Shown here: positions 1 through 64,000 of the stretch, one piece after another
Numbering within the stretch: the stretch's first letter is position 1
Layout: every line of letters begins with the position of its first letter
Source of the DNA: Gemmatimonadaceae bacterium
GTDB lineage: Bacteria > Gemmatimonadota > Gemmatimonadetes > Gemmatimonadales > Gemmatimonadaceae
Length of the DNA: 64,000 nt
Direction: 5' to 3'
NCBI GenBank assembly: GCA_011525845.1
Contig: WYBP01000018.1
Span: forward strand, 62,001-126,000
Made by a program: the position numbers and the translations under genes
Notes under the pieces: model-generated
Databases searched by the model: none
What the model saw: the letters and a program-made list of their open reading frames with translations, nothing else
What the model was told of the DNA's origin: nothing

Positions 1-426
1 ATCCTCCGCGCGCGCACCGTGCTCTACCCGCTGGCGTTCACGCTCGTGTTCGGGGCGTTCGTGCTCTCGCTCGCCACCCGCTCACCCGCCGACATCACGC
101 TGCTGGGCGGCCTCGGCGCTCCCTTCACGCGTGACGCGGCCGGGCAGGTGGTCAACCAGGTGCGGATCAAGGTGGCCAACCGGACGCGGGAGGACCGCAC
201 GTACACGATCGCCTTCCTGGATGAGCCGGGGGCGCAGTTCATCGCGCCCGAGAACCCCGTGCGGGTGGGGGCGGGACGGACCGTCACCACCACCGTCTTC
301 GTGGTGGAGCCGGGGGACCGCTTCCGCGAGGGCGAGCGCGCCGTCCGCTTCCGCGTGAGCGACGGCGATTCCTTCACCCGAGAGTTCGCGTGGCGCCTGA
401 TCGGCCCGCGCGCGGAGGCCCGATGA
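1..426 (+). CDS. ccoG: Cytochrome c oxidase accessory protein CcoG/FixG (C-terminal part)
   Basis: The gene enters from the left edge; only its last 141 codons are present, read in frame from base 1. What remains is one hydrophobic helix (about residues 7-25) followed by an Ig-like domain of about 110 residues ending in a TREFAWRLIG strand, which matches the C-terminal domain of the FixG/CcoG family. The polyferredoxin cysteine motifs expected in this family lie upstream of the window. CcoG is a membrane iron-sulfur protein that reduces Cu(II) for assembly of the cbb3 oxidase copper centre. The stop overlaps the next start (ATGA at 423-426), and the downstream fixH, ccoI and ccoS genes confirm the assignment. 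Confidence 0.9.
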   Translation: MLRARTVLYPLAFTLVFGAFVLSLATRSPADITLLGGLGAPFTRDAAGQVVNQVRIKVANRTREDRTYTIAFLDEPGAQFIAPENPVRVGAGRTVTTTVFVVEPGDRFREGERAVRFRVSDGDSFTREFAWRLIGPRAEAR

Positions 427-965
427 CCGACAAGCGTGGGGCCTACTGGCCCTGGCTCCTGACCCTGGCGCTCCTCTTCACGGTGAGTGCCAACGTGGTG
501 ATGCTCTTCGCCGCGAACTCCGACCGGAACGGTTCCGTGGTGGAGCCGGACTACTACCGCAAGGCGGTGGCGTGGGATTCCACCATGGCGCGCCGCGCGG
601 CGAGCGACCGGCTCGGCTGGCATGCGACGGCGACGGTGGAGCGCTCCGTGGCCGGGGTGGCGAGCGCCGGCGAGGTGGTGGTCCGGATCACGGACGCCGC
701 GGGTGCGGCGGTGCAGGGCGCGACCGTGACGGCGACCCTGATCCACAACCTGGACGCCGGCCACCCGACCGTGCTGTCGCTGCGCGAGGCGCCGGGGGGT
801 GGCTACGCTGCGCGCGCCCCGATCGCCCACCCCGGACGCTGGGAGGTGCGCATCGAGGCCGAGCGCGCCGGGGCGCGCTTCCTCGCCACCGAGATCGTCG
901 ATGCGCGTGAGGGCCCGCGCGAGGGCCCGCGCGAGGGTCCGCGCGAGGCGCCGCGCCGGCCGTGA
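423..965 (+). CDS. ccoH: FixH/CcoH family cbb3 oxidase assembly protein
   Basis: 180 residues starting at the ATG that overlaps the ccoG stop. It has a short cytoplasmic N-terminus, one membrane helix (about residues 9-29) and an extracytoplasmic beta-rich domain with the family pattern VEPDYYRKAVAWD just after the helix. FixH/CcoH proteins stabilise CcoP and CcoN during cbb3 oxidase assembly. The last 15 or so residues are a low-complexity REGP repeat encoded by four copies of a 12-base unit and are unlikely to belong to the fold. The gene lies between ccoG and the SafE-like gene, the usual order. The stop overlaps the next GTG start (GTGA at 962-965). Confidence 0.9.
   Translation: MTDKRGAYWPWLLTLALLFTVSANVVMLFAANSDRNGSVVEPDYYRKAVAWDSTMARRAASDRLGWHATATVERSVAGVASAGEVVVRITDAAGAAVQGATVTATLIHNLDAGHPTVLSLREAPGGGYAARAPIAHPGRWEVRIEAERAGARFLATEIVDAREGPREGPREGPREAPRRP
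909..956 (+). repeat. 12-base tandem repeat, four copies, in the fixH 3' end
   Basis: Four head-to-tail copies of a 12-base unit (GAGGGCCCGCGC and one- or two-base variants) encode the REGP repeats at the end of FixH. The length is a multiple of three, so copy-number change would keep the reading frame. Confidence 0.9.
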
Positions 966-1693
966 TCGCCCTCGCGGCCTCCGTCTTCGTGGCCGGCCTC
1001 CTGGGCAGCGTGCACTGCGCGGCCATGTGCGGGAGCTTCGCCTGCCTCGCGTCGGGCGGGGACGCCTCGCCGGCGCGCGCCGCGTGGCGGAGCACGGCCG
1101 CGTACAACGGCGGCCGGTTGCTCTCCTACGTGCTGCTGGGGACGCTGGCGGGCGCGGCCGGCGCGGGGCTCGACCGGGCCGGGGCCGTCGTCGGCCTCGC
1201 TCGGCCGGCGACGATCGTGGCGGGCGGCCTCCTGGTCGCGTGGGGGACGGCCACGCTGCTCGCGGCGTTCGGGGTGCGCGTGCCGGCGCTCGCGGTGCCA
1301 CCCGGGCTCGCGGCCCGCGTGGCGCGCGCCGTGCGTGCGGTGCAGGCTCGGCCGCCCGCGGTGCGGGGTGTCGCGATCGGGGCGCTCACGGCCGCGCTCC
1401 CCTGCGGCTGGCTCTACGCGTTCGTCGCGACCTCGGCCGCCGCCGGCAGTGCCGCGGGGGGAGCGCTGGTCATGGCCGCCTTCTGGACCGGGACGCTCCC
1501 GATGATGGCGGCCCTCGGACTCGGCGCCCAGCGGCTCCTCGGGCCGGCACGCCGCCGGCTCCCGGCGCTCACGGCGGCCGTCCTCGTCGTGCTGGGCCTG
1601 CTCACCGTCGCCGGGCGCTTCACGCCCGCCGTGGCCTCGGTCACCGGCGCGGGCCCCACCATGGAGGCCCATGGGCAGCACGGCGGTCGCTGA
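962..1693 (+). CDS. Sulfite exporter TauE/SafE-type (DsbD_2-like) membrane protein of the cbb3 maturation cluster
   Basis: 243 residues, starting with the GTG that overlaps the fixH stop. The protein is almost wholly hydrophobic, with about six helices. Near the N-terminus it has LGSVHCAAMCGSF, whose cysteine pair (C-x3-C) is typical of the DsbD_2/CcdA-like family often annotated as TauE/SafE. Members of this family commonly sit between ccoH and ccoI and are thought to act in copper or thiol handling for cbb3 oxidase. That role is inferred from context; the substrate is unknown. The C-terminal 20 or so residues are polar, histidine-containing and overlap the start of ccoI by 23 bases. Confidence 0.82.
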   Translation: MIALAASVFVAGLLGSVHCAAMCGSFACLASGGDASPARAAWRSTAAYNGGRLLSYVLLGTLAGAAGAGLDRAGAVVGLARPATIVAGGLLVAWGTATLLAAFGVRVPALAVPPGLAARVARAVRAVQARPPAVRGVAIGALTAALPCGWLYAFVATSAAAGSAAGGALVMAAFWTGTLPMMAALGLGAQRLLGPARRRLPALTAAVLVVLGLLTVAGRFTPAVASVTGAGPTMEAHGQHGGR

Positions 1694-4097
1694 GCCCGGG
1701 GCGGTCGCGACCACCTGCGCGCACTGCGGTCTCGATGCGCTGGGAGGCGAGGCGCGCGAGTGCGAGGGACTCCTGTACTGCTGCGCCGGCTGCGAGACCG
1801 CCGCCGCCGTCATCCGCGAGTGCGGGCTCGAGGGCTTCTACGACCTCCCCGAGCGCCGGGGCGTCGCGGTGCGATCGAGCGGCCGGAGCTTCGCCGAGTT
1901 CGACCACGAGGCGTTCGAGGCGGCGCACGTCACGCACACGCGCGACGGGCTCGCGGAGGTCGCGCTCTACCTGGAGGGCGTGCACTGCGCCTCCTGTGTC
2001 TGGCTCGTGGAGCGGCTCCCGCTCGCGGTGCCGGGCGCGGTGCGCGCCGAGCTCGACGTCACGCGCGCCCTCCTCCGCCTGACGTGGGACCCGGGGCACA
2101 CCACGCTCGGCGCACTCGCGCGCGCGCTCGACCGGCTCGGATACCGCCCGCACCCCTATCGCGGCCGCCGGGCCGACGAGGCGCGCCGCGCCGAGGAGCG
2201 CGCGCTCCTCACCCGCATCGGCGTGGCGGGGGCGATCGCGATGAACGTGATGGCGATCGCGCTCGCGCTCTACAGCGGGATGTTCGGCGGCATCGAACCG
2301 GAGTTCGAGCGCTACTTCCGCTGGATCAGCCTCGCGCTCGTCGTGCCCGCCCTGCTCTGGCCGGGCCGTGTGTTCTTCACGAGTGCGTGGACGGCGGCCC
2401 GCGCGGGCCGCCTGCACATGGACGTGCCGATCGCGGTCGCGCTGGCCGCGGGGTTCCTGCAGGGTGCCGTGAACACCGTGCGCGACAGCGGCCCGATCTA
2501 CTTCGACGCCGTGGCGACGCTCGTGCTGCTCCTCCTCGTGGGGCGCTTCCTCCAGTACCGGGCGCAGCGGACGGCGGCCGACGCATCCGAACTGCTCGGC
2601 GCGCTCTCGCCCGCCATCGCGCGCGTGGTGCACCCGGTCACGGGGGAGGTGGACGAGGTGCCCGTGGAGGCGGTGGTGCCCGGGATGGTGCTGGAGGTGC
2701 GGGCGGGGGACACCCTCGCCGCCGACGGCACGGTGCTCACCGGCGCGTCGGCGCTCGACCTCGCCCTCCTCACCGGCGAGTCGCGGCCCGTGGGCGTGCG
2801 CGCGGGGAGCGCGGTGTTCGCGGGCACCGTGAACCTCGGTGCCCCGCTGCGCGTGCGCGTGGATGCCGCGGGGGAGACGAGCCGGCTCGGGCGGCTCCTG
2901 CACGAGGTGGAGGCCGGGGCGCAGCGTCGGGCGCCCGTCGTGCTCTTCGCGGACCGGATCGCCGGGTGGTTCATCGCGGTGGTGCTGGGTCTGGCGGTGG
3001 TCACGGTGGCCCTCTGGTGGGGGCGCGATCCCGCAGGCGCGGTGGATCACGCCATCGCGCTCCTCGTCGTGACCTGCCCCTGCGCGCTGGCCATGGCGAC
3101 GCCGCTCGCGTTCACGGTGGCGATCGGGCGGGCCGCCGGGCGGGGCATCCTGATCAAGGGGGGGCATGCGCTCGAGGCGCTGGCCTCGCGCGGCACGCTC
3201 TTCCTCGACAAGACGGGGACGCTTACCGAGGGGCGGCTCGCGCTCGCCTCGTGGGAGGGGACCGATGCGGCACGCGAGGCCGTGCGCGCGCTCGAGGTGC
3301 ACTCGCGGCATCCGCTCGCCGCGGCGTTCGCGGCGGCGTGGCCGGAGCTGCCGCTCGTCGAGGCGACTGACGTGCGCGAGACCCTCGGCGCCGGCATCCG
3401 GGGCACCGTGGCGGGGCGCGACGTGCGCGTCGGGCGGCGGGACTGGGTGGGGATCGATGGGCCCGCGATGGACGCGGGCGCGGAGGCGGACGCGCTCACC
3501 GAGGTCGTCGTGGCGATCGATGGCCGGCTCGCGGGGCGCGCCACCTTCACCGACCCGATCCGCGCGGAGGCCCGCGCCGCCGTCGACGCGCTCCGCGAGG
3601 CGGGGTGGGAGGTGCGGATCCTCAGCGGCGACTCCGCGCCCGTGGTCGCGAACGTGGCCGCGCGCCTCGGGCTCGCGGGCGACCGGCACGAGGGAGGCGC
3701 CTCCCCGGAGCGGAAGCGCGAGGCCGTGCAGGAGGCGCTCGCCGGGGGCCCGGTGGTGATGGTCGGCGACGGGGTGAACGATGCGGCCGCCATCTCCGCC
3801 GCGACCGTGGGCATCGCGGTGCGCGGCGGCGCCGAGGCGTCGCTGGCGGCGGCGGACGTCTATCTCGCGCACGGCGGCATCGCCGCGTTCGGCGAGCTCA
3901 TGGCGGGCGCGCGTCGCACCACGCGCCTCATCCGCCGCAACATGGCCGTGGCCCTCGCCTACAACGTCGTCGCCGTTGCTCTCGCGATGCTGGGGCTCCT
4001 CGACCCGCTCATCGCGGCGGTGCTGATGCCGCTCAGCTCCGCCACGGCGATCCTCGGGGCTTGGCGCGGCCACACCTTCGCGCGGGCGGCCGCGTGA
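1671..4097 (+). CDS. ccoI: Copper-translocating P1B-type ATPase CcoI/FixI
   Basis: 808 residues. An N-terminal cysteine-rich segment (C16, C19, C37, C38, C41) precedes a ferredoxin-like heavy-metal domain with CASC at 106-109. Then come the membrane helices, the actuator TGES (368-371), the CPC membrane metal site (469-471), the phosphorylation motif DKTGTLT with D513, and GDGVND (from 699). This is the full P1B-1 set, with the extra N-terminal cysteine region typical of FixI/CcoI. The pump exports copper for the CuB site of cbb3 oxidase. The start ATG lies inside the previous gene, suggesting translational coupling, and the stop overlaps ccoS (GTGA at 4094-4097). Confidence 0.95.
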   Translation: MGSTAVAEPGAVATTCAHCGLDALGGEARECEGLLYCCAGCETAAAVIRECGLEGFYDLPERRGVAVRSSGRSFAEFDHEAFEAAHVTHTRDGLAEVALYLEGVHCASCVWLVERLPLAVPGAVRAELDVTRALLRLTWDPGHTTLGALARALDRLGYRPHPYRGRRADEARRAEERALLTRIGVAGAIAMNVMAIALALYSGMFGGIEPEFERYFRWISLALVVPALLWPGRVFFTSAWTAARAGRLHMDVPIAVALAAGFLQGAVNTVRDSGPIYFDAVATLVLLLLVGRFLQYRAQRTAADASELLGALSPAIARVVHPVTGEVDEVPVEAVVPGMVLEVRAGDTLAADGTVLTGASALDLALLTGESRPVGVRAGSAVFAGTVNLGAPLRVRVDAAGETSRLGRLLHEVEAGAQRRAPVVLFADRIAGWFIAVVLGLAVVTVALWWGRDPAGAVDHAIALLVVTCPCALAMATPLAFTVAIGRAAGRGILIKGGHALEALASRGTLFLDKTGTLTEGRLALASWEGTDAAREAVRALEVHSRHPLAAAFAAAWPELPLVEATDVRETLGAGIRGTVAGRDVRVGRRDWVGIDGPAMDAGAEADALTEVVVAIDGRLAGRATFTDPIRAEARAAVDALREAGWEVRILSGDSAPVVANVAARLGLAGDRHEGGASPERKREAVQEALAGGPVVMVGDGVNDAAAISAATVGIAVRGGAEASLAAADVYLAHGGIAAFGELMAGARRTTRLIRRNMAVALAYNVVAVALAMLGLLDPLIAAVLMPLSSATAILGAWRGHTFARAAA

Positions 4098-4309
4098 GCG
4101 TGCTCTACCTGCTGGTGCCGCTCGCGCTCGTGCTCGCCGTGGGCTTCGTCGCCGCGTATGTCTGGTCCGCCCGCCAGGGGCAGTTCGACGACCTCACGAC
4201 CCCGGCGATCCGGATGCTCCACGAGGAGCCCGGGCGGCCCGCAGCGCGTTCAGGATCACCGCCACGTCGATCCCCTCCTGGAGAAGGGCCCCCGCCGTCG
4301 GGGGGATGA
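4094..4309 (+). CDS. ccoS: cbb3-type oxidase assembly protein CcoS
   Basis: 71 residues from a GTG that overlaps the ccoI stop. The first 40 residues match CcoS well: a short N-terminus, one membrane helix, then the conserved WSARQGQFDDLTTPAIRML segment. CcoS is needed for cofactor insertion into cbb3 oxidase. The last 25 or so residues are proline- and arginine-rich and lie over the 3' end of the oppositely oriented ATPase gene (116-base convergent overlap), so they may be an unconserved extension read through the neighbour. Confidence 0.9.
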   Translation: MSVLYLLVPLALVLAVGFVAAYVWSARQGQFDDLTTPAIRMLHEEPGRPAARSGSPPRRSPPGEGPPPSGG

Positions 4310-6125
4310 ACCCGAGGGCGGCCACCACCATCGCGGTGCCGGAGAGCACGAGCCCCGCGACGATGCTCTGCTTCGCGATCGCCACGGTGCGCTGGCCGAT
4401 CCGCACGGCATCCTCCACGCGCCGGACGTCGTCCGCCAGGAGGACGATCCCGGCCGCCTCGGCGGAGATCCCGCCGCCATGCGCGGCGAGCGCCACGCCG
4501 ACGGTGGCCGCGGAGAGCGCGGGGGCGTCGTTCGTCCCGTCGCCCACCATCAGCACGCGACGACCGGCACCCTCCAGCGCCCGCACCGCCTCCACCTTCT
4601 CCTCCGGAAGGAGGTCGCCGCGCGCCTCGGTGATGCCGAGCGCGCGGGCGACGGGCGCCACGTTCGCCTGCTGGTCGCCGGAGAGCAGCAGCGTGCGCGA
4701 GAGGCCGAGGGCCCGGAGTCCGGCCACGAACTCGGGGAGGCCCTCCCGCATGCGGTCGGCGAACGCGATGACGCCGCTCGCCCGCCCGTCCACCGTGACG
4801 TAGGCGCGGAGATCCGGACCGTCGACGGGGAGCTCGCCGAGGATCCGCGCCGCCCCGGGGTCGCGCCGCTCGATGTACGAGAGCGCGCCCAGCGCGACGC
4901 GACGCCCCTCGACGAGCCCGGTGATGCCGGCCCCGGCCGACTCCACCACCTCCGTCGCACGCGGCAGCGACCGCCCGTCCTGCGTCGCCGCCTCCACCAC
5001 GGATCGCGCGAGCAGGTGCCCCGATCCCACCTCGAGGGCGCCGGCGAGCCGGAGCAGCTCCGCCTCGCCCCCTGGCGTGACGGATGCGATCGTCTCCACC
5101 ACGGGACGGCCATGGGTGAGGGTGCCCGTCTTGTCGAACACCACCGTGTCCACCGTGGCGAGCTGCTCGAGCGCGGCGCCGTTGCGCACGACGATCTGGC
5201 GGCGCGCGGAGCGGTTGATCCCGCCGATGATCGCCACCGGGGTGGCCAGCAGGAGGGGGCAGGGGGTCGCCACGACGAGCACCGCCAGCACGCGCGCCGG
5301 GTCGCCCGAGAGCCACCAGGCGACGGCGCAGGCCAGGAGGGTGACCGGCGTGAACCAGACGGCCCACCGGTCGGCGGTCCGCTGGATGGGGGACTTCTCG
5401 GCCTGCGCCGTGCGGACGAGCTCGACGATCCGGGCGTAGAGGGAGTCGCGCGCGGGCGCGGTGACGCGCAGGACGAGCGGCGACTCGAGGTTCACCACGC
5501 CCGACCGCACCGGGGCACCGACGTCCACGCGCGCGGGTAGCGGTTCGCCGGTGATGCGCGAGGTGTCGAGGGAGCTGTTCCCCTCGTGCACGGTGCCGTC
5601 CGCCGGGACCATCTCGCCCGGCCGCACGAGGATGAGGTCCTCCACGACGACCGCGTCGGCCGCGACGTCCTCCGTGTCGTGCGCCGCGGCGTCGAGCAGG
5701 CGGTGCGCGATGCGTGGTGCCGCGGCCTCGAGCTCGCGCACCGCCGCGGACGCGCGCCCTTCGGCGTAGCGCTCCAGCAGCTCGCCCCCGGTCTGCATGA
5801 GCACGATCACCAGCCCCGCCACGGGTTGGCGGAGCACCATCGCGACGACGATCGCCAGCATCGCGACGACGTCGGCGGCGAACCTGCCGGAGAGGAGCCC
5901 GCGGAGGGTGCGCAGCACCACCGGCGCGCCGAGCACGATGAGGGCGCCGAGGAGGAACGGTGCGCTCCAGCCGCGCGTGGCCGCGCCGAGCGCGAGGGCG
6001 CCGCCCACCACGAGCGCGCCGATCGCGAGCGCGGGGGTGACCGCGGCGCGGAGGGGGAATGGAAGCGCCCCGACGCCCGTGAGGGGCGCGGGGCGCTCGG
6101 TCGACGCGAGGTCGAGCGACGTCAC
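4194..6125 (-). CDS. Heavy-metal-translocating P1B-type ATPase with TPC motif
   Basis: 643 residues from a GTG start. It has no N-terminal metal-binding domain. Visible in order are about four N-terminal helices, the actuator TGEP (192-195), TPCPLLLATP in the membrane (TPC at 287-289) and DKTGTLT with D331, then a C-terminal GDGTND hinge motif. TPC(x6)P instead of CPC or SPC recalls the P1B-5 (nickel/iron-type) class, but no hemerythrin-like C-terminal domain is present, so the metal is not predictable. It starts one base after the stop of a 52-codon membrane protein and so is probably coupled to it. The 3' end overlaps ccoS convergently. Confidence 0.88.
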   Translation of the reverse strand: MTSLDLASTERPAPLTGVGALPFPLRAAVTPALAIGALVVGGALALGAATRGWSAPFLLGALIVLGAPVVLRTLRGLLSGRFAADVVAMLAIVVAMVLRQPVAGLVIVLMQTGGELLERYAEGRASAAVRELEAAAPRIAHRLLDAAAHDTEDVAADAVVVEDLILVRPGEMVPADGTVHEGNSSLDTSRITGEPLPARVDVGAPVRSGVVNLESPLVLRVTAPARDSLYARIVELVRTAQAEKSPIQRTADRWAVWFTPVTLLACAVAWWLSGDPARVLAVLVVATPCPLLLATPVAIIGGINRSARRQIVVRNGAALEQLATVDTVVFDKTGTLTHGRPVVETIASVTPGGEAELLRLAGALEVGSGHLLARSVVEAATQDGRSLPRATEVVESAGAGITGLVEGRRVALGALSYIERRDPGAARILGELPVDGPDLRAYVTVDGRASGVIAFADRMREGLPEFVAGLRALGLSRTLLLSGDQQANVAPVARALGITEARGDLLPEEKVEAVRALEGAGRRVLMVGDGTNDAPALSAATVGVALAAHGGGISAEAAGIVLLADDVRRVEDAVRIGQRTVAIAKQSIVAGLVLSGTAMVVAALGFIPPTAGALLQEGIDVAVILNALRAARAPRGASGSPGS

Positions 6126-6126
6126 A

Positions 6127-6285
6127 TCAGTGCGTCTCGGCCGCTGGCGTCTCGGCCGATCCTTCGGCCTCGTGGCCCGCGAACTTCTGGTTCGTGAGGT
6201 ACACGATCGTGAGGACCAGCGCGCCGATGGCGATGGCGCCGACGATGAGTCCCTTGAAGGCGGCGGCCGTGTCGCGGCCGGACAT
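6127..6285 (-). CDS. Small single-pass membrane protein upstream of the metal ATPase
   Basis: 52 residues from an ATG preceded by AGGA at a 6-base spacing; a second in-frame ATG lies 18 bases upstream (6303) without a clear ribosome site. The product has a short polar N-terminus, a helix of about 20 residues (GLIVGAIAIGALVLTIVYL), a short basic stretch and an acidic, alanine-rich tail ending in histidine. The stop is one base from the GTG of the ATPase, indicating coupled translation. I do not recognise a family. It may be a small subunit or regulator of the pump, which is inference from position only. Confidence 0.6.
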   Translation of the reverse strand: MSGRDTAAAFKGLIVGAIAIGALVLTIVYLTNQKFAGHEAEGSAETPAAETH

Positions 6286-6349
6286 CGGGGTTCCTGCGGT
6301 CATGGGGCGAGCCTCGGGGCGGGCTGTGGGAGGGGCGGACGATCGCGCG

Positions 6350-6808
6350 TCAGGAGACGCGCACCGTGACCATGTGGTCGGACTGGGTGAGCTGCTTCAT
6401 GACGTCGAGGCCGGCGGTGATCTGGCCGAAGACGGTGTGCACGCCGTTCAGGTGGCGCGTGTTGCCCTCGGAGAGGACCATGAAGAACTGCGAGCCGCCG
6501 GTGTCCTTCCCGGCATGCGCCATGGAGAGCGCGCCCACCTTGTGGGTCTGCGGGTTCCCCTTGGTCTCGCACTTGATCGTCCACCCGGGGCCGCCGGTGC
6601 CCGGGGGGCCCTTCGGCTTGCCGCCGATCCGCGCGTTCGGGCAGCCGCCCTGCACGACGAAGTCGGGGATCACGCGGTGGAACTGGATCTGGTCGTAGAA
6701 GCCCTCGTTGGCGAGCTTCTCGAAATTGGACACCGTGCCGGGCGCATCCTTCTCGAACAGCTCGGCGGTGATGGTGCCCTTGTTGGTCTCGAACGTGGCG
6801 GTCTTCAT
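6350..6808 (-). CDS. Cyclophilin-type peptidyl-prolyl cis-trans isomerase
   Basis: 152 residues with the cyclophilin core: [13 protein letters not shown] (about 43-55, with the catalytic-site arginine and phenylalanine), GSQFFMVL (about 104-111) and a C-terminal [13 protein letters not shown]. It catalyses proline isomerisation. There is no signal peptide, so it should be cytoplasmic. The length is that of a compact bacterial PpiB. A TAGATT -10-like box lies about 45 bases upstream of the ATG, so it is probably transcribed on its own. Confidence 0.93.
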
Positions 6809-6853
6809 CGGCAGGAACGGAGTTCGGTGGGAAGGGTGGTGAGCGACGGGGGG

Positions 6854-6859
6854 AATCTA
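6854..6859 (-). promoter_or_regulatory. Putative -10 box (TAGATT) for the cyclophilin gene
   Basis: TAGATT on the minus strand in an otherwise GC-rich gap, about 45 bases before the cyclophilin ATG. The same hexamer precedes genes at 38187, 63863 and 54560. No convincing -35 element is visible. Confidence 0.4.
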
Positions 6860-6875
6860 ACCGATCGTCCGCCGG

Positions 6876-7331
6876 CTAGCGCGTGCGCGCCGGCGAGCTG
6901 GCGCTGAACACGTAGTAGCGCGCCACCTTGCAGCCATGGCGGAGCGCCGGCGTGAAGGTCCACTTGGCGATCGCGTTCCGCGCCCCCGTGACGAACCAGG
7001 CGTTCGAAGCCTCGAGCACCGTGAACGTGGTCATGTCCGGCTTGCCGAGCGTGTCCACGAGCACCTCCACGCGGATCACCGAGCTCCCGTCGCGGTTGAG
7101 CGCGCTGCGCGGCACCGGCCGGCGGATCGGGGCCGGGTCCATCTTCACGGGAGCGGGCACGCGGTCCACGTCGAGGCGCGGGTCTGTGGCCGCATCCTCG
7201 CGGGCGCGCACGCAGGCATCGACGGGCTCGGCGAGGAGCTGGACGTTCTGGACGGCCGGGGCCTTGGGGGCGCAGGCGGCGGCGATCGCGAGGGCGGCGC
7301 AGGCGGCGCCAAGGAGGAAGGGGCGGGTCAT
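6876..7331 (-). CDS. Lipoprotein with TonB-like C-terminal domain
   Basis: 151 residues. The N-terminus is a signal sequence ending in a lipobox-like IAAAC (mature Cys about 20). The C-terminal half resembles the TonB C-terminal/energy-transducer fold: a VIRVEVLVDTLGKPDMTTF strand pair, then ARNAIAKWTFTPAL, the pattern seen in TonB-family periplasmic proteins. It lacks the membrane helix and proline-rich arm of true TonB, so it is more likely a periplasmic lipoprotein using the fold. The start overlaps the endonuclease III stop (ATGA), so the two are co-translated. Confidence 0.72.
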   Translation of the reverse strand: MTRPFLLGAACAALAIAAACAPKAPAVQNVQLLAEPVDACVRAREDAATDPRLDVDRVPAPVKMDPAPIRRPVPRSALNRDGSSVIRVEVLVDTLGKPDMTTFTVLEASNAWFVTGARNAIAKWTFTPALRHGCKVARYYVFSASSPARTR

Positions 7332-8020
7332 GTGGTGGACGAGGGACAGATGTCGTTGAGCGTGCAGTCGCCGCAGCGCGGCTTGCGGGCGTCGCAGACG
7401 CGGCGCCCGTGCCAGATCAGGAGATGGGAGAGCATGCCCCAGGTGGGACGATCGAACAGGGGCTGGAGCACGCGCTCGATGCGGACGGCGTCCGTCTCGC
7501 GGGTCAGCCCGAAGCGCTGCACGAGGCGGGCGACGTGGGTGTCCACGACGATCCCCTCGTGCGTGTCGAACGCGTTGCTGAGCACGACGTTCGCGGTCTT
7601 GCGGCCGATGCCGGGCAGCACCACGAGCGCCTCCATCGTACGCGGCAGCTCGCCGCCATGTTCCGCCACCACCGCCTGCGCGAGCCCCGAGAGGGAGCGC
7701 GCCTTGTTGCGGAAGAACCCGGTGCTGCGGATGACCTCCTCGATCTCCTCCACCGGTGCCTTGGCGAGGGCGCGGGCGTCCGGCCAGCGCCGGAAGAGCT
7801 CGGGGGTGACCATGTTCACCCGCTTGTCGGTGCACTGCGCGGAGAGCACGGTGGCGACCGCGAGCTCGAAGGGCGTGCGGTAGTCGAGTTCGCAGTGCGC
7901 GTCCGGGTACTCGGCGACGAGGCGCCGCTGGATCTCCCGGGCGTGCGCACGGAGTGCGGCGCCGCGCAGCACGCGCGGGGCGCGCTTCCTCCCCGCCTTC
8001 TTCGTCTTGCTCGCTGCCAC
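7328..8020 (-). CDS. nth: Endonuclease III (DNA glycosylase/AP lyase)
   Basis: 230 residues from a GTG start. It has the helix-hairpin-helix LPGIGRKTANVVL with catalytic K141, the catalytic aspartate D160 in IVVDTHVARL, and a C-terminal iron-sulfur loop with cysteines at 209, 216, 219 and 225 (C-x6-C-x2-C-x5-C). It removes oxidised pyrimidines and nicks the abasic site. The first 20 residues are lysine/arginine-rich, slightly longer than in Escherichia coli Nth (211 residues). It lies five bases downstream of the PolX gene and overlaps the next gene, so a repair-gene operon is likely. Confidence 0.95.
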   Translation of the reverse strand: MAASKTKKAGRKRAPRVLRGAALRAHAREIQRRLVAEYPDAHCELDYRTPFELAVATVLSAQCTDKRVNMVTPELFRRWPDARALAKAPVEEIEEVIRSTGFFRNKARSLSGLAQAVVAEHGGELPRTMEALVVLPGIGRKTANVVLSNAFDTHEGIVVDTHVARLVQRFGLTRETDAVRIERVLQPLFDRPTWGMLSHLLIWHGRRVCDARKPRCGDCTLNDICPSSTT

Positions 8021-8025
8021 GGGAC

Positions 8026-9756
8026 TCAGGCGTGTGCGCGCGCGAGCCGGCGCCGGGTGGCGAACGCGACCAGGTCGTCGGCGGACGCGGTGTTGATCAC
8101 GTCCTCCGCCGCGAGCCACCCCTTGCGCGCCATCCCGATGCCGAGCGCCATGTTGTCGAGTCCGTCCACCGAATGCGCGTCGGGGCCGATCTCGATCCGC
8201 ACGCCATGCCGGCGCGCCGAGCGGCAGAGCCGCCAGTCGAGGTCGAGCCGGTGCGGGTCCGCGTTGAGCTCGATGGCCACGCCGCACTCGCCGGCGCGCG
8301 CCATCACCGCGTCCATGTCGATCGCGTAGGGTTCGCGCGTGAGCAGCAGGCGGCCCGTCGGGTGTCCCAGGATCGCCATGTGCGGATCCTCGAGCGCCTT
8401 GAGCACGCGCTCGGTCATCTGCACCTCGTTCATCCCGAAGCGCGAGTGCACGGAGGCGATCACGTAGTCGAAGCGGTCCAGCACCTCCACCGGGTAGTCG
8501 ATCCGCCCGCAGGGGAGGATGTCGGCCTCCACCCCCTTGAGCACGCGGAAGTCGGAGAAGGAGGCGTTGATCGCGTCGATCTCCTCGTGCTGGCGCGCGA
8601 GCGAATCGGCGGTGAGGCCGCCCGCGTAGAACGCCGACTGCGAGTGGTCGGAGATGCCCAGGTAGCTCCACCCCCGGCGCCGGGCCTCGGCCGCGAGCTC
8701 GGCGATGGTCGCGCCGCCGTCGGAGTACTGCGAGTGGCAGTGCAGCACGCCGCGGATGTCCCCGAGCTCGATGAGCGAAGGAATGGTGCCCTCGGCCGCG
8801 GCCGCGGACTCGCCGAGTCCCTCGCGGAGTTCCGGGGGGAGCCAGGGGAGGCCGATGGCCGCGTAGAGCGCGGGCTCGTCCGCGAGCTCCACCACGCTCC
8901 CGTCGGCGCGGCGCAGGTGGTGTGCGTCGAGCGTGAGTCCCCGCAGGGCGGCGCGCGCGGCGACCTCCTGCACGTGCCCCTCCGAGCCCGTGGCGCGGAA
9001 CCAGGTGACGACGAACTCGTCGGCCGGCACGCAGTGCAGCTGCAGCCGCATCCCGTCGTCGAAGCGGATGGAGACCTCGCGCGTGCCGCTCCCGACCGAG
9101 TCGCGCGCGCCCGGCAGCCTGGCGCAGGCGGCCGCGACCGCCTCCGGCTCGCGCGCGCACGCCGCCACGATCTCCACCTCGCGCACCGTTTCGCAGTGGC
9201 GCCGGATGGCGCCCGCGATCTCGGCGCGGACCACGCCGGTGATGCGGCGGATGCCGGCCAGCATCCGCACCGCCTCGGCCGTGCCGTGCGGCAGGAGCAC
9301 CTGCGCCCCGCTCTCCTTGAGCCAGGCGATGCCGCGCAGCACCTGCTCGGCCGTGCGCGCCCCGAAACGGGGGAGCTTGGCGAGGCGGCCGTCCCGCGCC
9401 GCCTCCTCGAGCTCCTGCAGCGTGTCCAGCCCGAGCCCTTCGTGGATCCGGCGGATGCGGGAGGGGCCGAGTCCCGGCACGCGGAGCATCTCGAAGAGCC
9501 CCTCGGGCGTGGACTCCCGGAGCCGGTCCAGGAGGGTGGACTCACCCGTCTCCTGGAGCTCCTCGAGCACCTCGATCACCTCGGGGGCGAAGCGGCGGCG
9601 GTCGCGCCGGAGGAGTTCGCCGACCGGCTTCGGGTCCGCGGCCGCGAGGGAGCGCGCGGCATCGGCGTAGGGCGCGGGCACCGTCGGGTCCTCGCCCTGC
9701 AGCTCCAACAGGGCGACGATCTCGTGCAGGAGGTGGGCGACGGCGCGCGAATCCAT
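8026..9756 (-). CDS. polX: PolX-family protein with PHP exonuclease domain; polymerase site apparently degenerate
   Basis: 576 residues, the usual length of bacterial PolX. Helix-hairpin-helix segments (about 88-104 and 126-140) and a nucleotidyltransferase-like region (about 150-290) are followed by a PHP domain (about 332-576). The PHP metal ligands are all visible: HCH (339-341), SDHS, KGVEAD, ASVHS, GHPTGR and GPDAH. In the polymerase region the usual GDIDI-type catalytic pair reads REVEIV (192-197), and the third aspartate position, in a GMxVDLR-like strand, reads GMRLQLH. Polymerase activity is therefore doubtful while 3'-5' exonuclease/AP-endonuclease activity is plausible. The gene precedes nth. 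An AT-rich promoter-like box abuts the ATG. Confidence 0.85.
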   Translation of the reverse strand: MDSRAVAHLLHEIVALLELQGEDPTVPAPYADAARSLAAADPKPVGELLRRDRRRFAPEVIEVLEELQETGESTLLDRLRESTPEGLFEMLRVPGLGPSRIRRIHEGLGLDTLQELEEAARDGRLAKLPRFGARTAEQVLRGIAWLKESGAQVLLPHGTAEAVRMLAGIRRITGVVRAEIAGAIRRHCETVREVEIVAACAREPEAVAAACARLPGARDSVGSGTREVSIRFDDGMRLQLHCVPADEFVVTWFRATGSEGHVQEVAARAALRGLTLDAHHLRRADGSVVELADEPALYAAIGLPWLPPELREGLGESAAAAEGTIPSLIELGDIRGVLHCHSQYSDGGATIAELAAEARRRGWSYLGISDHSQSAFYAGGLTADSLARQHEEIDAINASFSDFRVLKGVEADILPCGRIDYPVEVLDRFDYVIASVHSRFGMNEVQMTERVLKALEDPHMAILGHPTGRLLLTREPYAIDMDAVMARAGECGVAIELNADPHRLDLDWRLCRSARRHGVRIEIGPDAHSVDGLDNMALGIGMARKGWLAAEDVINTASADDLVAFATRRRLARAHA

Positions 9757-9762
9757 CCCTTC

Positions 9763-9771
9763 AATATAATA
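9763..9771 (-). promoter_or_regulatory. AT-rich -10-like element (TATTATATT) abutting the PolX start
   Basis: On the minus strand the bases before the ATG read TATTATATT-GAAGGG-ATG. Either TATTAT or TATATT could be a -10 box, placing the transcription start at or within a few bases of the ATG, as in leaderless genes. This is one of the most AT-rich short stretches in the region. Confidence 0.45.
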
Positions 9772-9818
9772 GCCGAGGGCAGGGCGCCCGACGGTCGCGC
9801 AGGGTCCGGCGAAGTCGC

Positions 9819-10274
9819 CTAGCTCTCGACGCCCGCGTGCTCGCCGAGCCGGTCGATCAGCGCGTGGAGCTGCTGCTCGGTGAGCGTGATCTCCTGTGCC
9901 GCGCCCTCGACGTCGAGGAGCCCGGCCCGCATCGAGACCGCCACCTGGTTCAGGAAGCGGATCTTCGCGAGGATGTCCTCGGTGTGCTTCCGGAGGCCGC
10001 GGAAGCGGCGCTTCTCGGCGAGCGCGCGCTTGTAGCGCTTCACCATCTCCCCCTCGGTCAGCCGCTTGGTGAGCGTGATGACCTCCTCGCGCGTGCGGCC
10101 GGGGAAGGCGCCGCGGTCGGGGATGCCGAGGTCGTCCCACGACTCGTCGGCGAACCAGAGCCGGCCGACATACTCGATCCCATCGAACTGGATGCGAACG
10201 GAGACGTTGAAGCGGCGTCCGTCATGTTCGATCGTGCCCACGTAGGGCTGCGTGATGTCGTCGTGTGTGGCCAT
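9819..10274 (-). CDS. Conserved-looking hypothetical protein
   Basis: 151 residues with no signal peptide or membrane segment. The N-terminal half is beta-rich (VSVRIQFDGIEYVGRLWFADE); the C-terminal half is helical and charged, with a basic patch (KRYKRALAEKRRFRGLRKH). The start is one base from the stop of the alpha/beta hydrolase gene, so it is probably in that operon. I do not recognise a family and propose no function. Confidence 0.7.
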   Translation of the reverse strand: MATHDDITQPYVGTIEHDGRRFNVSVRIQFDGIEYVGRLWFADESWDDLGIPDRGAFPGRTREEVITLTKRLTEGEMVKRYKRALAEKRRFRGLRKHTEDILAKIRFLNQVAVSMRAGLLDVEGAAQEITLTEQQLHALIDRLGEHAGVES

Positions 10275-10275
10275 C

Positions 10276-11169
10276 TCAGGGGGTGACCAGGGACTCGGTG
10301 TCGTGGAGGAACGCCCGTACCGTGCGGAAGAGCGCCTCCGGCTGCTCGACGTACGGCACGTGGCCGCAGTCGTCGAGCCAGGCCGTCTGCGCCGACAGGG
10401 CCTCCGCCACGGCCGCCGCCGAGGCGATCGGGATGGGGTCCTGCCTGCCATGAACGACCAGCGACGGGACCCGAAGGTCACGCAGTTGCGGGACGAGGTC
10501 GAAGGCGCCGAGGGACTCCCAGACCGACTGCTGCACGCGCCCGGTGACCCGGAAGGGGGTGAGGTCGCGCGCCCTGGCCGGGTCCGAGAAGTACCCGGCG
10601 ACGCTCAACTCGAAGGTGCGCTGGCGATACGCCTCGGGGTCCCGCTCCCTGAGCCCGCTGGCGGCGAGCTCCTCGCGGAGCGCGGCGACCTCCGGTCCCG
10701 CCTGGCGCCGGGCGAACTCCGCCTCGAACTGGTCGCGGAAGGCCCGGGAGGCGGGTGCCGGGTCGAGGAGGACCATGCGGACCGGGAGCGGGCCGGCACG
10801 CCCCGCCTTCGCCTCCAGCGCGTAGAGCATGGCCAGGAGCGCGCCCCACGAGTAGCCGACGAGCGAGAGGGGGCCCGGCGCGAGCTCGGCCAGCACCGCC
10901 GTGAGGTCCTCGACGTGCGTGCGCCAGGTGATGGGCGCGCGGTCATCCGTCTTGGAGCGGCCGCCCCCGCGCTGGTCGTAGAAGAGGCACTCGTGCTCCT
11001 CCGCGAGTTCGAGCAGCTGCGGCAGGAGGTAGTCGTGGTGGGCGCCGGGGCCGCCGTGGAGCACCACGAGGCGTCCGCGCGGGGCGCGCGGGGCGTAGCG
11101 GCACCAGTAGAGCGGCACCGGCGTGGTGGTGGTGTGTCCGGAGGAGAGCGGGGGCGGGATCGGAGGCAT
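10276..11169 (-). CDS. Alpha/beta hydrolase of the prolyl-iminopeptidase type
   Basis: 297 residues. The oxyanion motif HGGPG (about 38-42), the nucleophile elbow GYSWG (about 104-108), an aspartate in HGRQDPIP and a histidine in DCGHVPYVEQP form the expected Ser-Asp-His triad, with a helical lid between. HGGPG plus GxSxG is typical of prolyl iminopeptidases and related amidases or esterases; the exact substrate cannot be read from sequence. There is no signal peptide, so it is cytoplasmic. It starts four bases after the histone-deacetylase-like gene and is followed one base later by a hypothetical gene. Confidence 0.87.
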   Translation of the reverse strand: MPPIPPPLSSGHTTTTPVPLYWCRYAPRAPRGRLVVLHGGPGAHHDYLLPQLLELAEEHECLFYDQRGGGRSKTDDRAPITWRTHVEDLTAVLAELAPGPLSLVGYSWGALLAMLYALEAKAGRAGPLPVRMVLLDPAPASRAFRDQFEAEFARRQAGPEVAALREELAASGLRERDPEAYRQRTFELSVAGYFSDPARARDLTPFRVTGRVQQSVWESLGAFDLVPQLRDLRVPSLVVHGRQDPIPIASAAAVAEALSAQTAWLDDCGHVPYVEQPEALFRTVRAFLHDTESLVTP

Positions 11170-11173
11170 GGGT

Positions 11174-12079
11174 TCAGAGGAAGCTATCGGCGACGCGCGC
11201 GGTGTTGGCGTGCACGCGGACCGTGTCGCCGATCGAGCGTCCGTAGCCTCCGGCGATCACGATCGCCACGGGCACGCCGACCGCGCGCGCGGCCTCGAGG
11301 ACGAGCGCGTCGCGCCGCATGAGCCCCTCGAAGGTGAGGCCGAGCCTCCCCAGCGTGTCCCCCTCGTGCGGGTCCGCGCCGGCGAGGTAGAACACCAGGT
11401 CGGGGCGCGCCTCGGCGAGCACCCCTGGGAGCGCCTCCGCGAGCCGCCCGAGGTACTCGTCGTCCCGCGTGCCATCCTCGAGCTCGACGTCGAGCCGGCC
11501 GGCCACCTTGCGGAAGGGATAGTTGCGGCGGCCGTGCATCGAGAAGGTGAAGGCGTCGTCGTCCCCGGCGAGGAGCGCGTGCGTGCCGTTGCCCTGGTGC
11601 ACGTCCAGGTCCACCACGGCCGCGCGGCGGAGCCGGCCCCGTGCGCGCAGCGCGCGGATGGCGATCACCACGTCGTTCAGCACGCAGAACCCCTCGCCGT
11701 GCGTGGCGAAGGCGTGGTGCGTCCCGCCGGCGAGGTTCATCGCGATGCCGGCGTCGAGGGCGTGCGCGCCCGCGGCCAGCGTGCCGCCGCTCGCGCGGAG
11801 CGACCGCTCCACGAGGGCCTCGCTCCAGGGGAAGCCCAGGGCGCGCTGCTCCGCGGCCGGCATGGTGCCCCGCAGCAAGCGCTCGACGTACGCGGCGTCG
11901 TGCGCACGCCGCACGTCCTCGATCGGCGTGCGCGCGGGGTCGTGCATCCGCCCGGGCGCCACGATACCCTCGGCCAGCAGCGTGTCGCGCAGGAGCGCGT
12001 ACTTCGCGATCGGGAAGCGGTGCCCCTCGGGGAGCGGGATCTCGTAGTGGGCGCTCGTCCACGCGTGCAGGGACCCCAT
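11174..12079 (-). CDS. Histone deacetylase family (acetoin-utilisation/AphA-like) amidohydrolase
   Basis: 301 residues. The zinc deacetylase motifs are intact: GGTHHAF (the two catalytic histidines), VVDLDVHQGNGT (zinc Asp and His), AGADPHEGD (second zinc Asp) and IAGGYG with the transition-state tyrosine. Bacterial members deacetylate small acetylated amines or acetyl-lysine. The sequence lacks the long lid of acetylpolyamine amidohydrolases, so the substrate is open. It is the first gene of a minus-strand set that continues into the alpha/beta hydrolase. Its start faces the HEAT-repeat gene across an 80-base divergent promoter region. Confidence 0.9.
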   Translation of the reverse strand: MGSLHAWTSAHYEIPLPEGHRFPIAKYALLRDTLLAEGIVAPGRMHDPARTPIEDVRRAHDAAYVERLLRGTMPAAEQRALGFPWSEALVERSLRASGGTLAAGAHALDAGIAMNLAGGTHHAFATHGEGFCVLNDVVIAIRALRARGRLRRAAVVDLDVHQGNGTHALLAGDDDAFTFSMHGRRNYPFRKVAGRLDVELEDGTRDDEYLGRLAEALPGVLAEARPDLVFYLAGADPHEGDTLGRLGLTFEGLMRRDALVLEAARAVGVPVAIVIAGGYGRSIGDTVRVHANTARVADSFL

Positions 12080-12120
12080 CGCCGCGCTCCCGCCGTGTAG
12101 TGAAGGGATGGTACGGATCG

Positions 12121-12126
12121 TATCTT
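12121..12126 (+). promoter_or_regulatory. Putative -10 box (TATCTT) for the HEAT/serine operon
   Basis: TATCTTAAT is the only AT-rich stretch in the 80-base gap between divergent genes. It lies 33 bases before the ATG at 12159. On the opposite strand the same stretch offers TAAGAT, so either or both directions may use it. No good -35 match is seen. Confidence 0.35.
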
Positions 12127-12158
12127 AATGGCGACCCTCCCGAACCCTCCAGCACGCG

Positions 12159-13829
12159 ATGTCCGAGCCAGTCGCTGACATACCCGAGGTGCTCCGGCGC
12201 TTCGCCGAACTCGTGACGCTCGTGAGCGAGCGCCCGACGGCGGCGGTGGAGCAGCGGACGCTCGTCAAGGAGGTGGTGGACGCGGCGAAGCGTGCGGAGG
12301 GTTCGCTCACGCTCGGTGCGGACGGCTCGCTGGCGACCGCGGCCGGGCCGGCGGAGTTCCCGCTCCTCGCCAAGCGCTTCAAGGGGTACGGGATCGAGGA
12401 GTTGACGATCACCGGAAGGGCCGCGGTCGCGGACCTCCTCGACCTGGCGCGGATGCTCGCGGCGGAGCCGTCCGGTGCGGATCCCGCGGGCGCATTCGCG
12501 GGGCGCTCCGCGGTGCTGGACCGGCGTGCGATCCGTCTCCAGTTGCGCCCGCGCGAGGCCTCACCGCCGTCCGCGCCCCTTCCCACCGCGCCGGCCCGCT
12601 CCTCGCGGCGCGAGACACCGGTGCGGCGGTCCTCGGGCTCCATGCCGGCGGTGCCGCCCCCGGATGCGGCCCCCGCCGCGCGCGCCACGCCCGCCGCGCC
12701 CGCGCCCCTGCAGCCACAGCACCCCGACGAGCCCGAGCGGCTCGAGCGTGCGATCGCCGTGCCGACCCCGTCCCACCGTGGCCTCGCCGCGGCGGTCCAG
12801 GCCCTCGCGGACGCGGAGCGCGAAGCGTCCGCCGCGCTGCCGGCGGCGCTCGACGAGCTCGTCCAGCAGGTCGACCTCGCGTTCCGGCAGGGACGGCACG
12901 CGGACCTCGTCGAGGGGATGGCCGCCATCGTCGCGCTGGAGCACCAGGCGCTGGAGCGCGACTCGTCCGACACGCGGCGCCAGCTCTTCAACCACGCCCT
13001 CAAGCGGCTCACCGTGCGCCCGATGATGCTCCGGCAGCTGGCGGTGCTGCGGCACCAGCTGGACGCTGACGCGACCGCCAGCGAGCGGCTGCAGGCGATC
13101 CTCCACCGCTATGGCGTCTATGGCGCCGATGCGCTCGCCCACGAGTACATCTCGGCGCCCACCGCGGAGTCGCGCGCGGCCTGCCTCGCCGCCCTCAAGC
13201 GCCTGCGGCGCACGCATGACTCGCTCCTCGGGCTCGCGCGCAGCACCAGCGTGCTCGATGTCCGTGAGGCCGCGACGATCCTCGGCGAACTCCGGGACGC
13301 GCGCAGCGAGGAGATCCTCGTCGAGATCCTCCGCCATCCGGAGCCGCGCGCCCGCCGCGCCGCGGTGGCGGCCCTGGGCGGCTTCACCTCGCCGAGTTCG
13401 CTCGACGCGATCGCGCTCCTGCTGCAGGACGAGATCGCATCCGTCCGGCTGCGCGCCGTGGCCGCGCTCGGCGCGCGCGGCGACCCGCGCGCCGTCGCGA
13501 TGCTCGCGCCCCTCCTGGACCAGGAGCCGAACACCGAGGTCCTCTTCTCGGCCATCGGCGCCGTGGGTGCGGCGTCGACCCCCGAGGCGGTGCAGCTCCT
13601 CATCCGCGTGGCCCAGGGCGAGGGGGCGCACCCGAACCGGCGCAGCGCCGCGATGCGGGTGCTGGCCTGCACGGCGCTGGTGGCGATCCGCACGCCGACG
13701 GCGATGGCCGCCGTGCAGATGCTGCGCGACGACCGGGACGGCGAGGTGCGGGAGGCGTCGATGCGGCTCGTGGCACAGGCATCGCGCCGCTCCACGAGCG
13801 CGTCGCAGGCCGTCGTCGCGCAGCCCTGA
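12159..13829 (+). CDS. HEAT-repeat protein
   Basis: 556 residues, soluble. A helical N-terminal region (about 1-130) is followed by a proline/alanine-rich linker (about 135-195). The C-terminal half, from about residue 360, consists of HEAT-like helical pairs such as VREAATILGELRDARSEE, RAAVAALGGF and VRLRAVAALGARGDP. HEAT repeats usually mediate protein-protein contacts; no catalytic domain is visible. Its TGA overlaps the ATG of serA (TGATG), so it is co-translated with serine-synthesis genes, although a role in that pathway is not evident. It may act in scaffolding or regulation. Confidence 0.78.
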   Translation: MSEPVADIPEVLRRFAELVTLVSERPTAAVEQRTLVKEVVDAAKRAEGSLTLGADGSLATAAGPAEFPLLAKRFKGYGIEELTITGRAAVADLLDLARMLAAEPSGADPAGAFAGRSAVLDRRAIRLQLRPREASPPSAPLPTAPARSSRRETPVRRSSGSMPAVPPPDAAPAARATPAAPAPLQPQHPDEPERLERAIAVPTPSHRGLAAAVQALADAEREASAALPAALDELVQQVDLAFRQGRHADLVEGMAAIVALEHQALERDSSDTRRQLFNHALKRLTVRPMMLRQLAVLRHQLDADATASERLQAILHRYGVYGADALAHEYISAPTAESRAACLAALKRLRRTHDSLLGLARSTSVLDVREAATILGELRDARSEEILVEILRHPEPRARRAAVAALGGFTSPSSLDAIALLLQDEIASVRLRAVAALGARGDPRAVAMLAPLLDQEPNTEVLFSAIGAVGAASTPEAVQLLIRVAQGEGAHPNRRSAAMRVLACTALVAIRTPTAMAAVQMLRDDRDGEVREASMRLVAQASRRSTSASQAVVAQP

Positions 13830-15445
13830 TGGCATCGACCTATCGGATCCTCGTCACGGATGCGGTCGACCCCGAGGGCGTCGCGGTCCTCACGGCGGTG
13901 CCCGGCTTCCGCGTGGACGAGGTGCCGACGCTCGGCGCGGCGGACCTCCTCTCGCGCATCGCGGACTACGATGCGATCGTCGGCCGGAGTGCCACGCGGA
14001 TCTCGGCCGAGCTCCTCCGCGCCGCGACGCGCCTCCGCGTCGTGGGACGCGCCGGCGTCGGCGTCGACAACGTGGACATGGACGCCGCCACCGCGCTCGG
14101 CGTCGCGGTCATCAACGCGCCGGCGGGGAACACCGTCGCGGTCGCGGAGCTCCTCTTCGGCAGCCTGATCGGGCTGGTCCGCGGGATCCCGGCGGCGAAC
14201 CTCTCGCTGCACGAGGGGCGCTGGGAGCGCTCCAGGTTGATGGGACGCGAGCTCAAGGGACGGAGCCTCGGGATCGTGGGCCTCGGCCGCATCGGGAGCG
14301 AGGTGGCGGTGCGCGCGCACGCGTTCGGCATGGAGGTCGGCGCCTTCGACCCCTACGTGACGGACGACCGCTTCCTCGCCCTGCGCGTGCGGCGGTACGC
14401 GACGCTGGAGGCCCTGCTCGACGCGGCGGAGCTGCTCACCGTCCACACGCCCCTCACGGACGAGACCCGGGGGATGATCGGTGCGCGCGAGCTCGGCCGC
14501 CTGCGCAGCGACGCCGTGGTCGCGAACCTCGCGCGCGGCGGGATCGTGGACGAGGGGGCGCTGGTGGAGGCGCTCCGCGCGGGGCGGCTCGCCGGTGCCA
14601 CCCTCGATGCGTTCGTCGCGGAGCCGCTCACCGGGGACCACCCGCTCCGCGGCGTCCCGAACCTGCTCCTCACCCCGCACATCGGGGCGAGCACGCAGGA
14701 GGCGCAACGGAACGTGGCGGTGGACGTCTGCGAGGCCGTGCGGGACGCGCTGCTCGACAACGAGCTCTCGCGCTCGCTCAACGTGGCCACCGGCGACGGC
14801 GTGGCGTGGCGCGAGGTGCAGCCCGTGCTCCAGCTGGTGCAGCGGGCGGCGGTCGTGGCGCGCGCGATGCTCGCCGAGCGCGGCGCCCGTGCCGTGACGC
14901 GCCTGGCGCTGCGCTCCGGCGCCGAGTGGCGCGGGCGGGGGGCCGTGCTGCTCTCGGCGGCGGCGGTCGGGGCGCTCGAGAGCGTGCTCGAGGAGGGGAG
15001 GCTCAACCTGATCAACGCGCGCACGCTCGCCGCCGCGCGCGGGATGCAGCTCAGCGCCATCGAGGGCGCCGCCGGGCTCGGGCCGTACGAGGTCGAGGTC
15101 GCCCTTGGCACCGCGACCGACGAGGTCCCGGTGGCGGGCTCGGCGCCGCCGGGCGGCACGGCACGGCTCACCCGGATCGGCGGCTTCCACGTGGACGTGA
15201 ACCCGCGACAGACGCTGGTGATCCTGACCAACCGCGACGTGCCGGGCGTGATCGGGCGCGTGGGCACCCTCCTCGGCAACGAGGGCGTGAACATCGCCGA
15301 GTACCACCAGGCGCGGCTGGCGCAGGGTGGGGAGGCGCTCGCCGCGGTGAGCGTGGACGGCGTCGTGACGGAGCGCACGCGGCAGGCGCTCCTCGCGATC
15401 CCCGACGTGCTGACCGCCGCCGTGGTGCGGTTCGGCGCGTCGTGA
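13829..15445 (+). CDS. serA: D-3-phosphoglycerate dehydrogenase
   Basis: 538 residues, the long (type I) form. An N-terminal substrate domain encloses a Rossmann domain with GLGRIGSEVA (about 152-161). The catalytic residues are visible: Arg in NLARGGIVDE, Glu in VAEPLTGDHPL and His in LTPHIGASTQEAQ. An intervening domain (about 320-450) and a C-terminal ACT domain (from about 462, TNRDVPGVIGRVG) follow; the ACT domain usually gives serine feedback inhibition. It oxidises 3-phosphoglycerate to 3-phosphohydroxypyruvate, the first step of serine synthesis. It overlaps its neighbours on both sides and sits with serB- and serC-like genes. Confidence 0.95.
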   Translation: MASTYRILVTDAVDPEGVAVLTAVPGFRVDEVPTLGAADLLSRIADYDAIVGRSATRISAELLRAATRLRVVGRAGVGVDNVDMDAATALGVAVINAPAGNTVAVAELLFGSLIGLVRGIPAANLSLHEGRWERSRLMGRELKGRSLGIVGLGRIGSEVAVRAHAFGMEVGAFDPYVTDDRFLALRVRRYATLEALLDAAELLTVHTPLTDETRGMIGARELGRLRSDAVVANLARGGIVDEGALVEALRAGRLAGATLDAFVAEPLTGDHPLRGVPNLLLTPHIGASTQEAQRNVAVDVCEAVRDALLDNELSRSLNVATGDGVAWREVQPVLQLVQRAAVVARAMLAERGARAVTRLALRSGAEWRGRGAVLLSAAAVGALESVLEEGRLNLINARTLAAARGMQLSAIEGAAGLGPYEVEVALGTATDEVPVAGSAPPGGTARLTRIGGFHVDVNPRQTLVILTNRDVPGVIGRVGTLLGNEGVNIAEYHQARLAQGGEALAAVSVDGVVTERTRQALLAIPDVLTAAVVRFGAS

Positions 15446-16800
15446 CGGCCACCGCGGAGGACGTCCGCCGCTCGTACGCGCGCGACGCATCCGGGATGAC
15501 GATGCTCCCGGACGCGGTGCTCCGGCCCCGCGACGAGGCGGATGTCGTGGACGCGATCCGCGCCGCCGCCTCCGCCGGCACGACCATCACGGTGGCCGGC
15601 GCGCAGACGAGCACCACCGGCGCGTCGATCACCGACCGCGGCGCGCTCATGTCGCTGCGGGCACTCGACGCGCGGGTGCGGGTGGATCCGGTCGCGCGCA
15701 CGGTGCGCGCGTCGTGCGGCGTGATCGTGGCCGACCTGCGCCGCGCCTGCGCGGAGCAGGGGTTGCTCTTCACCCCGGATCCGACGAGCGACGAGTCCTG
15801 CACCGTCGGGGGTGCGGTGGCGTGCAATGCGTCCGGCGCGCGTTCCTTCGCGTATGGCGCGACCAGGCCGCACGTGGCGGCGCTGCGGGTCGCGCTCGCG
15901 GACGGGCGGGTGGAGGAGTACCGCCGGCCCCGCATCGGGAAGAACACGGCCGGCTACCTGCCGGTGCAGGACCCGGTGGACTGGTTCATCGGCAGCGAGG
16001 GGACGCTCGGCGTGGTGCTCGAGGCGGAGTTCTCGCTCCTGCCGCTCCCCGCGCGCACCACCGGGCTCGCGGTGCCGTTCCGCCGCGAGGCGGACGCGCT
16101 GGGGTTCGTGCTGGCCGCGCGGGAGGATCCCGCGGTGCGCCCCGTCTGCCTGGAGTACACGGATGCCGAGGCGACCGGATTCATGCGGCGCGCGGCCGAT
16201 GACGAGGGGTGGGCGCGCGGTGCGGCGGCGATGGTCTACGTCGAGGACTCGGGGGACTCCCCGGAGGCGCCGCTGGACGACTGGTTGTCGTTCATCGAGT
16301 CGCATGGCGGGTTGGCCGACGACCTCCGTGTGTTCGAGGGCGACGCCGCGCTGCGCGAGGCGCGCCGGCTCCGCCACGCGGTGCCGAGCGCGATGCACGA
16401 GCGGGCCGCGCCGTTCCTCGCGAAGGGCGGGCGTCGCGTGAGCACCGACTGGGCCGTGCCCGTCCGGCACATGTCCGGCGCGCTCGACGCGTCGCGGCGC
16501 GCGGCCGACGCGCGGGGGATCGAGCACGCGGTCACGTACGGCCATGTCGGCGATGGCCACCCGCACCAGAACTGGGTGGCGCGCGACCCCGACGAGCTCG
16601 CGGCCCGGGAGGGGTGCGTGGAGGACACGCTGCGGGAGGTGCTGGCCCGCGGCGGCACCGTCGCCGCGGAGCACGGGATCGGCAAGCTCAAGAAGCGCTG
16701 GCTCCCGCTCCAGCTCGGCGAACGGCAGTTCTCGATGATGCGCGCGATGAAGCACGCGCTCGATCCCCAGGGCCTCCTCGCGCCCGGGAACCTCTGGTGA
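15442..16800 (+). CDS. FAD-linked oxidase/dehydrogenase (GlcD/D-2-hydroxyglutarate dehydrogenase type) in the serine operon
   Basis: 452 residues from a GTG overlapping the serA stop. The FAD_binding_4 domain shows the PDPTSDESCTVGGAVACNASGA region (residues about 110-135) and a GSEGTLGVV segment. The C-terminal FAD-oxidase domain has YGHVGDGHPHQNW (metal-binding histidines) and AEHGIGKLKKRW. The family oxidises D-2-hydroxy acids such as glycolate, D-lactate or D-2-hydroxyglutarate. Because it lies between serA and serB with overlaps on both sides, I favour D-2-hydroxyglutarate, which PGDH enzymes make from 2-oxoglutarate. That substrate is inference. Confidence 0.85.
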   Translation: MTATAEDVRRSYARDASGMTMLPDAVLRPRDEADVVDAIRAAASAGTTITVAGAQTSTTGASITDRGALMSLRALDARVRVDPVARTVRASCGVIVADLRRACAEQGLLFTPDPTSDESCTVGGAVACNASGARSFAYGATRPHVAALRVALADGRVEEYRRPRIGKNTAGYLPVQDPVDWFIGSEGTLGVVLEAEFSLLPLPARTTGLAVPFRREADALGFVLAAREDPAVRPVCLEYTDAEATGFMRRAADDEGWARGAAAMVYVEDSGDSPEAPLDDWLSFIESHGGLADDLRVFEGDAALREARRLRHAVPSAMHERAAPFLAKGGRRVSTDWAVPVRHMSGALDASRRAADARGIEHAVTYGHVGDGHPHQNWVARDPDELAAREGCVEDTLREVLARGGTVAAEHGIGKLKKRWLPLQLGERQFSMMRAMKHALDPQGLLAPGNLW

Positions 16801-17444
16801 TGGCGCGCTTCGCGAGCGTGGTCCTCGACGCGGACTCCACCCTCTCGGGCATCGAGGGGATCGACTGGCTGGCCGAGCGTCGCAGTGCGGCGGTGGCGGC
16901 GGAGAGCACGGCGCTCACCGCCGCGGCGATGGATGGTGCGCGGACGATCGAGTCGGTGTATGCCGATCGCCTGGCGCGCGTGCGGCCCTCGCGCGAGATG
17001 ATGGCCGCGCTCGGCGCCGCCTACATCCGGTCGGTCGCGCCGGGCGCGGAGGCGTGCATCGAGGCCCTGCGCGCGGCGGAGGTGCGCGTTGTGGTCGTGA
17101 GCGGCGGGCTCCGCGCCGCGCTCCTCCCGCTCGCACGGCATCTCGGCATCCCGGCCGCGGACGTCCACGCGGTGGGGATCCGGTTCGACGACGACGGCGA
17201 GTACGCGGGGCTGGATGGTGAGCAGCCGCTGGCGACGCAGGCGGGGAAGCCGGCGGTCGTCCGTTCCCTCGGCCTGCGCGCGCCCGTGCTCGCGGTGGGG
17301 GATGGCGCGACGGACGCGGCGATGCGCCCCGAGGTCTCCGCCTTCGCGGCGTACGTGGGTTTCGTCCGGCGCGCGTCCGTCGTCGCGCAGGCCGACCACG
17401 TGCTCACCGGGTTCGACGAACTCCGCACCCTCGTGCTGCCATGA
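16800..17444 (+). CDS. serB: Phosphoserine phosphatase (HAD-IB type)
   Basis: 214 residues. The HAD motifs are VVLDADST (motif I, with the nucleophile and acid aspartates about 9-11), VVVVSGGLRAAL (motif II), a lysine in QAGKPAVV and GDGATDAAM (motif IV). The helical cap between motifs I and II, with SIEGIDWL-like Glu/Asp residues after motif I, fits SerB. It hydrolyses O-phosphoserine in the last step of serine synthesis. There is no N-terminal ACT domain. The start overlaps the previous stop (TGATG) and the stop overlaps the aminotransferase start (ATGA). Confidence 0.9.
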   Translation: MARFASVVLDADSTLSGIEGIDWLAERRSAAVAAESTALTAAAMDGARTIESVYADRLARVRPSREMMAALGAAYIRSVAPGAEACIEALRAAEVRVVVVSGGLRAALLPLARHLGIPAADVHAVGIRFDDDGEYAGLDGEQPLATQAGKPAVVRSLGLRAPVLAVGDGATDAAMRPEVSAFAAYVGFVRRASVVAQADHVLTGFDELRTLVLP

Positions 17445-18556
17445 CCCTGCGACCCTTCGGCCACTTCTTCCTCCCGGGACCGACGGATGTCCGCCCCGAG
17501 GTGCTGCAGGGGATGGTGCGCGGGATGCTCCCGCATCGCGGCGCCGAGTTCGAGGCGCTCTTCGCGCGGCTCGTCGCGGGACTGCAGGGCGTCTTCCGCA
17601 CCTCGCGCCCGGTGTTCATCAGCTCGTCCTCCGCGACGGGGCTGATGGAGGCCGCCGTGCGCGCCACACCGCCGGGACGCGTGCTGTCGGTCGTCAACGG
17701 CGCGTTCTCCGAGCGCTTCGCCCGCATCGCCCGCGCCTGCGGCCGCGAGACCGAGGTGCTGGAGGTGGAGTGGGGGCGCGGGGCGGATCCCGCGCGCGTG
17801 CGGGAGGCGTTGCGGGCGCACCGGTTCGCCGCGGTCACGGTGGTGCACTCCGAATCGAGCACGGGCGCACTCACCGACGTGCGCACCATCTCCGACCTCG
17901 CGCACGAGGCGGGCGCCGCCTGCCTCGTGGACTCGGTCACCGGGATCGGCGCGACGCCGGTGGAGACCGATGCGTGGGGACTCGACTTCGTGCTCACCGG
18001 CTCGCAGAAGGCGCTCGCGCTGCCCCCGGGCCTCGCGTTCGGCGTGGCCTCGGCGGCGTTCATCGCGAGTGCGACGCGCGGCGAGCAGCGCGGCGTCTAC
18101 TTCGACCTCGTGGAGTTCGAGGAGTACGCGCGCCGGAACCAGACGCCGAACACGCCCGCGCTCCCGCTGCTCTACGCGCTCGACGCGCAACTCCCGCGCA
18201 TCGCGGCGGAAGGGGTGGAGGCGCGCTGGGCGCGCCACGCGGCGATGGCGGCACGCATGCACGCCTGGGTGGCGGAGACCGCGACCGTCATCGGCGCGCC
18301 GCTCGCGATCCTGGCGCCCGCTGGCGAGCGCTCACACACCGTGAGCGCCGTCCGCCTCCCGGAAGGCATCGCCGGCGATGCCGTGGTGCGCGGCGCCGCG
18401 GCCCGCGGGTACGTGATCGGCGACGGCTACGGGAGGCTCAAGGGGAGCACCTTCCGCGTCGGGCACATGGGGGACCACACCCTCGAGACGCTCGAGGGGT
18501 GCCTCGCCGCATGCGGCGAGGCGCTGGCCGAGCTCCGGGGCGTCAGCGGGCGGTGA
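17441..18556 (+). CDS. Class V PLP aminotransferase (probable phosphoserine or serine-glyoxylate aminotransferase)
   Basis: 371 residues. It begins with the class V signature FLPGPTDVRPEV (substrate carboxylate loop), has ESSTGALTDV, the PLP aspartate in LVDSVTGIGA and the Schiff-base lysine in TGSQKALALPPGL (about 190). Sequence style is that of the alanine-glyoxylate/serine-pyruvate group, which in archaea, cyanobacteria and several bacterial phyla does the SerC step. Co-translation with serA and serB supports phosphoserine aminotransferase as the role; this is inference. The 3' end overlaps the M42 peptidase gene by 14 bases in convergent orientation. Confidence 0.85.
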   Translation: MTLRPFGHFFLPGPTDVRPEVLQGMVRGMLPHRGAEFEALFARLVAGLQGVFRTSRPVFISSSSATGLMEAAVRATPPGRVLSVVNGAFSERFARIARACGRETEVLEVEWGRGADPARVREALRAHRFAAVTVVHSESSTGALTDVRTISDLAHEAGAACLVDSVTGIGATPVETDAWGLDFVLTGSQKALALPPGLAFGVASAAFIASATRGEQRGVYFDLVEFEEYARRNQTPNTPALPLLYALDAQLPRIAAEGVEARWARHAAMAARMHAWVAETATVIGAPLAILAPAGERSHTVSAVRLPEGIAGDAVVRGAAARGYVIGDGYGRLKGSTFRVGHMGDHTLETLEGCLAACGEALAELRGVSGR

Positions 18557-19613
18557 AGTCCGTGCCGCGGCGCACGGCCTTGCAGGCGGCCGCGATCAGC
18601 GTCGCCGCCTGGTCCACGTCGTTCAGGCTCACCATCTCGTTCGGGGAGTGCATGTAGCGGTTGGGGATCGAGAGGAGCGCCGTCGCCACGCCGCGGCGGG
18701 CGAGGTGGATCGCGTCGGCGTCGGTGCTCGTGTCGCGGCCCGCGGCGTGGAGCGTGTAGGGGATGCGCAGCGAGTCCGCGGTGTCGCGCACGATGCGGAA
18801 CGCCACCGGGGAGATCACGGAACCCCGCGTGAGCACGGGGCCGCTCCCGAGCTTCGAGTCGCCCACCTCCTTCTTCTCGATGCCGGGATGGTCGGTCGCG
18901 AAGGTCACGTCCACCACGATCGCCATCGCCGGGTCCACGCGCTCGGCGCCCACGTGCGCGCCGCCCCCGCGGTACCCGATCTCCTCCTGCGTGGTCGCCA
19001 CCGCCACCACCCGCGCCTCGCCGGGGTCCGCCGCGTAGCGGCGCAGCGCCTCCAGCACGACGAAGGCCCCGATCCGGTCGTCGATCGAGCGCGAGACGAT
19101 GCGATCGTTCGGGAAGTCCACCGTCTGCGAGTCGATCACCCCCGCGTCGCCGATCGAGAGCACCGCCTCGGCCTGCGCGCGCGTGCTCGCCCCGATGTCG
19201 ACCCAGAGGTCGGTGAGCTTCGACGCCTTCTCCCGGTCCTCGGTCTTCATCAGGTGGATCGGCTTCTTCCCCACCGCGCCGATCACGGGCCCGTTGCGGC
19301 CGAGGAAGCGGATGCGCTGCGCCACGAGCACCTGCGGGTCCCACCCGCCGATCGGCGCGATGTACGCATAGCCGTCGTCGTCGATCCAGGTGACGATCAC
19401 CCCGATCTCGTCGATGTGGCCCGCGAGCATAACCGTCGGCGCGCCGCCGGGATTCACCACGGCCATGCTGTTCCCGTGGACGTCGGCCGACACCTCGGCG
19501 GCGAAGCCGGCGGCCTCGTCGCGCCAGACCTTCGCGGCGGCGGCCTCGTAGCCGGAGGGTCCCGGCGTGTCGAGGAGGCGCTTGAGGAACGCGATCGCGG
19601 GGGGCTTGAGCAT
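18543..19613 (-). CDS. M42 family metallopeptidase (glutamyl/leucyl aminopeptidase type)
   Basis: 356 residues. Metal and catalytic motifs of the M42/TET aminopeptidases are present: AGHIDEIGVIV (zinc His and Asp), SIDDRIGAFVVLEAL (bridging Asp), TTQEEIGYRGG (catalytic Glu pair) and VVDVTFATD. There is no signal peptide, so it is cytoplasmic; the family forms dodecamers that trim peptides. The ATG overlaps the stop of the BtuF-like gene (ATGA). This is the only cytosolic member of the several peptidases encoded nearby, and it could finish degradation of imported peptides. Confidence 0.93.
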   Translation of the reverse strand: MLKPPAIAFLKRLLDTPGPSGYEAAAAKVWRDEAAGFAAEVSADVHGNSMAVVNPGGAPTVMLAGHIDEIGVIVTWIDDDGYAYIAPIGGWDPQVLVAQRIRFLGRNGPVIGAVGKKPIHLMKTEDREKASKLTDLWVDIGASTRAQAEAVLSIGDAGVIDSQTVDFPNDRIVSRSIDDRIGAFVVLEALRRYAADPGEARVVAVATTQEEIGYRGGGAHVGAERVDPAMAIVVDVTFATDHPGIEKKEVGDSKLGSGPVLTRGSVISPVAFRIVRDTADSLRIPYTLHAAGRDTSTDADAIHLARRGVATALLSIPNRYMHSPNEMVSLNDVDQAATLIAAACKAVRRGTDFTAR

Positions 19614-20545
19614 CAGTTCGTCCTTGCGTCGGCGCGCGCCGCTGCCGTGAGCGGCCGCGCGAAAGCGGGTTCGAGCGGTGAGAAGAGGGGCGGATTGAGG
19701 ATCCGCGCGAAGCACTCGATGCCGTCGATGAGGCGCGGGCCCGGCCGGCTCGCGAAGGCGTTGGCGTCCACCGCCCAGACACGGCAGTCGCGCGCCCAGG
19801 CCCACTCGGGGAGGGCGAGGAGGCGCGCCCCCTCGGCGGCGGAGCGCTCGAGGTCGTAGCCGCAGGGTGCGATGAGGATCACCTCCGGGTCCGCGGCGCG
19901 CACGGCGGCGAGCTCGACGATCACGGAGTGCTCCCCCGGCTTCGCGAGCACGTCCACGCCGCCCGCGCGCCGCACCATCTCGGGGACCCAGTGGCCCGCG
20001 GCGTAGATCGGGTCGCCCCATTCGATCACCGCGACGCGCGGCCGGGGCGCGCGCGCGGCCTTGAGCGTGGTGTGCACCCGCTCCATCCGCGCCCGTGCCC
20101 CGGCGAGGAACTCCTCCGCCTCGTCCCGGCGGTCGAGCGCCTCGCCCACGCGCGCGATGTCCTCCAGCACGCCCTCGAGCGAGGTGGCGGAGAGCGTGAC
20201 GACCCGGGGCGGCGGCGTGAGGCGCGCCGCGAGGGAGCGCACGTCCGTCTCCATCACCGCGCAGACCTCGCACAGCGCCTGCGTGAGCATCAGGTCCGGA
20301 TGGAGCGCCCGGATGCGGTCCTCCAGGAGGGTGTAGAGCGGCGCGCCCGAGGCGGCTATCTCGCGCACCTGCGCGTCCACCACGCCGGGGGCCTCGTCGC
20401 CCGAGACCGCGGACGACGTCACGCGCACCCGCGACGCCACCACGGCGGGGTGGTCGCACGCATGCGTGACACCGGTGAGATGCTCGAGGGCGCCGAGTGC
20501 CGCGACCATCTCGGTCGCGCTCGGCAGCAGCGACACCACCCGCAT
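19613..20545 (-). CDS. BtuF/FepB-like ligand-binding protein without signal peptide
   Basis: 310 residues starting MRVVSLLPSATEMVAALGAL, the exact beginning of the periplasmic-binding fold of BtuF-type proteins. It has no signal peptide or lipobox, so it should stay in the cytoplasm. A CEVCAVMETDVR segment supplies a cysteine pair in the usual QALCEVC position of this branch, often annotated as cobalamin-binding protein. No ABC permease or ATPase gene is adjacent. It may carry or sense a cofactor rather than feed a transporter. It overlaps both neighbours by single-codon junctions. Confidence 0.8.
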   Translation of the reverse strand: MRVVSLLPSATEMVAALGALEHLTGVTHACDHPAVVASRVRVTSSAVSGDEAPGVVDAQVREIAASGAPLYTLLEDRIRALHPDLMLTQALCEVCAVMETDVRSLAARLTPPPRVVTLSATSLEGVLEDIARVGEALDRRDEAEEFLAGARARMERVHTTLKAARAPRPRVAVIEWGDPIYAAGHWVPEMVRRAGGVDVLAKPGEHSVIVELAAVRAADPEVILIAPCGYDLERSAAEGARLLALPEWAWARDCRVWAVDANAFASRPGPRLIDGIECFARILNPPLFSPLEPAFARPLTAAARADARTN

Positions 20546-20931
20546 CAGGTGCGTGCCTGCGGGACCGGCAGGAGCACGAGGGCCACGACGAAGGTGAGGA
20601 CGCCGACGGCGAGCGTCGTCACCGGCGCGCCGAGGTAGTGCTGGACCACGCCGAAGAGGGCGACCCCCTCGCCGAGGGCCCAGCCGATCACCGTCATCGT
20701 CGCGCCCTGCTGCGGCGTGGCGGACGCGACCCGCGAGCGGAGGAAGAGCACGCCCGCGATCGCGCTCCCCGCGAGCCCCCAGAGCACGAGGCGCATCGTG
20801 TCGAGCATCGCGACGCCCTCGGCCCCGAGCGTCGGTGCGCCGCGCGAGCGCTGGAAGAGCACCAGCGCCGCGAAGGCGGTCACGCCCGTGATGAGGGCGA
20901 TCCGGATGATGAAGAGGAATCGTGCCTGCAC
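20545..20931 (-). CDS. Hypothetical four-helix membrane protein
   Basis: 128 residues from a GTG start. Four predicted membrane helices (about 5-25, 44-65, 78-98 and 103-123) are joined by short loops, with a TPQQGATMTVIGWALGEGVALFG segment between helices two and three. The architecture resembles small integral membrane proteins with no assigned role. The start lies five bases after the amidohydrolase stop, and the stop overlaps the BtuF-like start, placing it within one minus-strand operon. Confidence 0.7.
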   Translation of the reverse strand: MQARFLFIIRIALITGVTAFAALVLFQRSRGAPTLGAEGVAMLDTMRLVLWGLAGSAIAGVLFLRSRVASATPQQGATMTVIGWALGEGVALFGVVQHYLGAPVTTLAVGVLTFVVALVLLPVPQART

Positions 20932-20935
20932 GGGA

Positions 20936-22636
20936 TCACTTCCTCTCGTAGACGGGGCGGCCGGCGACCCAGGTGGAGAGCACCTTGGTGTCCAGGATCA
21001 TCTCGGCGGGGACACGCATCACGTCCTGGTCGAGCACCACGAAGTCGGCCCACTTGCCGGCGCTGAGGGTGCCCAGCTCCTTCTCCTGGAACCCGGCGTA
21101 GGCGGCCCAGAGCGACATCGACTTGAGGGCCTCGTCGCGCGTCATGCGCTGCTCGGGATACCACCCGCCCGCCGGCCAGCCGCGCGCGTCCTGCCGCGAG
21201 ACGCTCGCCTCGAACGAGATGAGCGGGTTCACCAGCTCCACCGGGAAGTCGGACCCGTTCGCGATCACCACGCCGCTCTCGATCAGCGAGCGCCACGCGT
21301 ACGCGCCGCGCAGCCGCGTCTCGCCGAGCCGCGTGCCGGCCCAGTACATGTCGCTCGTCTGGTGCGAGGCCTGCATCGCGGGGATCACGCCCAGGGCCGC
21401 GAAGCGCGGGATGTCGTCGCTATGGATGATCTGGGCGTGCTCGATCCGGAAGCGGTGGTCGGCGGTGGGATTCGCCCTGAGCGCCGCCTCGTACGAGTCG
21501 AGGACGAGGCGGTTGCCCCGGTCGCCGATCGCGTGCGTGTTCACCTGGAACCCGGCCTTGAGGGCGCGCGTGGCGACGTCCTGGATGTGGGCCGGCGCGG
21601 AGACGAGGAGACCGCTCGTCTTCGGGTCGTCGGCGTAGGGCTCGAGGAGTGCGGCGCCGCGCGAGCCGAGCGCGCCGTCCTGGTAGAGCTTGATGGAGCG
21701 CACCCAGAGCATGCCGTCGTGGAGTCCGCTCTGCGGGCCCCGCTTGAACCACGCCTCGATCGCGGCGGCGTTGTCGGAGATCATCGCGTAGAGGCGGATG
21801 TTCAGCGCCTTCTCGCGCCCGAGTTCCTCGTAGAGCTCGAGCACCTGCGGCGAGGCGCCCGCGTCGTGCACGGCGGTGATGCCCCACCGGTGCATCTCGG
21901 CGATCGCGGATGCGATGGCCTGCTTGGTCTGCGCGCGCGTCGCGCCGGGGATCGCCCGGGAGACCAGCCCCTGGGCGTTGTCGACGAACACGCCCGCGGG
22001 GTTCCCTGCGGCGTCGCGTTCGATGGAGCCGCCGGCGGGATCCTTCGAGTCCTTGTTCACGCCGGCGCGCTGCATCGCCATCGCGTTGGCGAGCCCCGCG
22101 TGCCCGTCCACGCGCGTGAGGTACACCGGGTGGTCCGGCACCGCGCGGGAGAGCGCCTCGTGCGTGGGGAAGCGCGTGTCACCCCAGTCGTTCTGGTCCC
22201 AGCCGCGCCCGATCACCCACTCCCCCTTGGGCGTGGCGGCCGCGCGCTCGACGACACGCGCGATGACCTGCGCGTACGACGTGGTCCCGACGAGGTCCAC
22301 GTTGCGGAGCGCGGCGCCGAGCCCCGCCACGTGTGCGTGCGCGTCGGTCATGCCGGGGATCACCGTGCGCCCGCCCAGGTCGAGCGTGCGCGTCGCGCTC
22401 CCCACCAGCGCCTGTGCGCCGGCGCGGTCGCCGACGAAGACCACGCGTCCGTCGCGCACGGCCATCGCATCGACCACGGGGCGCATGCCGTCCGCCGTGT
22501 AGATGCGCGCGTTGAGCACGACGAGATCGGCTGTCGGACGGCCCTGCGTGGCCGTCGCCGGGGCCTGCGCCGCGAGGGGAGCGAGCGGTGCGATCGCGCA
22601 CGCCGCGAGGGCGAGAATCGAGGAAATCCGGTGCAT
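20936..22636 (-). CDS. Exported amidohydrolase (YtcJ-like, amidohydrolase_3 family)
   Basis: 566 residues. The start at MHRISSILALAAC is chosen because it gives a clean Sec signal peptide ending near LAAQAP and has AGGGA-like pairing (AGGGATC) upstream. Metal-site motifs are PGMTDAHAHV (HxH), KLYQDGALGSRGA, NTHAIGDRGN, RIEHAQIIHSDD and ANGSDFPVEL. The family hydrolyses exocyclic amides such as N-substituted formamides; the natural substrate is unknown. Export is usual for the copies found in soil bacteria. It heads the minus-strand set ending with the M42 peptidase. Confidence 0.88.
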   Translation of the reverse strand: MHRISSILALAACAIAPLAPLAAQAPATATQGRPTADLVVLNARIYTADGMRPVVDAMAVRDGRVVFVGDRAGAQALVGSATRTLDLGGRTVIPGMTDAHAHVAGLGAALRNVDLVGTTSYAQVIARVVERAAATPKGEWVIGRGWDQNDWGDTRFPTHEALSRAVPDHPVYLTRVDGHAGLANAMAMQRAGVNKDSKDPAGGSIERDAAGNPAGVFVDNAQGLVSRAIPGATRAQTKQAIASAIAEMHRWGITAVHDAGASPQVLELYEELGREKALNIRLYAMISDNAAAIEAWFKRGPQSGLHDGMLWVRSIKLYQDGALGSRGAALLEPYADDPKTSGLLVSAPAHIQDVATRALKAGFQVNTHAIGDRGNRLVLDSYEAALRANPTADHRFRIEHAQIIHSDDIPRFAALGVIPAMQASHQTSDMYWAGTRLGETRLRGAYAWRSLIESGVVIANGSDFPVELVNPLISFEASVSRQDARGWPAGGWYPEQRMTRDEALKSMSLWAAYAGFQEKELGTLSAGKWADFVVLDQDVMRVPAEMILDTKVLSTWVAGRPVYERK

Positions 22637-22661
22637 TCGTGATCCCTGAATTGTGGGCGTG

Positions 22662-22675
22662 GTGACGCGTGTCAC
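22662..22675. promoter_or_regulatory. Inverted repeat GTGAC-N4-GTCAC in a divergent promoter region
   Basis: Perfect five-base arms separated by GCGT, 26 bases upstream of the amidohydrolase start and 124 bases before the gene at 22799. The size and place suit an operator for a dimeric regulator, but no regulator gene is adjacent. Confidence 0.3.
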
Positions 22676-22713
22676 GAGATGGACATTTTCGCCGCGGGAA
22701 GGGGTATGCGCCA

Positions 22714-22764
22714 GTGTCGGGTGTGGGTATGCTGCGAGAGGATGAGCGCGGCGTCGCCCGACAC
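22714..22764 (+). promoter_or_regulatory. Leader inverted repeat (GTGTCGGG ... CCCGACAC)
   Basis: Eight-base perfect complementary arms enclose 35 bases in the leader of the gene at 22799. If transcribed, the leader could fold into a long hairpin ending 34 bases before the ATG. The AAGGAG ribosome site (22786-22791) lies outside it. Confidence 0.35.
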
Positions 22765-22798
22765 CGGAGCTCTCACCACCATCCCAAGGAGTCCACGC

Positions 22799-23509
22799 AT
22801 GCGTTCGCGTTCACTGCTGTTCCTCACCACCGCGTTGGCGCTCTGCGCCCTCACGGTTGCGCCGCTCGCGGCGCAGGGGGGCGTGCAGCCGACAAAGGCG
22901 CCCGACCCCGAGAGCGAGGCCGAAGCCCGGGCCCGCATGGCCCGCAAGGGTGCCGGCCTCACCGTCGGCGCGTGGGAGCTGCGCGGGATCGAACCCCCCG
23001 CCGGCGTCGATGTGTCGACCATGCCGATGATCAGCGGGTGGCTCCGCAAGGGGCTCGACGCACGCCTCTCGATGGAGAACGGCATCGGGGTCTGGCGGCG
23101 CGTGCAGTCGACACCGCCCTCGGGCGGCATCGGCGGGAGCGCGGGCGAGGAGGTGCAGAGCTGGATCATCGCGCAGACCACGGCGATCCGCTTCTTCCCG
23201 GCGACGGACGCCGGTGCGCGCCTCGAGCCGTACGTGCTGGGTGCGGGGGGCTTCACCCTCGGCATCGACGACCGCGAGACCTCCGGCGGCGGACTCGGCA
23301 GCGCGACCGGTGGCAGCGGCGTCTCGATCGTGCCCGCCATCTCGCTGCAGGGCGGCGCCGGGATCGAATGGCGCTTCTCGGAGTCCTACGGCCTGATGGC
23401 CGGCGCGAAGTTCCAGTGGACGCGCTTCTTCCAGGACTTCGGCGGCGAGCGTACCTATCAGGGCCCGGTGTACGAGGTCGGGCTCAGCTACAAGTTCCGC
23501 TATCGCTGA
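22799..23509 (+). CDS. Outer-membrane beta-barrel-like protein
   Basis: 236 residues. The ATG at 22799 is chosen for its strong AAGGAG site at 7-base spacing and because it gives a typical signal peptide (MRSRSLLFLTT to LAAQ). The mature part has alternating hydrophobic/polar strands separated by short turns, a glycine-rich hairpin (TSGGGLGSATGGSG) and a terminal YEVGLSYKFRYR strand ending in an aromatic-basic pair, as in small outer-membrane barrels. I cannot name a family or ligand. The leader contains a possible long hairpin. Confidence 0.72.
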   Translation: MRSRSLLFLTTALALCALTVAPLAAQGGVQPTKAPDPESEAEARARMARKGAGLTVGAWELRGIEPPAGVDVSTMPMISGWLRKGLDARLSMENGIGVWRRVQSTPPSGGIGGSAGEEVQSWIIAQTTAIRFFPATDAGARLEPYVLGAGGFTLGIDDRETSGGGLGSATGGSGVSIVPAISLQGGAGIEWRFSESYGLMAGAKFQWTRFFQDFGGERTYQGPVYEVGLSYKFRYR

Positions 23510-23535
23510 CCGACACCCCTGAGGGCCACGCCGCC

Positions 23536-24651
23536 GTGCACCTGATCGTCGTCGGACTCGGAGCGGTCGGGAGCGCGGCGGCGTGGCGCCTCGCGGAGGC
23601 AGGACATCGCGTCACGGCGTTCGACCGCTGGGCGCCGCCGCACGCGCACGGTTCCACGCATGGCGAGACGCGGGTCACGCGCATCACGGCGTGGGAGGGC
23701 GCCCGGTATGTGCCCCTCGTGCGGCGCGCGAACACGCTCTGGGAGTCGCTTCCCGCCCTGGACGGCGCGCCGCACGGCCGCCGCAACGGCGGGCTCTTCC
23801 TCGCCCCGGCCGACGACCTCCTCGTCGCCGGCTCGGTGGCGAGCGCAGCACCCACCGGCGTCCCGCACGAGCTCCTCTCGGCCGACGAGGTGCGCGCGCG
23901 CTGGCCGCAGATCGCGCCGAGCGCGGGGCAGGTGGGCTTCGTCGACCCCGGCGCGGGGATGCTCTTCCCCGAGCGGATCGTGCGCGCGACGCTCGCGCGC
24001 TCGCGTGCGCTGGGAGCGGACCTCCGCCTCGACGAACCGGTGACCGCCTGGCGCGCGGACGGTGCCGGCGTCGCCGTGACCACGGGGCACGGCACGCTCC
24101 GCGCCGATGCGCTCATCCTCTGCACCGGCGGCTGGATGCCGGAGGTCCTCGCGCCACTCGGCGTGGAGCTCCGCGTCGAGCGGCAGGTGCTGCACTGGTT
24201 CGCGCCCGCGGCCGGGGCGCCGCCCTTCGGCCCCGAGGTCGCGCCCATCGTGCTCGTCGCCGACGAGGAGACGCACGCGACCGTCGTCTTCCCCGTCGTG
24301 GACGGCGCGATCAAGCTCGGGACGCACGGGAGTGGCGAGTTCGCGCCGGCGGATCAGATCGACCGCGCGATCCGCCCCGCCGAGGCGGCGGACGCCGCGC
24401 GGATCCTGCGCCGCTTCTTCCCGCGGCTCGCGGGGGGCGCGCACGTCCGCTCGGCGACCTGCCTCTACACCAACACGCCGGACGGGGACTTCATCCTCGA
24501 CCGCCACCCCGAGCACCCGCAGGTGGTGCTCGGGAGCCCGTGCAACGGGTTCGGGTTCAAGTTCTCGGCCGCCACCGGCGAGGCGCTCGCCTGCCTCGCG
24601 ACCGGCGCACCGACACCGGTGGACCTCACGCCCTGGCGGCTCGCGCGCTGA
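23536..24651 (+). CDS. FAD-dependent oxidoreductase, sarcosine/N-methyl-amino-acid oxidase type
   Basis: 371 residues from a GTG start, beginning directly with the Rossmann motif VVGLGAVGSAAAWRLAEAGH. The C-terminal part has CLYTNTPDGDFILDRHPEHP, in which the cysteine corresponds to the covalent-flavin cysteine of monomeric sarcosine oxidase, and GFGFKFS near the end. It should oxidise an N-methylated or secondary amine to an imine with release of hydrogen peroxide. The closest described group is MSOX/N-methyl-tryptophan oxidase; the substrate is not determined. It is cytoplasmic. It is followed convergently by an M61 peptidase gene after 33 bases. Confidence 0.9.
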   Translation: MHLIVVGLGAVGSAAAWRLAEAGHRVTAFDRWAPPHAHGSTHGETRVTRITAWEGARYVPLVRRANTLWESLPALDGAPHGRRNGGLFLAPADDLLVAGSVASAAPTGVPHELLSADEVRARWPQIAPSAGQVGFVDPGAGMLFPERIVRATLARSRALGADLRLDEPVTAWRADGAGVAVTTGHGTLRADALILCTGGWMPEVLAPLGVELRVERQVLHWFAPAAGAPPFGPEVAPIVLVADEETHATVVFPVVDGAIKLGTHGSGEFAPADQIDRAIRPAEAADAARILRRFFPRLAGGAHVRSATCLYTNTPDGDFILDRHPEHPQVVLGSPCNGFGFKFSAATGEALACLATGAPTPVDLTPWRLAR

Positions 24652-24684
24652 GGGCGCGCACGACCGCCGTGCTACTGCCGGGCG

Positions 24685-26607
24685 CTACTGCCGGCTCGCG
24701 AGCCAGCGCCCCCGGAACGCGAGCTGCGCCGCCGTCGGCGTGCGTCCGGCCTCCTCGAACGCCACCACCTCCAAGCGCGGGTCCTCGCGCAGCGTGAGCG
24801 TGGCGGTGCGCGCCCCGTCGCGCCCGACCCAGGCCACCTCCACCTGCTCGCCGGGCTTCCGCGCCGCGAGCGCGGCGCGGTACTCGGCCATCGTGGCGAT
24901 CCTCGTCCCGCCGATCGAGACGATCCGGTCCCCCGCGGTGATCCCCGCCTCGTAGAGGGGAGAGCCGATGGTGCTCGGCGAGGTGAGTGACGCACCCTCG
25001 CTCCCCACCGCGACCTGTGCGTCACCCAGCCAGGCCCGGCCGGGAGAGGACGGTCGCACGAGGAACCCCGCCTGCGCGAGGAGGCCCGGGTAGTCGGGGA
25101 GCTCGCTCCCCACCACGAAGCGCGCGAAGAAGTCGCGCGCGAACGCCGGATCCTTCGCCACGGCGGCGAGCGCGGCTTCCGCGTCCGCGAGCGTGTACGG
25201 ACGGGCGGGGGCGAGCGCCGCGGTCTGCTCCTTCCCGTGGCGCACCCACATCTCCCGCATGAAGTCGTCCAGCGTCACCGCGGGCGACCGGCCGCGCAGC
25301 ATGAGGTCCAGCGCGATCCCCAGCGCCTCGCCGTACGTGTAGTACGAGATGAACGTGTTCGCCCGGTTGTTCGGGTCGATCGCGGTCGCCGCGTCCACGA
25401 AGGGGGCCTGCTGGCTCATCCCGACCGCTCCGGCGAAGCCGCGCGCCGGGCTCGTGGTGAGCGTGTTCACCGCGTTGGAGAGCCGCGCCGCGTACTGCGC
25501 CGGCGTGATGATCCCCGCGCGCGCGATCACGAGCGCCCCGAAATAGTTCGTGAACCCCTCGGCGAGCCAGAGCTCGCCGCTCATGTTGGCGTCGGTGAAG
25601 TCGAACGGCTCCAGCGACCTCGGGCGGATGCGCTCCACGTTCCACGCATGGAAGAACTCGTGCGAGACCGTCCCGAGCAGCCCGAGCATCGAGGCGCCGA
25701 GCGAGCCCGTCGAGGTGAGGGAGGTGGAGTTGCGGTGCTCCATCCCGTCGCCGGCGCAGTTGGGCCGGTAGCAGGCGATGAAGGTGTAGGTGCCGAAGTC
25801 GAACGCGGGGAGCTCGCCGAAGACACCGGCCATCTCGTTCACCACCCGCTTCGTGAGGTCGGTGAACTGCGTCGCCTGCTCCGGCGTGCCCAGGTGGTTG
25901 AGCGCGAGCCGCACGGTCTGCGTGCGCCCGCCGCTCGTGACGTTCCACTCCCGCAGGTCGATCGCGCCCAGGTGCGTGGGCGAGTCCATGAAGTACTGGA
26001 GGTTCGGGGCGCGGAAGGTCCAGGGGTCCGACGTCGGCTGCAGCTGCGTGGCGACCTTCCAGGCGGGTGAGGCCGGGTGGAAGGTCACCTCGATCGGCCG
26101 CGACTCGAGGCCGGGCGCCCAGGCGAAGGTCGCCGGGATGTTGAGGTGCGCGCGGGTCGGGTCGATCCCCGCGTAGGTGCCATCCGCGCGGTCGGCGAAG
26201 AGGGTGTAGGTGAAGACCACCGACCCCGCGTGGCCCGTGACGCGCCACTCCTGCGGCGAGGCGCGCTCCACGGGCAGTGCCTTCCCGGCGGCGTCGGTCG
26301 CCCGCACGGAGTACACGTTCTTCGCGAACTCGTGCGTCGCGTAGCGGCCCGGGGAACTGCGCGCCATGCGGACGCGCAGGGGGCCCGCGGGCAGTCGGTC
26401 GAACCGGATCGTGACCACTCCCTCGCGATTGGCCGCGTTGGGGAATCGGATGTCGTAGCGGATGGTCTCCGCGCCCGGCGCGGTGCCGGTGGGCGCCTGC
26501 GCGCCGAGGGCGGGGCCGACGAGCGCGCCGAGTGCGGCGGACGCGGCGATCGCGGCGATCGTGGCGATCGCGCGGACGGGGCGGGAAGGGAGGCGGAACG
26601 AGGTCAT
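24685..26607 (-). CDS. Exported M61-family metallopeptidase with PDZ domain
   Basis: 640 residues. The chosen ATG gives a signal peptide ending at ALGAQ. An N-terminal beta-sandwich (about 45-235) is followed by the M61 zinc domain: HEFFHAW (316-322), the downstream zinc glutamate in LWLAEGFTNYF (E350), and a helical region. A PDZ domain lies near 545-610 (SPLYEAGITAGDRIVSIGG). The family contains glycyl aminopeptidases. A second M61 protein is encoded divergently at 27311. The last bases of the gene and the gap beyond it contain a direct repeat of CTACTGCCGG. Confidence 0.92.
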   Translation of the reverse strand: MTSFRLPSRPVRAIATIAAIAASAALGALVGPALGAQAPTGTAPGAETIRYDIRFPNAANREGVVTIRFDRLPAGPLRVRMARSSPGRYATHEFAKNVYSVRATDAAGKALPVERASPQEWRVTGHAGSVVFTYTLFADRADGTYAGIDPTRAHLNIPATFAWAPGLESRPIEVTFHPASPAWKVATQLQPTSDPWTFRAPNLQYFMDSPTHLGAIDLREWNVTSGGRTQTVRLALNHLGTPEQATQFTDLTKRVVNEMAGVFGELPAFDFGTYTFIACYRPNCAGDGMEHRNSTSLTSTGSLGASMLGLLGTVSHEFFHAWNVERIRPRSLEPFDFTDANMSGELWLAEGFTNYFGALVIARAGIITPAQYAARLSNAVNTLTTSPARGFAGAVGMSQQAPFVDAATAIDPNNRANTFISYYTYGEALGIALDLMLRGRSPAVTLDDFMREMWVRHGKEQTAALAPARPYTLADAEAALAAVAKDPAFARDFFARFVVGSELPDYPGLLAQAGFLVRPSSPGRAWLGDAQVAVGSEGASLTSPSTIGSPLYEAGITAGDRIVSIGGTRIATMAEYRAALAARKPGEQVEVAWVGRDGARTATLTLREDPRLEVVAFEEAGRTPTAAQLAFRGRWLASRQ

Positions 26608-26675
26608 CGGGACGCGGTGTGGGTGGTGCCGAAGCTTGTCACATCCGCGTCCTGCCGCCAACCCGCTCATGGAAC

Positions 26676-26702
26676 CCGCCGGGCGAAGGTCCCGCCCGGC
26701 GG
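26676..26702 (-). terminator. GC-rich hairpin downstream of the duplicated-domain gene
   Basis: A perfect nine-base stem (CCGCCGGGC / GCCCGGCGG) with a nine-base loop begins just past the stop of the minus-strand gene at 26710. There is no T-tract, so it is a terminator-like or RNA-end-protecting hairpin rather than a classical intrinsic terminator. Confidence 0.5.
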
Positions 26703-26709
26703 TTGCGCC

Positions 26710-27213
26710 CTACTCGTCCTCTGCCTTCGACTCGCGGATCATGCTGATCGCCGCCGTGTTGACCGCGACGTCACCGATCTCCCTGCCGTCGGGGTTCAGG
26801 GTGGCGCGCGCGACACCCGCGAACTTCCCGCCATGGTGCAGGTAGTCGCTCAGCCGCTGCATCGGGGCGAGGAACATCGTGCCGCGGATCATCTTGCCGC
26901 CGATCAGGTGGAGCTCGACGGCACGCTCGCCGGCACCGGCGCCGGCCTGGCCGACGATGACGACGTTCTCGTCCGGTGCGGAGATCAGGACGACCAGGTC
27001 GGTCTGGATCACGAGGTGTCCGGGTGCTTCATCCAGCTTGGCGCGACGCGCGTCGACCATGTTCATCCACCCACCCTTCCGGCTGCCAAGGAAGGCGACG
27101 AGGCTCATGTCCTCGCCGATATGGATGGAGCCCTCGACGAGGGTTCCGTCACGCATCACGACGTGCAGGCGCTTGTTCTCCTGCGCGCGGGTCCGGCCAG
27201 TGGGAGCGGTCAT
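26710..27213 (-). CDS. Hypothetical protein with an internal domain duplication
   Basis: 167 residues, cytoplasmic. Residues about 14-82 and 92-160 look like two copies of one beta-rich unit: a basic/hydrophobic strand, RDGTLVEGSI or IGGKMIRGTM, a loop with RLSDYL or DMSLVAFL, a middle strand and a closing VVLISA or ISMIRE strand. The pattern is reminiscent of small barrel (Sm-like or PilZ-like) folds, but I cannot assign it. It lies between two divergently oriented M61 peptidase genes and is followed by a strong hairpin. Confidence 0.68.
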   Translation of the reverse strand: MTAPTGRTRAQENKRLHVVMRDGTLVEGSIHIGEDMSLVAFLGSRKGGWMNMVDARRAKLDEAPGHLVIQTDLVVLISAPDENVVIVGQAGAGAGERAVELHLIGGKMIRGTMFLAPMQRLSDYLHHGGKFAGVARATLNPDGREIGDVAVNTAAISMIRESKAEDE

Positions 27214-27310
27214 TGGGAAGGGGCGAGTGGGTCCGATCAGATGGACGATCCACCCCGGGGGAACGGCACGGAACCTTGCGTGGGGCGGGGGGTCCTGCCG
27301 AGCCTTCGCC

Positions 27311-29164
27311 ATGCCACGATCCGTCCTGTCCCGCGCGAGGGTCGCGCTGGTGCTCCTGCCCCTGCTCCCGCTCGTCCCGCCATCGGCCGGGGCGGGCGTC
27401 CTGGCGGCGCAGGCCGCGCCGCGTGCCCCCCTCTCCGCCCCGGTCGCGGACCTGCGGTTCGAGGTCTCCCTCGGCGCCCTCGAGGCGTTCAGCCAGCAGC
27501 TCGGCGTCCGCGCCACCTTCCGCGTGGAGGGGCGCGAACCCGTGCTCCTCTCCCTCCCGGCCTGGACGCCCGGCGCCTACGAGATCGCCGACTTCGCGCG
27601 GCATGTCTCGCAGTTCACCGCCACGCAGGGCGGGCGGGCGCTCCGCTGGGACAAGCTGGATCCCGACACCTGGCGCATCCAGCCGGACGCGCGCGGGACC
27701 GTCGAGCTGCGCTACACGGTGCGGGCCGACTCGCTCGACACCGCCGCCAGCTGGACGCGCGACGACTTCGGCTTCTTCAATGGCACGAACGTCTTCCTGA
27801 TGGTCGAGGGCCGGATCGACACGCCGGCCCGCGTGGTCGTGCGCACGGAATCCACGTGGCGCGTGACGACCTCGATGGCGCCCGCGGACTCGCAGCACGC
27901 GTACCGCGCCACGGACTTCCACGACCTCGTGGACCATCCGTTCTTCGTCGGCGTGTTCGACCTCGACAGCGCCGAGGTCGCGGGCCGCTGGATGCGCCTC
28001 GCCACCTACCCGGCGGGATCGGTGGAGGGTGCGCGCCGCACCGCGCTCTGGGACGCGCTCCGTCGCAGCGTGCCCCCCATCGTGGAGGTGTTCGGCGAGC
28101 TCCCCTGGGAGCGCTACACGGTGCTCCAGGTCGCCGAACCCGGATTCCCCGGGATGGGTGCGTTGGAGCACGCCTTGAGCGAGCTCGCGATCGTGGGCAC
28201 GGAGTACCTCGACGCGGCTTTCGTGCCGAGCATCCATGCGCACGAACTGGTGCATGCATGGAACGTGAAGCGGCTGCGGCCGGCCGACCTATTTCCCTAC
28301 CGCTACGATGCGGCACAGCCGACCACCTGGCTCTGGATGAGCGAGGGGGTCACGGACTACTACGCCGACCTGGCGCAGGTGCGCGGCGGCGTGACCGACG
28401 AGGCGACCTTCCTCGCGACCGTGCTCGGCAAGATCGACGGCGTTGAGCAACGTCCCGCCACGGCGCTGGAGGACGCATCGCTCCAGGCCTGGCTCTCGAT
28501 GACCGACGGCACGGCCGACCTGTACTACGACAAGGGATCGCTCGCCGGCCTCGCGCTCGACATCGTGATCCGCGACGCCTCCGACAACGCGCGCTCCCTC
28601 GACGACGTGATGCGCGAGCTCTGGGAGGTGAGCTGGAAGCGGGGACGCGGCTTCACCTACGACGAGTTCTGGAACGCGGCCACGCGCGCCGCGGCGGGAC
28701 GGGCGCTGCGCGACTTCGAACGCCGCTACATCGACGGCCGGGAATCCTACCCCTGGGACCAGTGGCTCCCGCTCGCGGGGTGGCGCATCGTGACCGACTC
28801 GATCTCGGAACCCCGGTTGGGGGCGCTGCTGCGCGCCGACCCGCGTGGCGTCCGAGTCACCGCCATCGACTCGGCCGCCGCCGGCGCGCGTGCGGGACTG
28901 CGGGTGGACGACGTGATCACCGCGATCGGCGGGCGCCCCACCCTCGACCCCGAGTTCGGGGAGCGGTGGCGCGGGTTCTGGGGGAAGCGCCCCGGGGCGC
29001 CGATGGCGCTCGAGGTGTGGCGCGACGGCACGACCCTCACGCTCACGGCGACGGTCGAGATCACGACGCTCATCGACCGGCACATCGCACCGGACCCCGC
29101 GGCGACCGAGCGGGCGCGACGGATCCGTGCGGGGATCCTGCGGGGCGCGGCGGCGCAGCGCTGA
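27311..29164 (+). CDS. Exported M61-family metallopeptidase (second copy) with PDZ domain
   Basis: 617 residues with an N-terminal signal peptide (basic start, leucine-rich core, LAAQAAP). The N-terminal domain (about 45-240) and peptidase domain are like those of the neighbouring M61 protein: HELVHAWNVKRLRP (311-324) with the zinc glutamate in LWMSEGVTDYY, then a PDZ domain near 510-580 (AGARAGLRVDDVITAIGG). Sequence divergence between the two copies is high outside the motifs, so the duplication is old. Likely role: periplasmic or extracellular peptide breakdown. Confidence 0.9.
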   Translation: MPRSVLSRARVALVLLPLLPLVPPSAGAGVLAAQAAPRAPLSAPVADLRFEVSLGALEAFSQQLGVRATFRVEGREPVLLSLPAWTPGAYEIADFARHVSQFTATQGGRALRWDKLDPDTWRIQPDARGTVELRYTVRADSLDTAASWTRDDFGFFNGTNVFLMVEGRIDTPARVVVRTESTWRVTTSMAPADSQHAYRATDFHDLVDHPFFVGVFDLDSAEVAGRWMRLATYPAGSVEGARRTALWDALRRSVPPIVEVFGELPWERYTVLQVAEPGFPGMGALEHALSELAIVGTEYLDAAFVPSIHAHELVHAWNVKRLRPADLFPYRYDAAQPTTWLWMSEGVTDYYADLAQVRGGVTDEATFLATVLGKIDGVEQRPATALEDASLQAWLSMTDGTADLYYDKGSLAGLALDIVIRDASDNARSLDDVMRELWEVSWKRGRGFTYDEFWNAATRAAAGRALRDFERRYIDGRESYPWDQWLPLAGWRIVTDSISEPRLGALLRADPRGVRVTAIDSAAAGARAGLRVDDVITAIGGRPTLDPEFGERWRGFWGKRPGAPMALEVWRDGTTLTLTATVEITTLIDRHIAPDPAATERARRIRAGILRGAAAQR

Positions 29165-29174
29165 GGGGGCGTCC

Positions 29175-29196
29175 GGTGCCGGCACGCGCCGGCGCC
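29175..29196. terminator. Hairpin between convergent peptidase genes
   Basis: GGTGCCGGC-ACGC-GCCGGCGCC forms a nine-pair stem (one G-T wobble) with a four-base loop in the 39-base gap between converging genes. There is no T-tract on either side, so efficiency is uncertain; it could end transcripts from both directions. Confidence 0.5.
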
Positions 29197-29203
29197 GAGC
29201 GGC

Positions 29204-30709
29204 TCAGCGTCCCGTCTTGTAGCGCAGGTAACGCTCCACCACGCTCGCGTCGCGCGGCGGCCGCGGCATCGCCAGCTCGCGCTCGACCTCGTCCAGCTCG
29301 CGCGGCACGCCCGCCGACGCCCGCACCACGCCGGCGTCGGTGACCAGGAAGTCGTCCTCGATCCGCACGCCGATGTTCGCGTACGTGGCGACCGCGGCCG
29401 CGATCCGTGCCTTCAACCGGCGATTGCGCGGCGTGTCGGGGATGATCTCCAGCAGGTTGGCGCGCACGTAGAGCCCCGGCTCCAGCGTGAACGCGCTGCC
29501 GACGCCGATCCGGCCGGTGGTCGCGTACTGGTCGGGATCGTGCACATCGAGCCCGATCCCGTGGCCGAGCCCGTGCATGTAGTAGAGAGAGAGCTGCGAA
29601 CACTGCCGCGCGCGCTCGGCGGTGCCGCAGTCGTACGTCGCCCCGGCACCCTCCGTGAGGCCGAGGCTCGCGAGCCCGTCGGCCAGCACCGTGCTCGCCG
29701 CGTCGCTGAGCGCCCTCCACGGCGCATCCACCTTCACCTGGCGCTCGGCCGCCTTCTGCGCCGCGAGCACGATCTCGTAGATGGCGCGCTGCGGCGCGCT
29801 GAAGCGGCCGTTCACCGGTACCGTGCGCGTGATGTCCGCGGCGTAGCCGTCGAAGAACGAGGCCATGTCCATCACGATCACCTCGCCGTCCTGCGCGACG
29901 CGGTCGTTCCGGTTGTAGTGGAGCGTGGTGGCGTTCGGCCCGGAGCCCACGATCGAGGCGTACGCGGGCCCGTCCCCACCTTCGCGGCGCCAGGTGTACT
30001 CGGCGAGCGCCTGCAGCTCGAACTCCGCCATCCCCGGCTGCACGGCCCGCATCACGGCGAGGTGCCCCTGCGCGCTGATCTCCGCGGCGATCCGCAGTCG
30101 CTCGAGCTCGGCGGGGCTCTTCCTCCCGCGCAACCTGCCGACCACGGGTCCGACGTCCTTCACCGTGAGCGACGGGTGGCGGCCCATGATCGCCGCGACG
30201 ATCTGGTCGTCGCGCGAGAGGTCCGGCAGGCTGGTCCCGGTGCGCCCCGCGACCTGCAGCACGGGCGCGAGGCGCAGCAGCGAGTCGAGCACCGCGTCGA
30301 GCGTCTCGGCGTCCCGCCCCTCGATGCCATACCTGTCGCGCACGGCCGCGACCCCCAGCCGCGCCCCGGTCCAGACCTCCTGGGCCGGATCCTTCTCGCG
30401 CACGAAGAGCAGCGCCGTGCGCTCACCCCCGCGCTTGACCATCACCAGCGCCGCGTCGGGTTCGAGGAAGCCGGTCAGGTAGAGGAAGTGCCGGGCCTGC
30501 GCGAAGGGGAGGAAGTCCGGCACCGGCTCGCCCGAGCCGGGGACCAGGATCACGCCGTCCTCCGCGGCCTCGAGGAGCGCGGCACGGCGCGCAGCGAACT
30601 CCGCAGCCGGGAGCTGCGCGGCGGCGACGCCGGCAGCGACGACCAGTGTGACGGCGGCGGCGACCGTGGCGAACAGGAGGATGGCGATGGGGGAGCGGGA
30701 TCGACGCAC
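29204..30709 (-). CDS. pepP: Exported Xaa-Pro aminopeptidase (M24 family)
   Basis: 501 residues from the GTG at 30709, chosen because it begins a compact signal peptide (RRSRSPIAILLFATVAAAVT to AAAQ); longer starts up to 30802 add only arginine/proline-rich sequence. The N-terminal aminopeptidase P domain is followed by the pita-bread fold with all metal ligands: VMDMASFFDGYAADITRT (two Asp), MHGLGHGIGLDVHD (His), LEPGLYV (Glu) and VRIEDDFLVT (Glu). It removes N-terminal residues before proline. Export is uncommon for PepP but fits the neighbouring exported peptidases. Confidence 0.88.
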   Translation of the reverse strand: MRRSRSPIAILLFATVAAAVTLVVAAGVAAAQLPAAEFAARRAALLEAAEDGVILVPGSGEPVPDFLPFAQARHFLYLTGFLEPDAALVMVKRGGERTALLFVREKDPAQEVWTGARLGVAAVRDRYGIEGRDAETLDAVLDSLLRLAPVLQVAGRTGTSLPDLSRDDQIVAAIMGRHPSLTVKDVGPVVGRLRGRKSPAELERLRIAAEISAQGHLAVMRAVQPGMAEFELQALAEYTWRREGGDGPAYASIVGSGPNATTLHYNRNDRVAQDGEVIVMDMASFFDGYAADITRTVPVNGRFSAPQRAIYEIVLAAQKAAERQVKVDAPWRALSDAASTVLADGLASLGLTEGAGATYDCGTAERARQCSQLSLYYMHGLGHGIGLDVHDPDQYATTGRIGVGSAFTLEPGLYVRANLLEIIPDTPRNRRLKARIAAAVATYANIGVRIEDDFLVTDAGVVRASAGVPRELDEVERELAMPRPPRDASVVERYLRYKTGR

Positions 30710-30830
30710 GCGCGGGACGGGAAGGGGGGAGGGTGGGGCGGATGTACCCACGGAAGATGGAGCGGACGCTCGCCTGATGCACGGGCGCCGCACGCGGCGC
30801 ACCCGGCCAGCGCTCTGTCCGGTTCCTTCG

Positions 30831-30836
30831 TAGACT
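30831..30836 (+). promoter_or_regulatory. Putative -10 box (TAGACT) for the M14 peptidase gene
   Basis: TAGACT lies 39 bases before the ATG at 30875, in the divergent gap with the M24 gene. It resembles the TAGATT boxes elsewhere in the window. A CGGAG ribosome site follows at 30860-30864. Confidence 0.4.
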
Positions 30837-30874
30837 AGGGCTGGTACCCCACATCCACACGGAGCACATTCGCG

Positions 30875-33670
<2,796 letters not shown>

Positions 33671-33720
33671 GTGTGAGGTGTGAGGTGTGAGGTGTGAGGA
33701 GTGAGGTGTGAGGAGTGAGG
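33671..33720 (+). repeat. Heptamer tandem repeat (GTGTGAG/GAGTGAG), seven copies
   Basis: Directly after the M14 stop codon, seven consecutive heptamers follow the pattern GTGTGAG with two GAGTGAG variants. Related arrays lie at 43286-43313, 55915-55936 and 55998-56025. They are not regularly spaced by unique spacers, so not CRISPR. Confidence 0.9.
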
Positions 33721-33815
33721 GGGGCGGGGGTGCCGGGTCCGGTGCTCCCGCTCTTCTCTTGCGCGCTCAACGGTCGGGCACGATGCTAGGCGCGTCCTGT
33801 CACCGGAGTCGACAC

Positions 33816-35015
33816 ATGCGTCGTGCCAAGGGACGGATGCCGATCCTCCTCGGCGTGCTGCTCTGCCTCCAGTCCTGCGCGAGCGAGACGGGGTCCGAGA
33901 GCGCGGTGTTCACGCTGGAGCCGCTCTTCCGGATCGGTCAGCTCGAAGGCCCGCCGGAGTACGCGCTCGGGCAGATCAATCGCGTGCTGCCCGCCCCCGA
34001 TGGCGGCTTCTACACGTGCGACCGGAACGACTTCGTGCTCCGCCGCTACGATCGCGAGGGGAAGTACGTGCGGACCATCGGTCGGCGGGGCCAGGGACCC
34101 GCCGAGTACGACGGCTGCAGCGACGTCGACCTGATGGGCGACTCGGTGATCGTCGTGAGCGATCCGCGGAGCGCCCGCTTCGTGTTCTTCCGCGCGGACG
34201 GCACCTTCGAGCGCGTGCTCGGAGAGCACATCTTCCCCGGCTTCGGAGGCGGTCGCGACTACTTCTTCGTGGACCGGCAGGCGAGGCTCTGGATGCGCGG
34301 CGCCCTGAAGGGCACGGGGCCGCCGGCAGCGGGCGAGGGCGAGTTCGGGCGGACGCAGTTCGTGATCCTCGATCCGCACGCCGGTCGGGTGGATTCCGTC
34401 CTGGTGCCCGGCGGCGCGGGCAGCACGCGTGGACTCGCGTTCGTGCTCGGGACGCCGGACGGACTCCACGCGTACGTGCCGCCGGACACGATCTGGGCGG
34501 TCACGCGCGACGGGAGCTTCGTGGTCGCAGGGAGCGACGCGTATCGCATCCACGTTCGCCCGCGGTCCGGAGCGCCTCGCGAGATCACTCGCCCATCACC
34601 CCCCGTGCCGTACGAGGACGAGGAGCGCGCGGAATGGGACGCCTGGCGTGAGTACTTCTCGAGCCGTCAGGGTGGGAGGACGTTGCCGGAGGTCCTCGCC
34701 CACAAGCCCGCGATCCGGCGGCTCCTGGTGGACGACGACGGCCGGCTCTGGGTCCAGCCGCATATCGCCGCCGAGCGCCGCGAACGTCCTCCTCGGCCCG
34801 CGGGTGATCCGCGCCCGATGCTCCACTGGATCGAGCGCGGCACCTTCGATCTCTTCGAGCTCGCGAGCGGCGACTTCCTCGGGAGGCTCGTGCTGCCGGC
34901 CGCCACGCAGCTGATGGCGGTGCAGGGCGATCGTGTCTGGCTCGCGGGGGAGGGCGAGGAGGGCGAGGTGGTCATCAGCGTCCACCGGCTCAAGGCTGGG
35001 AGCGCGGCGCACTAG
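33816..35015 (+). CDS. 6-bladed beta-propeller lipoprotein
   Basis: 399 residues. The ATG at 33816 is chosen for GGAG at seven-base spacing and because it starts a short lipoprotein signal with lipobox LQSC (mature cysteine about 21). The body consists of repeated blades such as GGFYTCDRNDFVLRRYDREGKYVRTIGRRGQGPAEY, the hallmark of the 6-bladed propeller family abundant in Bacteroidota and Gemmatimonadota; later blades (RLWVQPHI, DRVWLAG) follow. No enzyme motif is visible; these proteins are thought to bind ligands at the cell surface or periplasm. Confidence 0.8.
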   Translation: MRRAKGRMPILLGVLLCLQSCASETGSESAVFTLEPLFRIGQLEGPPEYALGQINRVLPAPDGGFYTCDRNDFVLRRYDREGKYVRTIGRRGQGPAEYDGCSDVDLMGDSVIVVSDPRSARFVFFRADGTFERVLGEHIFPGFGGGRDYFFVDRQARLWMRGALKGTGPPAAGEGEFGRTQFVILDPHAGRVDSVLVPGGAGSTRGLAFVLGTPDGLHAYVPPDTIWAVTRDGSFVVAGSDAYRIHVRPRSGAPREITRPSPPVPYEDEERAEWDAWREYFSSRQGGRTLPEVLAHKPAIRRLLVDDDGRLWVQPHIAAERRERPPRPAGDPRPMLHWIERGTFDLFELASGDFLGRLVLPAATQLMAVQGDRVWLAGEGEEGEVVISVHRLKAGSAAH

Positions 35016-35024
35016 CTTTCGCGC

Positions 35025-35480
35025 GTGCGACGCATCGGACTCTCGCTCCTCATCGCCGGACTCGGCGCGGTCGTCGCCGCCTACCTGCTCTTCGTCGCGG
35101 GGTGGTCGCGGGACCTGGCACCCTGGCTGATCGCCCTCGGAAGTGCCGGCGCGCTCGCCGGGTTGGCCTGCCTCGGCGCTGCACGAGGCGGGCGGCGGCG
35201 CACACCCCGACTCGCGGCCGCGATCGCGCTCGCATTCCTCGCTGTCGCCGGCGGGGTGCTCGGCGCGCTCGCCCTGCCCCCGCCTGCAGCCGGCGACCCG
35301 CTCCTCCTGGGCCTGCCCCGCGCCACGGCGCTCCTCCTCACGTTCACCGGCGCGATCCCGCTTCTCCTCCTCCCCGTCGCGTACGCGTTCGCCTTCGACG
35401 ACGAGGTGCTGAGCGCCTCGGACCTGGACGGGATCCGCACCGAGGCCGCGACCCTGCGCGGGACCAATGGCGATGCCTGA
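35025..35480 (+). CDS. Hypothetical membrane protein preceding the SSS symporter
   Basis: 151 residues from a GTG start, with four predicted helices (about 5-25, 33-52, 62-83 and 95-120) and a short acidic C-terminal tail. The 3' end overlaps the symporter start by 14 bases, so the two are co-translated. Some SSS transporters have small membrane partners encoded just upstream, but this protein is longer than the known small subunit and shows no motif I recognise. Partner function is inference. Confidence 0.68.
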   Translation: MRRIGLSLLIAGLGAVVAAYLLFVAGWSRDLAPWLIALGSAGALAGLACLGAARGGRRRTPRLAAAIALAFLAVAGGVLGALALPPPAAGDPLLLGLPRATALLLTFTGAIPLLLLPVAYAFAFDDEVLSASDLDGIRTEAATLRGTNGDA

Positions 35481-36987
35481 GCTGCTGGCATTCTTCCAGG
35501 TCGCCGAGATCCCGGTCGTCCGCCAGCCGCTGATCGTGGCCGTCGGCCTCGCCTACTTCGCGGCCGTCGCCCTGATCGCCCTCTGGGCCGCGCGCCGCAC
35601 CCGCACCGCGGAGGACTTCTTCGTCGCCGGCCGGAGCATCGGCCTCGTCCCCTTCGCGCTCGCGGCGATGGCCTCGACCCTCAGCGGCTTCGCCTTCATC
35701 GGCGGGCCGGGACTCGTCTACGCGATCGGGATGACCGCGGTCTTCATCATCCTCCCCGCCTCCGTCACGAACACGATGGGCGCCCTCGTCCTCGGCAAGC
35801 GGATGCGGCTCCTCGGCGAGCTCCGGGGGCTCGTGACCGTCCCCGACGCGATCGGGGCGCGTTACCGCTCCACCGCGGCACAGGGCCTGAGTGCCGCGGC
35901 GATCCTCGTCGGCATCATCGGCTACGTCGCCACCAACGTGCTCGCCCTCGGCATCGTCGTGGACGCGCTCTTCGGCGTCGGACTCGGCGCGGGGATCTGG
36001 ATCGGCACGGCGATCACCCTCGCCTACTCGGCCTCCGGAGGCATCCTCGCAGGGATCTACACTGACGTCTTCCAGGGCCTGTTGATGGCGGTCGCCTCGG
36101 CGATCGTCTTCGTCTTCGCCCTCGACTCCGGCGGCGGGCTCGCGGCGATCACCCGCACCATCCAGGCTGCGGACCCGGCGCTCCTCGGCCCTTGGGGCGC
36201 GGGGGGCGCGATGATGGCGCTCTCCTTCTTCTTCGTCTTCGCCGTGGGATCGCTCGGCCAGCCGCAGATCGCGCACAAGTACTACATGCTGAAGGAGGTG
36301 CGGAGGCTCCGGTGGTACCCGGTGCTGATGACCGTGAGCATGCTGCTCGCCCAGCTCCTCTTCGTCGGCGTCGGCATCGCGATCAAGGCGCTGGTGCTGC
36401 GCGGCGAGGTCCCCGCGCTCGCGCGCCCCGACGACGCCACGCCGCAGTTCCTCCTCGCCCAGGTCCCGGTCGTCGTCTCCGCGCTCGTCTTCGCCGGCGT
36501 CGCGGCCGCGATCATGAGCACGGTCAACTCCTTCCTGAGCATCGGGGCGGCAGCGCTCACGCACGACATCCCGCGAGCACTCGGACGTCCAGTGGCGGAC
36601 CGCCTGCGCGCCGGCCGGCTCTGGACGATCGTGCTGAGCATCGCCGCTGCGGCCCTCGCCCACGCCTCGGGCCTCCTCGTCGCCTTCCTCGGGATCTTCG
36701 GCTACGGGCTCTTCGCGTCGACGCTGGTGCCCGCGCTCGCGATCGGACTCAACTGGGAGGGCGCCACCCGTGAGGGGGCGATCGCCTCGATCTCCGTCGG
36801 GCTCGTGGGGACGCTCGCGCTCGAGACCCTCGTCTGGCTCAAGTGGATCGGCATCCCTCAGGGCGCGACGGTCTCCGGCCTGATGCTCGTGCTCTCGCTC
36901 CTGGCCTTCTTCGTCGTCTCCCGACTCACCGCGTCGCGCGCGGCGGCGCAGCTCGACCCGGATGTCCGCCTGGTGATGGACGCCTGA
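35467..36987 (+). CDS. Sodium:solute symporter (SSS family)
   Basis: 506 residues with about 13 membrane helices. The N-terminal segment RRTRTAEDFFVAGRSIGLVPFALAAMASTLSGFAFIGGPG contains the SSS motif (RxT.DFFVAGR and the following sodium-site serines), and the body shows GGILAGIYTDVFQG and GVAAAIMSTVNSFLSIGAAALTHDI, both typical. Known relatives carry acetate, proline, pantothenate or sugars; the substrate is not readable here. Two ATG codons (35467 and 35473) are possible starts. It ends 36 bases before the convergent acyl-CoA dehydrogenase. Confidence 0.92.
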   Translation: MAMPELLAFFQVAEIPVVRQPLIVAVGLAYFAAVALIALWAARRTRTAEDFFVAGRSIGLVPFALAAMASTLSGFAFIGGPGLVYAIGMTAVFIILPASVTNTMGALVLGKRMRLLGELRGLVTVPDAIGARYRSTAAQGLSAAAILVGIIGYVATNVLALGIVVDALFGVGLGAGIWIGTAITLAYSASGGILAGIYTDVFQGLLMAVASAIVFVFALDSGGGLAAITRTIQAADPALLGPWGAGGAMMALSFFFVFAVGSLGQPQIAHKYYMLKEVRRLRWYPVLMTVSMLLAQLLFVGVGIAIKALVLRGEVPALARPDDATPQFLLAQVPVVVSALVFAGVAAAIMSTVNSFLSIGAAALTHDIPRALGRPVADRLRAGRLWTIVLSIAAAALAHASGLLVAFLGIFGYGLFASTLVPALAIGLNWEGATREGAIASISVGLVGTLALETLVWLKWIGIPQGATVSGLMLVLSLLAFFVVSRLTASRAAAQLDPDVRLVMDA

Positions 36988-37023
36988 CGCAGCGGCGAGG
37001 GCGCCAGTCGCGCCGGCAGCGCG

Positions 37024-38187
37024 CTACTTGACCAGCCCCTTCGCGATGGTCGCGAGCTGCATGTTGCTCGTCCCCTCGTAGATCGTGCCGATCTTCGCGT
37101 CGCGGTAGTACTTCTCCACCGGGTAGTCCTTCGTGTAGCCGTACCCGCCGAAGAGCTCCACCGCGAGCGAGGTCACCCGTTCGCACACCTGCGACGAGAG
37201 GAGCTTCGCCATCGCCCCCGCCTGCGCGATGTCCTCGCCGGCGTCCTTCATCCGCGCGGCGTTGTAGACGAGGAGCCGCGCCGCCTCGAGTTCCGTCGCG
37301 GCCTGTGCGAGCTGGAACTGGATCCCCTGGAACTCCACGAGCGGCTGCCCGAACTGCCGGCGCTCCTTGAGATACGCGATCGCCGCGTCGAGCGCGCCCT
37401 GCGCGATGCCGATCATCTGCGCCCCGATCCCGACGCGACCCTCGTTGAGCGCCTTGATCGCGATCTTGTATCCCTGGCCAACGGGACCGAGCACGTCGGC
37501 CGTCGGAACGAAGACGTCCTCGAGGATCAGCTCGGTGGTGCTCGAGGCGCGGATGCCGAGCTTGTCCTCCTTCTTCCCGACGCTGAACCCCTTGGCGCTC
37601 CGTTCCACCACGAACGCGGTGATCCCCTTGTAGCCCTGCGACGGATCGACCGTCGCGAACACGATGTAGAGCCCCGCCTCGGCGCCGTTCGTGATCCAGA
37701 GTTTGCGCCCGTTGAGCGTCCATCCGCCCTTGGCCTCGACGGCGCGCGTCTGCAGCGCGAAGGCATCGGAGCCGCTGGAGGCCTCGGAGAGCGCGTATGC
37801 GCCGATCGTGTCCTGGCAGAGCCGCGGGAACCAGCGCTTCTGCTGCTCCGGCGTGGCCGCCGCGCGCAACGGGTTCGCGACGAGGGTGTTCTGCACGTCC
37901 ACGAGGATCGCGGAGGAGGCGTCCACCTTGCTCATCTCCTCGACGGCGAGCGTCACCATCATCACCGTGCCGCCTGCTCCACCCTGGTCCTCGGGGGCCT
38001 GGATCCCCATCAACCCCATCTCGAAGCAGGCCTTGATGAGTGCGGGGTCGAGCTTGGCGTCGCGCTCCATCTGGGCGACGCGGGGCTGCACCTCCCCGGC
38101 GGCGAAGGCGGCGACCGCCTCGCGGAACGCCTGTTCCTCGTCGGAGAGCGTGGTGAGCGCGGGTCGGATCGGGGCGGTGGAGGACAT
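37024..38187 (-). CDS. Acyl-CoA dehydrogenase
   Basis: 387 residues, standard length. FAD/substrate motifs include YALSEASSGSDAFAL, WITNGAEAGLYIVFATVD, the RVGIGAQMIGIAQGALD region, and the catalytic glutamate in IYEGTSNMQLATIAKGL near the C-terminus (position typical of short-chain and butyryl-CoA dehydrogenases). It oxidises acyl-CoA at the alpha-beta bond, passing electrons to ETF. It is not in an obvious fatty-acid operon. A TAGATT box lies about 50 bases upstream, suggesting its own promoter. Confidence 0.94.
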   Translation of the reverse strand: MSSTAPIRPALTTLSDEEQAFREAVAAFAAGEVQPRVAQMERDAKLDPALIKACFEMGLMGIQAPEDQGGAGGTVMMVTLAVEEMSKVDASSAILVDVQNTLVANPLRAAATPEQQKRWFPRLCQDTIGAYALSEASSGSDAFALQTRAVEAKGGWTLNGRKLWITNGAEAGLYIVFATVDPSQGYKGITAFVVERSAKGFSVGKKEDKLGIRASSTTELILEDVFVPTADVLGPVGQGYKIAIKALNEGRVGIGAQMIGIAQGALDAAIAYLKERRQFGQPLVEFQGIQFQLAQAATELEAARLLVYNAARMKDAGEDIAQAGAMAKLLSSQVCERVTSLAVELFGGYGYTKDYPVEKYYRDAKIGTIYEGTSNMQLATIAKGLVK

Positions 38188-38238
38188 CGGGCGGGAGTCG
38201 GTTCGAGTGCCCGGGTCGCAGTGCTCTCCGGGTCCCCA

Positions 38239-38244
38239 AATCTA
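38239..38244 (-). promoter_or_regulatory. Putative -10 box (TAGATT) for acyl-CoA dehydrogenase
   Basis: TAGATT preceded by GGT on the minus strand (GGTTAGATTTGGGG), 52 bases before the ATG. The surrounding gap is otherwise GC-rich. Same hexamer and context (GGTTAGATT) as before the cyclophilin gene. Confidence 0.42.
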
Positions 38245-38260
38245 ACCTTCCCGCGCCCGC

Positions 38261-39442
38261 CTACGACTCGAGCGTCGGTTCGACGAACTCCTCGGTCGGC
38301 CGGGCGAAGAGGTACCCCTGCAGGAAGTCGGCCCCGAGCGGGCGCAGCGCCTCGCGCTCCTCGGCCGTCTCCACCCCCTCGGAGATGACCGACATCCCGA
38401 GGTCCGCGCAGAGCGAGTACATCGCGTGCACCACCCGCCGCTTGGTCGGGCTCCGGTCGATGCCCGTCACCAGCGAGCGGTCGAGCTTCACGAAGTCGGG
38501 CCCGAGGTGGGTGAAGCTCGCGAGCCCCGCGTACCCCGTGCCGAGGTCGTCCACGGCCACGCGGTAGCCGAGCCGGCGCAGGTCGCTCACCGCGGGCGCG
38601 ATGTCGCCGAGGCGCTCGAGCGAGGCGCGCTCGGTCATCTCGAGCACCACCCGCCGCGCGTGCTTCGCCAGCGGGGATCCGGCGCCGTACAGCGTCGGGT
38701 CGAGCAGGTCCGGCGGGTGGACGTTCACGAAGAGGAGCAGCTCCGGCCGGAGCGACGCCGCGCGCGCGGCGACCGTCGCATAGATCGACCGCGAGAGCTC
38801 CGACTCGCGCGTCAGCAGCGACGCCGTCTCGAAGAGCACCCCCGGGCTCTGCATCCTCGGCTCGTGGGTCCGCACCAGCGCCTCGAACCCCACGGTGGTG
38901 CGCGTCGCCATCGAGATGATCGGCTGGTAGACCATGTAGAGCGCGCCGAGTGCCCGCGTGAACGCCGCGTCGAGCTCCACGCGCTCGTCGACGGGGAGGT
39001 TCCAGAGCCCCTGCAGGGCGAGCGCCTCGCGCTTCACGCGCGCGAGGTCGCAGAGCAGGGCCGCCCGGGTCACCGTCTCGATCAGCTCCTCGGGGGCGAC
39101 CGGCTTCATGAGGTAGCGGTGCGCGCCCTCGTGCATCGCCTCGATCGCCGTCGAGAGGGAGGGTCCGCCGGTGACCAGCACCATCGGCACGTCGGGATCG
39201 GACTGGCGCACCGTCCGCAGCAGGTCGAGCCCCGACATCCCCTCCATCCGGATGTCGGAGACGATCACGCTGAAGCGGGGTGCGCCCGTCCCCTTCTGCG
39301 GGCGCAGGGCGGCGAGTGCGGCATCGCCACTCGCCGCCGGCGTCACGTCGAATCCGGCGCGCTGCAGGATCAGGGTCGAGGCGCGCAGCACCGCTGCATC
39401 GTCGTCGACCACGAGGACTCGTCTCTTCTCCGTTTCGAGCAT
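38261..39442 (-). CDS. Response regulator fused to an EAL c-di-GMP phosphodiesterase
   Basis: 393 residues. A receiver domain (about 8-130) has DDD at the strand-one acid pocket, the phospho-acceptor Asp in VIVSDIRM, the conserved Thr in LVTGG and Lys in LMKPV. A linker leads to an EAL domain (about 155-390) with EALVR, NVHP, EMTERAS, DDLGTGYAGL, KLDRSLV and EGVETAEE, so the metal and catalytic residues are present and activity is likely. It should lower c-di-GMP in response to phosphorylation. No histidine kinase gene is adjacent, so it is an orphan regulator. Confidence 0.92.
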   Translation of the reverse strand: MLETEKRRVLVVDDDAAVLRASTLILQRAGFDVTPAASGDAALAALRPQKGTGAPRFSVIVSDIRMEGMSGLDLLRTVRQSDPDVPMVLVTGGPSLSTAIEAMHEGAHRYLMKPVAPEELIETVTRAALLCDLARVKREALALQGLWNLPVDERVELDAAFTRALGALYMVYQPIISMATRTTVGFEALVRTHEPRMQSPGVLFETASLLTRESELSRSIYATVAARAASLRPELLLFVNVHPPDLLDPTLYGAGSPLAKHARRVVLEMTERASLERLGDIAPAVSDLRRLGYRVAVDDLGTGYAGLASFTHLGPDFVKLDRSLVTGIDRSPTKRRVVHAMYSLCADLGMSVISEGVETAEEREALRPLGADFLQGYLFARPTEEFVEPTLES

Positions 39443-39489
39443 ACGGGAGCGGGTCGATCGCGGCACGGGGGTGTGCCGGAGGGACTGTC

Positions 39490-39495
39490 AGTGTA
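39490..39495 (-). promoter_or_regulatory. Putative -10 box (TACACT) for the EAL regulator gene
   Basis: TGCTACACT on the minus strand, an extended -10-like sequence 47 bases before the ATG at 39442. The -35 region is weak. Confidence 0.4.
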
Positions 39496-39524
39496 GCACG
39501 ACCCGAAGAGCGTGATAGCGACCT

Positions 39525-39541
39525 GCGTCACAATCTGACGC
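39525..39541. promoter_or_regulatory. Inverted repeat GCGTCA-N5-TGACGC upstream of the EAL gene
   Basis: Six-base perfect arms with a five-base centre, 30 bases upstream of the TACACT box and 28 bases after the metH stop. It could be an operator for the EAL gene or a weak hairpin at the end of metH; there is no T-tract. Confidence 0.35.
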
Positions 39542-39569
39542 CGGGACTCGAATCCTCCCGCCTCGGGCG

Positions 39570-43270
<3,701 letters not shown>

Positions 43271-43274
<4 letters not shown>

Positions 43275-44176
43275 GCGGTCGTCCCCTCACCCCTCACCCC
43301 TCCCACCTCACTCCTCGGCCGCAGGCCCAGCACGTGGCAGATCGCGTAGGTGAGGTCCGCGCGGTTCAGCGTGTAGAAGTGGAAGTCGGTGACGCCCGCC
43401 TGCGCGAGCTGCTGGCACTGCTCGGCGGCGACGGTGGCCGCGACGAGCTTGCGCGTATCCGGGTCCGCGTCGAGCCCCTCGAAGAGCCGGGCGAAGGCGG
43501 GAGGGATGGTCGTGCCCGTCGTCTTCGCGAACTTCGTCATCTGCGTGAAGTTCGAGACGGGCATGATCCCCGGGACGATCGGCACGGTGATCCCGGCCTT
43601 GCGGGCCCGGTCCACGAAGCGGAGGAAGGTCCAGTTGTCGAAGAAGAACTGGGTGATCGCCCGCGTCGCGCCGGCGTCGATCTTCCGCTTCAGGTTGTCG
43701 AGGTCGTCGTCGGGAGAGCGCGCCTCCGGGTGCGTCTCCGGATACGCGGCCACCGAGAGCTCGAAGTCATGCCGCCTGCGGAGCCCCGCGACGAGCTCCG
43801 TGGCGTAGGCGTAGCCGCCGGGCGTCGGGTGGTAGGGCGCCTCGCCCCCCGGGATGTCGCCCCGGAGTGCCACCACGTGGCGCACGCCGGCGTTCCAGTA
43901 GTCGTCCGCGACCGCGTCGATCTCCTCGCGCGTGGCCGCCACGCAGGTCAGGTGCGCGGCCGGCGCGAGCGCGGTCTCCGAAAGGATGCGCCGCACCGTG
44001 TTGTGCGTGCGCTCACGCGTCGAGCCCCCCGCCCCGTAGGTGACGGAGACGAAGCTCGGTGCCATGGGCGCGAGTCGCGTGATGGAGCGCCAGAGTGTCT
44101 CCTCCATCTCCGCCGTCTTGGGCGGGAAGAACTCGAAGGAGACTCGGAACGGGACGGGAAGGGCGAGAGAGCTCAC
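43271..44176 (-). CDS. metF: Methylenetetrahydrofolate reductase
   Basis: 301 residues from the GTG at 44176, chosen for AGGA at a seven-base spacing and because the conserved fold begins just after it ([16 protein letters not shown]). A GTG at 44218 would add 14 unconserved residues. The folate/FAD motifs include [28 protein letters not shown] and [10 protein letters not shown]. It reduces methylene- to methyl-tetrahydrofolate, the methyl donor for MetH. The last 15 or so residues are encoded by a heptamer repeat array and are probably not part of the fold. A promoter and riboswitch precede it. Confidence 0.95.
43286..43313 (-). repeat. Heptamer tandem repeat inside the metF 3' end, four copies
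   Basis: On the plus strand the array reads CTCACCC twice, then CTCCCAC and CTCACTC, the complement of GTGTGAG-type heptamers found elsewhere. It is translated as part of the last 15 residues of MetF. Confidence 0.8.
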
Positions 44177-44225
44177 GGTAGGTCCTGAACGCACGAAGCC
44201 CGGGGCGTCGAGGCGCACCGGGCCG

Positions 44226-44278
44226 GCGCTTTAGCTGGATGTTTAACGTGGCCGCAAGTTGCCTCGAAATCGCCACGG
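44226..44278 (-). promoter_or_regulatory. SAM-II-class riboswitch upstream of metF-metH
   Basis: On the minus strand the leader carries every conserved SAM-II element in order: stem half CGTGGC (44277-44272), GATTT, a loop ending CTTGC, the matching stem half GCCACG, then TTAAACA and AGCTAAAG. This is the H-type pseudoknot plan of RF00521 (known alphaproteobacterial examples read CTTGCAGCCACGTTAAA...GCTAAA). It binds S-adenosylmethionine and lowers expression of methionine genes. It starts just after the predicted transcription start and ends about 50 bases before the chosen metF GTG (nine bases before the alternative GTG at 44218). Confidence 0.9.
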
Positions 44279-44293
44279 ATCGATTGTGCATCC

Positions 44294-44322
44294 ATTCTAT
44301 CATCCGGATGAACGGATGGCAA
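44294..44322 (-). promoter_or_regulatory. Sigma-70-type promoter of the metF-metH operon
   Basis: TTGCCA (44322-44317), a 17-base spacer and TAGAAT (44299-44294) form a near-consensus promoter. The expected start point, about seven bases downstream, falls immediately before the riboswitch stem. It is the best promoter match I see in the window. Confidence 0.8.
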
Positions 44323-44332
44323 GGGGGAGGCC

Positions 44333-44623
44333 TCACCCCAGTGCCGCCAGCACCTCCGCGCGGGTCACGCCCAGCACCTCCACCACCTTGATCCGGGAGG
44401 CCAGGCCGGCCACCACCTGGACGGCCCCCTCGCGGACGCCGAGGGCCTCGGCGAGCACCGTCACGAGCGCGGCGTTGGCCGCGCCATCCACGGGTGGGGC
44501 CTGCACCCGCACCTTCAGGGCGTCGCCGTGGATGCCGTCGATCCCGCTCCTGCTGGCGCGCGGCTGCATCCGCACGCCGAAGCGCACGCCACCCTCCAGT
44601 TCCGTGACGCGGAGCGGGCTCAC
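44333..44623 (-). CDS. DUF167 (YggU) family protein
   Basis: 96 residues from a GTG that overlaps the YggT stop (GTGA). The family core is clear: VRMQPRASRSGIDGIHGDALKVRVQAPPVDGAANAALVTVLAEAL, including the PPVDGxAN motif, then a helical VxxGxxSRxKxVxV segment. DUF167 proteins are small, widespread and of unknown function, often paired with YggT and the YggS/cell-division genes; only YggT is kept here. Confidence 0.93.
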   Translation of the reverse strand: MSPLRVTELEGGVRFGVRMQPRASRSGIDGIHGDALKVRVQAPPVDGAANAALVTVLAEALGVREGAVQVVAGLASRIKVVEVLGVTRAEVLAALG

Positions 44624-45207
44624 AGGGCCTTGAAGACCATCCCCTGCAGGAGGCTGAGCGCGAACCAGGCGATCAGGGGCGAGAGGTCGATCCCGCCGAA
44701 GGCGGGGATCACCGACCGCAGCGGGCGGAGGAACCACTCCGTGAGGAGGTGCGCGAATCGCCCGACGGCCGTGTGCGATCCACCCACCCAGCTCGTGATG
44801 ACGCGCACGATGATCGCGAGCTGCAGGATGCCGAACGCCCATCCCACGAGGAGCGGGACGATCCCGCCCGCGCCCCGGGTCGTCGCGGCGTAGAGCCCCC
44901 AGAGGATGTCGCGCACGAAGCGGAGGACGAAGAGCACCACCACGCCCGCGAGGAGCACGAAGACGAGCGCCCACCAGGGCGCGCTCGCGCTGGTCCCGCC
45001 GGCGCGCACGACCCGCTGCTCGATCGGCTCGATGAGCGGGTCGAGCACCGAGCGGCTGAAGCGCGCGAGCCCACCGAACGCGTTCACGCGGCGCGAGCGG
45101 ACGAGCCACGCGACGGTCGCGGCCACGAGGCTGAGCAGGAGGACGTAGTTGAACCCGGTGCGCAGGGCCGAGGTGACCATGTCCAGCAGTCCGATGATCG
45201 TCGCCAT
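44620..45207 (-). CDS. YggT family membrane protein
   Basis: 195 residues. Two YGGT-like halves with five or six membrane helices; the second half has the characteristic IIVRVITSWVGGS...LTEWFLRPLRSVIPAFGGIDLSPLIAWFAL signature. The family has been linked to osmotic tolerance, division and photosystem assembly in different groups; the role here is unknown. The start overlaps the aldehyde dehydrogenase stop and its stop overlaps the DUF167 start, so three genes are co-translated. Confidence 0.92.
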   Translation of the reverse strand: MATIIGLLDMVTSALRTGFNYVLLLSLVAATVAWLVRSRRVNAFGGLARFSRSVLDPLIEPIEQRVVRAGGTSASAPWWALVFVLLAGVVVLFVLRFVRDILWGLYAATTRGAGGIVPLLVGWAFGILQLAIIVRVITSWVGGSHTAVGRFAHLLTEWFLRPLRSVIPAFGGIDLSPLIAWFALSLLQGMVFKAL

Positions 45208-46835
45208 CAGGCCGTTCCTTTTCTGGTGAGGAGCATGCGGATGGTACCCCCGAGTCCGCCGAGCCGCTCGAGGAGCCCGCCCCCGTGCGCGAGCCGCTGG
45301 TAGGCCTCGATGTGCGCGAGGTGCCGGGGGCCGTAGCCGAACCACCAGGGCTGGTGCCAGGTGGCGAAGCGGTCGTCCACGATCGCCATGCTGTGCACGC
45401 ACTCCTCGAGCCCCGCGTCGCCGTGCAGCCGGCCCAGGCCGCTCCTCTTCACGCCGCCGTACGGGACGTCCGGCATCCCCACGACGGTGATCGCGTCGTT
45501 GAGGAGCACGGTGCCCGCCTCCAGCCGCCGGGCGACGGCGAGGCCCGCGGCGCGGTCCCGCGTCCAGACGCTGGCCGAGAGCCCGTACGACGACGCGTTC
45601 GCGCGCGCGACGGCCTCGTCGGCGTCCCGCACCGGCACGACGGGGAGGATGGGCCCAAAGGTCTCCTCGTCGAGCACCTTCATGCCGTCGCGCACGTCCG
45701 TGAGGAGCGTCGGCGGGAAGTAGCCGTCGGCGACCTGCGCCGCCCGCGGCGTCGCCTGCGGCGTCACCTGCGGAGGGGCCTGCAGCGGGGCCTGTGCCAC
45801 GATGCGCGCGCCCTTGTCCGTCGCGTCCGAGAGCTGCGCCTGGATCGTCGCCACCGCGTGCGGCCGGATGAGTGGCCCCACCTCACTCCCCGGCTCGGCG
45901 CCCGGCCCGACACGCAGCGCGCGCACGGCACGCGACGCGGCCTCGACGAACGCCGCGTACGCGGGTTGCTCCACGAAGACGCGCTTGGGCGCCACGCAGG
46001 TCTGCCCCGCGTTCGAGAACCGGGTCCAGACGATGCCGTCCGCCGCGTGGCGGAGGTCCGCGTCGGCGAGGACCACGGCGGCGTCGCTCCCGCCGAGTTC
46101 GAGGGAGCAGGGGATCATCTGCTCGGCGCAGGCGAGCGCCACCGCGCGACCGGCGGCGCTCCCGCCGGTGAAGATCATCTTGTCGACGCCGCCCCGGGTG
46201 AGGGCGGCGCCGGTGACGCCGTCCCCCTGGATGACCTGCAGCACGCCCTCGGGGAGCCCCGCCTCGCGCCAGAGCTCCTCGAGGATGGCTCCCGACCCCG
46301 GGGTGAACTCGCTGGGCTTGAGGATGGCCGCGTTCCCGCAGCCGATGACGGGGAGCGTGCAGGCGGCGGGGAGGAAGAAGGGGTAGTTCCAGGGCGCGAT
46401 CACGCCGATGACGCCGAGTGGGCGGCGCTCGAACCGGACGCGCTTGCGCCACATGGTGATGCCGGCGGCGCCGCGCCACGAGGCGCGGAAGAACCGGGGG
46501 AGGGCGCGCGCGGTCCAGGCGGCGAAGTCGAGGGCGACCGTGACGTCGGTGGAGAGCGCGTCGACGATCGGCTTCCCCGCTTCACGGGTGACGAGCTCGG
46601 CGACCTCGCGGCGACGGCGGTAGAGCGCGTCGTGGAACCGGGTGACGATGCGGGCCCGTTCGCTGGGTGAACGCGCGGCCCACGCGGGCTGTGCGTGCCG
46701 GGCGCGCGCGACCGCCGCGGCAACCGTCGCGGCGCCCGCGGGGTCCCAGGTACGCCAGACCTCGCCGGTGGCGGGGTCGCGGGACTCCACGGCGCGACGG
46801 GGCGGCGTGAGCGGCGTCACATTCTGCGTGTTCAT
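45207..46835 (-). CDS. Aldehyde dehydrogenase
   Basis: 542 residues from the ATG at 46835. Catalytic motifs: PWNYPFFL (Asn), FTGGSAAGRAVA (NAD loop), LELGGSDAAVV (Glu) and FSNAGQTCVAPKRV (nucleophile Cys). A repetitive insert QAPLQAPPQVTPQATPRA (about 375-392) is encoded by a 12-base repeat. About 45 residues beyond the usual end (from VDDRFATWHQPWWFGYG) form an extra C-terminal segment that could associate with membrane. The family oxidises aldehydes to acids with NAD(P); this branch resembles AldH/CALDH-type enzymes. The start region carries an inverted repeat. Confidence 0.9.
   Translation of the reverse strand: MNTQNVTPLTPPRRAVESRDPATGEVWRTWDPAGAATVAAAVARARHAQPAWAARSPSERARIVTRFHDALYRRRREVAELVTREAGKPIVDALSTDVTVALDFAAWTARALPRFFRASWRGAAGITMWRKRVRFERRPLGVIGVIAPWNYPFFLPAACTLPVIGCGNAAILKPSEFTPGSGAILEELWREAGLPEGVLQVIQGDGVTGAALTRGGVDKMIFTGGSAAGRAVALACAEQMIPCSLELGGSDAAVVLADADLRHAADGIVWTRFSNAGQTCVAPKRVFVEQPAYAAFVEAASRAVRALRVGPGAEPGSEVGPLIRPHAVATIQAQLSDATDKGARIVAQAPLQAPPQVTPQATPRAAQVADGYFPPTLLTDVRDGMKVLDEETFGPILPVVPVRDADEAVARANASSYGLSASVWTRDRAAGLAVARRLEAGTVLLNDAITVVGMPDVPYGGVKRSGLGRLHGDAGLEECVHSMAIVDDRFATWHQPWWFGYGPRHLAHIEAYQRLAHGGGLLERLGGLGGTIRMLLTRKGTA
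45748..45795 (-). repeat. Imperfect 12-base tandem repeat inside the aldehyde dehydrogenase gene
   Basis: Four imperfect 12-base units (plus-strand GGCGTCGCCTGC, GGCGTCACCTGC, GGAGGGGCCTGC, AGCGGGGCCTGT) encode a QAP/QVT/QAT insert in an otherwise conserved region. Confidence 0.75.
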
Positions 46836-46851
46836 CTCCACGAAATGTGAC
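46816..46851. promoter_or_regulatory. Inverted repeat GTCACATT-N20-AATGTGAC across the aldehyde dehydrogenase start
   Basis: Eight-base perfect arms enclose the aldehyde dehydrogenase start codon (46833-46835). It may be an operator bound by a dimer or a hairpin masking the translation start. The sigma-factor gene begins 122 bases further on the other strand. Confidence 0.45.
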
Positions 46852-46972
46852 ACACGGTGCGCACTTGCGGGTACTGCGGGGTGTGACGGCGCGAATGATG
46901 GACGGGGCGTTCCCGGGCGATGCGGCGTGGCGCGGAGGGGCATCAGCGGGCGATACTCCCCGCACTTCGCTC

Positions 46973-47536
46973 ATGTCCGACACGCGCCCCAACTCCTCGA
47001 TCGACCCGACCCTCCCGCTCCGCGCCAAGGCGGGGGACCGGCAGGCGTTCGCCCAGCTGGTGGATGCGATGTACCCGCGGTCGCTCCGGTTCGCCCTCCA
47101 TATGGTGGGGAACCGGGAGGACGCGGAGGAGGCGGTGCAGGATGCGTTCGTCCGGGTCTACCACAGCCTGGGCCGCTTCCGGGACGATGCCCGGTTCGAG
47201 CCCTGGTTGTTCAGGATCCTGGCGAACCGGTGCCGAAGCTTGATGGAGAAGCGGCGACGGCACGCGAGGATCATCCAGTACGGTGAAGTGCCGGAGCGCG
47301 GGTCGGCTCCGATGGAGACGTCGGGCGTGGACTGGACGGTGGAGGTGCACAAGGTCCTGGCGACGCTCCCGGTGGAACAGCGGGAGGCCTTCCTGCTGCG
47401 GCACGTGGAGGACATGGCGTACGAGGATATCAGCGCGGTGACCGGGGTCGGTCTGAGCGCGTTGCGGATGCGGGTGAAACGGGCGTGCGACGTGCTGCGA
47501 GCGCGCCTAACCGAGGTGATGGCAGATGATCGATGA
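46973..47536 (+). CDS. ECF-type RNA polymerase sigma factor
   Basis: 187 residues. Region 2 is visible at about 20-90 (FAQLVDAMYPRSLRFALHMVGNREDAEEAVQDAFVRVYHSLGRFR, then WLFRILANRC), and region 4 at about 125-180 (LATLPVEQREAFLLRHVEDMAYEDISAVTGVGLSALRMRVKRACDVLR). Regions 1 and 3 are absent, as in ECF sigmas. The chosen ATG follows a GATACT box by about 16 bases. It overlaps by 11 bases a membrane protein with an external CBM48-like domain, the position of an anti-sigma factor. Which ECF group it belongs to cannot be settled by eye. Confidence 0.92.
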   Translation: MSDTRPNSSIDPTLPLRAKAGDRQAFAQLVDAMYPRSLRFALHMVGNREDAEEAVQDAFVRVYHSLGRFRDDARFEPWLFRILANRCRSLMEKRRRHARIIQYGEVPERGSAPMETSGVDWTVEVHKVLATLPVEQREAFLLRHVEDMAYEDISAVTGVGLSALRMRVKRACDVLRARLTEVMADDR

Positions 47537-48128
47537 ACGGGATCTCTTGATCGAGCGGGTGCGGACCACGCTGCGCGGGTCGCCGGATGCGGCGGCCGAC
47601 GCGCGCGCGGTCGCGCGGGTGTTGACGACGGTATGGGCATCACCGCGTCCCTCCCTCTGGCGTCGTGCGCTCGACGCCTGGCGGATGCCGGTGGTGTCCG
47701 GGCTGGGTGCGGCGGCGGTGGCGGGGCTCGCGCTCCTCGCGGGGTTCGTCACGCGCGGTACGGTGGGTGAGCGCACGCCGGAGGCGCCCCTCGCGGCGAC
47801 CGGGCCGGCCACCGGGGAGTTCCCGGTGCAGTACGCGGCGGCGACCACGGGCGAGGTGGCCGCGGTGCCCACGCAGTTCGTCTTCGACGGTGACGCGAAG
47901 GAGAGCGTCGCGCTCGTCGGCGACTTCAACGGCTGGCGTCCCGACGCGACCCCCCTCACCCGGCTCGAGAACGGGCTCTGGACGGTGACCGCGCCCCTCC
48001 CCCCGGGGCGGCACGTGTACGCCTTCATGATCGACGGTACATTGGTGGTGGCCGATCCCCGCGCGCCGAGAGCCGGCGATGCGGACTACGGTCGTGAGGG
48101 TTCCGTCGTGATGGTCTTCGCCCGATGA
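47526..48128 (+). CDS. Putative anti-sigma factor with periplasmic glycogen-binding (CBM48/E-set) domain
   Basis: 200 residues. A cytoplasmic helical segment of about 50 residues with arginine/aspartate-rich helices precedes one membrane helix (about 55-77), a flexible linker and a C-terminal domain (about 113-200): FVFDGDAKESVALVGDFNGW...LWTVTAPLPPGRHVYAFMIDGTLVVADP, the AMPK-beta/isoamylase N-terminal (CBM48) fold. It has no zinc-binding anti-sigma motif. Its position overlapping the sigma gene and its topology suggest an anti-sigma factor that senses an extracytoplasmic ligand; this is inference. The stop overlaps the next ATG. Confidence 0.72.
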   Translation: MIDERDLLIERVRTTLRGSPDAAADARAVARVLTTVWASPRPSLWRRALDAWRMPVVSGLGAAAVAGLALLAGFVTRGTVGERTPEAPLAATGPATGEFPVQYAAATTGEVAAVPTQFVFDGDAKESVALVGDFNGWRPDATPLTRLENGLWTVTAPLPPGRHVYAFMIDGTLVVADPRAPRAGDADYGREGSVVMVFAR

Positions 48129-48781
48129 ACAGACATCGAGTCCCGTTGCTCGTCGCGCTGGGGTTGGTGCTCGCCAGCGCGTCCGTGGCCCCTGCGTCCG
48201 CGCAGGGGACCGCGGTGCTGCCCATCGCCGACGCGAAGGCGCGCCGTGCCGTCGAACGCGAGATCGCGTCGGCGGAGGCGAAGGGGCTGCCCACGCAGCC
48301 GCTCGTCGCGAAGGCGATGGAAGGTGTCGCGAAGCAGGCCACCGGGGAGCGCATCCGGGTGGCCGTGGCCGAGCAGGCGAAGCGCCTCGAGCAGGCGCGA
48401 ATCCTTCTGGCTCCCTCTCCGTCGGTCGCGGAGCTCACCTCGGGCGCGGATGCGCTCGCGGTGGGCGTGCCCGGACCGATGCTGAAGCAGATCCGCGCGG
48501 CCTGGCCGGCGACGCAGTCGGTGGTGATGCCACTCGACGTGCTCACCGAGCTCGTGGCGCGGAACGTTCCGGCGAAGCACGCGCTCGAGCAGATCACGCA
48601 ACTCATGGCGCGGGGGGCGACCCCTTCGCAGATCGCTTCCATCGGTGCGTCGGTGCAGTCCGACGTGGCGGCGGGGCTGGCGCCCGATGCGGCGCTCGAG
48701 GTGCGGGCTCGTGGCGTGATGTCGCTCCTCCCGTCCCCCGCAGCCGCGGCCGCTCTCGCTCCCAGCGGCCGGAGGCCCTAG
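48125..48781 (+). CDS. Secreted helical protein of the sigma/CBM48 operon
   Basis: 218 residues with a signal peptide cut near ASAQG. The rest is alanine-rich and mainly helical with short repeats such as REIASAEAKGLPTQPLVAKAMEGVAK and a LPTQPLV...LVARNVPAKHALEQI pattern. I do not recognise a family. It starts inside the previous stop (ATGA) and ends eight bases before the next gene, so it belongs to the same transcript. Confidence 0.7.
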   Translation: MNRHRVPLLVALGLVLASASVAPASAQGTAVLPIADAKARRAVEREIASAEAKGLPTQPLVAKAMEGVAKQATGERIRVAVAEQAKRLEQARILLAPSPSVAELTSGADALAVGVPGPMLKQIRAAWPATQSVVMPLDVLTELVARNVPAKHALEQITQLMARGATPSQIASIGASVQSDVAAGLAPDAALEVRARGVMSLLPSPAAAAALAPSGRRP

Positions 48782-48788
48782 TGGTGAC

Positions 48789-49937
48789 GTGACCCGGCGC
48801 GCGGCCCTGGGGCTGCTCGCGCTCGCGTTCGCCGCGGACCCCGCGGCCGCGCAAGCGCCGCCGGAAGTCCGACTGGAGGCCGGATACGCGAGTGTCCGGC
48901 AGGCCGGGATCGACACGCGCAGCGACGCGGCGCTCTTCGCCGTCTTCTGGCGACGCCCGAGCGACCGCTGGACCTTCTTCACCAGCGGCAACCTCACCTA
49001 CTCGCGGGATTCCCTCGCCGCGGCGCAAGGCGTCGCGGCGTTCGCTTTGCCCTGGGCCGGGCGCGAGCACCTGCGCACGGACGTGGGCGCGGCCGGTGCG
49101 AGCTTCTCGCTCCGGAGCGCCGGACGGGGCGGCAACGGCAACGCATTCGCCCGGCAGCACTACGTGCGCGACAACGCGGGACTCTGGCTCGGCCTCGCCG
49201 GCGGCGCCACCTCGCGCGACCGGAACGGCAGCCGCTCCATCTCCGCCGACCTCGGCGCCTGGGCGCGCTGGCACTTCCTCTACACCAGCACCTCCCTCTC
49301 GCGGCAGAACTCCAATGACTTCCCGCTCCTGCTCACCCAGGGGGTCGTCGTCGCGCCCTTCGCGACGACCTTCGAGCTGGAGGACACCCAGCTCATCGTG
49401 CAGGCGCGCGGCGGGCCGCACGAGCTCGCGGTCTCGTGGACCCACCGGCGCGCGGTCGCCGGCGCCGACCTGAACGCCCATGCCGTGTCGGCGAGCGGCG
49501 TGCTCCAGCTCACGGACCGGGTCGCGCTCACGGCGAGTGCGGGACGGCAGCTCGCCGACCCGCTGCGCGGACTCCCGCAGGCGGACATCGGCACCGCTTC
49601 CATCCGGGTGAGCCTCGGCCCCCGGCTCCTCCCCGTGATGCAGCGTTCCGCGATCGCGCGGGCCGAGGTGGAGCGGATGGCCGGCGGAGGAGGGGAGCTC
49701 GTCGTGCGCGTCTTCTCGATCGAGTCGCAGCGCGTGGAGGTCGCGGGGGACTTCTCCGGCTGGATGCCGGTCCCGATGGAGCGGGACGGGAGCTACTGGG
49801 TGGCGCGCGTGCGCCTGCCGGCGGGGAAGTACCACGTCGGCGTGCGGGTGAACGACGGCCCCTGGCTCGCGCCCCGCAACCTGGCCCGCGTGCGCGACGA
49901 CTTCGGGGGCGAGTCCGGGATAATCGTGATACCTTAG
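48789..49937 (+). CDS. Outer-membrane-barrel-like protein with C-terminal CBM48-like domain
   Basis: 382 residues from a GTG start, with a signal peptide (MTRRAALGLLALAF to AAAQ). Residues about 25-290 alternate short beta strands and polar turns (WRRPSDRWTFFTSGNLTY, LGAWARWHFLYTSTSLSR, QLIVQARGGPHELAVSWTH), as in an outer-membrane barrel. The last 80 residues are a second CBM48-like unit (VEVAGDFSGWMPVPMERDGSYWVARVRLPAGKYHVGVRVNDGPWLAP), parallel to that in the putative anti-sigma protein two genes upstream. A common ligand or a contact between the two domains is an attractive inference. Confidence 0.72.
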   Translation: MTRRAALGLLALAFAADPAAAQAPPEVRLEAGYASVRQAGIDTRSDAALFAVFWRRPSDRWTFFTSGNLTYSRDSLAAAQGVAAFALPWAGREHLRTDVGAAGASFSLRSAGRGGNGNAFARQHYVRDNAGLWLGLAGGATSRDRNGSRSISADLGAWARWHFLYTSTSLSRQNSNDFPLLLTQGVVVAPFATTFELEDTQLIVQARGGPHELAVSWTHRRAVAGADLNAHAVSASGVLQLTDRVALTASAGRQLADPLRGLPQADIGTASIRVSLGPRLLPVMQRSAIARAEVERMAGGGGELVVRVFSIESQRVEVAGDFSGWMPVPMERDGSYWVARVRLPAGKYHVGVRVNDGPWLAPRNLARVRDDFGGESGIIVIP

Positions 49938-49987
49938 CGACGCAGGAGAGCTGGCTCCCCCTGAACCCTCCGCGCCGGAGCACTGCC

Positions 49988-51286
49988 GTGCCGATCACGT
50001 CGCGCCGCCACTTCCTCGCCGGGCTCGCAGGCGCCGGCGTCGCGCTCCCCACCTTCTCCGAGCGCGCGGTCGCCCAGCTGTTCAGGGCGGAGACCGTCGC
50101 CGGGGCGCGGAGCGCGGCCGAGCTCGCCGGGGACGAGGAGTACTGGTCGCACATCCAGCGCGCGTTCGACACCGACCGGACGATGATCAACCTCAACAAC
50201 GGGGGGATCTCGCCGACGCCCAGCCACGTGCTGGAGCAGATGATCCGCGACCTGCGCTTCACGAACGAGCTCCCGGTGGAGCACAACTGGCGCATCCTCG
50301 AGCCCCGCATGGAGAGCACGCGGCGGGAGCTGGCGAAGGAGTTCGGGTGCGACACCGAGGAGATGGCGATCACGCGGAACGCGAGCGAGGCGCTCGAGAT
50401 CGCGATCCTCGGGCTCGACCTCGCGCGCGGCGACGAGGTGCTGATCACCAACCAGAACTACGGGCGGATGATCACCACCTGGGAGCAGCGGGTGCGGCGC
50501 GAGGGGATCGTGCTCAACCAGATCTCCTTCCCGGTGCCGCTCACCGACCCCAAGGTCTTCCTCCGGACGCTCGAGGCGGCGATCACGCCGCGCACGAAGG
50601 TGATCGAGCTGACGCACATCACGAACCTCACGGGGCAGATCCTCCCGATCCGCGAGGTGATGCGGATCGCCCGGCCGCGCGGGATCGAGGTGATCGTCGA
50701 CGGCGCGCACGCCTTCGCGCACTTCCCCTTCACGCGCGACGAGCTCGACTGCGACTACTACGGCACCTCGCTCCACAAGTGGATGCACGCGCCGATCGGC
50801 GCGGGGTTCCTCTATGTGCGCAAGGAGAAGATCGCGAAGCTCTGGCCGATGATGGCCGCGGCGAAGGAGCGCGACGACAACATCCGGAAGTTCGAGGAGA
50901 TCGGGACGCACCCGCAGGCGAACTTCAACGCGGTCTCGGTGGCGATCACCTTCCACCGGGGGATCGGCGCGGAGCGGAAGATCGCCCGGCTCCGCTACCT
51001 GCGGGACCGGTGGGCGAAGGCGCTGCTCGCCGAGAGCCCGCGGGTGAAGGTCCTGACCGAGCTCGGGCCCGACAAGGCGGGCGCCATCTGCATGTTCGGG
51101 GTGGAGGGGATCGAGCCGGGCAAGCTGGGGAGCTGGCTCCTCGCCAACTATAAGATCGTGAACACGCCGATCGTGCACCCCGAGTTCAGCGGGATCCGGA
51201 TCACGCCGTCGATCTACACCACGATCGACGAGCTGGACACCTTCGTGGGGGCGGTGACGAAGGCGATCAAGGTCGGCGTGGCGTGA
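49988..51286 (+). CDS. Tat-exported class V PLP-dependent enzyme
   Basis: 432 residues from a GTG with GGAG at seven-base spacing. The N-terminus has the twin-arginine motif SRRHFLAG followed by a hydrophobic stretch and VAQ cleavage region, so a folded, cofactor-loaded enzyme is probably exported. The body is an aminotransferase class V fold: NNGGISPTP, ITRNASEALEIAILG, IVDGAHAFAH and the PLP lysine in YGTSLHKWMHAPIGAGF. Relatives include isopenicillin N epimerase-like proteins and cysteine-desulfurase-like enzymes; the reaction is unknown. It is followed by a secreted protein whose start overlaps its stop. Confidence 0.85.
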   Translation: MPITSRRHFLAGLAGAGVALPTFSERAVAQLFRAETVAGARSAAELAGDEEYWSHIQRAFDTDRTMINLNNGGISPTPSHVLEQMIRDLRFTNELPVEHNWRILEPRMESTRRELAKEFGCDTEEMAITRNASEALEIAILGLDLARGDEVLITNQNYGRMITTWEQRVRREGIVLNQISFPVPLTDPKVFLRTLEAAITPRTKVIELTHITNLTGQILPIREVMRIARPRGIEVIVDGAHAFAHFPFTRDELDCDYYGTSLHKWMHAPIGAGFLYVRKEKIAKLWPMMAAAKERDDNIRKFEEIGTHPQANFNAVSVAITFHRGIGAERKIARLRYLRDRWAKALLAESPRVKVLTELGPDKAGAICMFGVEGIEPGKLGSWLLANYKIVNTPIVHPEFSGIRITPSIYTTIDELDTFVGAVTKAIKVGVA

Positions 51287-52080
51287 CGCGTGGCGCGCGG
51301 CGCCGCGCTCGGGCCGGCGCGCCACGCTTCGCATGGCACGGCCTGCTTGCCGCGGTGGTCGCGCTCGCGACCGTGGCCGGGCTCGCCGGCGCGGGCGGGG
51401 CGGCTCGCGCGCAGCAGGATCCGTTCGACCGCACGGCGGGGCTGATCGGACTGCTGCCGCTCCCGGAGGTGTTCGGCGAGTCGGTGTGCACGCCGTTCGA
51501 GCCCCGGGCCATCCCGCTCTACGCGAGCGCGACCGCCACGGATCGCGCGGGCGAGATCCGCGTGACCTCGCCCTGGCGCTTCCCGCCCGAGGGTGGGTGC
51601 GAGGGGCTCGAGGTCCGCGTCGTCCGGGGCGACGGCCCGCCCTCCGAGCTGCCGACGCTCGAGTACGGGTACGAGGAGGTGGCGGCCATCGTGCTCGCGC
51701 GCGACGGGCGGCGTGCCCAGGTGGCCCTCGCCTCGGGCGCGGCGTGGCTGGACGCGGGCGACGGGTCGCGCTTCCTCTCGGTGGAGGCGCTGCTCCCCGA
51801 GCGGCTCTCCTACCTGCGCCGCGGCGCGCTCCCGCTCCTCCGGCGCGCACCGGACATGACGGCTCCGCGCGTCACCGTCGCGAGCACGGACGACCCCGAG
51901 GTGCTCGCGGACGTGCTCGAGACGCGGCGCGTCGGCGAGGCGCTCTGGGTGCGCGTGGCCCTGCTCGAGGAGAACGAGTGCGCCGGGGAGCCCACGGGGC
52001 AGCGCGCGGACACCGCGTGGGTGCCCTTCCACGGCGCCGACCGTCGGCCGACGGTCTGGTTCCACTCGCGGGGCTGCTAG
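51283..52080 (+). CDS. Secreted hypothetical protein coupled to the PLP enzyme
   Basis: 265 residues from a GTG overlapping the previous stop (GTGA). A long basic N-region and hydrophobic core form a signal peptide ending near ARAQQ. The mature part is predicted beta-rich, with three cysteines (in SVCTPF, GGCEGL and ENECAG) plus a final cysteine at the C-terminus, suggesting disulfides. No family recognised. It ends 26 bases before the convergent decarboxylase gene. Confidence 0.68.
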   Translation: MTRGARRRARAGAPRFAWHGLLAAVVALATVAGLAGAGGAARAQQDPFDRTAGLIGLLPLPEVFGESVCTPFEPRAIPLYASATATDRAGEIRVTSPWRFPPEGGCEGLEVRVVRGDGPPSELPTLEYGYEEVAAIVLARDGRRAQVALASGAAWLDAGDGSRFLSVEALLPERLSYLRRGALPLLRRAPDMTAPRVTVASTDDPEVLADVLETRRVGEALWVRVALLEENECAGEPTGQRADTAWVPFHGADRRPTVWFHSRGC

Positions 52081-52105
52081 GCGGGCCCCACGGCCCGGCC
52101 GTGCC

Positions 52106-53596
52106 TCACCGGGCGGCGATCGTGCCGCCGAGGCGCACCACCGCCGCGACCAGCGCATCGAAGTCGGCGTCCTCCGAGCGATGGTTGGTCACCGCGATGC
52201 GGATCGCGAACCGTTCGCGCACCACCGTCCCGCTCGGCGCCGCGATCCCGTCCTCCTGGAGCCGCGCCAGGATCTCCCGATTGAGCGCGTCGAGGACGTC
52301 CGGCGCCGCACCCTTCGGCGCGTACCGGAGGTTCACGATGTTGAGCGGCGCCGGCGCGAGCAGCTCGAGCTCCGGGTGCGCCTCGACGAGCGAGGCGAGC
52401 CGCCGCGCCTGCCGCACGTTGCGCGCGATGTGCGCGCCGATCGCGTCCGTGCCCGCGGCGCGGAACATCATCCAGACCTTCAGCGCCTTGAAGCTCCGCG
52501 TGAGCTCGATCCCGCGGTCGAAGAAGTTGAACCCCTCCTTGGCCAGGAGCCCGCGCGACTCGCTGGCGAGGTAGGCGGCCTGCATCGAGAAGGTCTCCAC
52601 CAGGTCCGCGTCTCGCCGCGTGAGCACGCACGCCACGTCGAAGGGGAGGTACCCCCACTTGTGGAGGTCGAAGGCGAGCGAGTCGGCGCGCTCCATGCCA
52701 CGCACCTGCCCCGCGGTCTCCGGCGAGAGGCGCGCCATCGCGCCGAAGGCGCCGTCGATGTGGTACCAGAGCTTCTCCCGCTGGGCGAGGTCGGCGAGCG
52801 CCACGAGGTCGTCAGTGGCGCCGGTCTGCACGGTGCCGGCGGTCCCCATCACGCAGATCGGGCGGTGGCCGGCCTCGCGGTCGGCGCGGATCATCGCCGC
52901 CATCGCGCCGACGTCCACCGAGAAGTCGTCCTTCACCGGCACCCGCCGGAACGCGGCGTTGCCGAGTCCGAGCAACTCGCACGCCTTCTTGAGCCACCCG
53001 TGCATCTCGGTGGAGGCGTAGACGAGGAGCATCGGGTGCTTCCCCTGCAGCCCCTCAGCGCGCACGTCGAACCCCGCGCGCTGCTGCCGCGCGACGGCGA
53101 GCCCGAAGACGTTCGCCATCGTGCCGCCGCTCACGAGGATCCCCCCCGCGTCGGCCGGGAACCCCATCAGCTCGGCGCACCACTTCACGACCTGCCGCTC
53201 CACGAGCACCGGCGCCTGCTCCAGTCCGCCGCAGTTCGGGTTGACCACCGACGAGAGGAAATCGGCCATCGCCGCCTGCGGCGTGCCCGTGCCCATCACC
53301 CATCCCCAGAAGCGCGGATGGATGTTCCCGTTGGGGTAGGGGCGCACGAGGTCCACGAAGTCCGCATAGGCGGCCTCGTCCCCGAGCCCGGTGCGCGGGA
53401 GGGGCTCGCCGGTGAGCGCGGTGCGCACGCGTCCGGGCATCGGCTGCCAGACGGGACGCGCGCGCACGTCGCGGAGGTAGTCGAGCGACTCATCCACCAT
53501 CCGGTGGGCGAGTCGGCGGTACTCCTCCCAGTCGGCGGGGTCGAGGGGCGCGATGGGTGCGTTCGGTGCGATGGGTGCGGCGGGGCGATCGGTCAT
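52106..53596 (-). CDS. Pyridoxal-phosphate-dependent group II decarboxylase
   Basis: 496 residues. Group II decarboxylase motifs: NIHPRFWGWVMGTGTP, SSVVNPNCGGLEQAPVLVE, GILVSGGTMANVFGL, TAGTVQTGATDD, WYHIDGAFGA and the PLP lysine in SLAFDLHKWGYLPFD (about 305). The family includes aromatic-amino-acid and glutamate/aspartate decarboxylases; the substrate is not clear. The first 20 residues are a low-complexity PxAPIAP stretch. It is a single gene followed on the minus strand by no obvious partner. Confidence 0.88.
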   Translation of the reverse strand: MTDRPAAPIAPNAPIAPLDPADWEEYRRLAHRMVDESLDYLRDVRARPVWQPMPGRVRTALTGEPLPRTGLGDEAAYADFVDLVRPYPNGNIHPRFWGWVMGTGTPQAAMADFLSSVVNPNCGGLEQAPVLVERQVVKWCAELMGFPADAGGILVSGGTMANVFGLAVARQQRAGFDVRAEGLQGKHPMLLVYASTEMHGWLKKACELLGLGNAAFRRVPVKDDFSVDVGAMAAMIRADREAGHRPICVMGTAGTVQTGATDDLVALADLAQREKLWYHIDGAFGAMARLSPETAGQVRGMERADSLAFDLHKWGYLPFDVACVLTRRDADLVETFSMQAAYLASESRGLLAKEGFNFFDRGIELTRSFKALKVWMMFRAAGTDAIGAHIARNVRQARRLASLVEAHPELELLAPAPLNIVNLRYAPKGAAPDVLDALNREILARLQEDGIAAPSGTVVRERFAIRIAVTNHRSEDADFDALVAAVVRLGGTIAAR

Positions 53597-53652
53597 GCCT
53601 GAATCTCTCCGTCCCCGGGCGTGCGCGCGACCCGATTCCTGCGGTCCGGACG

Positions 53653-54441
53653 TCAGATCAGCCCGGTGAGCATCGCCACCCCGCTGCCGAGGCCGATGAC
53701 GACGATCACGCGGCGCACCCAGGCCTGGCCGACACGCTGGGCGAGGAGGGAGCCCCCCACGCCGCCGAGCGTGGAACCCGCGGCCATCGCGAGCGCGATC
53801 CGCCAGTCCACCACGCCGCTCACGGCGAAGATGAGCACCGCGACGAGGTTCATCACGCCGCCGCCCCAGTTCTTGAGGCCGTTCATCTGGTGGATGTTCG
53901 TGAGTCCCATCAGCCCCAGCGCGGCGAGCATCAGGATGCCCGCGCCGGCCCCGAAGTAGCCGCCATAGACCGCCACCGCGAACTGGTAGACCAGGAAGGG
54001 CGCCGCCGGGGGACGGAGCGACCCGTCCTCATCGTGCAGGGGCCGCGCGGGCGCGGCCGCACGGAGCCAGCGCATGAGCGTCGGCTGCGACATGAAGAGC
54101 GCGGTGGCCCCCAGGATGAGCCAGGGGACGATCTGCTCGAACCGCCGCTCGGGGGTCTGGAGCAGGAGCAGCGCCCCGGCGATGCCCCCGAGGAAGCTCG
54201 GCACCGCGAAGGCGATGGCCCAGCGCCGGGCGCCGCGGAGCTCGCCGCGGTAGCCCCAGAGCGAGGTCATCGTCCCGGGCCAGAGTGCCACGGTGGAGGT
54301 CGCGTTGGCGGTGATCGGCGGGACGCCGAGCGCGATGAGGGCGGGGAAGGTGATGAGGGTGCCGCCGCCGGCGACCGCGTTCATCATCGCCCCGAGCGTG
54401 GCGGCGAGGGCGACCAGGGGGAGGAGCAGGGCGGGTTCCAC
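53653..54441 (-). CDS. TSUP (TauE/SafE) family permease
   Basis: 262 residues from a GTG with about eight helices in two repeats. The N-terminal GAMMNAVAGGGTLITFPALIALGVPPITANATSTVALWPG motif and the second-half GGYFGAGAGILMLAALGLMGLTNIHQMNGLKN are family signatures. TSUP members export sulfite, sulfonates or sulfur compounds, or take up others. It differs from the DsbD_2-type protein in the ccoI cluster. A TATCCT box lies seven bases before the GTG, consistent with a leaderless transcript. Confidence 0.9.
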   Translation of the reverse strand: MEPALLLPLVALAATLGAMMNAVAGGGTLITFPALIALGVPPITANATSTVALWPGTMTSLWGYRGELRGARRWAIAFAVPSFLGGIAGALLLLQTPERRFEQIVPWLILGATALFMSQPTLMRWLRAAAPARPLHDEDGSLRPPAAPFLVYQFAVAVYGGYFGAGAGILMLAALGLMGLTNIHQMNGLKNWGGGVMNLVAVLIFAVSGVVDWRIALAMAAGSTLGGVGGSLLAQRVGQAWVRRVIVVIGLGSGVAMLTGLI

Positions 54442-54448
54442 GGGACGA

Positions 54449-54454
54449 AGGATA
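54449..54454 (-). promoter_or_regulatory. Putative -10 box (TATCCT) giving a leaderless TSUP transcript
   Basis: On the minus strand, TATCCT is followed by seven bases and then the GTG start. The start site would coincide with the GTG. A divergent TAGATT box for citrate synthase lies 41 bases away. Confidence 0.42.
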
Positions 54455-54494
54455 GCGGGGGAGCCCCGCGGGCACACGCACCCGGCGCCGCTGC

Positions 54495-54500
54495 TAGATT
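54495..54500 (+). promoter_or_regulatory. Putative -10 box (TAGATT) for citrate synthase
   Basis: GCTAGATTCCTGTC lies 60 bases before the ATG of citrate synthase in the divergent gap, the only AT-rich hexamer there. Confidence 0.45.
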
Positions 54501-54559
54501 CCTGTCGTGAGCGCGGTGGCGCTCCTCGACCTCTCCACCTCCAGCTGGAACCGCATCCG

Positions 54560-55903
54560 ATGGCCGGAAAGACTGCCGCAGACCCCAAGGCGCCCGCGAC
54601 GGGCGACCACCTCGAGATCAAGGACTCGCGCACCGGGAAGGTCTACACCATCCCGATCACCGACGAGACGATCCGCACCGCCGACCTCCGGCAGATCAAG
54701 GCCAAGCCGGACGACTTCGGCATCATGGGCTACGACCCGGCGTTCATGAACACCGCGTCCTGCCGCTCGGCGATCACCTACATCGACGGCGACAACGGGA
54801 TCCTCCGCTACCGCGGCTACCCGATCGAGCAGCTGGCCGAGAAGTCGAACTTCCTCGAGGTCGCCTGGCTGCTCCGGCACGGAGAGCTCCCCGACCAGAA
54901 GCAGTACGACCAGTGGCAGCAGGACATCACGTACCACACGTACGTGCACGAGAACATCAAGCATTTCATGGAAGGGTTCCGCTACGACGCGCACCCGATG
55001 GCGATGATGACGGCGGGCGTCGCGGCGCTCTCGTCGTTCTATCCGAGCTCCAAGGCCGTCTTCGACGAGCACGAGCGCGACATCGCCTTCATCCGCCTGC
55101 TCGCGAAGATGCCGACGCTCGCGGCGTTCGCGTACCGGCACGTGAAGGGGATGCCGTACGTCTACCCGGACAATGCGCTCCCCTACGCGGAGAACTTCCT
55201 CTCCATGATCGCACGGATGTCGGAGCCCAAGTACGAGGCGCACCCGGTGTACGCGCGGGCGATCGACATCCTCTTCATCCTGCACGCGGACCACGAGCAG
55301 AACTGCTCCACCAGCGCGGTGCGCGCGGTGGGCTCCTCGCAGGTGGACCCGTACTCGGCGGTCGCGGCCGGCGTGGCGGCGCTCTACGGCCCGCTGCACG
55401 GCGGCGCGAACGAGGCCGTGCTGCGGATGCTCGAGGAGATCGGCGACGTGAAGAACATCCCGGCCTTCATCGCCGGGGTGAAGGACGGGAAGGGCTCGCG
55501 GCTGATGGGCTTCGGCCACCGCGTCTACAAGAGCTACGACCCGCGCGCGAAGATCGTGAAGAGCCTCTGCGACGACGTGCTGCGCGTCGCGGGCCTCTCG
55601 AAGGACATGGAGATCGCGCTCGAGCTCGAGCGGATCGCCCTCTCCGACGACTACTTCGTCTCGCGGAAGCTCTACCCGAACGTGGACTTCTACACCGGGC
55701 TGATCTACCGGGCGATGCACTTCCCGACCGACTACTTCACGGTGCTCTTCGCGATCGCCCGCACGGCGGGGTGGCTCGCGCAGTGGGAGGAGATGCTGCT
55801 CGACAAGGAGCAGAAGATCGCGCGCCCGCGGCAGATCTACACCGGGCACGGCGAGCGGCCCTACCAGGCGAAGGTGGACCTGGGGCACAAGATCAAGAAA
55901 TGA
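54560..55903 (+). CDS. gltA: Citrate synthase
   Basis: 447 residues. Catalytic residues are in place: ILHADHEQNCSTS (His), GPLHGGANEAV, GFGHRVYKSYDPRAK (His and Arg) and PNVDFYTGLIY (Asp). The N-terminal segment with DGDNGILRYRGYPIEQLAEKSNF matches hexameric type II enzymes. It condenses acetyl-CoA and oxaloacetate at the entry of the TCA cycle. The start is the ATG at 54560; upstream starts would add sequence read from the promoter region. An intrinsic-terminator-like hairpin and heptamer repeats follow. Confidence 0.96.
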   Translation: MAGKTAADPKAPATGDHLEIKDSRTGKVYTIPITDETIRTADLRQIKAKPDDFGIMGYDPAFMNTASCRSAITYIDGDNGILRYRGYPIEQLAEKSNFLEVAWLLRHGELPDQKQYDQWQQDITYHTYVHENIKHFMEGFRYDAHPMAMMTAGVAALSSFYPSSKAVFDEHERDIAFIRLLAKMPTLAAFAYRHVKGMPYVYPDNALPYAENFLSMIARMSEPKYEAHPVYARAIDILFILHADHEQNCSTSAVRAVGSSQVDPYSAVAAGVAALYGPLHGGANEAVLRMLEEIGDVKNIPAFIAGVKDGKGSRLMGFGHRVYKSYDPRAKIVKSLCDDVLRVAGLSKDMEIALELERIALSDDYFVSRKLYPNVDFYTGLIYRAMHFPTDYFTVLFAIARTAGWLAQWEEMLLDKEQKIARPRQIYTGHGERPYQAKVDLGHKIKK

Positions 55904-55914
55904 TCGAACGGCAG

Positions 55915-55936
55915 AGGTGAGGTGGGAGGTGGGAGG
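55915..55936 (+). repeat. GTGAG/GTGGGAG heptamer-type repeat after citrate synthase
   Basis: A short array (GGTGAGGTGGGAGGTGGGAGG) of the same family as the repeats at 33671. A complementary array follows at 55998, so the two form a large imperfect inverted repeat around the terminator. Confidence 0.7.
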
Positions 55937-55971
55937 GGCGCGCCGGGAACTGCTGGCGCGCCTCTTTCGTT
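55932..55971 (+). terminator. Intrinsic terminator-like hairpin after gltA
   Basis: GGCGCGCC at 37-44 and again at 55-62 of the 55,9xx block form an eight-base perfect stem extendable by G-T and A-T pairs, with a ten-base loop and a following TCTTTCGTT stretch. It lies 29 bases after the citrate synthase stop. Confidence 0.65.
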
Positions 55972-55997
55972 GGGGAGATCCGAGTCCCACCTTACTC

Positions 55998-56025
55998 CTC
56001 ACACCTCACACCTCACACCTCACAC
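55998..56025 (+). repeat. CTCACAC heptamer array, four copies
   Basis: Four consecutive CTCACAC units, the reverse complement of the GTGTGAG heptamer at 33671-33720. The array ends 13 bases before the putative kinase start codon; reading it as coding would give a low-complexity LTPHTS stretch, arguing against upstream start codons. Confidence 0.9.
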
Positions 56026-56038
56026 CTCTCCGCCGCCG

Positions 56039-57514
56039 TTGACCGATCCCCTCCGCACCGCCCTCGAGTCCGCCGTCGCCGGCCGTTACACGGTCGTGCG
56101 GGAGCTCGGGCGCGGGGGGATGGGGGCGGTCTACCTCGCGAATGACCTGACGCTGGACCGCCAGGTGGCGATCAAGGTGCTGCCCCCCGAGCTCGCGGTG
56201 CAGCCGACGCTCCGGGAGCGCTTCGTCCGCGAGGCGAAGCTCGCGGCGTCCCTCTCGCATCCCAACATCATCCACGTGCACGCGGTCGAGGAGCAGGGCG
56301 ACCTGATCGCGATCGTCATGCACTACGTCGACGGCGAGTCGCTCTCCGAGCGCGTCGCGCGCGCGGGCCCGTTCAGCCCCGCGGACTGCGCGCGCCTGAT
56401 GCAGGACGTCGCGTGGGCGCTCGGCTACGCGCATGGCCGGGGGATCGTCCACCGCGACGTGAAGCCCGACAACCTGATGATCGAGCGCGGCACCGGGCGC
56501 GTCCAGATCATGGACTTCGGCATCGCGCGCCAGGAACGGGCGTCGAGCCTCACCGAGGTGGGGCAGTCGATCGGCACCCCCCACTACATGAGTCCCGAGC
56601 AGGCGGCGGCGGAGACGGTGGACGGCCGGAGCGACCTCTACTCGCTCGGGTGCGTCGGCTTCTACGCCGCCACGGGGCGTACGCCGTTCGAGGCGGAGTC
56701 GGCGCACAAGCTCCTGATGCAGCACCTCACGGCGCCGGCGCCCGCCGTGGAGACGCTCCGGCCCGAGTTCCCGCGGGGACTCTCGGAGGTGATCGCCAAG
56801 GCCCTCGCGAAGGACCCCGCCGACCGGTTCGCGACGGGAGAGGCGATGGCCGAGGCGATCGGGGCGCTGCAGCTGCGCGCCCGCGAGGTGGCTCCGCTGC
56901 TCCGGCTCTTCTACCAGCAGACCGCGCAGTCCATCCAGGTGATCCTGATCCTCGTCCTGGTCCTCTCGGTCTTCGCCGGCTTCGTGCCCCGCACCGACAT
57001 CGCGATCTACCTGCTGATGTACGTGCTCTTCGGGACCGTCGGCCTGACGATCGTCACGCAGTCGCTGGAGCGCGTGCGCTTCGTGATCCGGCAGGGGTAC
57101 ACCGCACCGGACGTGCACGCGGCCATCACGGCGATGGAAGAGGAGACCGCGACCGCCCGGGAGCAGCTGCTCGGTGACCCGGTGGAGCGGCGGCGGATCG
57201 CACGACGCAAGCGGGTCGCGGTGACGGGCGGGTTCCTCGGCGGCCTCTCCATCCCGTGGGCCATCAGCCGCGTCGAGGACTCCTCCGAGGCGATCCTGCC
57301 GGGCGGTGTGCTCATCCTCGTCGTCGCGGCCGCGCTGATCGGCGTCTCGATCGCCTTCTGGGCGATGCGCCCGGTGCGTGTCTCGGCCTCGCAGCGACTG
57401 GCGTCCCGGCTCTGGCGGAGCAGGTTGGGCGCCGCGATCTTCGCGCGCGCGCAGCGGCGCTATGCGCGCGGTGCCGGCCGCCCGGCGGTGCCCGCGGGCG
57501 ACTCCCGCGCGTAG
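56039..57514 (+). CDS. Membrane-anchored serine/threonine protein kinase
   Basis: 491 residues from a TTG placed just after the repeat array; the start is uncertain and an ATG is lacking nearby. The Hanks-type kinase domain spans about 17-290: GRGGMGAVYLAND (glycine loop), VAIKVL with K46, IVHRDVKPDN with catalytic D141, DFGIA (160-164), and SPEQ in the activation segment. The last 190 residues have about three or four membrane helices (near 313-333, 337-357, 415-432, 440-460) and no PASTA or sensor domain. It overlaps mutY convergently by 55 bases. Confidence 0.88.
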   Translation: MTDPLRTALESAVAGRYTVVRELGRGGMGAVYLANDLTLDRQVAIKVLPPELAVQPTLRERFVREAKLAASLSHPNIIHVHAVEEQGDLIAIVMHYVDGESLSERVARAGPFSPADCARLMQDVAWALGYAHGRGIVHRDVKPDNLMIERGTGRVQIMDFGIARQERASSLTEVGQSIGTPHYMSPEQAAAETVDGRSDLYSLGCVGFYAATGRTPFEAESAHKLLMQHLTAPAPAVETLRPEFPRGLSEVIAKALAKDPADRFATGEAMAEAIGALQLRAREVAPLLRLFYQQTAQSIQVILILVLVLSVFAGFVPRTDIAIYLLMYVLFGTVGLTIVTQSLERVRFVIRQGYTAPDVHAAITAMEEETATAREQLLGDPVERRRIARRKRVAVTGGFLGGLSIPWAISRVEDSSEAILPGGVLILVVAAALIGVSIAFWAMRPVRVSASQRLASRLWRSRLGAAIFARAQRRYARGAGRPAVPAGDSRA

Positions 57515-58185
57515 GTCGCGCACACGCCCCGCACGGGGCACAGCCCGCACCGCTTCACCCGCGCCGTGCAGACGAGCGCGCCGAGCTCCATCAACGCCTG
57601 GTTGTGCGTCCATGTCGCCCCCGCCGTGCGCGGGAGCGTCGCCTCGGCGATCGCCCAGAGCCGCGTGAGGTCCCGCGGGCGCTTGGGCTCGAGGCGCGGC
57701 GCGAAGACCCGGGCGAGCACCCGGGCGACGTTGGTGTCCACGAGCGCAGCGCGCCGGCCATGCGCGAAGCTCGCCACGGCGCCCGCGGTGTATGCCCCGA
57801 TCCCGGGGAGCTCTCGGAGCGCCTGCGGCTCGCCCGGCAGCGTGCCGCCCCCGTCGCGCGTGACCCAGCGGGAGAGCCGGTGGAGGTTCCGCGCCCGCGC
57901 GTAGTAGCCGAGTCCCGCCCACTGCGCGACCACCTGGCGCTCGCGTGCGGCCGCCAGCGACTCCCAGGTCGGGAAGCGCTCGAGGAAGCGCGGATAGAAC
58001 TCCAGGACGCGCGCGACCTGCGTCTGCTGCAGCATCAGCTCGGAGACCAGGATGCGGTACGGGTCGCGCGTGCGGCGCCAGGGGAGGTCGCGCGCGTGGC
58101 GGCGGTACCAGGCCCGGAGCCGTGCACCGAAGGCGAGGCGCGTGGCAGCGCCGATCCGAACGCCGCCGGCCCGGCGAGTGCTCAG
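57460..58185 (-). CDS. mutY: A/G-specific adenine DNA glycosylase, short form lacking the NUDIX-like domain
   Basis: 241 residues if started at the CTG that overlaps the upstream TGA (CTGA at 58182-58185). No in-frame ATG, GTG or TTG precedes the family's conserved LPWRRTRDPYRILVSELMLQQTQV, which contains the catalytic glutamate. An ATG at 58035 would delete this. The HhH motif LPGIGAYTAGAV, catalytic Asp in LVDTNVARV and four iron-sulfur cysteines (C-x6-C-x2-C-x5-C in CTARVKRCGLCPVRGVC) are present. The C-terminal 8-oxoG-recognition domain (about 100 residues) is absent. It excises adenine opposite 8-oxoguanine. Confidence 0.88.
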   Translation of the reverse strand: MSTRRAGGVRIGAATRLAFGARLRAWYRRHARDLPWRRTRDPYRILVSELMLQQTQVARVLEFYPRFLERFPTWESLAAARERQVVAQWAGLGYYARARNLHRLSRWVTRDGGGTLPGEPQALRELPGIGAYTAGAVASFAHGRRAALVDTNVARVLARVFAPRLEPKRPRDLTRLWAIAEATLPRTAGATWTHNQALMELGALVCTARVKRCGLCPVRGVCATYARESPAGTAGRPAPRA

Positions 58186-58826
58186 TGCGGCACCCAGGTC
58201 GGCGTCGCGGAGAAGAGTCCGCCCTCGACGACGAGCCCGCGGGCGAGCAGGAGCCCGAAGGCGATGCTGAGGGCCCCCGCCGCGAGGCGGATCCCGGTGT
58301 GTGCGCGCGCCACCCGCGGCCCGGCGTAGAGCGCGGGGAGCGCGAGCAGCACGGTGACGGTCACCATCCCGGCGATCGTGCCGAGACCGAAGACCGAGAG
58401 GTAGAGCAGCGCCCCGGCGGTGGACCGGATCGTCGCGAGCACGAGCAGGGCGACCGCGGCGGAGCCGGCGAGACCATGCACCAGTCCCACGAGGAAGGGG
58501 CGTGCGGCGCTGCGCGGTGCGGGCTCCGCCGCACGGGCGCGGAGGTTGGCGAAGCCGAGCAGGATCAACATGAGCGCCACGCTGAACTCGAGCGCGAGCC
58601 CCACCCGCGGCGGCACCGCCACGCGGAACCCGACGATCGCGCCCCCCACCGCGAGGAGCGTGAGCGTGTGCCCGACGCCCCAGAGCGCGCCGACGCGCGC
58701 CGCGCCCAGGACCGTCCGCTCGCGCGCCACGATCGTAGTTACGGCGACGACGTGGTCGGCGTCGGTCGCGTGCCGGAGGCCGAGCAGCGCGCCGAGCAGG
58801 ATCGCCGTCATCGGGTCGGGGAGCAT
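58182..58826 (-). CDS. HoxN/UreH-type nickel/cobalt transporter family protein
   Basis: 214 residues with about six membrane helices. Helix one ends in RHATDADHVVAV (18-29), the HX4DH metal signature of nickel/cobalt transporters; GVGHTLTLLAVG is the second family motif. The size is that of the short UreH/NicO branch. The metal and direction of transport are not certain. It lies three bases from the VWA gene and its stop is overlapped by the mutY CTG. Confidence 0.83.
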   Translation of the reverse strand: MLPDPMTAILLGALLGLRHATDADHVVAVTTIVARERTVLGAARVGALWGVGHTLTLLAVGGAIVGFRVAVPPRVGLALEFSVALMLILLGFANLRARAAEPAPRSAARPFLVGLVHGLAGSAAVALLVLATIRSTAGALLYLSVFGLGTIAGMVTVTVLLALPALYAGPRVARAHTGIRLAAGALSIAFGLLLARGLVVEGGLFSATPTWVPH

Positions 58827-58829
58827 CGG

Positions 58830-60110
58830 CTAGCTGACCTTCTTCGTCTTGCGCTTGAGGAAGTCCATCAGGATGAACTGGCCGAGCGTCATCGTGTTCG
58901 TGAAGTAGGCACGCCCGCGCGTGATCGCACTCACCATCTTCACGAACTCCACCAGCGAGCGCTCGCGCGCCAGCATGAAGGTGTTCACCGGGATCGCGCT
59001 CTTCCGACAGGCGGCCACCTCGGTGAGCGTCTCCTGCAGCACGAAGGCGTCGAGCCCCATCGCATTCTTGTAGATGCGGCCATCCGGCATCGTGAGCGCG
59101 CTCGGCTTGCCGTCGGTGATCATCACGATCTGCCGCATGTCCTTCTTCTGCTGCATCAGGATGCGGCGGGCCATCTTGAGCCCGGCGGCGGTGTTGGTGT
59201 GGTAGGGCCCCACCTGCGCCTTCGCGAGTGCGCCGAGCGGGATCTCCTCGGCGTTGTCGTGGAAGAGCACGACCTTGAGCGAGTCACCGGGGAACTGCGT
59301 TCGGATCAGGTGCGTGAGCGCGAGCGCGACCTTCTTGGCGGGGGTGAAGCGATCCTCGCCGTAGAGGATCATCGAGTGCGAGCAGTCGAGCATCAGCACG
59401 GTCGCGCAGCTGGAGCGGTACTCGCTCTGCCGCACCATCAGGTCGGCGTAGTCGAGGTCGATCGGCACCTCGAGCGAGCCGGTGCGGGCCAGCGCGTTCC
59501 GCAGCGTCTCGTTCACGTCGAGGTTGAGCGCGTCGCCGAACTCGTACGGCTTGCTCCCCGCGTCGGCCTCGATGCCGGTGGCGAGGTGGGGCGTGTCGTG
59601 CGAACCGAAGTGCGACTTGCCGAAGCCGCCGAGGATCCCGCGCAGCGACTTGTACCCCAGGAAGTCGATCCCCTTGCTGGTGAGGTCGAACTGCACGTCC
59701 TGCGCGGCGGCCTTGGCCAGCCCGCCGGGGCCGAACACGCTCTCGTGCCCCGCCGGCGCCTGGGGCGCCTGGTCCGCCTTGAGGAACCCCTCGGCGATCA
59801 GGCGCTGCACGATGTCGTCGAGGAGCTTGGAGAGCTTCGCCTCGGAGAGCTCATCGCCGTCGCCGCGGAGCGCCTCGAGCATCTCCGGGGTGAACTGCCC
59901 GCTCTGGATGAGCGCGTCGAGGATCGCCTGCCGGAGCGCGTCGAGGGACCGGTCGCCGTCGGGTTCCTCGGGTCCGCCCCACGGGTTGCTCGGCCCGCCG
60001 CCCGCGAACCCCGACTGCAGCAGGAAGTCCGCGAGGCTGTCGAGCAGCGCCTGCAGGTCCACCTGGTCGGCGGACCCGGGACTGAACCTGGAGTAGGTGT
60101 GGAAGCGCAT
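58830..60110 (-). CDS. VWA-domain protein (partner type of MoxR-like ATPases)
   Basis: 426 residues. A helical N-terminal half (about 1-205) with an acidic region precedes a von Willebrand A domain with an intact [13 protein letters not shown] (DxSxS), a threonine in [13 protein letters not shown] and ITDGKPSAL. There is no signal peptide or membrane segment. VWA proteins of this build commonly work with MoxR-type AAA ATPases in metal insertion or complex assembly; such an ATPase is encoded at 62400. It is the second gene of a minus-strand set from the Ca/Na exchanger to mutY. Confidence 0.85.
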
Positions 60111-60122
60111 GGTCCCCCTCTC

Positions 60123-61097
60123 CTACCCCGCCACCACGAGGAGTGTCAGGTAGACGGCGTACCCACCGAAGAGGAGCGCGCCATCCCGGCGGCCGAGCAC
60201 GTGGCCGGCGCGCATCATCGGGAAGAGCACGAGGGAGAGGCCGAGCATCCACCACAGGTCGCTGGCGATCAGCTCGGGCGCCACGCGCAGCGGTGTCAGG
60301 ACCGAGCCGACCCCGAGGATCGCGAGGACGTTGAAGATGTTCGAGCCGATCACGTTCCCCAGCGCGATCTCATTCTGGCCGCGGAGTGCGGCCAGGAGCG
60401 ACGTCGCGACCTCAGGCGCCGAGGTTCCCGCGGCGACGATGGTGAGACCGATGACCCGCTCGCTCATGCCGAATGCGCGGGCGAGCTCCACGGCACCCGT
60501 CACCAGCAGGTTGCCGCCGAGGATCAGGATGCCCGACCCCGCGACCACCAGGATGATCGCGCCACCGAGCGAGTGGAACCACGATTTGGCCTCCACGAGC
60601 TCCACGCTTTCCGCCAGGTCCGCCGACTCCTCCGCCTTCAGCTCGGATCGTCCGAGCCGCACGACGTACGCGGTGAAGAGGATGAGGCCCACCAGGAAGA
60701 ACGCCCCTTCGAGCCGGTCGAGCTCGCCGTCGCGGGCGAGGAGCAGGAGCTGGAAGCTCGCGAGGAACATGAACGGCCACTCGAGCTTCACCGCGGTGCC
60801 GTGCACGCGCATCGGCTGGATGAGGGCGGAGAGGCCCAGCACGACCCCGATATTGAAGATGTTCGACCCGACGACGTTGCCGAGCCCGATGTCGTCCGAT
60901 CCGCGGAGCGCGGCGGCGATCGTCACGGTGAGCTCCGGCAGCGAGGTGCCCATCGAGACCACCGTGAGTCCGATCACGGCGACCGGCACGCGGGCCGCGC
61001 GCGCGAGCGTCACCGCGCCCCGCACGAGCACGTCGGCGCCACCGCCCAGGAGGGCGATGCCACCGACGAGGAAGACGAGTGCGAGGGGGATGCTCAC
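60123..61097 (-). CDS. Calcium/sodium antiporter (CaCA family, YrbG type)
   Basis: 324 residues from a GTG with ten predicted helices. The two alpha repeats are visible: VVSMGTSLPEL (about 47-56) with GLGNVVGSNIFNIGVVLG, and VAAGTSAPEVATS with ALGNVIGSNIFNVLAILG. It exchanges cations (Ca2+/Na+) across the inner membrane. It has a short acidic loop between repeats. It lies 12 bases upstream of the VWA gene. Confidence 0.93.
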   Translation of the reverse strand: MSIPLALVFLVGGIALLGGGADVLVRGAVTLARAARVPVAVIGLTVVSMGTSLPELTVTIAAALRGSDDIGLGNVVGSNIFNIGVVLGLSALIQPMRVHGTAVKLEWPFMFLASFQLLLLARDGELDRLEGAFFLVGLILFTAYVVRLGRSELKAEESADLAESVELVEAKSWFHSLGGAIILVVAGSGILILGGNLLVTGAVELARAFGMSERVIGLTIVAAGTSAPEVATSLLAALRGQNEIALGNVIGSNIFNVLAILGVGSVLTPLRVAPELIASDLWWMLGLSLVLFPMMRAGHVLGRRDGALLFGGYAVYLTLLVVAG

Positions 61098-61125
61098 GCG
61101 CTGTAATCAACCGGATGGTGCGCGT

Positions 61126-61185
61126 CCTGTCACGTGCCCCGTCACGTGCCCCGTCACGTGCCCCGTCACGTGCCCTGTCACCCGC
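61126..61185 (+). repeat. 12-base tandem repeat with CACGTG cores, five copies
   Basis: Five consecutive 12-mers (CCYGTCACGTGC; the last ends CACCCGC) occupy half of the gap between the Ca/Na exchanger and the MFS gene. Each of the first four contains the palindrome CACGTG. Confidence 0.9.
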
Positions 61186-61217
61186 CTGCTCCCCGAGCGA
61201 GCTTTCGGGTCACGCGC

Positions 61218-62453
61218 ATGGCCACCGAACCCTCGCTCCGCTCGCTCAACCCGTTCCGGACGCTCGCGACCTACCGGAACTTCCGGCTCTTCTGGATCGG
61301 GCAGACGATCTCCCTCGTCGGCACCTGGATGCAGACCGTGGCGGTGGGGTGGACCGCGCTCGAGCTGACGGACGACGCCTTTCTCGTGGGGCTCGTGGCG
61401 GCGGCGGGGACCTTCCCGATCCTGCTCCTTTCGCTCCCCGGCGGACTCGTCGCGGACCGCCAGGAGAAGTTGCGCGTGATCCGCATCGCCCAGGCGCTCA
61501 TGCTCGGCGAGGCGGTCGCGCTCTGGGCGCTCGCCGTGACCGGCCACCTCACCATCCACTGGCTGCTCACCCTCTCCCTCTTCGGCGGGGTGATGGCGGC
61601 GTTCGAGATCCCCGCGCGCCAGTCGCTGATGGTGGAACTCGTCGGCAAGGAGGACCTGCCGCAGGCGATCGGCCTCAACTCGACGGGGTTCAACCTCGCC
61701 CGCGTGCTCGGCCCCTCGATCGCCGCGGTCGTGATCGCGAAGGGAGGCATCGCCTGGACCTTCGGCCTCAACGCGCTCAGCTACGGCGCCGTGCTGGTCG
61801 GCCTCGGCATGATCCGGCTCCCCGAGCGGCGCGCCGTGGCGCGGCAGCCGCTGAGCTCGCTCGAGGGGATGCTGGAGGCCCTGCGCTACGTGCGCGACAC
61901 GCCGCCGCTCCCGATGCTCCTCACCATCGCCTGCCTCTTCTCGGTGTTCGGGGTGCCGGTCATCACGCTCCTCCCCGTGGTCGCGCGTGACATGCTCGGG
62001 CTGGGGCCGGACGGCTACGGCGCGCTCATGGCGAGCTTCGGGCTCGGGGCGGTGGCCGGCGCGCTCGGCATCGCGGCCACCGGGGGCGGGCGGGACCGCG
62101 GCGGGCTCTTCCGCTCCGCATCGCACGCCTTCCCGCTCCTCCTGCTCGGCTTCGCCTTCGTGCGGCAGCCCTGGCTCTCGGGCGTGCTGCTCTTCGGCGT
62201 GGGGCTCGCGATGATCCTGAACAACGCGCTGGTGAACGCGCGGCTCCAGGCGCTCGTGCCGGACGAGCTGCGCGGCCGCGTGCTCTCGCTCTACGTGATG
62301 GTGTACGTGGGCGGCTCGCCGATCGGGAGCTTCGTGTCGGGCGCCGTGGCGCGCGCCTCGGATGCCGCGTGGGCTATCGGCGGGGGCGCGGCGCTGATGC
62401 TACTCTTCGCGCTCTGGGCGTTCCGGCGGCATCCCGTGCTTGCGGCGAGCTGA
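61218..62453 (+). CDS. MFS transporter (EntS-like exporter group)
   Basis: 411 residues, about 11-12 membrane helices. The N-terminal LATYRNFRLFWIGQTISLVGTWMQTVAVGW and the cytosolic loop GGLVADRQEKLRVIRIAQ match the EntS/enterobactin-exporter-type MFS group common in soil bacteria. The substrate is unknown. The start is the ATG at 61218; earlier in-frame starts would translate the repeat array. The 3' end overlaps the AAA ATPase gene convergently by 54 bases. Confidence 0.9.
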   Translation: MATEPSLRSLNPFRTLATYRNFRLFWIGQTISLVGTWMQTVAVGWTALELTDDAFLVGLVAAAGTFPILLLSLPGGLVADRQEKLRVIRIAQALMLGEAVALWALAVTGHLTIHWLLTLSLFGGVMAAFEIPARQSLMVELVGKEDLPQAIGLNSTGFNLARVLGPSIAAVVIAKGGIAWTFGLNALSYGAVLVGLGMIRLPERRAVARQPLSSLEGMLEALRYVRDTPPLPMLLTIACLFSVFGVPVITLLPVVARDMLGLGPDGYGALMASFGLGAVAGALGIAATGGGRDRGGLFRSASHAFPLLLLGFAFVRQPWLSGVLLFGVGLAMILNNALVNARLQALVPDELRGRVLSLYVMVYVGGSPIGSFVSGAVARASDAAWAIGGGAALMLLFALWAFRRHPVLAAS

Positions 62454-63863
62454 GCGGCCGTACTGCCCGCTCTCCGACCGCGAGAGCTTCCGGCGCGCCA
62501 CCAGCGCCTCCAGCACGAGCTCACACGCCACCACGGCATCCGCGTCATCCTTCACGCCGAGCGCCGATGCGGTGACGATCTCGAGGAGGCCCGGCACCGT
62601 GGCGAACCCCTCGCGCGCGACCTTCGCGCTCGCGTCGTCGCTCACCTGCAGCGCCTGGCCCCGGTCGAACCACATCACGATCTCGTCGAGGTCGAGCGTG
62701 TCGTCGCGCTCGGTGAGCGTCGCGTCCGCCGCCCGGCGGATCAGCTCGCGGGCGATCACCGCCCCGCCGATGAGTTCGCCCTCGTACTCGAGCTCGATCT
62801 TCCCGGTGATCGCCGGGAGCGCCGCATAGATGTCGGCGAGGCGCGGGACGATCTCCCGCTCCCCGAGCCGCACCGCGCGGCGCTCCGCGTTCGAGACGAC
62901 GTTCTCGAGCAGCGTGATCGAGAGGCGCTGCGAGACGCCGGAGCGCTGGTCGATGCGCTTCTCGGCGCGGGCCTCGAACGCGACGCGCTCGGCCACCTCC
63001 GCGACCACGTCGGGGAGGCGCACCGGGAGCCCGTCGCGCGCCGTCCACGCCTCCTGCTCCGTGATCGCCATCGCGAGGTCCACCGTGGCGGGGTAGTGCG
63101 TGAGGATCTCGCTCCCGACCCGGTCCTTGAGCGGCGTGATGATCTTGCCGCGCGCGGTGTAGTCCTCGGGGTTCGCCGTGAAGGCGAGGAGCACGTCGAG
63201 CGCGAGCCGCACGGGGTAGCCCTTGATCTGGACATCCCCCTCCTGCATCACGTTGAACAGCCCCACCTGCACCTTCCCCGCGAGGTCCGGCAGCTCGTTG
63301 AGCGCGAAGATCCCGCGGTGCGCGCGAGGGAGCATGCCGAAGTGGATCGTGAGCTCATCGGAGAGGAGGTGTCCGCCGCGCGCCGCCTTGATGGGGTCGA
63401 GGTCGCCGATCAGGTCCGCGACGGTCACGTCGGGGGTCGCGAGCTTCTCGACGTAGCGCTGGTCCGGTGCGAGCCACCCGATCGGGGTGTCGTCTCCCGC
63501 CTCGCGGACGCGGTCCCGGCCGAACTTCGAGATCGGCGCGAAGGGATCGTCGTTCACCTCGCTCCCGGCGATCACGGGGAGCGCCGGGTCGAGCAGCGTC
63601 GTGAGCGCGCGCAGGATCCGCGACTTCGCCTGCCCTCGGAGCCCGAGCAGGATGAAGTGGTGCCGCGAGAGGAGGGCGTTCACCATCTGCGGCATCACGG
63701 TGTCCTCGTAGCCGAGGACTCCGGGGAACAGAGGCTTCCCGTCGCCGATGCGCGCGAGGAGGTTGGCGCGGAGCTCGTCCTTCACGGAGCGGCCGCGGCG
63801 GTCGTCGCGGCCGAACGGGGACTTCCGGAGCGCGCCGAGCGTGGTGGGCAGTGAGCTGGTCAC
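62400..63863 (-). CDS. MoxR/Mg-chelatase-type AAA+ ATPase
   Basis: 487 residues from a GTG. Walker A is GLRGQAKS (74-81); the Walker B region reads GIFALNELPDL, with the asparagine-glutamate pair typical of this ATPase branch. Sensor 1 is TANPEDYTARGKI, with an arginine finger region DRVGSEI. Similar ATPases operate with VWA proteins like the one at 58830. A TAGATT box six bases upstream of the GTG suggests a leaderless transcript. Confidence 0.87.
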   Translation of the reverse strand: MTSSLPTTLGALRKSPFGRDDRRGRSVKDELRANLLARIGDGKPLFPGVLGYEDTVMPQMVNALLSRHHFILLGLRGQAKSRILRALTTLLDPALPVIAGSEVNDDPFAPISKFGRDRVREAGDDTPIGWLAPDQRYVEKLATPDVTVADLIGDLDPIKAARGGHLLSDELTIHFGMLPRAHRGIFALNELPDLAGKVQVGLFNVMQEGDVQIKGYPVRLALDVLLAFTANPEDYTARGKIITPLKDRVGSEILTHYPATVDLAMAITEQEAWTARDGLPVRLPDVVAEVAERVAFEARAEKRIDQRSGVSQRLSITLLENVVSNAERRAVRLGEREIVPRLADIYAALPAITGKIELEYEGELIGGAVIARELIRRAADATLTERDDTLDLDEIVMWFDRGQALQVSDDASAKVAREGFATVPGLLEIVTASALGVKDDADAVVACELVLEALVARRKLSRSESGQYGRSARRKHGMPPERPEREE

Positions 63864-63869
63864 ACCTGC

Positions 63870-63875
63870 AATCTA
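63870..63875 (-). promoter_or_regulatory. Putative -10 box (TAGATT) giving a leaderless AAA ATPase transcript
   Basis: TAGATT-GCAGGT-GTG on the minus strand: the -10-like hexamer ends six bases before the GTG, so transcription would begin at the start codon. It lies in a 20-base gap after the upstream gene's stop. Confidence 0.5.
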
Positions 63876-63883
63876 GCCGGGTG

Positions 63884-64000
63884 TCACCCCGCGACGCGGA
63901 TCTCGACCAGGTTGTCGTAGAACACCGCGCCCGCACCCATGTCGGTGAGGCGCTGGCTCGTCGTGGTGTTCACGTTCACCCCATCCTTCGAGAGCTTGGC
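63884..64000 (-). CDS. Molybdopterin oxidoreductase, C-terminal end (partial)
   Basis: Only the last 38 codons are inside the window; the gene continues past the right edge. The visible tail GVNVNTTTSQRLTDMGAGAVFYDNLVEIRVAG resembles the end of the molydopterin dinucleotide-binding domain of nitrate-reductase/formate-dehydrogenase-like enzymes (SxRLTDxGxGAxFYDxxVxV). The substrate cannot be inferred. Confidence 0.6.
   Translation of the reverse strand, partial: AKLSKDGVNVNTTTSQRLTDMGAGAVFYDNLVEIRVAG

Follow-up and report, generated by a model that had tools for sequence, protein, structure and literature searches.

Conserved linkage of serA with a gene for a putative FAD-linked D-2-hydroxyacid dehydrogenase in Gemmatimonadota

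A flavoprotein gene among genes for serine synthesis

The window, i.e., the whole stretch of 64,000 nucleotides that was analyzed, comes from a Gemmatimonadaceae bacterium with a 3.58 Mb genome of 99.8% completeness. It contains a run of four genes that encode SerA, an FAD-linked protein (its gene is hereafter the FAD gene), a SerB-like phosphatase, and a class V aminotransferase (Table 1). As the first-pass annotation had described, these genes overlap by one to four bases: four at the junction of serA and the FAD gene (GTGA), one between the FAD gene and serB, and four between serB and the aminotransferase gene (ATGA).

Table 1. Genes at the serA locus, with their positions in the window and the basis of each call.
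Gene or product	Position	Strand	Basis
HEAT-repeat protein; gene overlaps serA by 1 base	12159..13829	+	PF13646
serA, Type I D-3-phosphoglycerate dehydrogenase, 538 aa, ASB and ACT regions	13829..15445	+	TIGR01327
Putative FAD-linked D-2-hydroxyacid dehydrogenase, uncharacterised clade, 452 aa, GTG start	15442..16800	+	PF01565 and PF02913, catalytic residues, tree, AlphaFold model
serB-like HAD-IB phosphatase	16800..17444	+	TIGR01488 above, TIGR00338 below cut-off
Class V aminotransferase, likely phosphoserine aminotransferase	17441..18556	+	PF00266; solved relative 2dr1; serA adjacency in relatives

The SerA protein scores 498.6 bits against its model (cut-off 454), with positions 1–524 of 525 covered. 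Because the model is passed over the whole length, we classify the protein as a full-length phosphoglycerate dehydrogenase (PGDH) of Type I, with ASB and ACT regions; the score of the ACT domain itself is borderline (26.9 compared to a cut-off of 27). This SerA is the single match in the genome at an E-value of 1e-60. The phosphatase passes the HAD-IB model (66.9; cut-off 45) but misses the serB equivalog (76.3; cut-off 144), and it is the sole homolog in the genome at an E-value of 1e-5. Likewise, the aminotransferase belongs to PF00266 but falls below every equivalog cut-off, including that of serC (TIGR01366; 74.3 compared to 401.7). Its top solved relative, 2dr1, carries the name serine aminotransferase, and orthologs of the window protein adjoin serA in many members of the phylum that lack the FAD gene; on account of this kinship and this adjacency, the protein is likely a phosphoserine aminotransferase, a role read from context only. 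The serA, serB-like, and aminotransferase genes are the only recognizable phosphorylated serine pathway of the genome.

Two further candidates were set aside. The HEAT-repeat gene upstream was considered as a conserved member of the operon and rejected, since related loci showed no HEAT homolog adjoining serA; it is probably only a local neighbor that lies outside the conserved operon. A second serA-serC pair suspected on contig C22 turned out to be a gene for a D-2-hydroxyacid dehydrogenase most like glyoxylate reductase, located beside an aminotransferase gene whose counterpart in genome G188 is BhcA-like. Clusters of a glyoxylate reductase-like gene and an apparent isocitrate dehydrogenase gene recur at four loci (L104–L107, in C22 of this genome, G188, G057, and G004); the G188 cluster contains a BhcA/serine-glyoxylate-type aminotransferase gene, and similar genes occur in others.

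Conservation of the linkage and its exceptions

We surveyed 200 genomes of the phylum Gemmatimonadota and then sampled another 74 loci from the same family. An ortholog of the FAD gene was present in 51 of the 200 genomes and was adjacent to serA in 47 of these; it begins shortly 3′ of serA in 46 genomes, and a contig end interrupts the locus of the 47th (G062). In the second sample, serA lay upstream at 68 loci, was absent at one, and was cut off by a contig end at five, i.e., it was found at 68 of the 69 loci with upstream sequence. When the samples are pooled, serA is located immediately 5′ of the FAD gene at 115 of 120 informative loci. Among 109 junctions (some genomes are counted twice), the two genes overlap in 59 and are separated by a gap of at most 20 bases in 37 more. 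The distances of the SerA and FAD proteins are also correlated (r = 0.87, n = 90 loci), which indicates co-inheritance and not by itself function. The prevailing gene order is serA-FAD-serB-aminotransferase, but in the genera g33 and g62 the serA-FAD pair is retained with serB and the aminotransferase gene not adjacent.

The survey rules out chance adjacency: the linkage of serA and the FAD gene is genuine and strong, and it has been conserved in the phylum. The first-pass annotation, which had let its reading depend on such conservation in related genomes, was borne out in this respect. Outside the Gemmatimonadota, no serA was found near family members in the fetched flanks of the nearest relatives, among the matches listed. 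At two loci from Acidobacteriota (L120 and L151), neither with serA nearby, a relative of the FAD enzyme is encoded after an apparent uvrB gene and, in L151, before a gene for a HAD-family hydrolase.

The exceptions run in both directions. In five genomes (G057, G188, G044, G146, and G248), serA is missing where the FAD gene lies, and the first four of these contain neither a match to the window SerA (E-value of 1e-60) nor a SerB homolog. The FAD gene still adjoins the aminotransferase gene in G057 and G188. The copies in the four genomes look functional, judging from the 98–100% of otherwise invariant residues that they keep. In the genus g8, G057 (locus L042) contains the FAD and aminotransferase genes and G063 (locus L204) contains serB alone at what is apparently the same site, adjoining transaldolase and pyruvate kinase genes; this pattern looks like piecewise loss of the serine synthesis operon. 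Conversely, five close operons (in G047, G094, G095, G113, and G141) comprise serA, serB, and the aminotransferase gene without the FAD gene, and such dispensability fits a helper rather than a step of the pathway. These losses of the FAD gene, together with its retention in genomes lacking serA, indicate that the FAD enzyme can help SerA, that the pathway does not need it everywhere, and that it may be of use without this SerA. Separately, six genomes of the same genus (G004, G028, G073, G087, G128, and G170) retain the aminotransferase and have no serA or serB match.

Active site and phylogenetic position of the flavoenzyme

The FAD protein contains only two Pfam domains across its length, FAD_binding_4 (PF01565) and FAD-oxidase_C (PF02913). 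We aligned it and its orthologs with human D-2-hydroxyglutarate dehydrogenase (D2HGDH), in which residues R386, H434, H441, E475, and H476 bind the metal, the C1 carboxylate, and the C2 hydroxyl of the substrate (PMC7801405). The equivalents of all five are invariant in the aligned orthologs. Since every residue for binding metal, C1 carboxylate, and C2 hydroxyl is present, the protein is very probably a metal-dependent flavin D-2-hydroxyacid dehydrogenase.

The substrate specificity of this family resides in subsite B, formed by T390, K401, and N443 in D2HGDH, by W351, S365, and I407, with A363 nearby, in LDHD, and by Phe341 and Tyr351 in GlcD (PMC10589216). K401 is strictly conserved in D2HGDH and binds the C5 (distal) carboxylate (PMC7801405). 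Among the 42 orthologs scored for this subsite, K401 is replaced by Ser in 41 and by Gly in one. The clade of the window enzyme otherwise contains Pro at the position of W351, Tyr or Phe at that of Y432, and Asn, rarely His, at that of N443, as well as a distinctive His in a GNGHPH motif. All 42 orthologs contain Arg or Lys at the position of Ala363 in mLDHD and Tyr351 in GlcD; the Ser in place of K401 follows two residues later. The hydrophobic subsite B of LDHD (W351, I407, and A363) is not found, there being Pro, Asn/His, and Arg/Lys instead. As far as an alignment can tell, the pocket seems polar and basic and suited to an acidic side chain, so that D-2-hydroxyglutarate, D-malate, or 3-phosphoglycerate would be likelier substrates than D-lactate or glycolate. 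The argument is tempered by the occurrence of Lys at the Ala363/Tyr351 position in some enzymes of another clade. The predicted fold does not discriminate between substrates: Foldseek matches of the AlphaFold model (pLDDT 80) comprise LctD, 3pm9, D-lactate dehydrogenase, D2HGDH, and LDHD structures, and D2HGDH, LDHD, and LctD score near-equally (TMq mostly 0.71–0.77).

In a maximum-likelihood tree, the Gemmatimonadota enzymes cluster with two sequences from deltaproteobacteria and with a broader set from Acidobacteriota, Omnitrophota, Chlorobiota, and other lineages, apart from D2HGDH (6lpn and 3pm9), GlcD, LDHD, LctD, and YdiJ. The deep nodes are moderately supported (84/95), and the tree contains some long branches; 6lpn and 3pm9 pair with support of 100/100 away from the window clade. 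By sequence, the FAD enzyme is not a member of the D2HGDH family. The first-pass annotation had suggested that it is a D2HGDH that recycles the side product of SerA. What stands of this identification are the hydroxyacid dehydrogenase residues and the tie to serA; the enzyme nevertheless falls outside the D2HGDH clade and has lost K401.

With respect to the electron acceptor, the genome contains two adjacent ETF-domain genes, consistent with ETF accepting electrons from the FAD enzyme. The gene for a distant relative of the enzyme (L127, 2955–6515) directly follows genes for EtfB-like and ferredoxin-EtfA-like proteins, which suggests that the chemistry of the wider clade is linked to ETF or bifurcating.

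Two other FAD proteins of the genome were compared. The FAD protein of the operon scores 106.1 against the YdiJ model NF049975 (cut-off 1350) and contains no Fe-S domain. A YdiJ-like FAD protein of 571 aa, without the Fe-S half, is encoded on contig C14 (locus L040, 4077–5792) and is another candidate D2HGDH of the genome; such proteins occur in 118 of the 200 phylum genomes, in those with and without the FAD gene alike, a distribution that says nothing for or against their standing in for the FAD enzyme. Alkyl-DHAP synthase was rejected as an identity for the operon enzyme, given that the AGPS-like paralog sits on contig C3 and not in the serine operon. At that locus (L041, 4897–8954), the alkyl-DHAP synthase-like FAD protein is encoded beside a fusion of a thioester reductase and a PlsB-like acyltransferase; these are possible ether-lipid genes.

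Possible roles in serine synthesis and comparison with known systems

The FAD enzyme probably recycles a side product of the first serine step or gives the electrons of this step another outlet. In the reading that we tentatively put first, with slightly less than even confidence, it is a partner of SerA that oxidizes D-2-hydroxyglutarate, or a close acidic analogue, and thereby pulls serine synthesis. SerA would oxidize 3-phosphoglycerate with NAD, an uphill step, and would get rid of the NADH through reduction of a 2-oxoacid; the most plausible one is 2-oxoglutarate, which the operon's aminotransferase releases. The flavoenzyme would turn the resulting D-2-hydroxyacid (D-2-hydroxyglutarate, or an acidic analogue such as D-malate) back into the oxoacid and pass the electrons to ETF, with the invariant Arg/Lys (R332) holding the distal acidic group in place of K401. 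The net effect would be that respiratory electrons pull serine synthesis forward and that the side product is kept from accumulating.

We count in favor of this coupling the upstream serA at nearly all informative loci, the persistence of the pair in g33 and g62, the invariant catalytic residues, the universal Arg/Lys, the precedent in Pseudomonas stutzeri, and the adjacent ETF-domain genes. Counting against it are the position of the enzyme outside the D2HGDH clade and the loss of K401 in every ortholog (YdiJ lacks this residue too), the four genomes without this SerA or SerB, the YdiJ-like candidate elsewhere in the genome, the lack of serA linkage outside the phylum among the matches listed, and the type of SerA. 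Reduction of 2-oxoglutarate is common to Type II SerA enzymes and was absent from the Type I and Type III enzymes examined (PMC9504171). Human PHGDH, which is a Type I enzyme (PMC6300728), does reduce 2-oxoglutarate according to reports cited in the former paper. The literature on Type I SerA is therefore not unanimous, and the side activity of the window SerA is putative.

Alternatively, the flavoenzyme may oxidize 3-phosphoglycerate (or D-glycerate) to phosphohydroxypyruvate (or hydroxypyruvate) for the aminotransferase, as a respiratory second entry beside the NAD-linked SerA. We consider this unlikely but a serious rival, since in Burkholderia and Herbaspirillum, where serA is missing, phosphoglycerate dehydrogenase activity has been proposed to come from a different FAD-linked oxidase (PMC5764234). 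As an acidic D-2-hydroxyacid about as long as D-2-hydroxyglutarate, 3-phosphoglycerate would suit a subsite B that looks basic, and in G057 and G188, where serA and serB are absent, the FAD and aminotransferase genes are still paired. However, SerA is present in nearly all of these genomes, making a second such enzyme redundant, and those genomes without serA that were checked have no SerB homolog either, leaving the phosphorylated route incomplete there. The Burkholderia proteins, moreover, carry several extra domains that the window enzyme lacks, and they failed to complement an E. coli serA mutant (PMC5764234).

It appears similarly improbable that the FAD enzyme acts on D-lactate, glycolate, or a broad range of D-2-hydroxyacids and has no more than the operon in common with the serine genes. 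Such an enzyme would account for the Foldseek matches to D-lactate dehydrogenases as well as D2HGDH, for a gene that may be missing from the serine genes or outlive them, and for GlcD (TIGR00387) being the best NCBIfam match. Yet the GlcD score is only 191.5 compared to a cut-off of 567.9, no GlcE or GlcF gene is adjacent (the neighbors are serA and serB), and a GlcD/GlcF-like pair is encoded elsewhere in the genome; we therefore reject glycolate oxidase. The bulky hydrophobic residues that LDHD and GlcD have in subsite B are also missing, and the linkage to serA is hard to account for in this way. Less probable still is a metabolite-repair enzyme that clears another unwanted D-2-hydroxyacid, formed by promiscuous reduction in serine or amino-acid metabolism, and that exerts no pull on serine synthesis: this would suit the five close operons that keep the serine genes without the FAD gene, but the sequence names no specific substrate and the tight coupling to serA suggests more than an occasional need.

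Returning to the coupling with SerA, how the unfavorable first step of serine synthesis is driven is of current interest; the bacteria in which a D-2-hydroxyglutarate shuttle has been demonstrated are few, and their SerA is of Type II. Whether such coupling arose more than once could be learned from a flavoenzyme of a different clade that is tied to a Type I SerA throughout a phylum, and with the window system one could directly test the claimed lack of 2-oxoglutarate side activity in Type I SerA. Were 3-phosphoglycerate the substrate, the operon would provide a respiratory entry into serine synthesis. It is conceivable, if doubtful, that the serA-linked clade represents one of two novelties: either a direct ETF-linked 3-phosphoglycerate (or D-glycerate) dehydrogenase, with NAD- and flavin-linked serine entries in one operon, or a further independent invention of D2HGDH, with Arg332/Lys replacing K401, alongside a Type I SerA.

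Neighborhoods of serA and d2hgdh are already known elsewhere, and the linkage in Gemmatimonadota is not a first. Coupling of SerA and D2HGDH via D-2-hydroxyglutarate is established in P. stutzeri (described in PMC9504171), SerA is among the most frequent neighbors of bacterial d2hgdh genes (PMC8651671), and serA (ABUW_0331) and an FAD-linked oxidase gene (ABUW_0332) have consecutive locus tags in Acinetobacter baumannii (PMC12604733). Like the D2HGDH of P. stutzeri and P. aeruginosa (EC 1.1.99.39), the window enzyme is an FAD enzyme of this superfamily whose gene is tied to serA, shares the catalytic and metal residues, and has a possible acceptor in the ETF-domain genes of its genome. In contrast, it lies in another clade without K401, its SerA is of Type I rather than Type II, and its gene is situated within a four-gene serine operon.

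The window enzyme can also be compared with three other groups. E. coli YdiJ, a proven D2HGDH, likewise falls outside the Pseudomonas/human family and lacks K401, but comprises approximately 1018 aa with an Fe-S part that the 452-aa window enzyme does not have; the YdiJ-like protein of the same genome is the product of a different gene. The DUF3683 FAD oxidase of Burkholderia and Herbaspirillum shares with the window enzyme a genetic link to serine synthesis. It occurs in bacteria lacking serA, whereas the window enzyme sits with serA, and the Burkholderia protein contains DUF3683, 4Fe-4S, CCG, and DUF3400 domains, none of which are present in the window enzyme. Finally, the window enzyme resembles LDHD and GlcD in fold and subsite A residues, and differs from both in its subsite B residues, gene context, and position in the tree.
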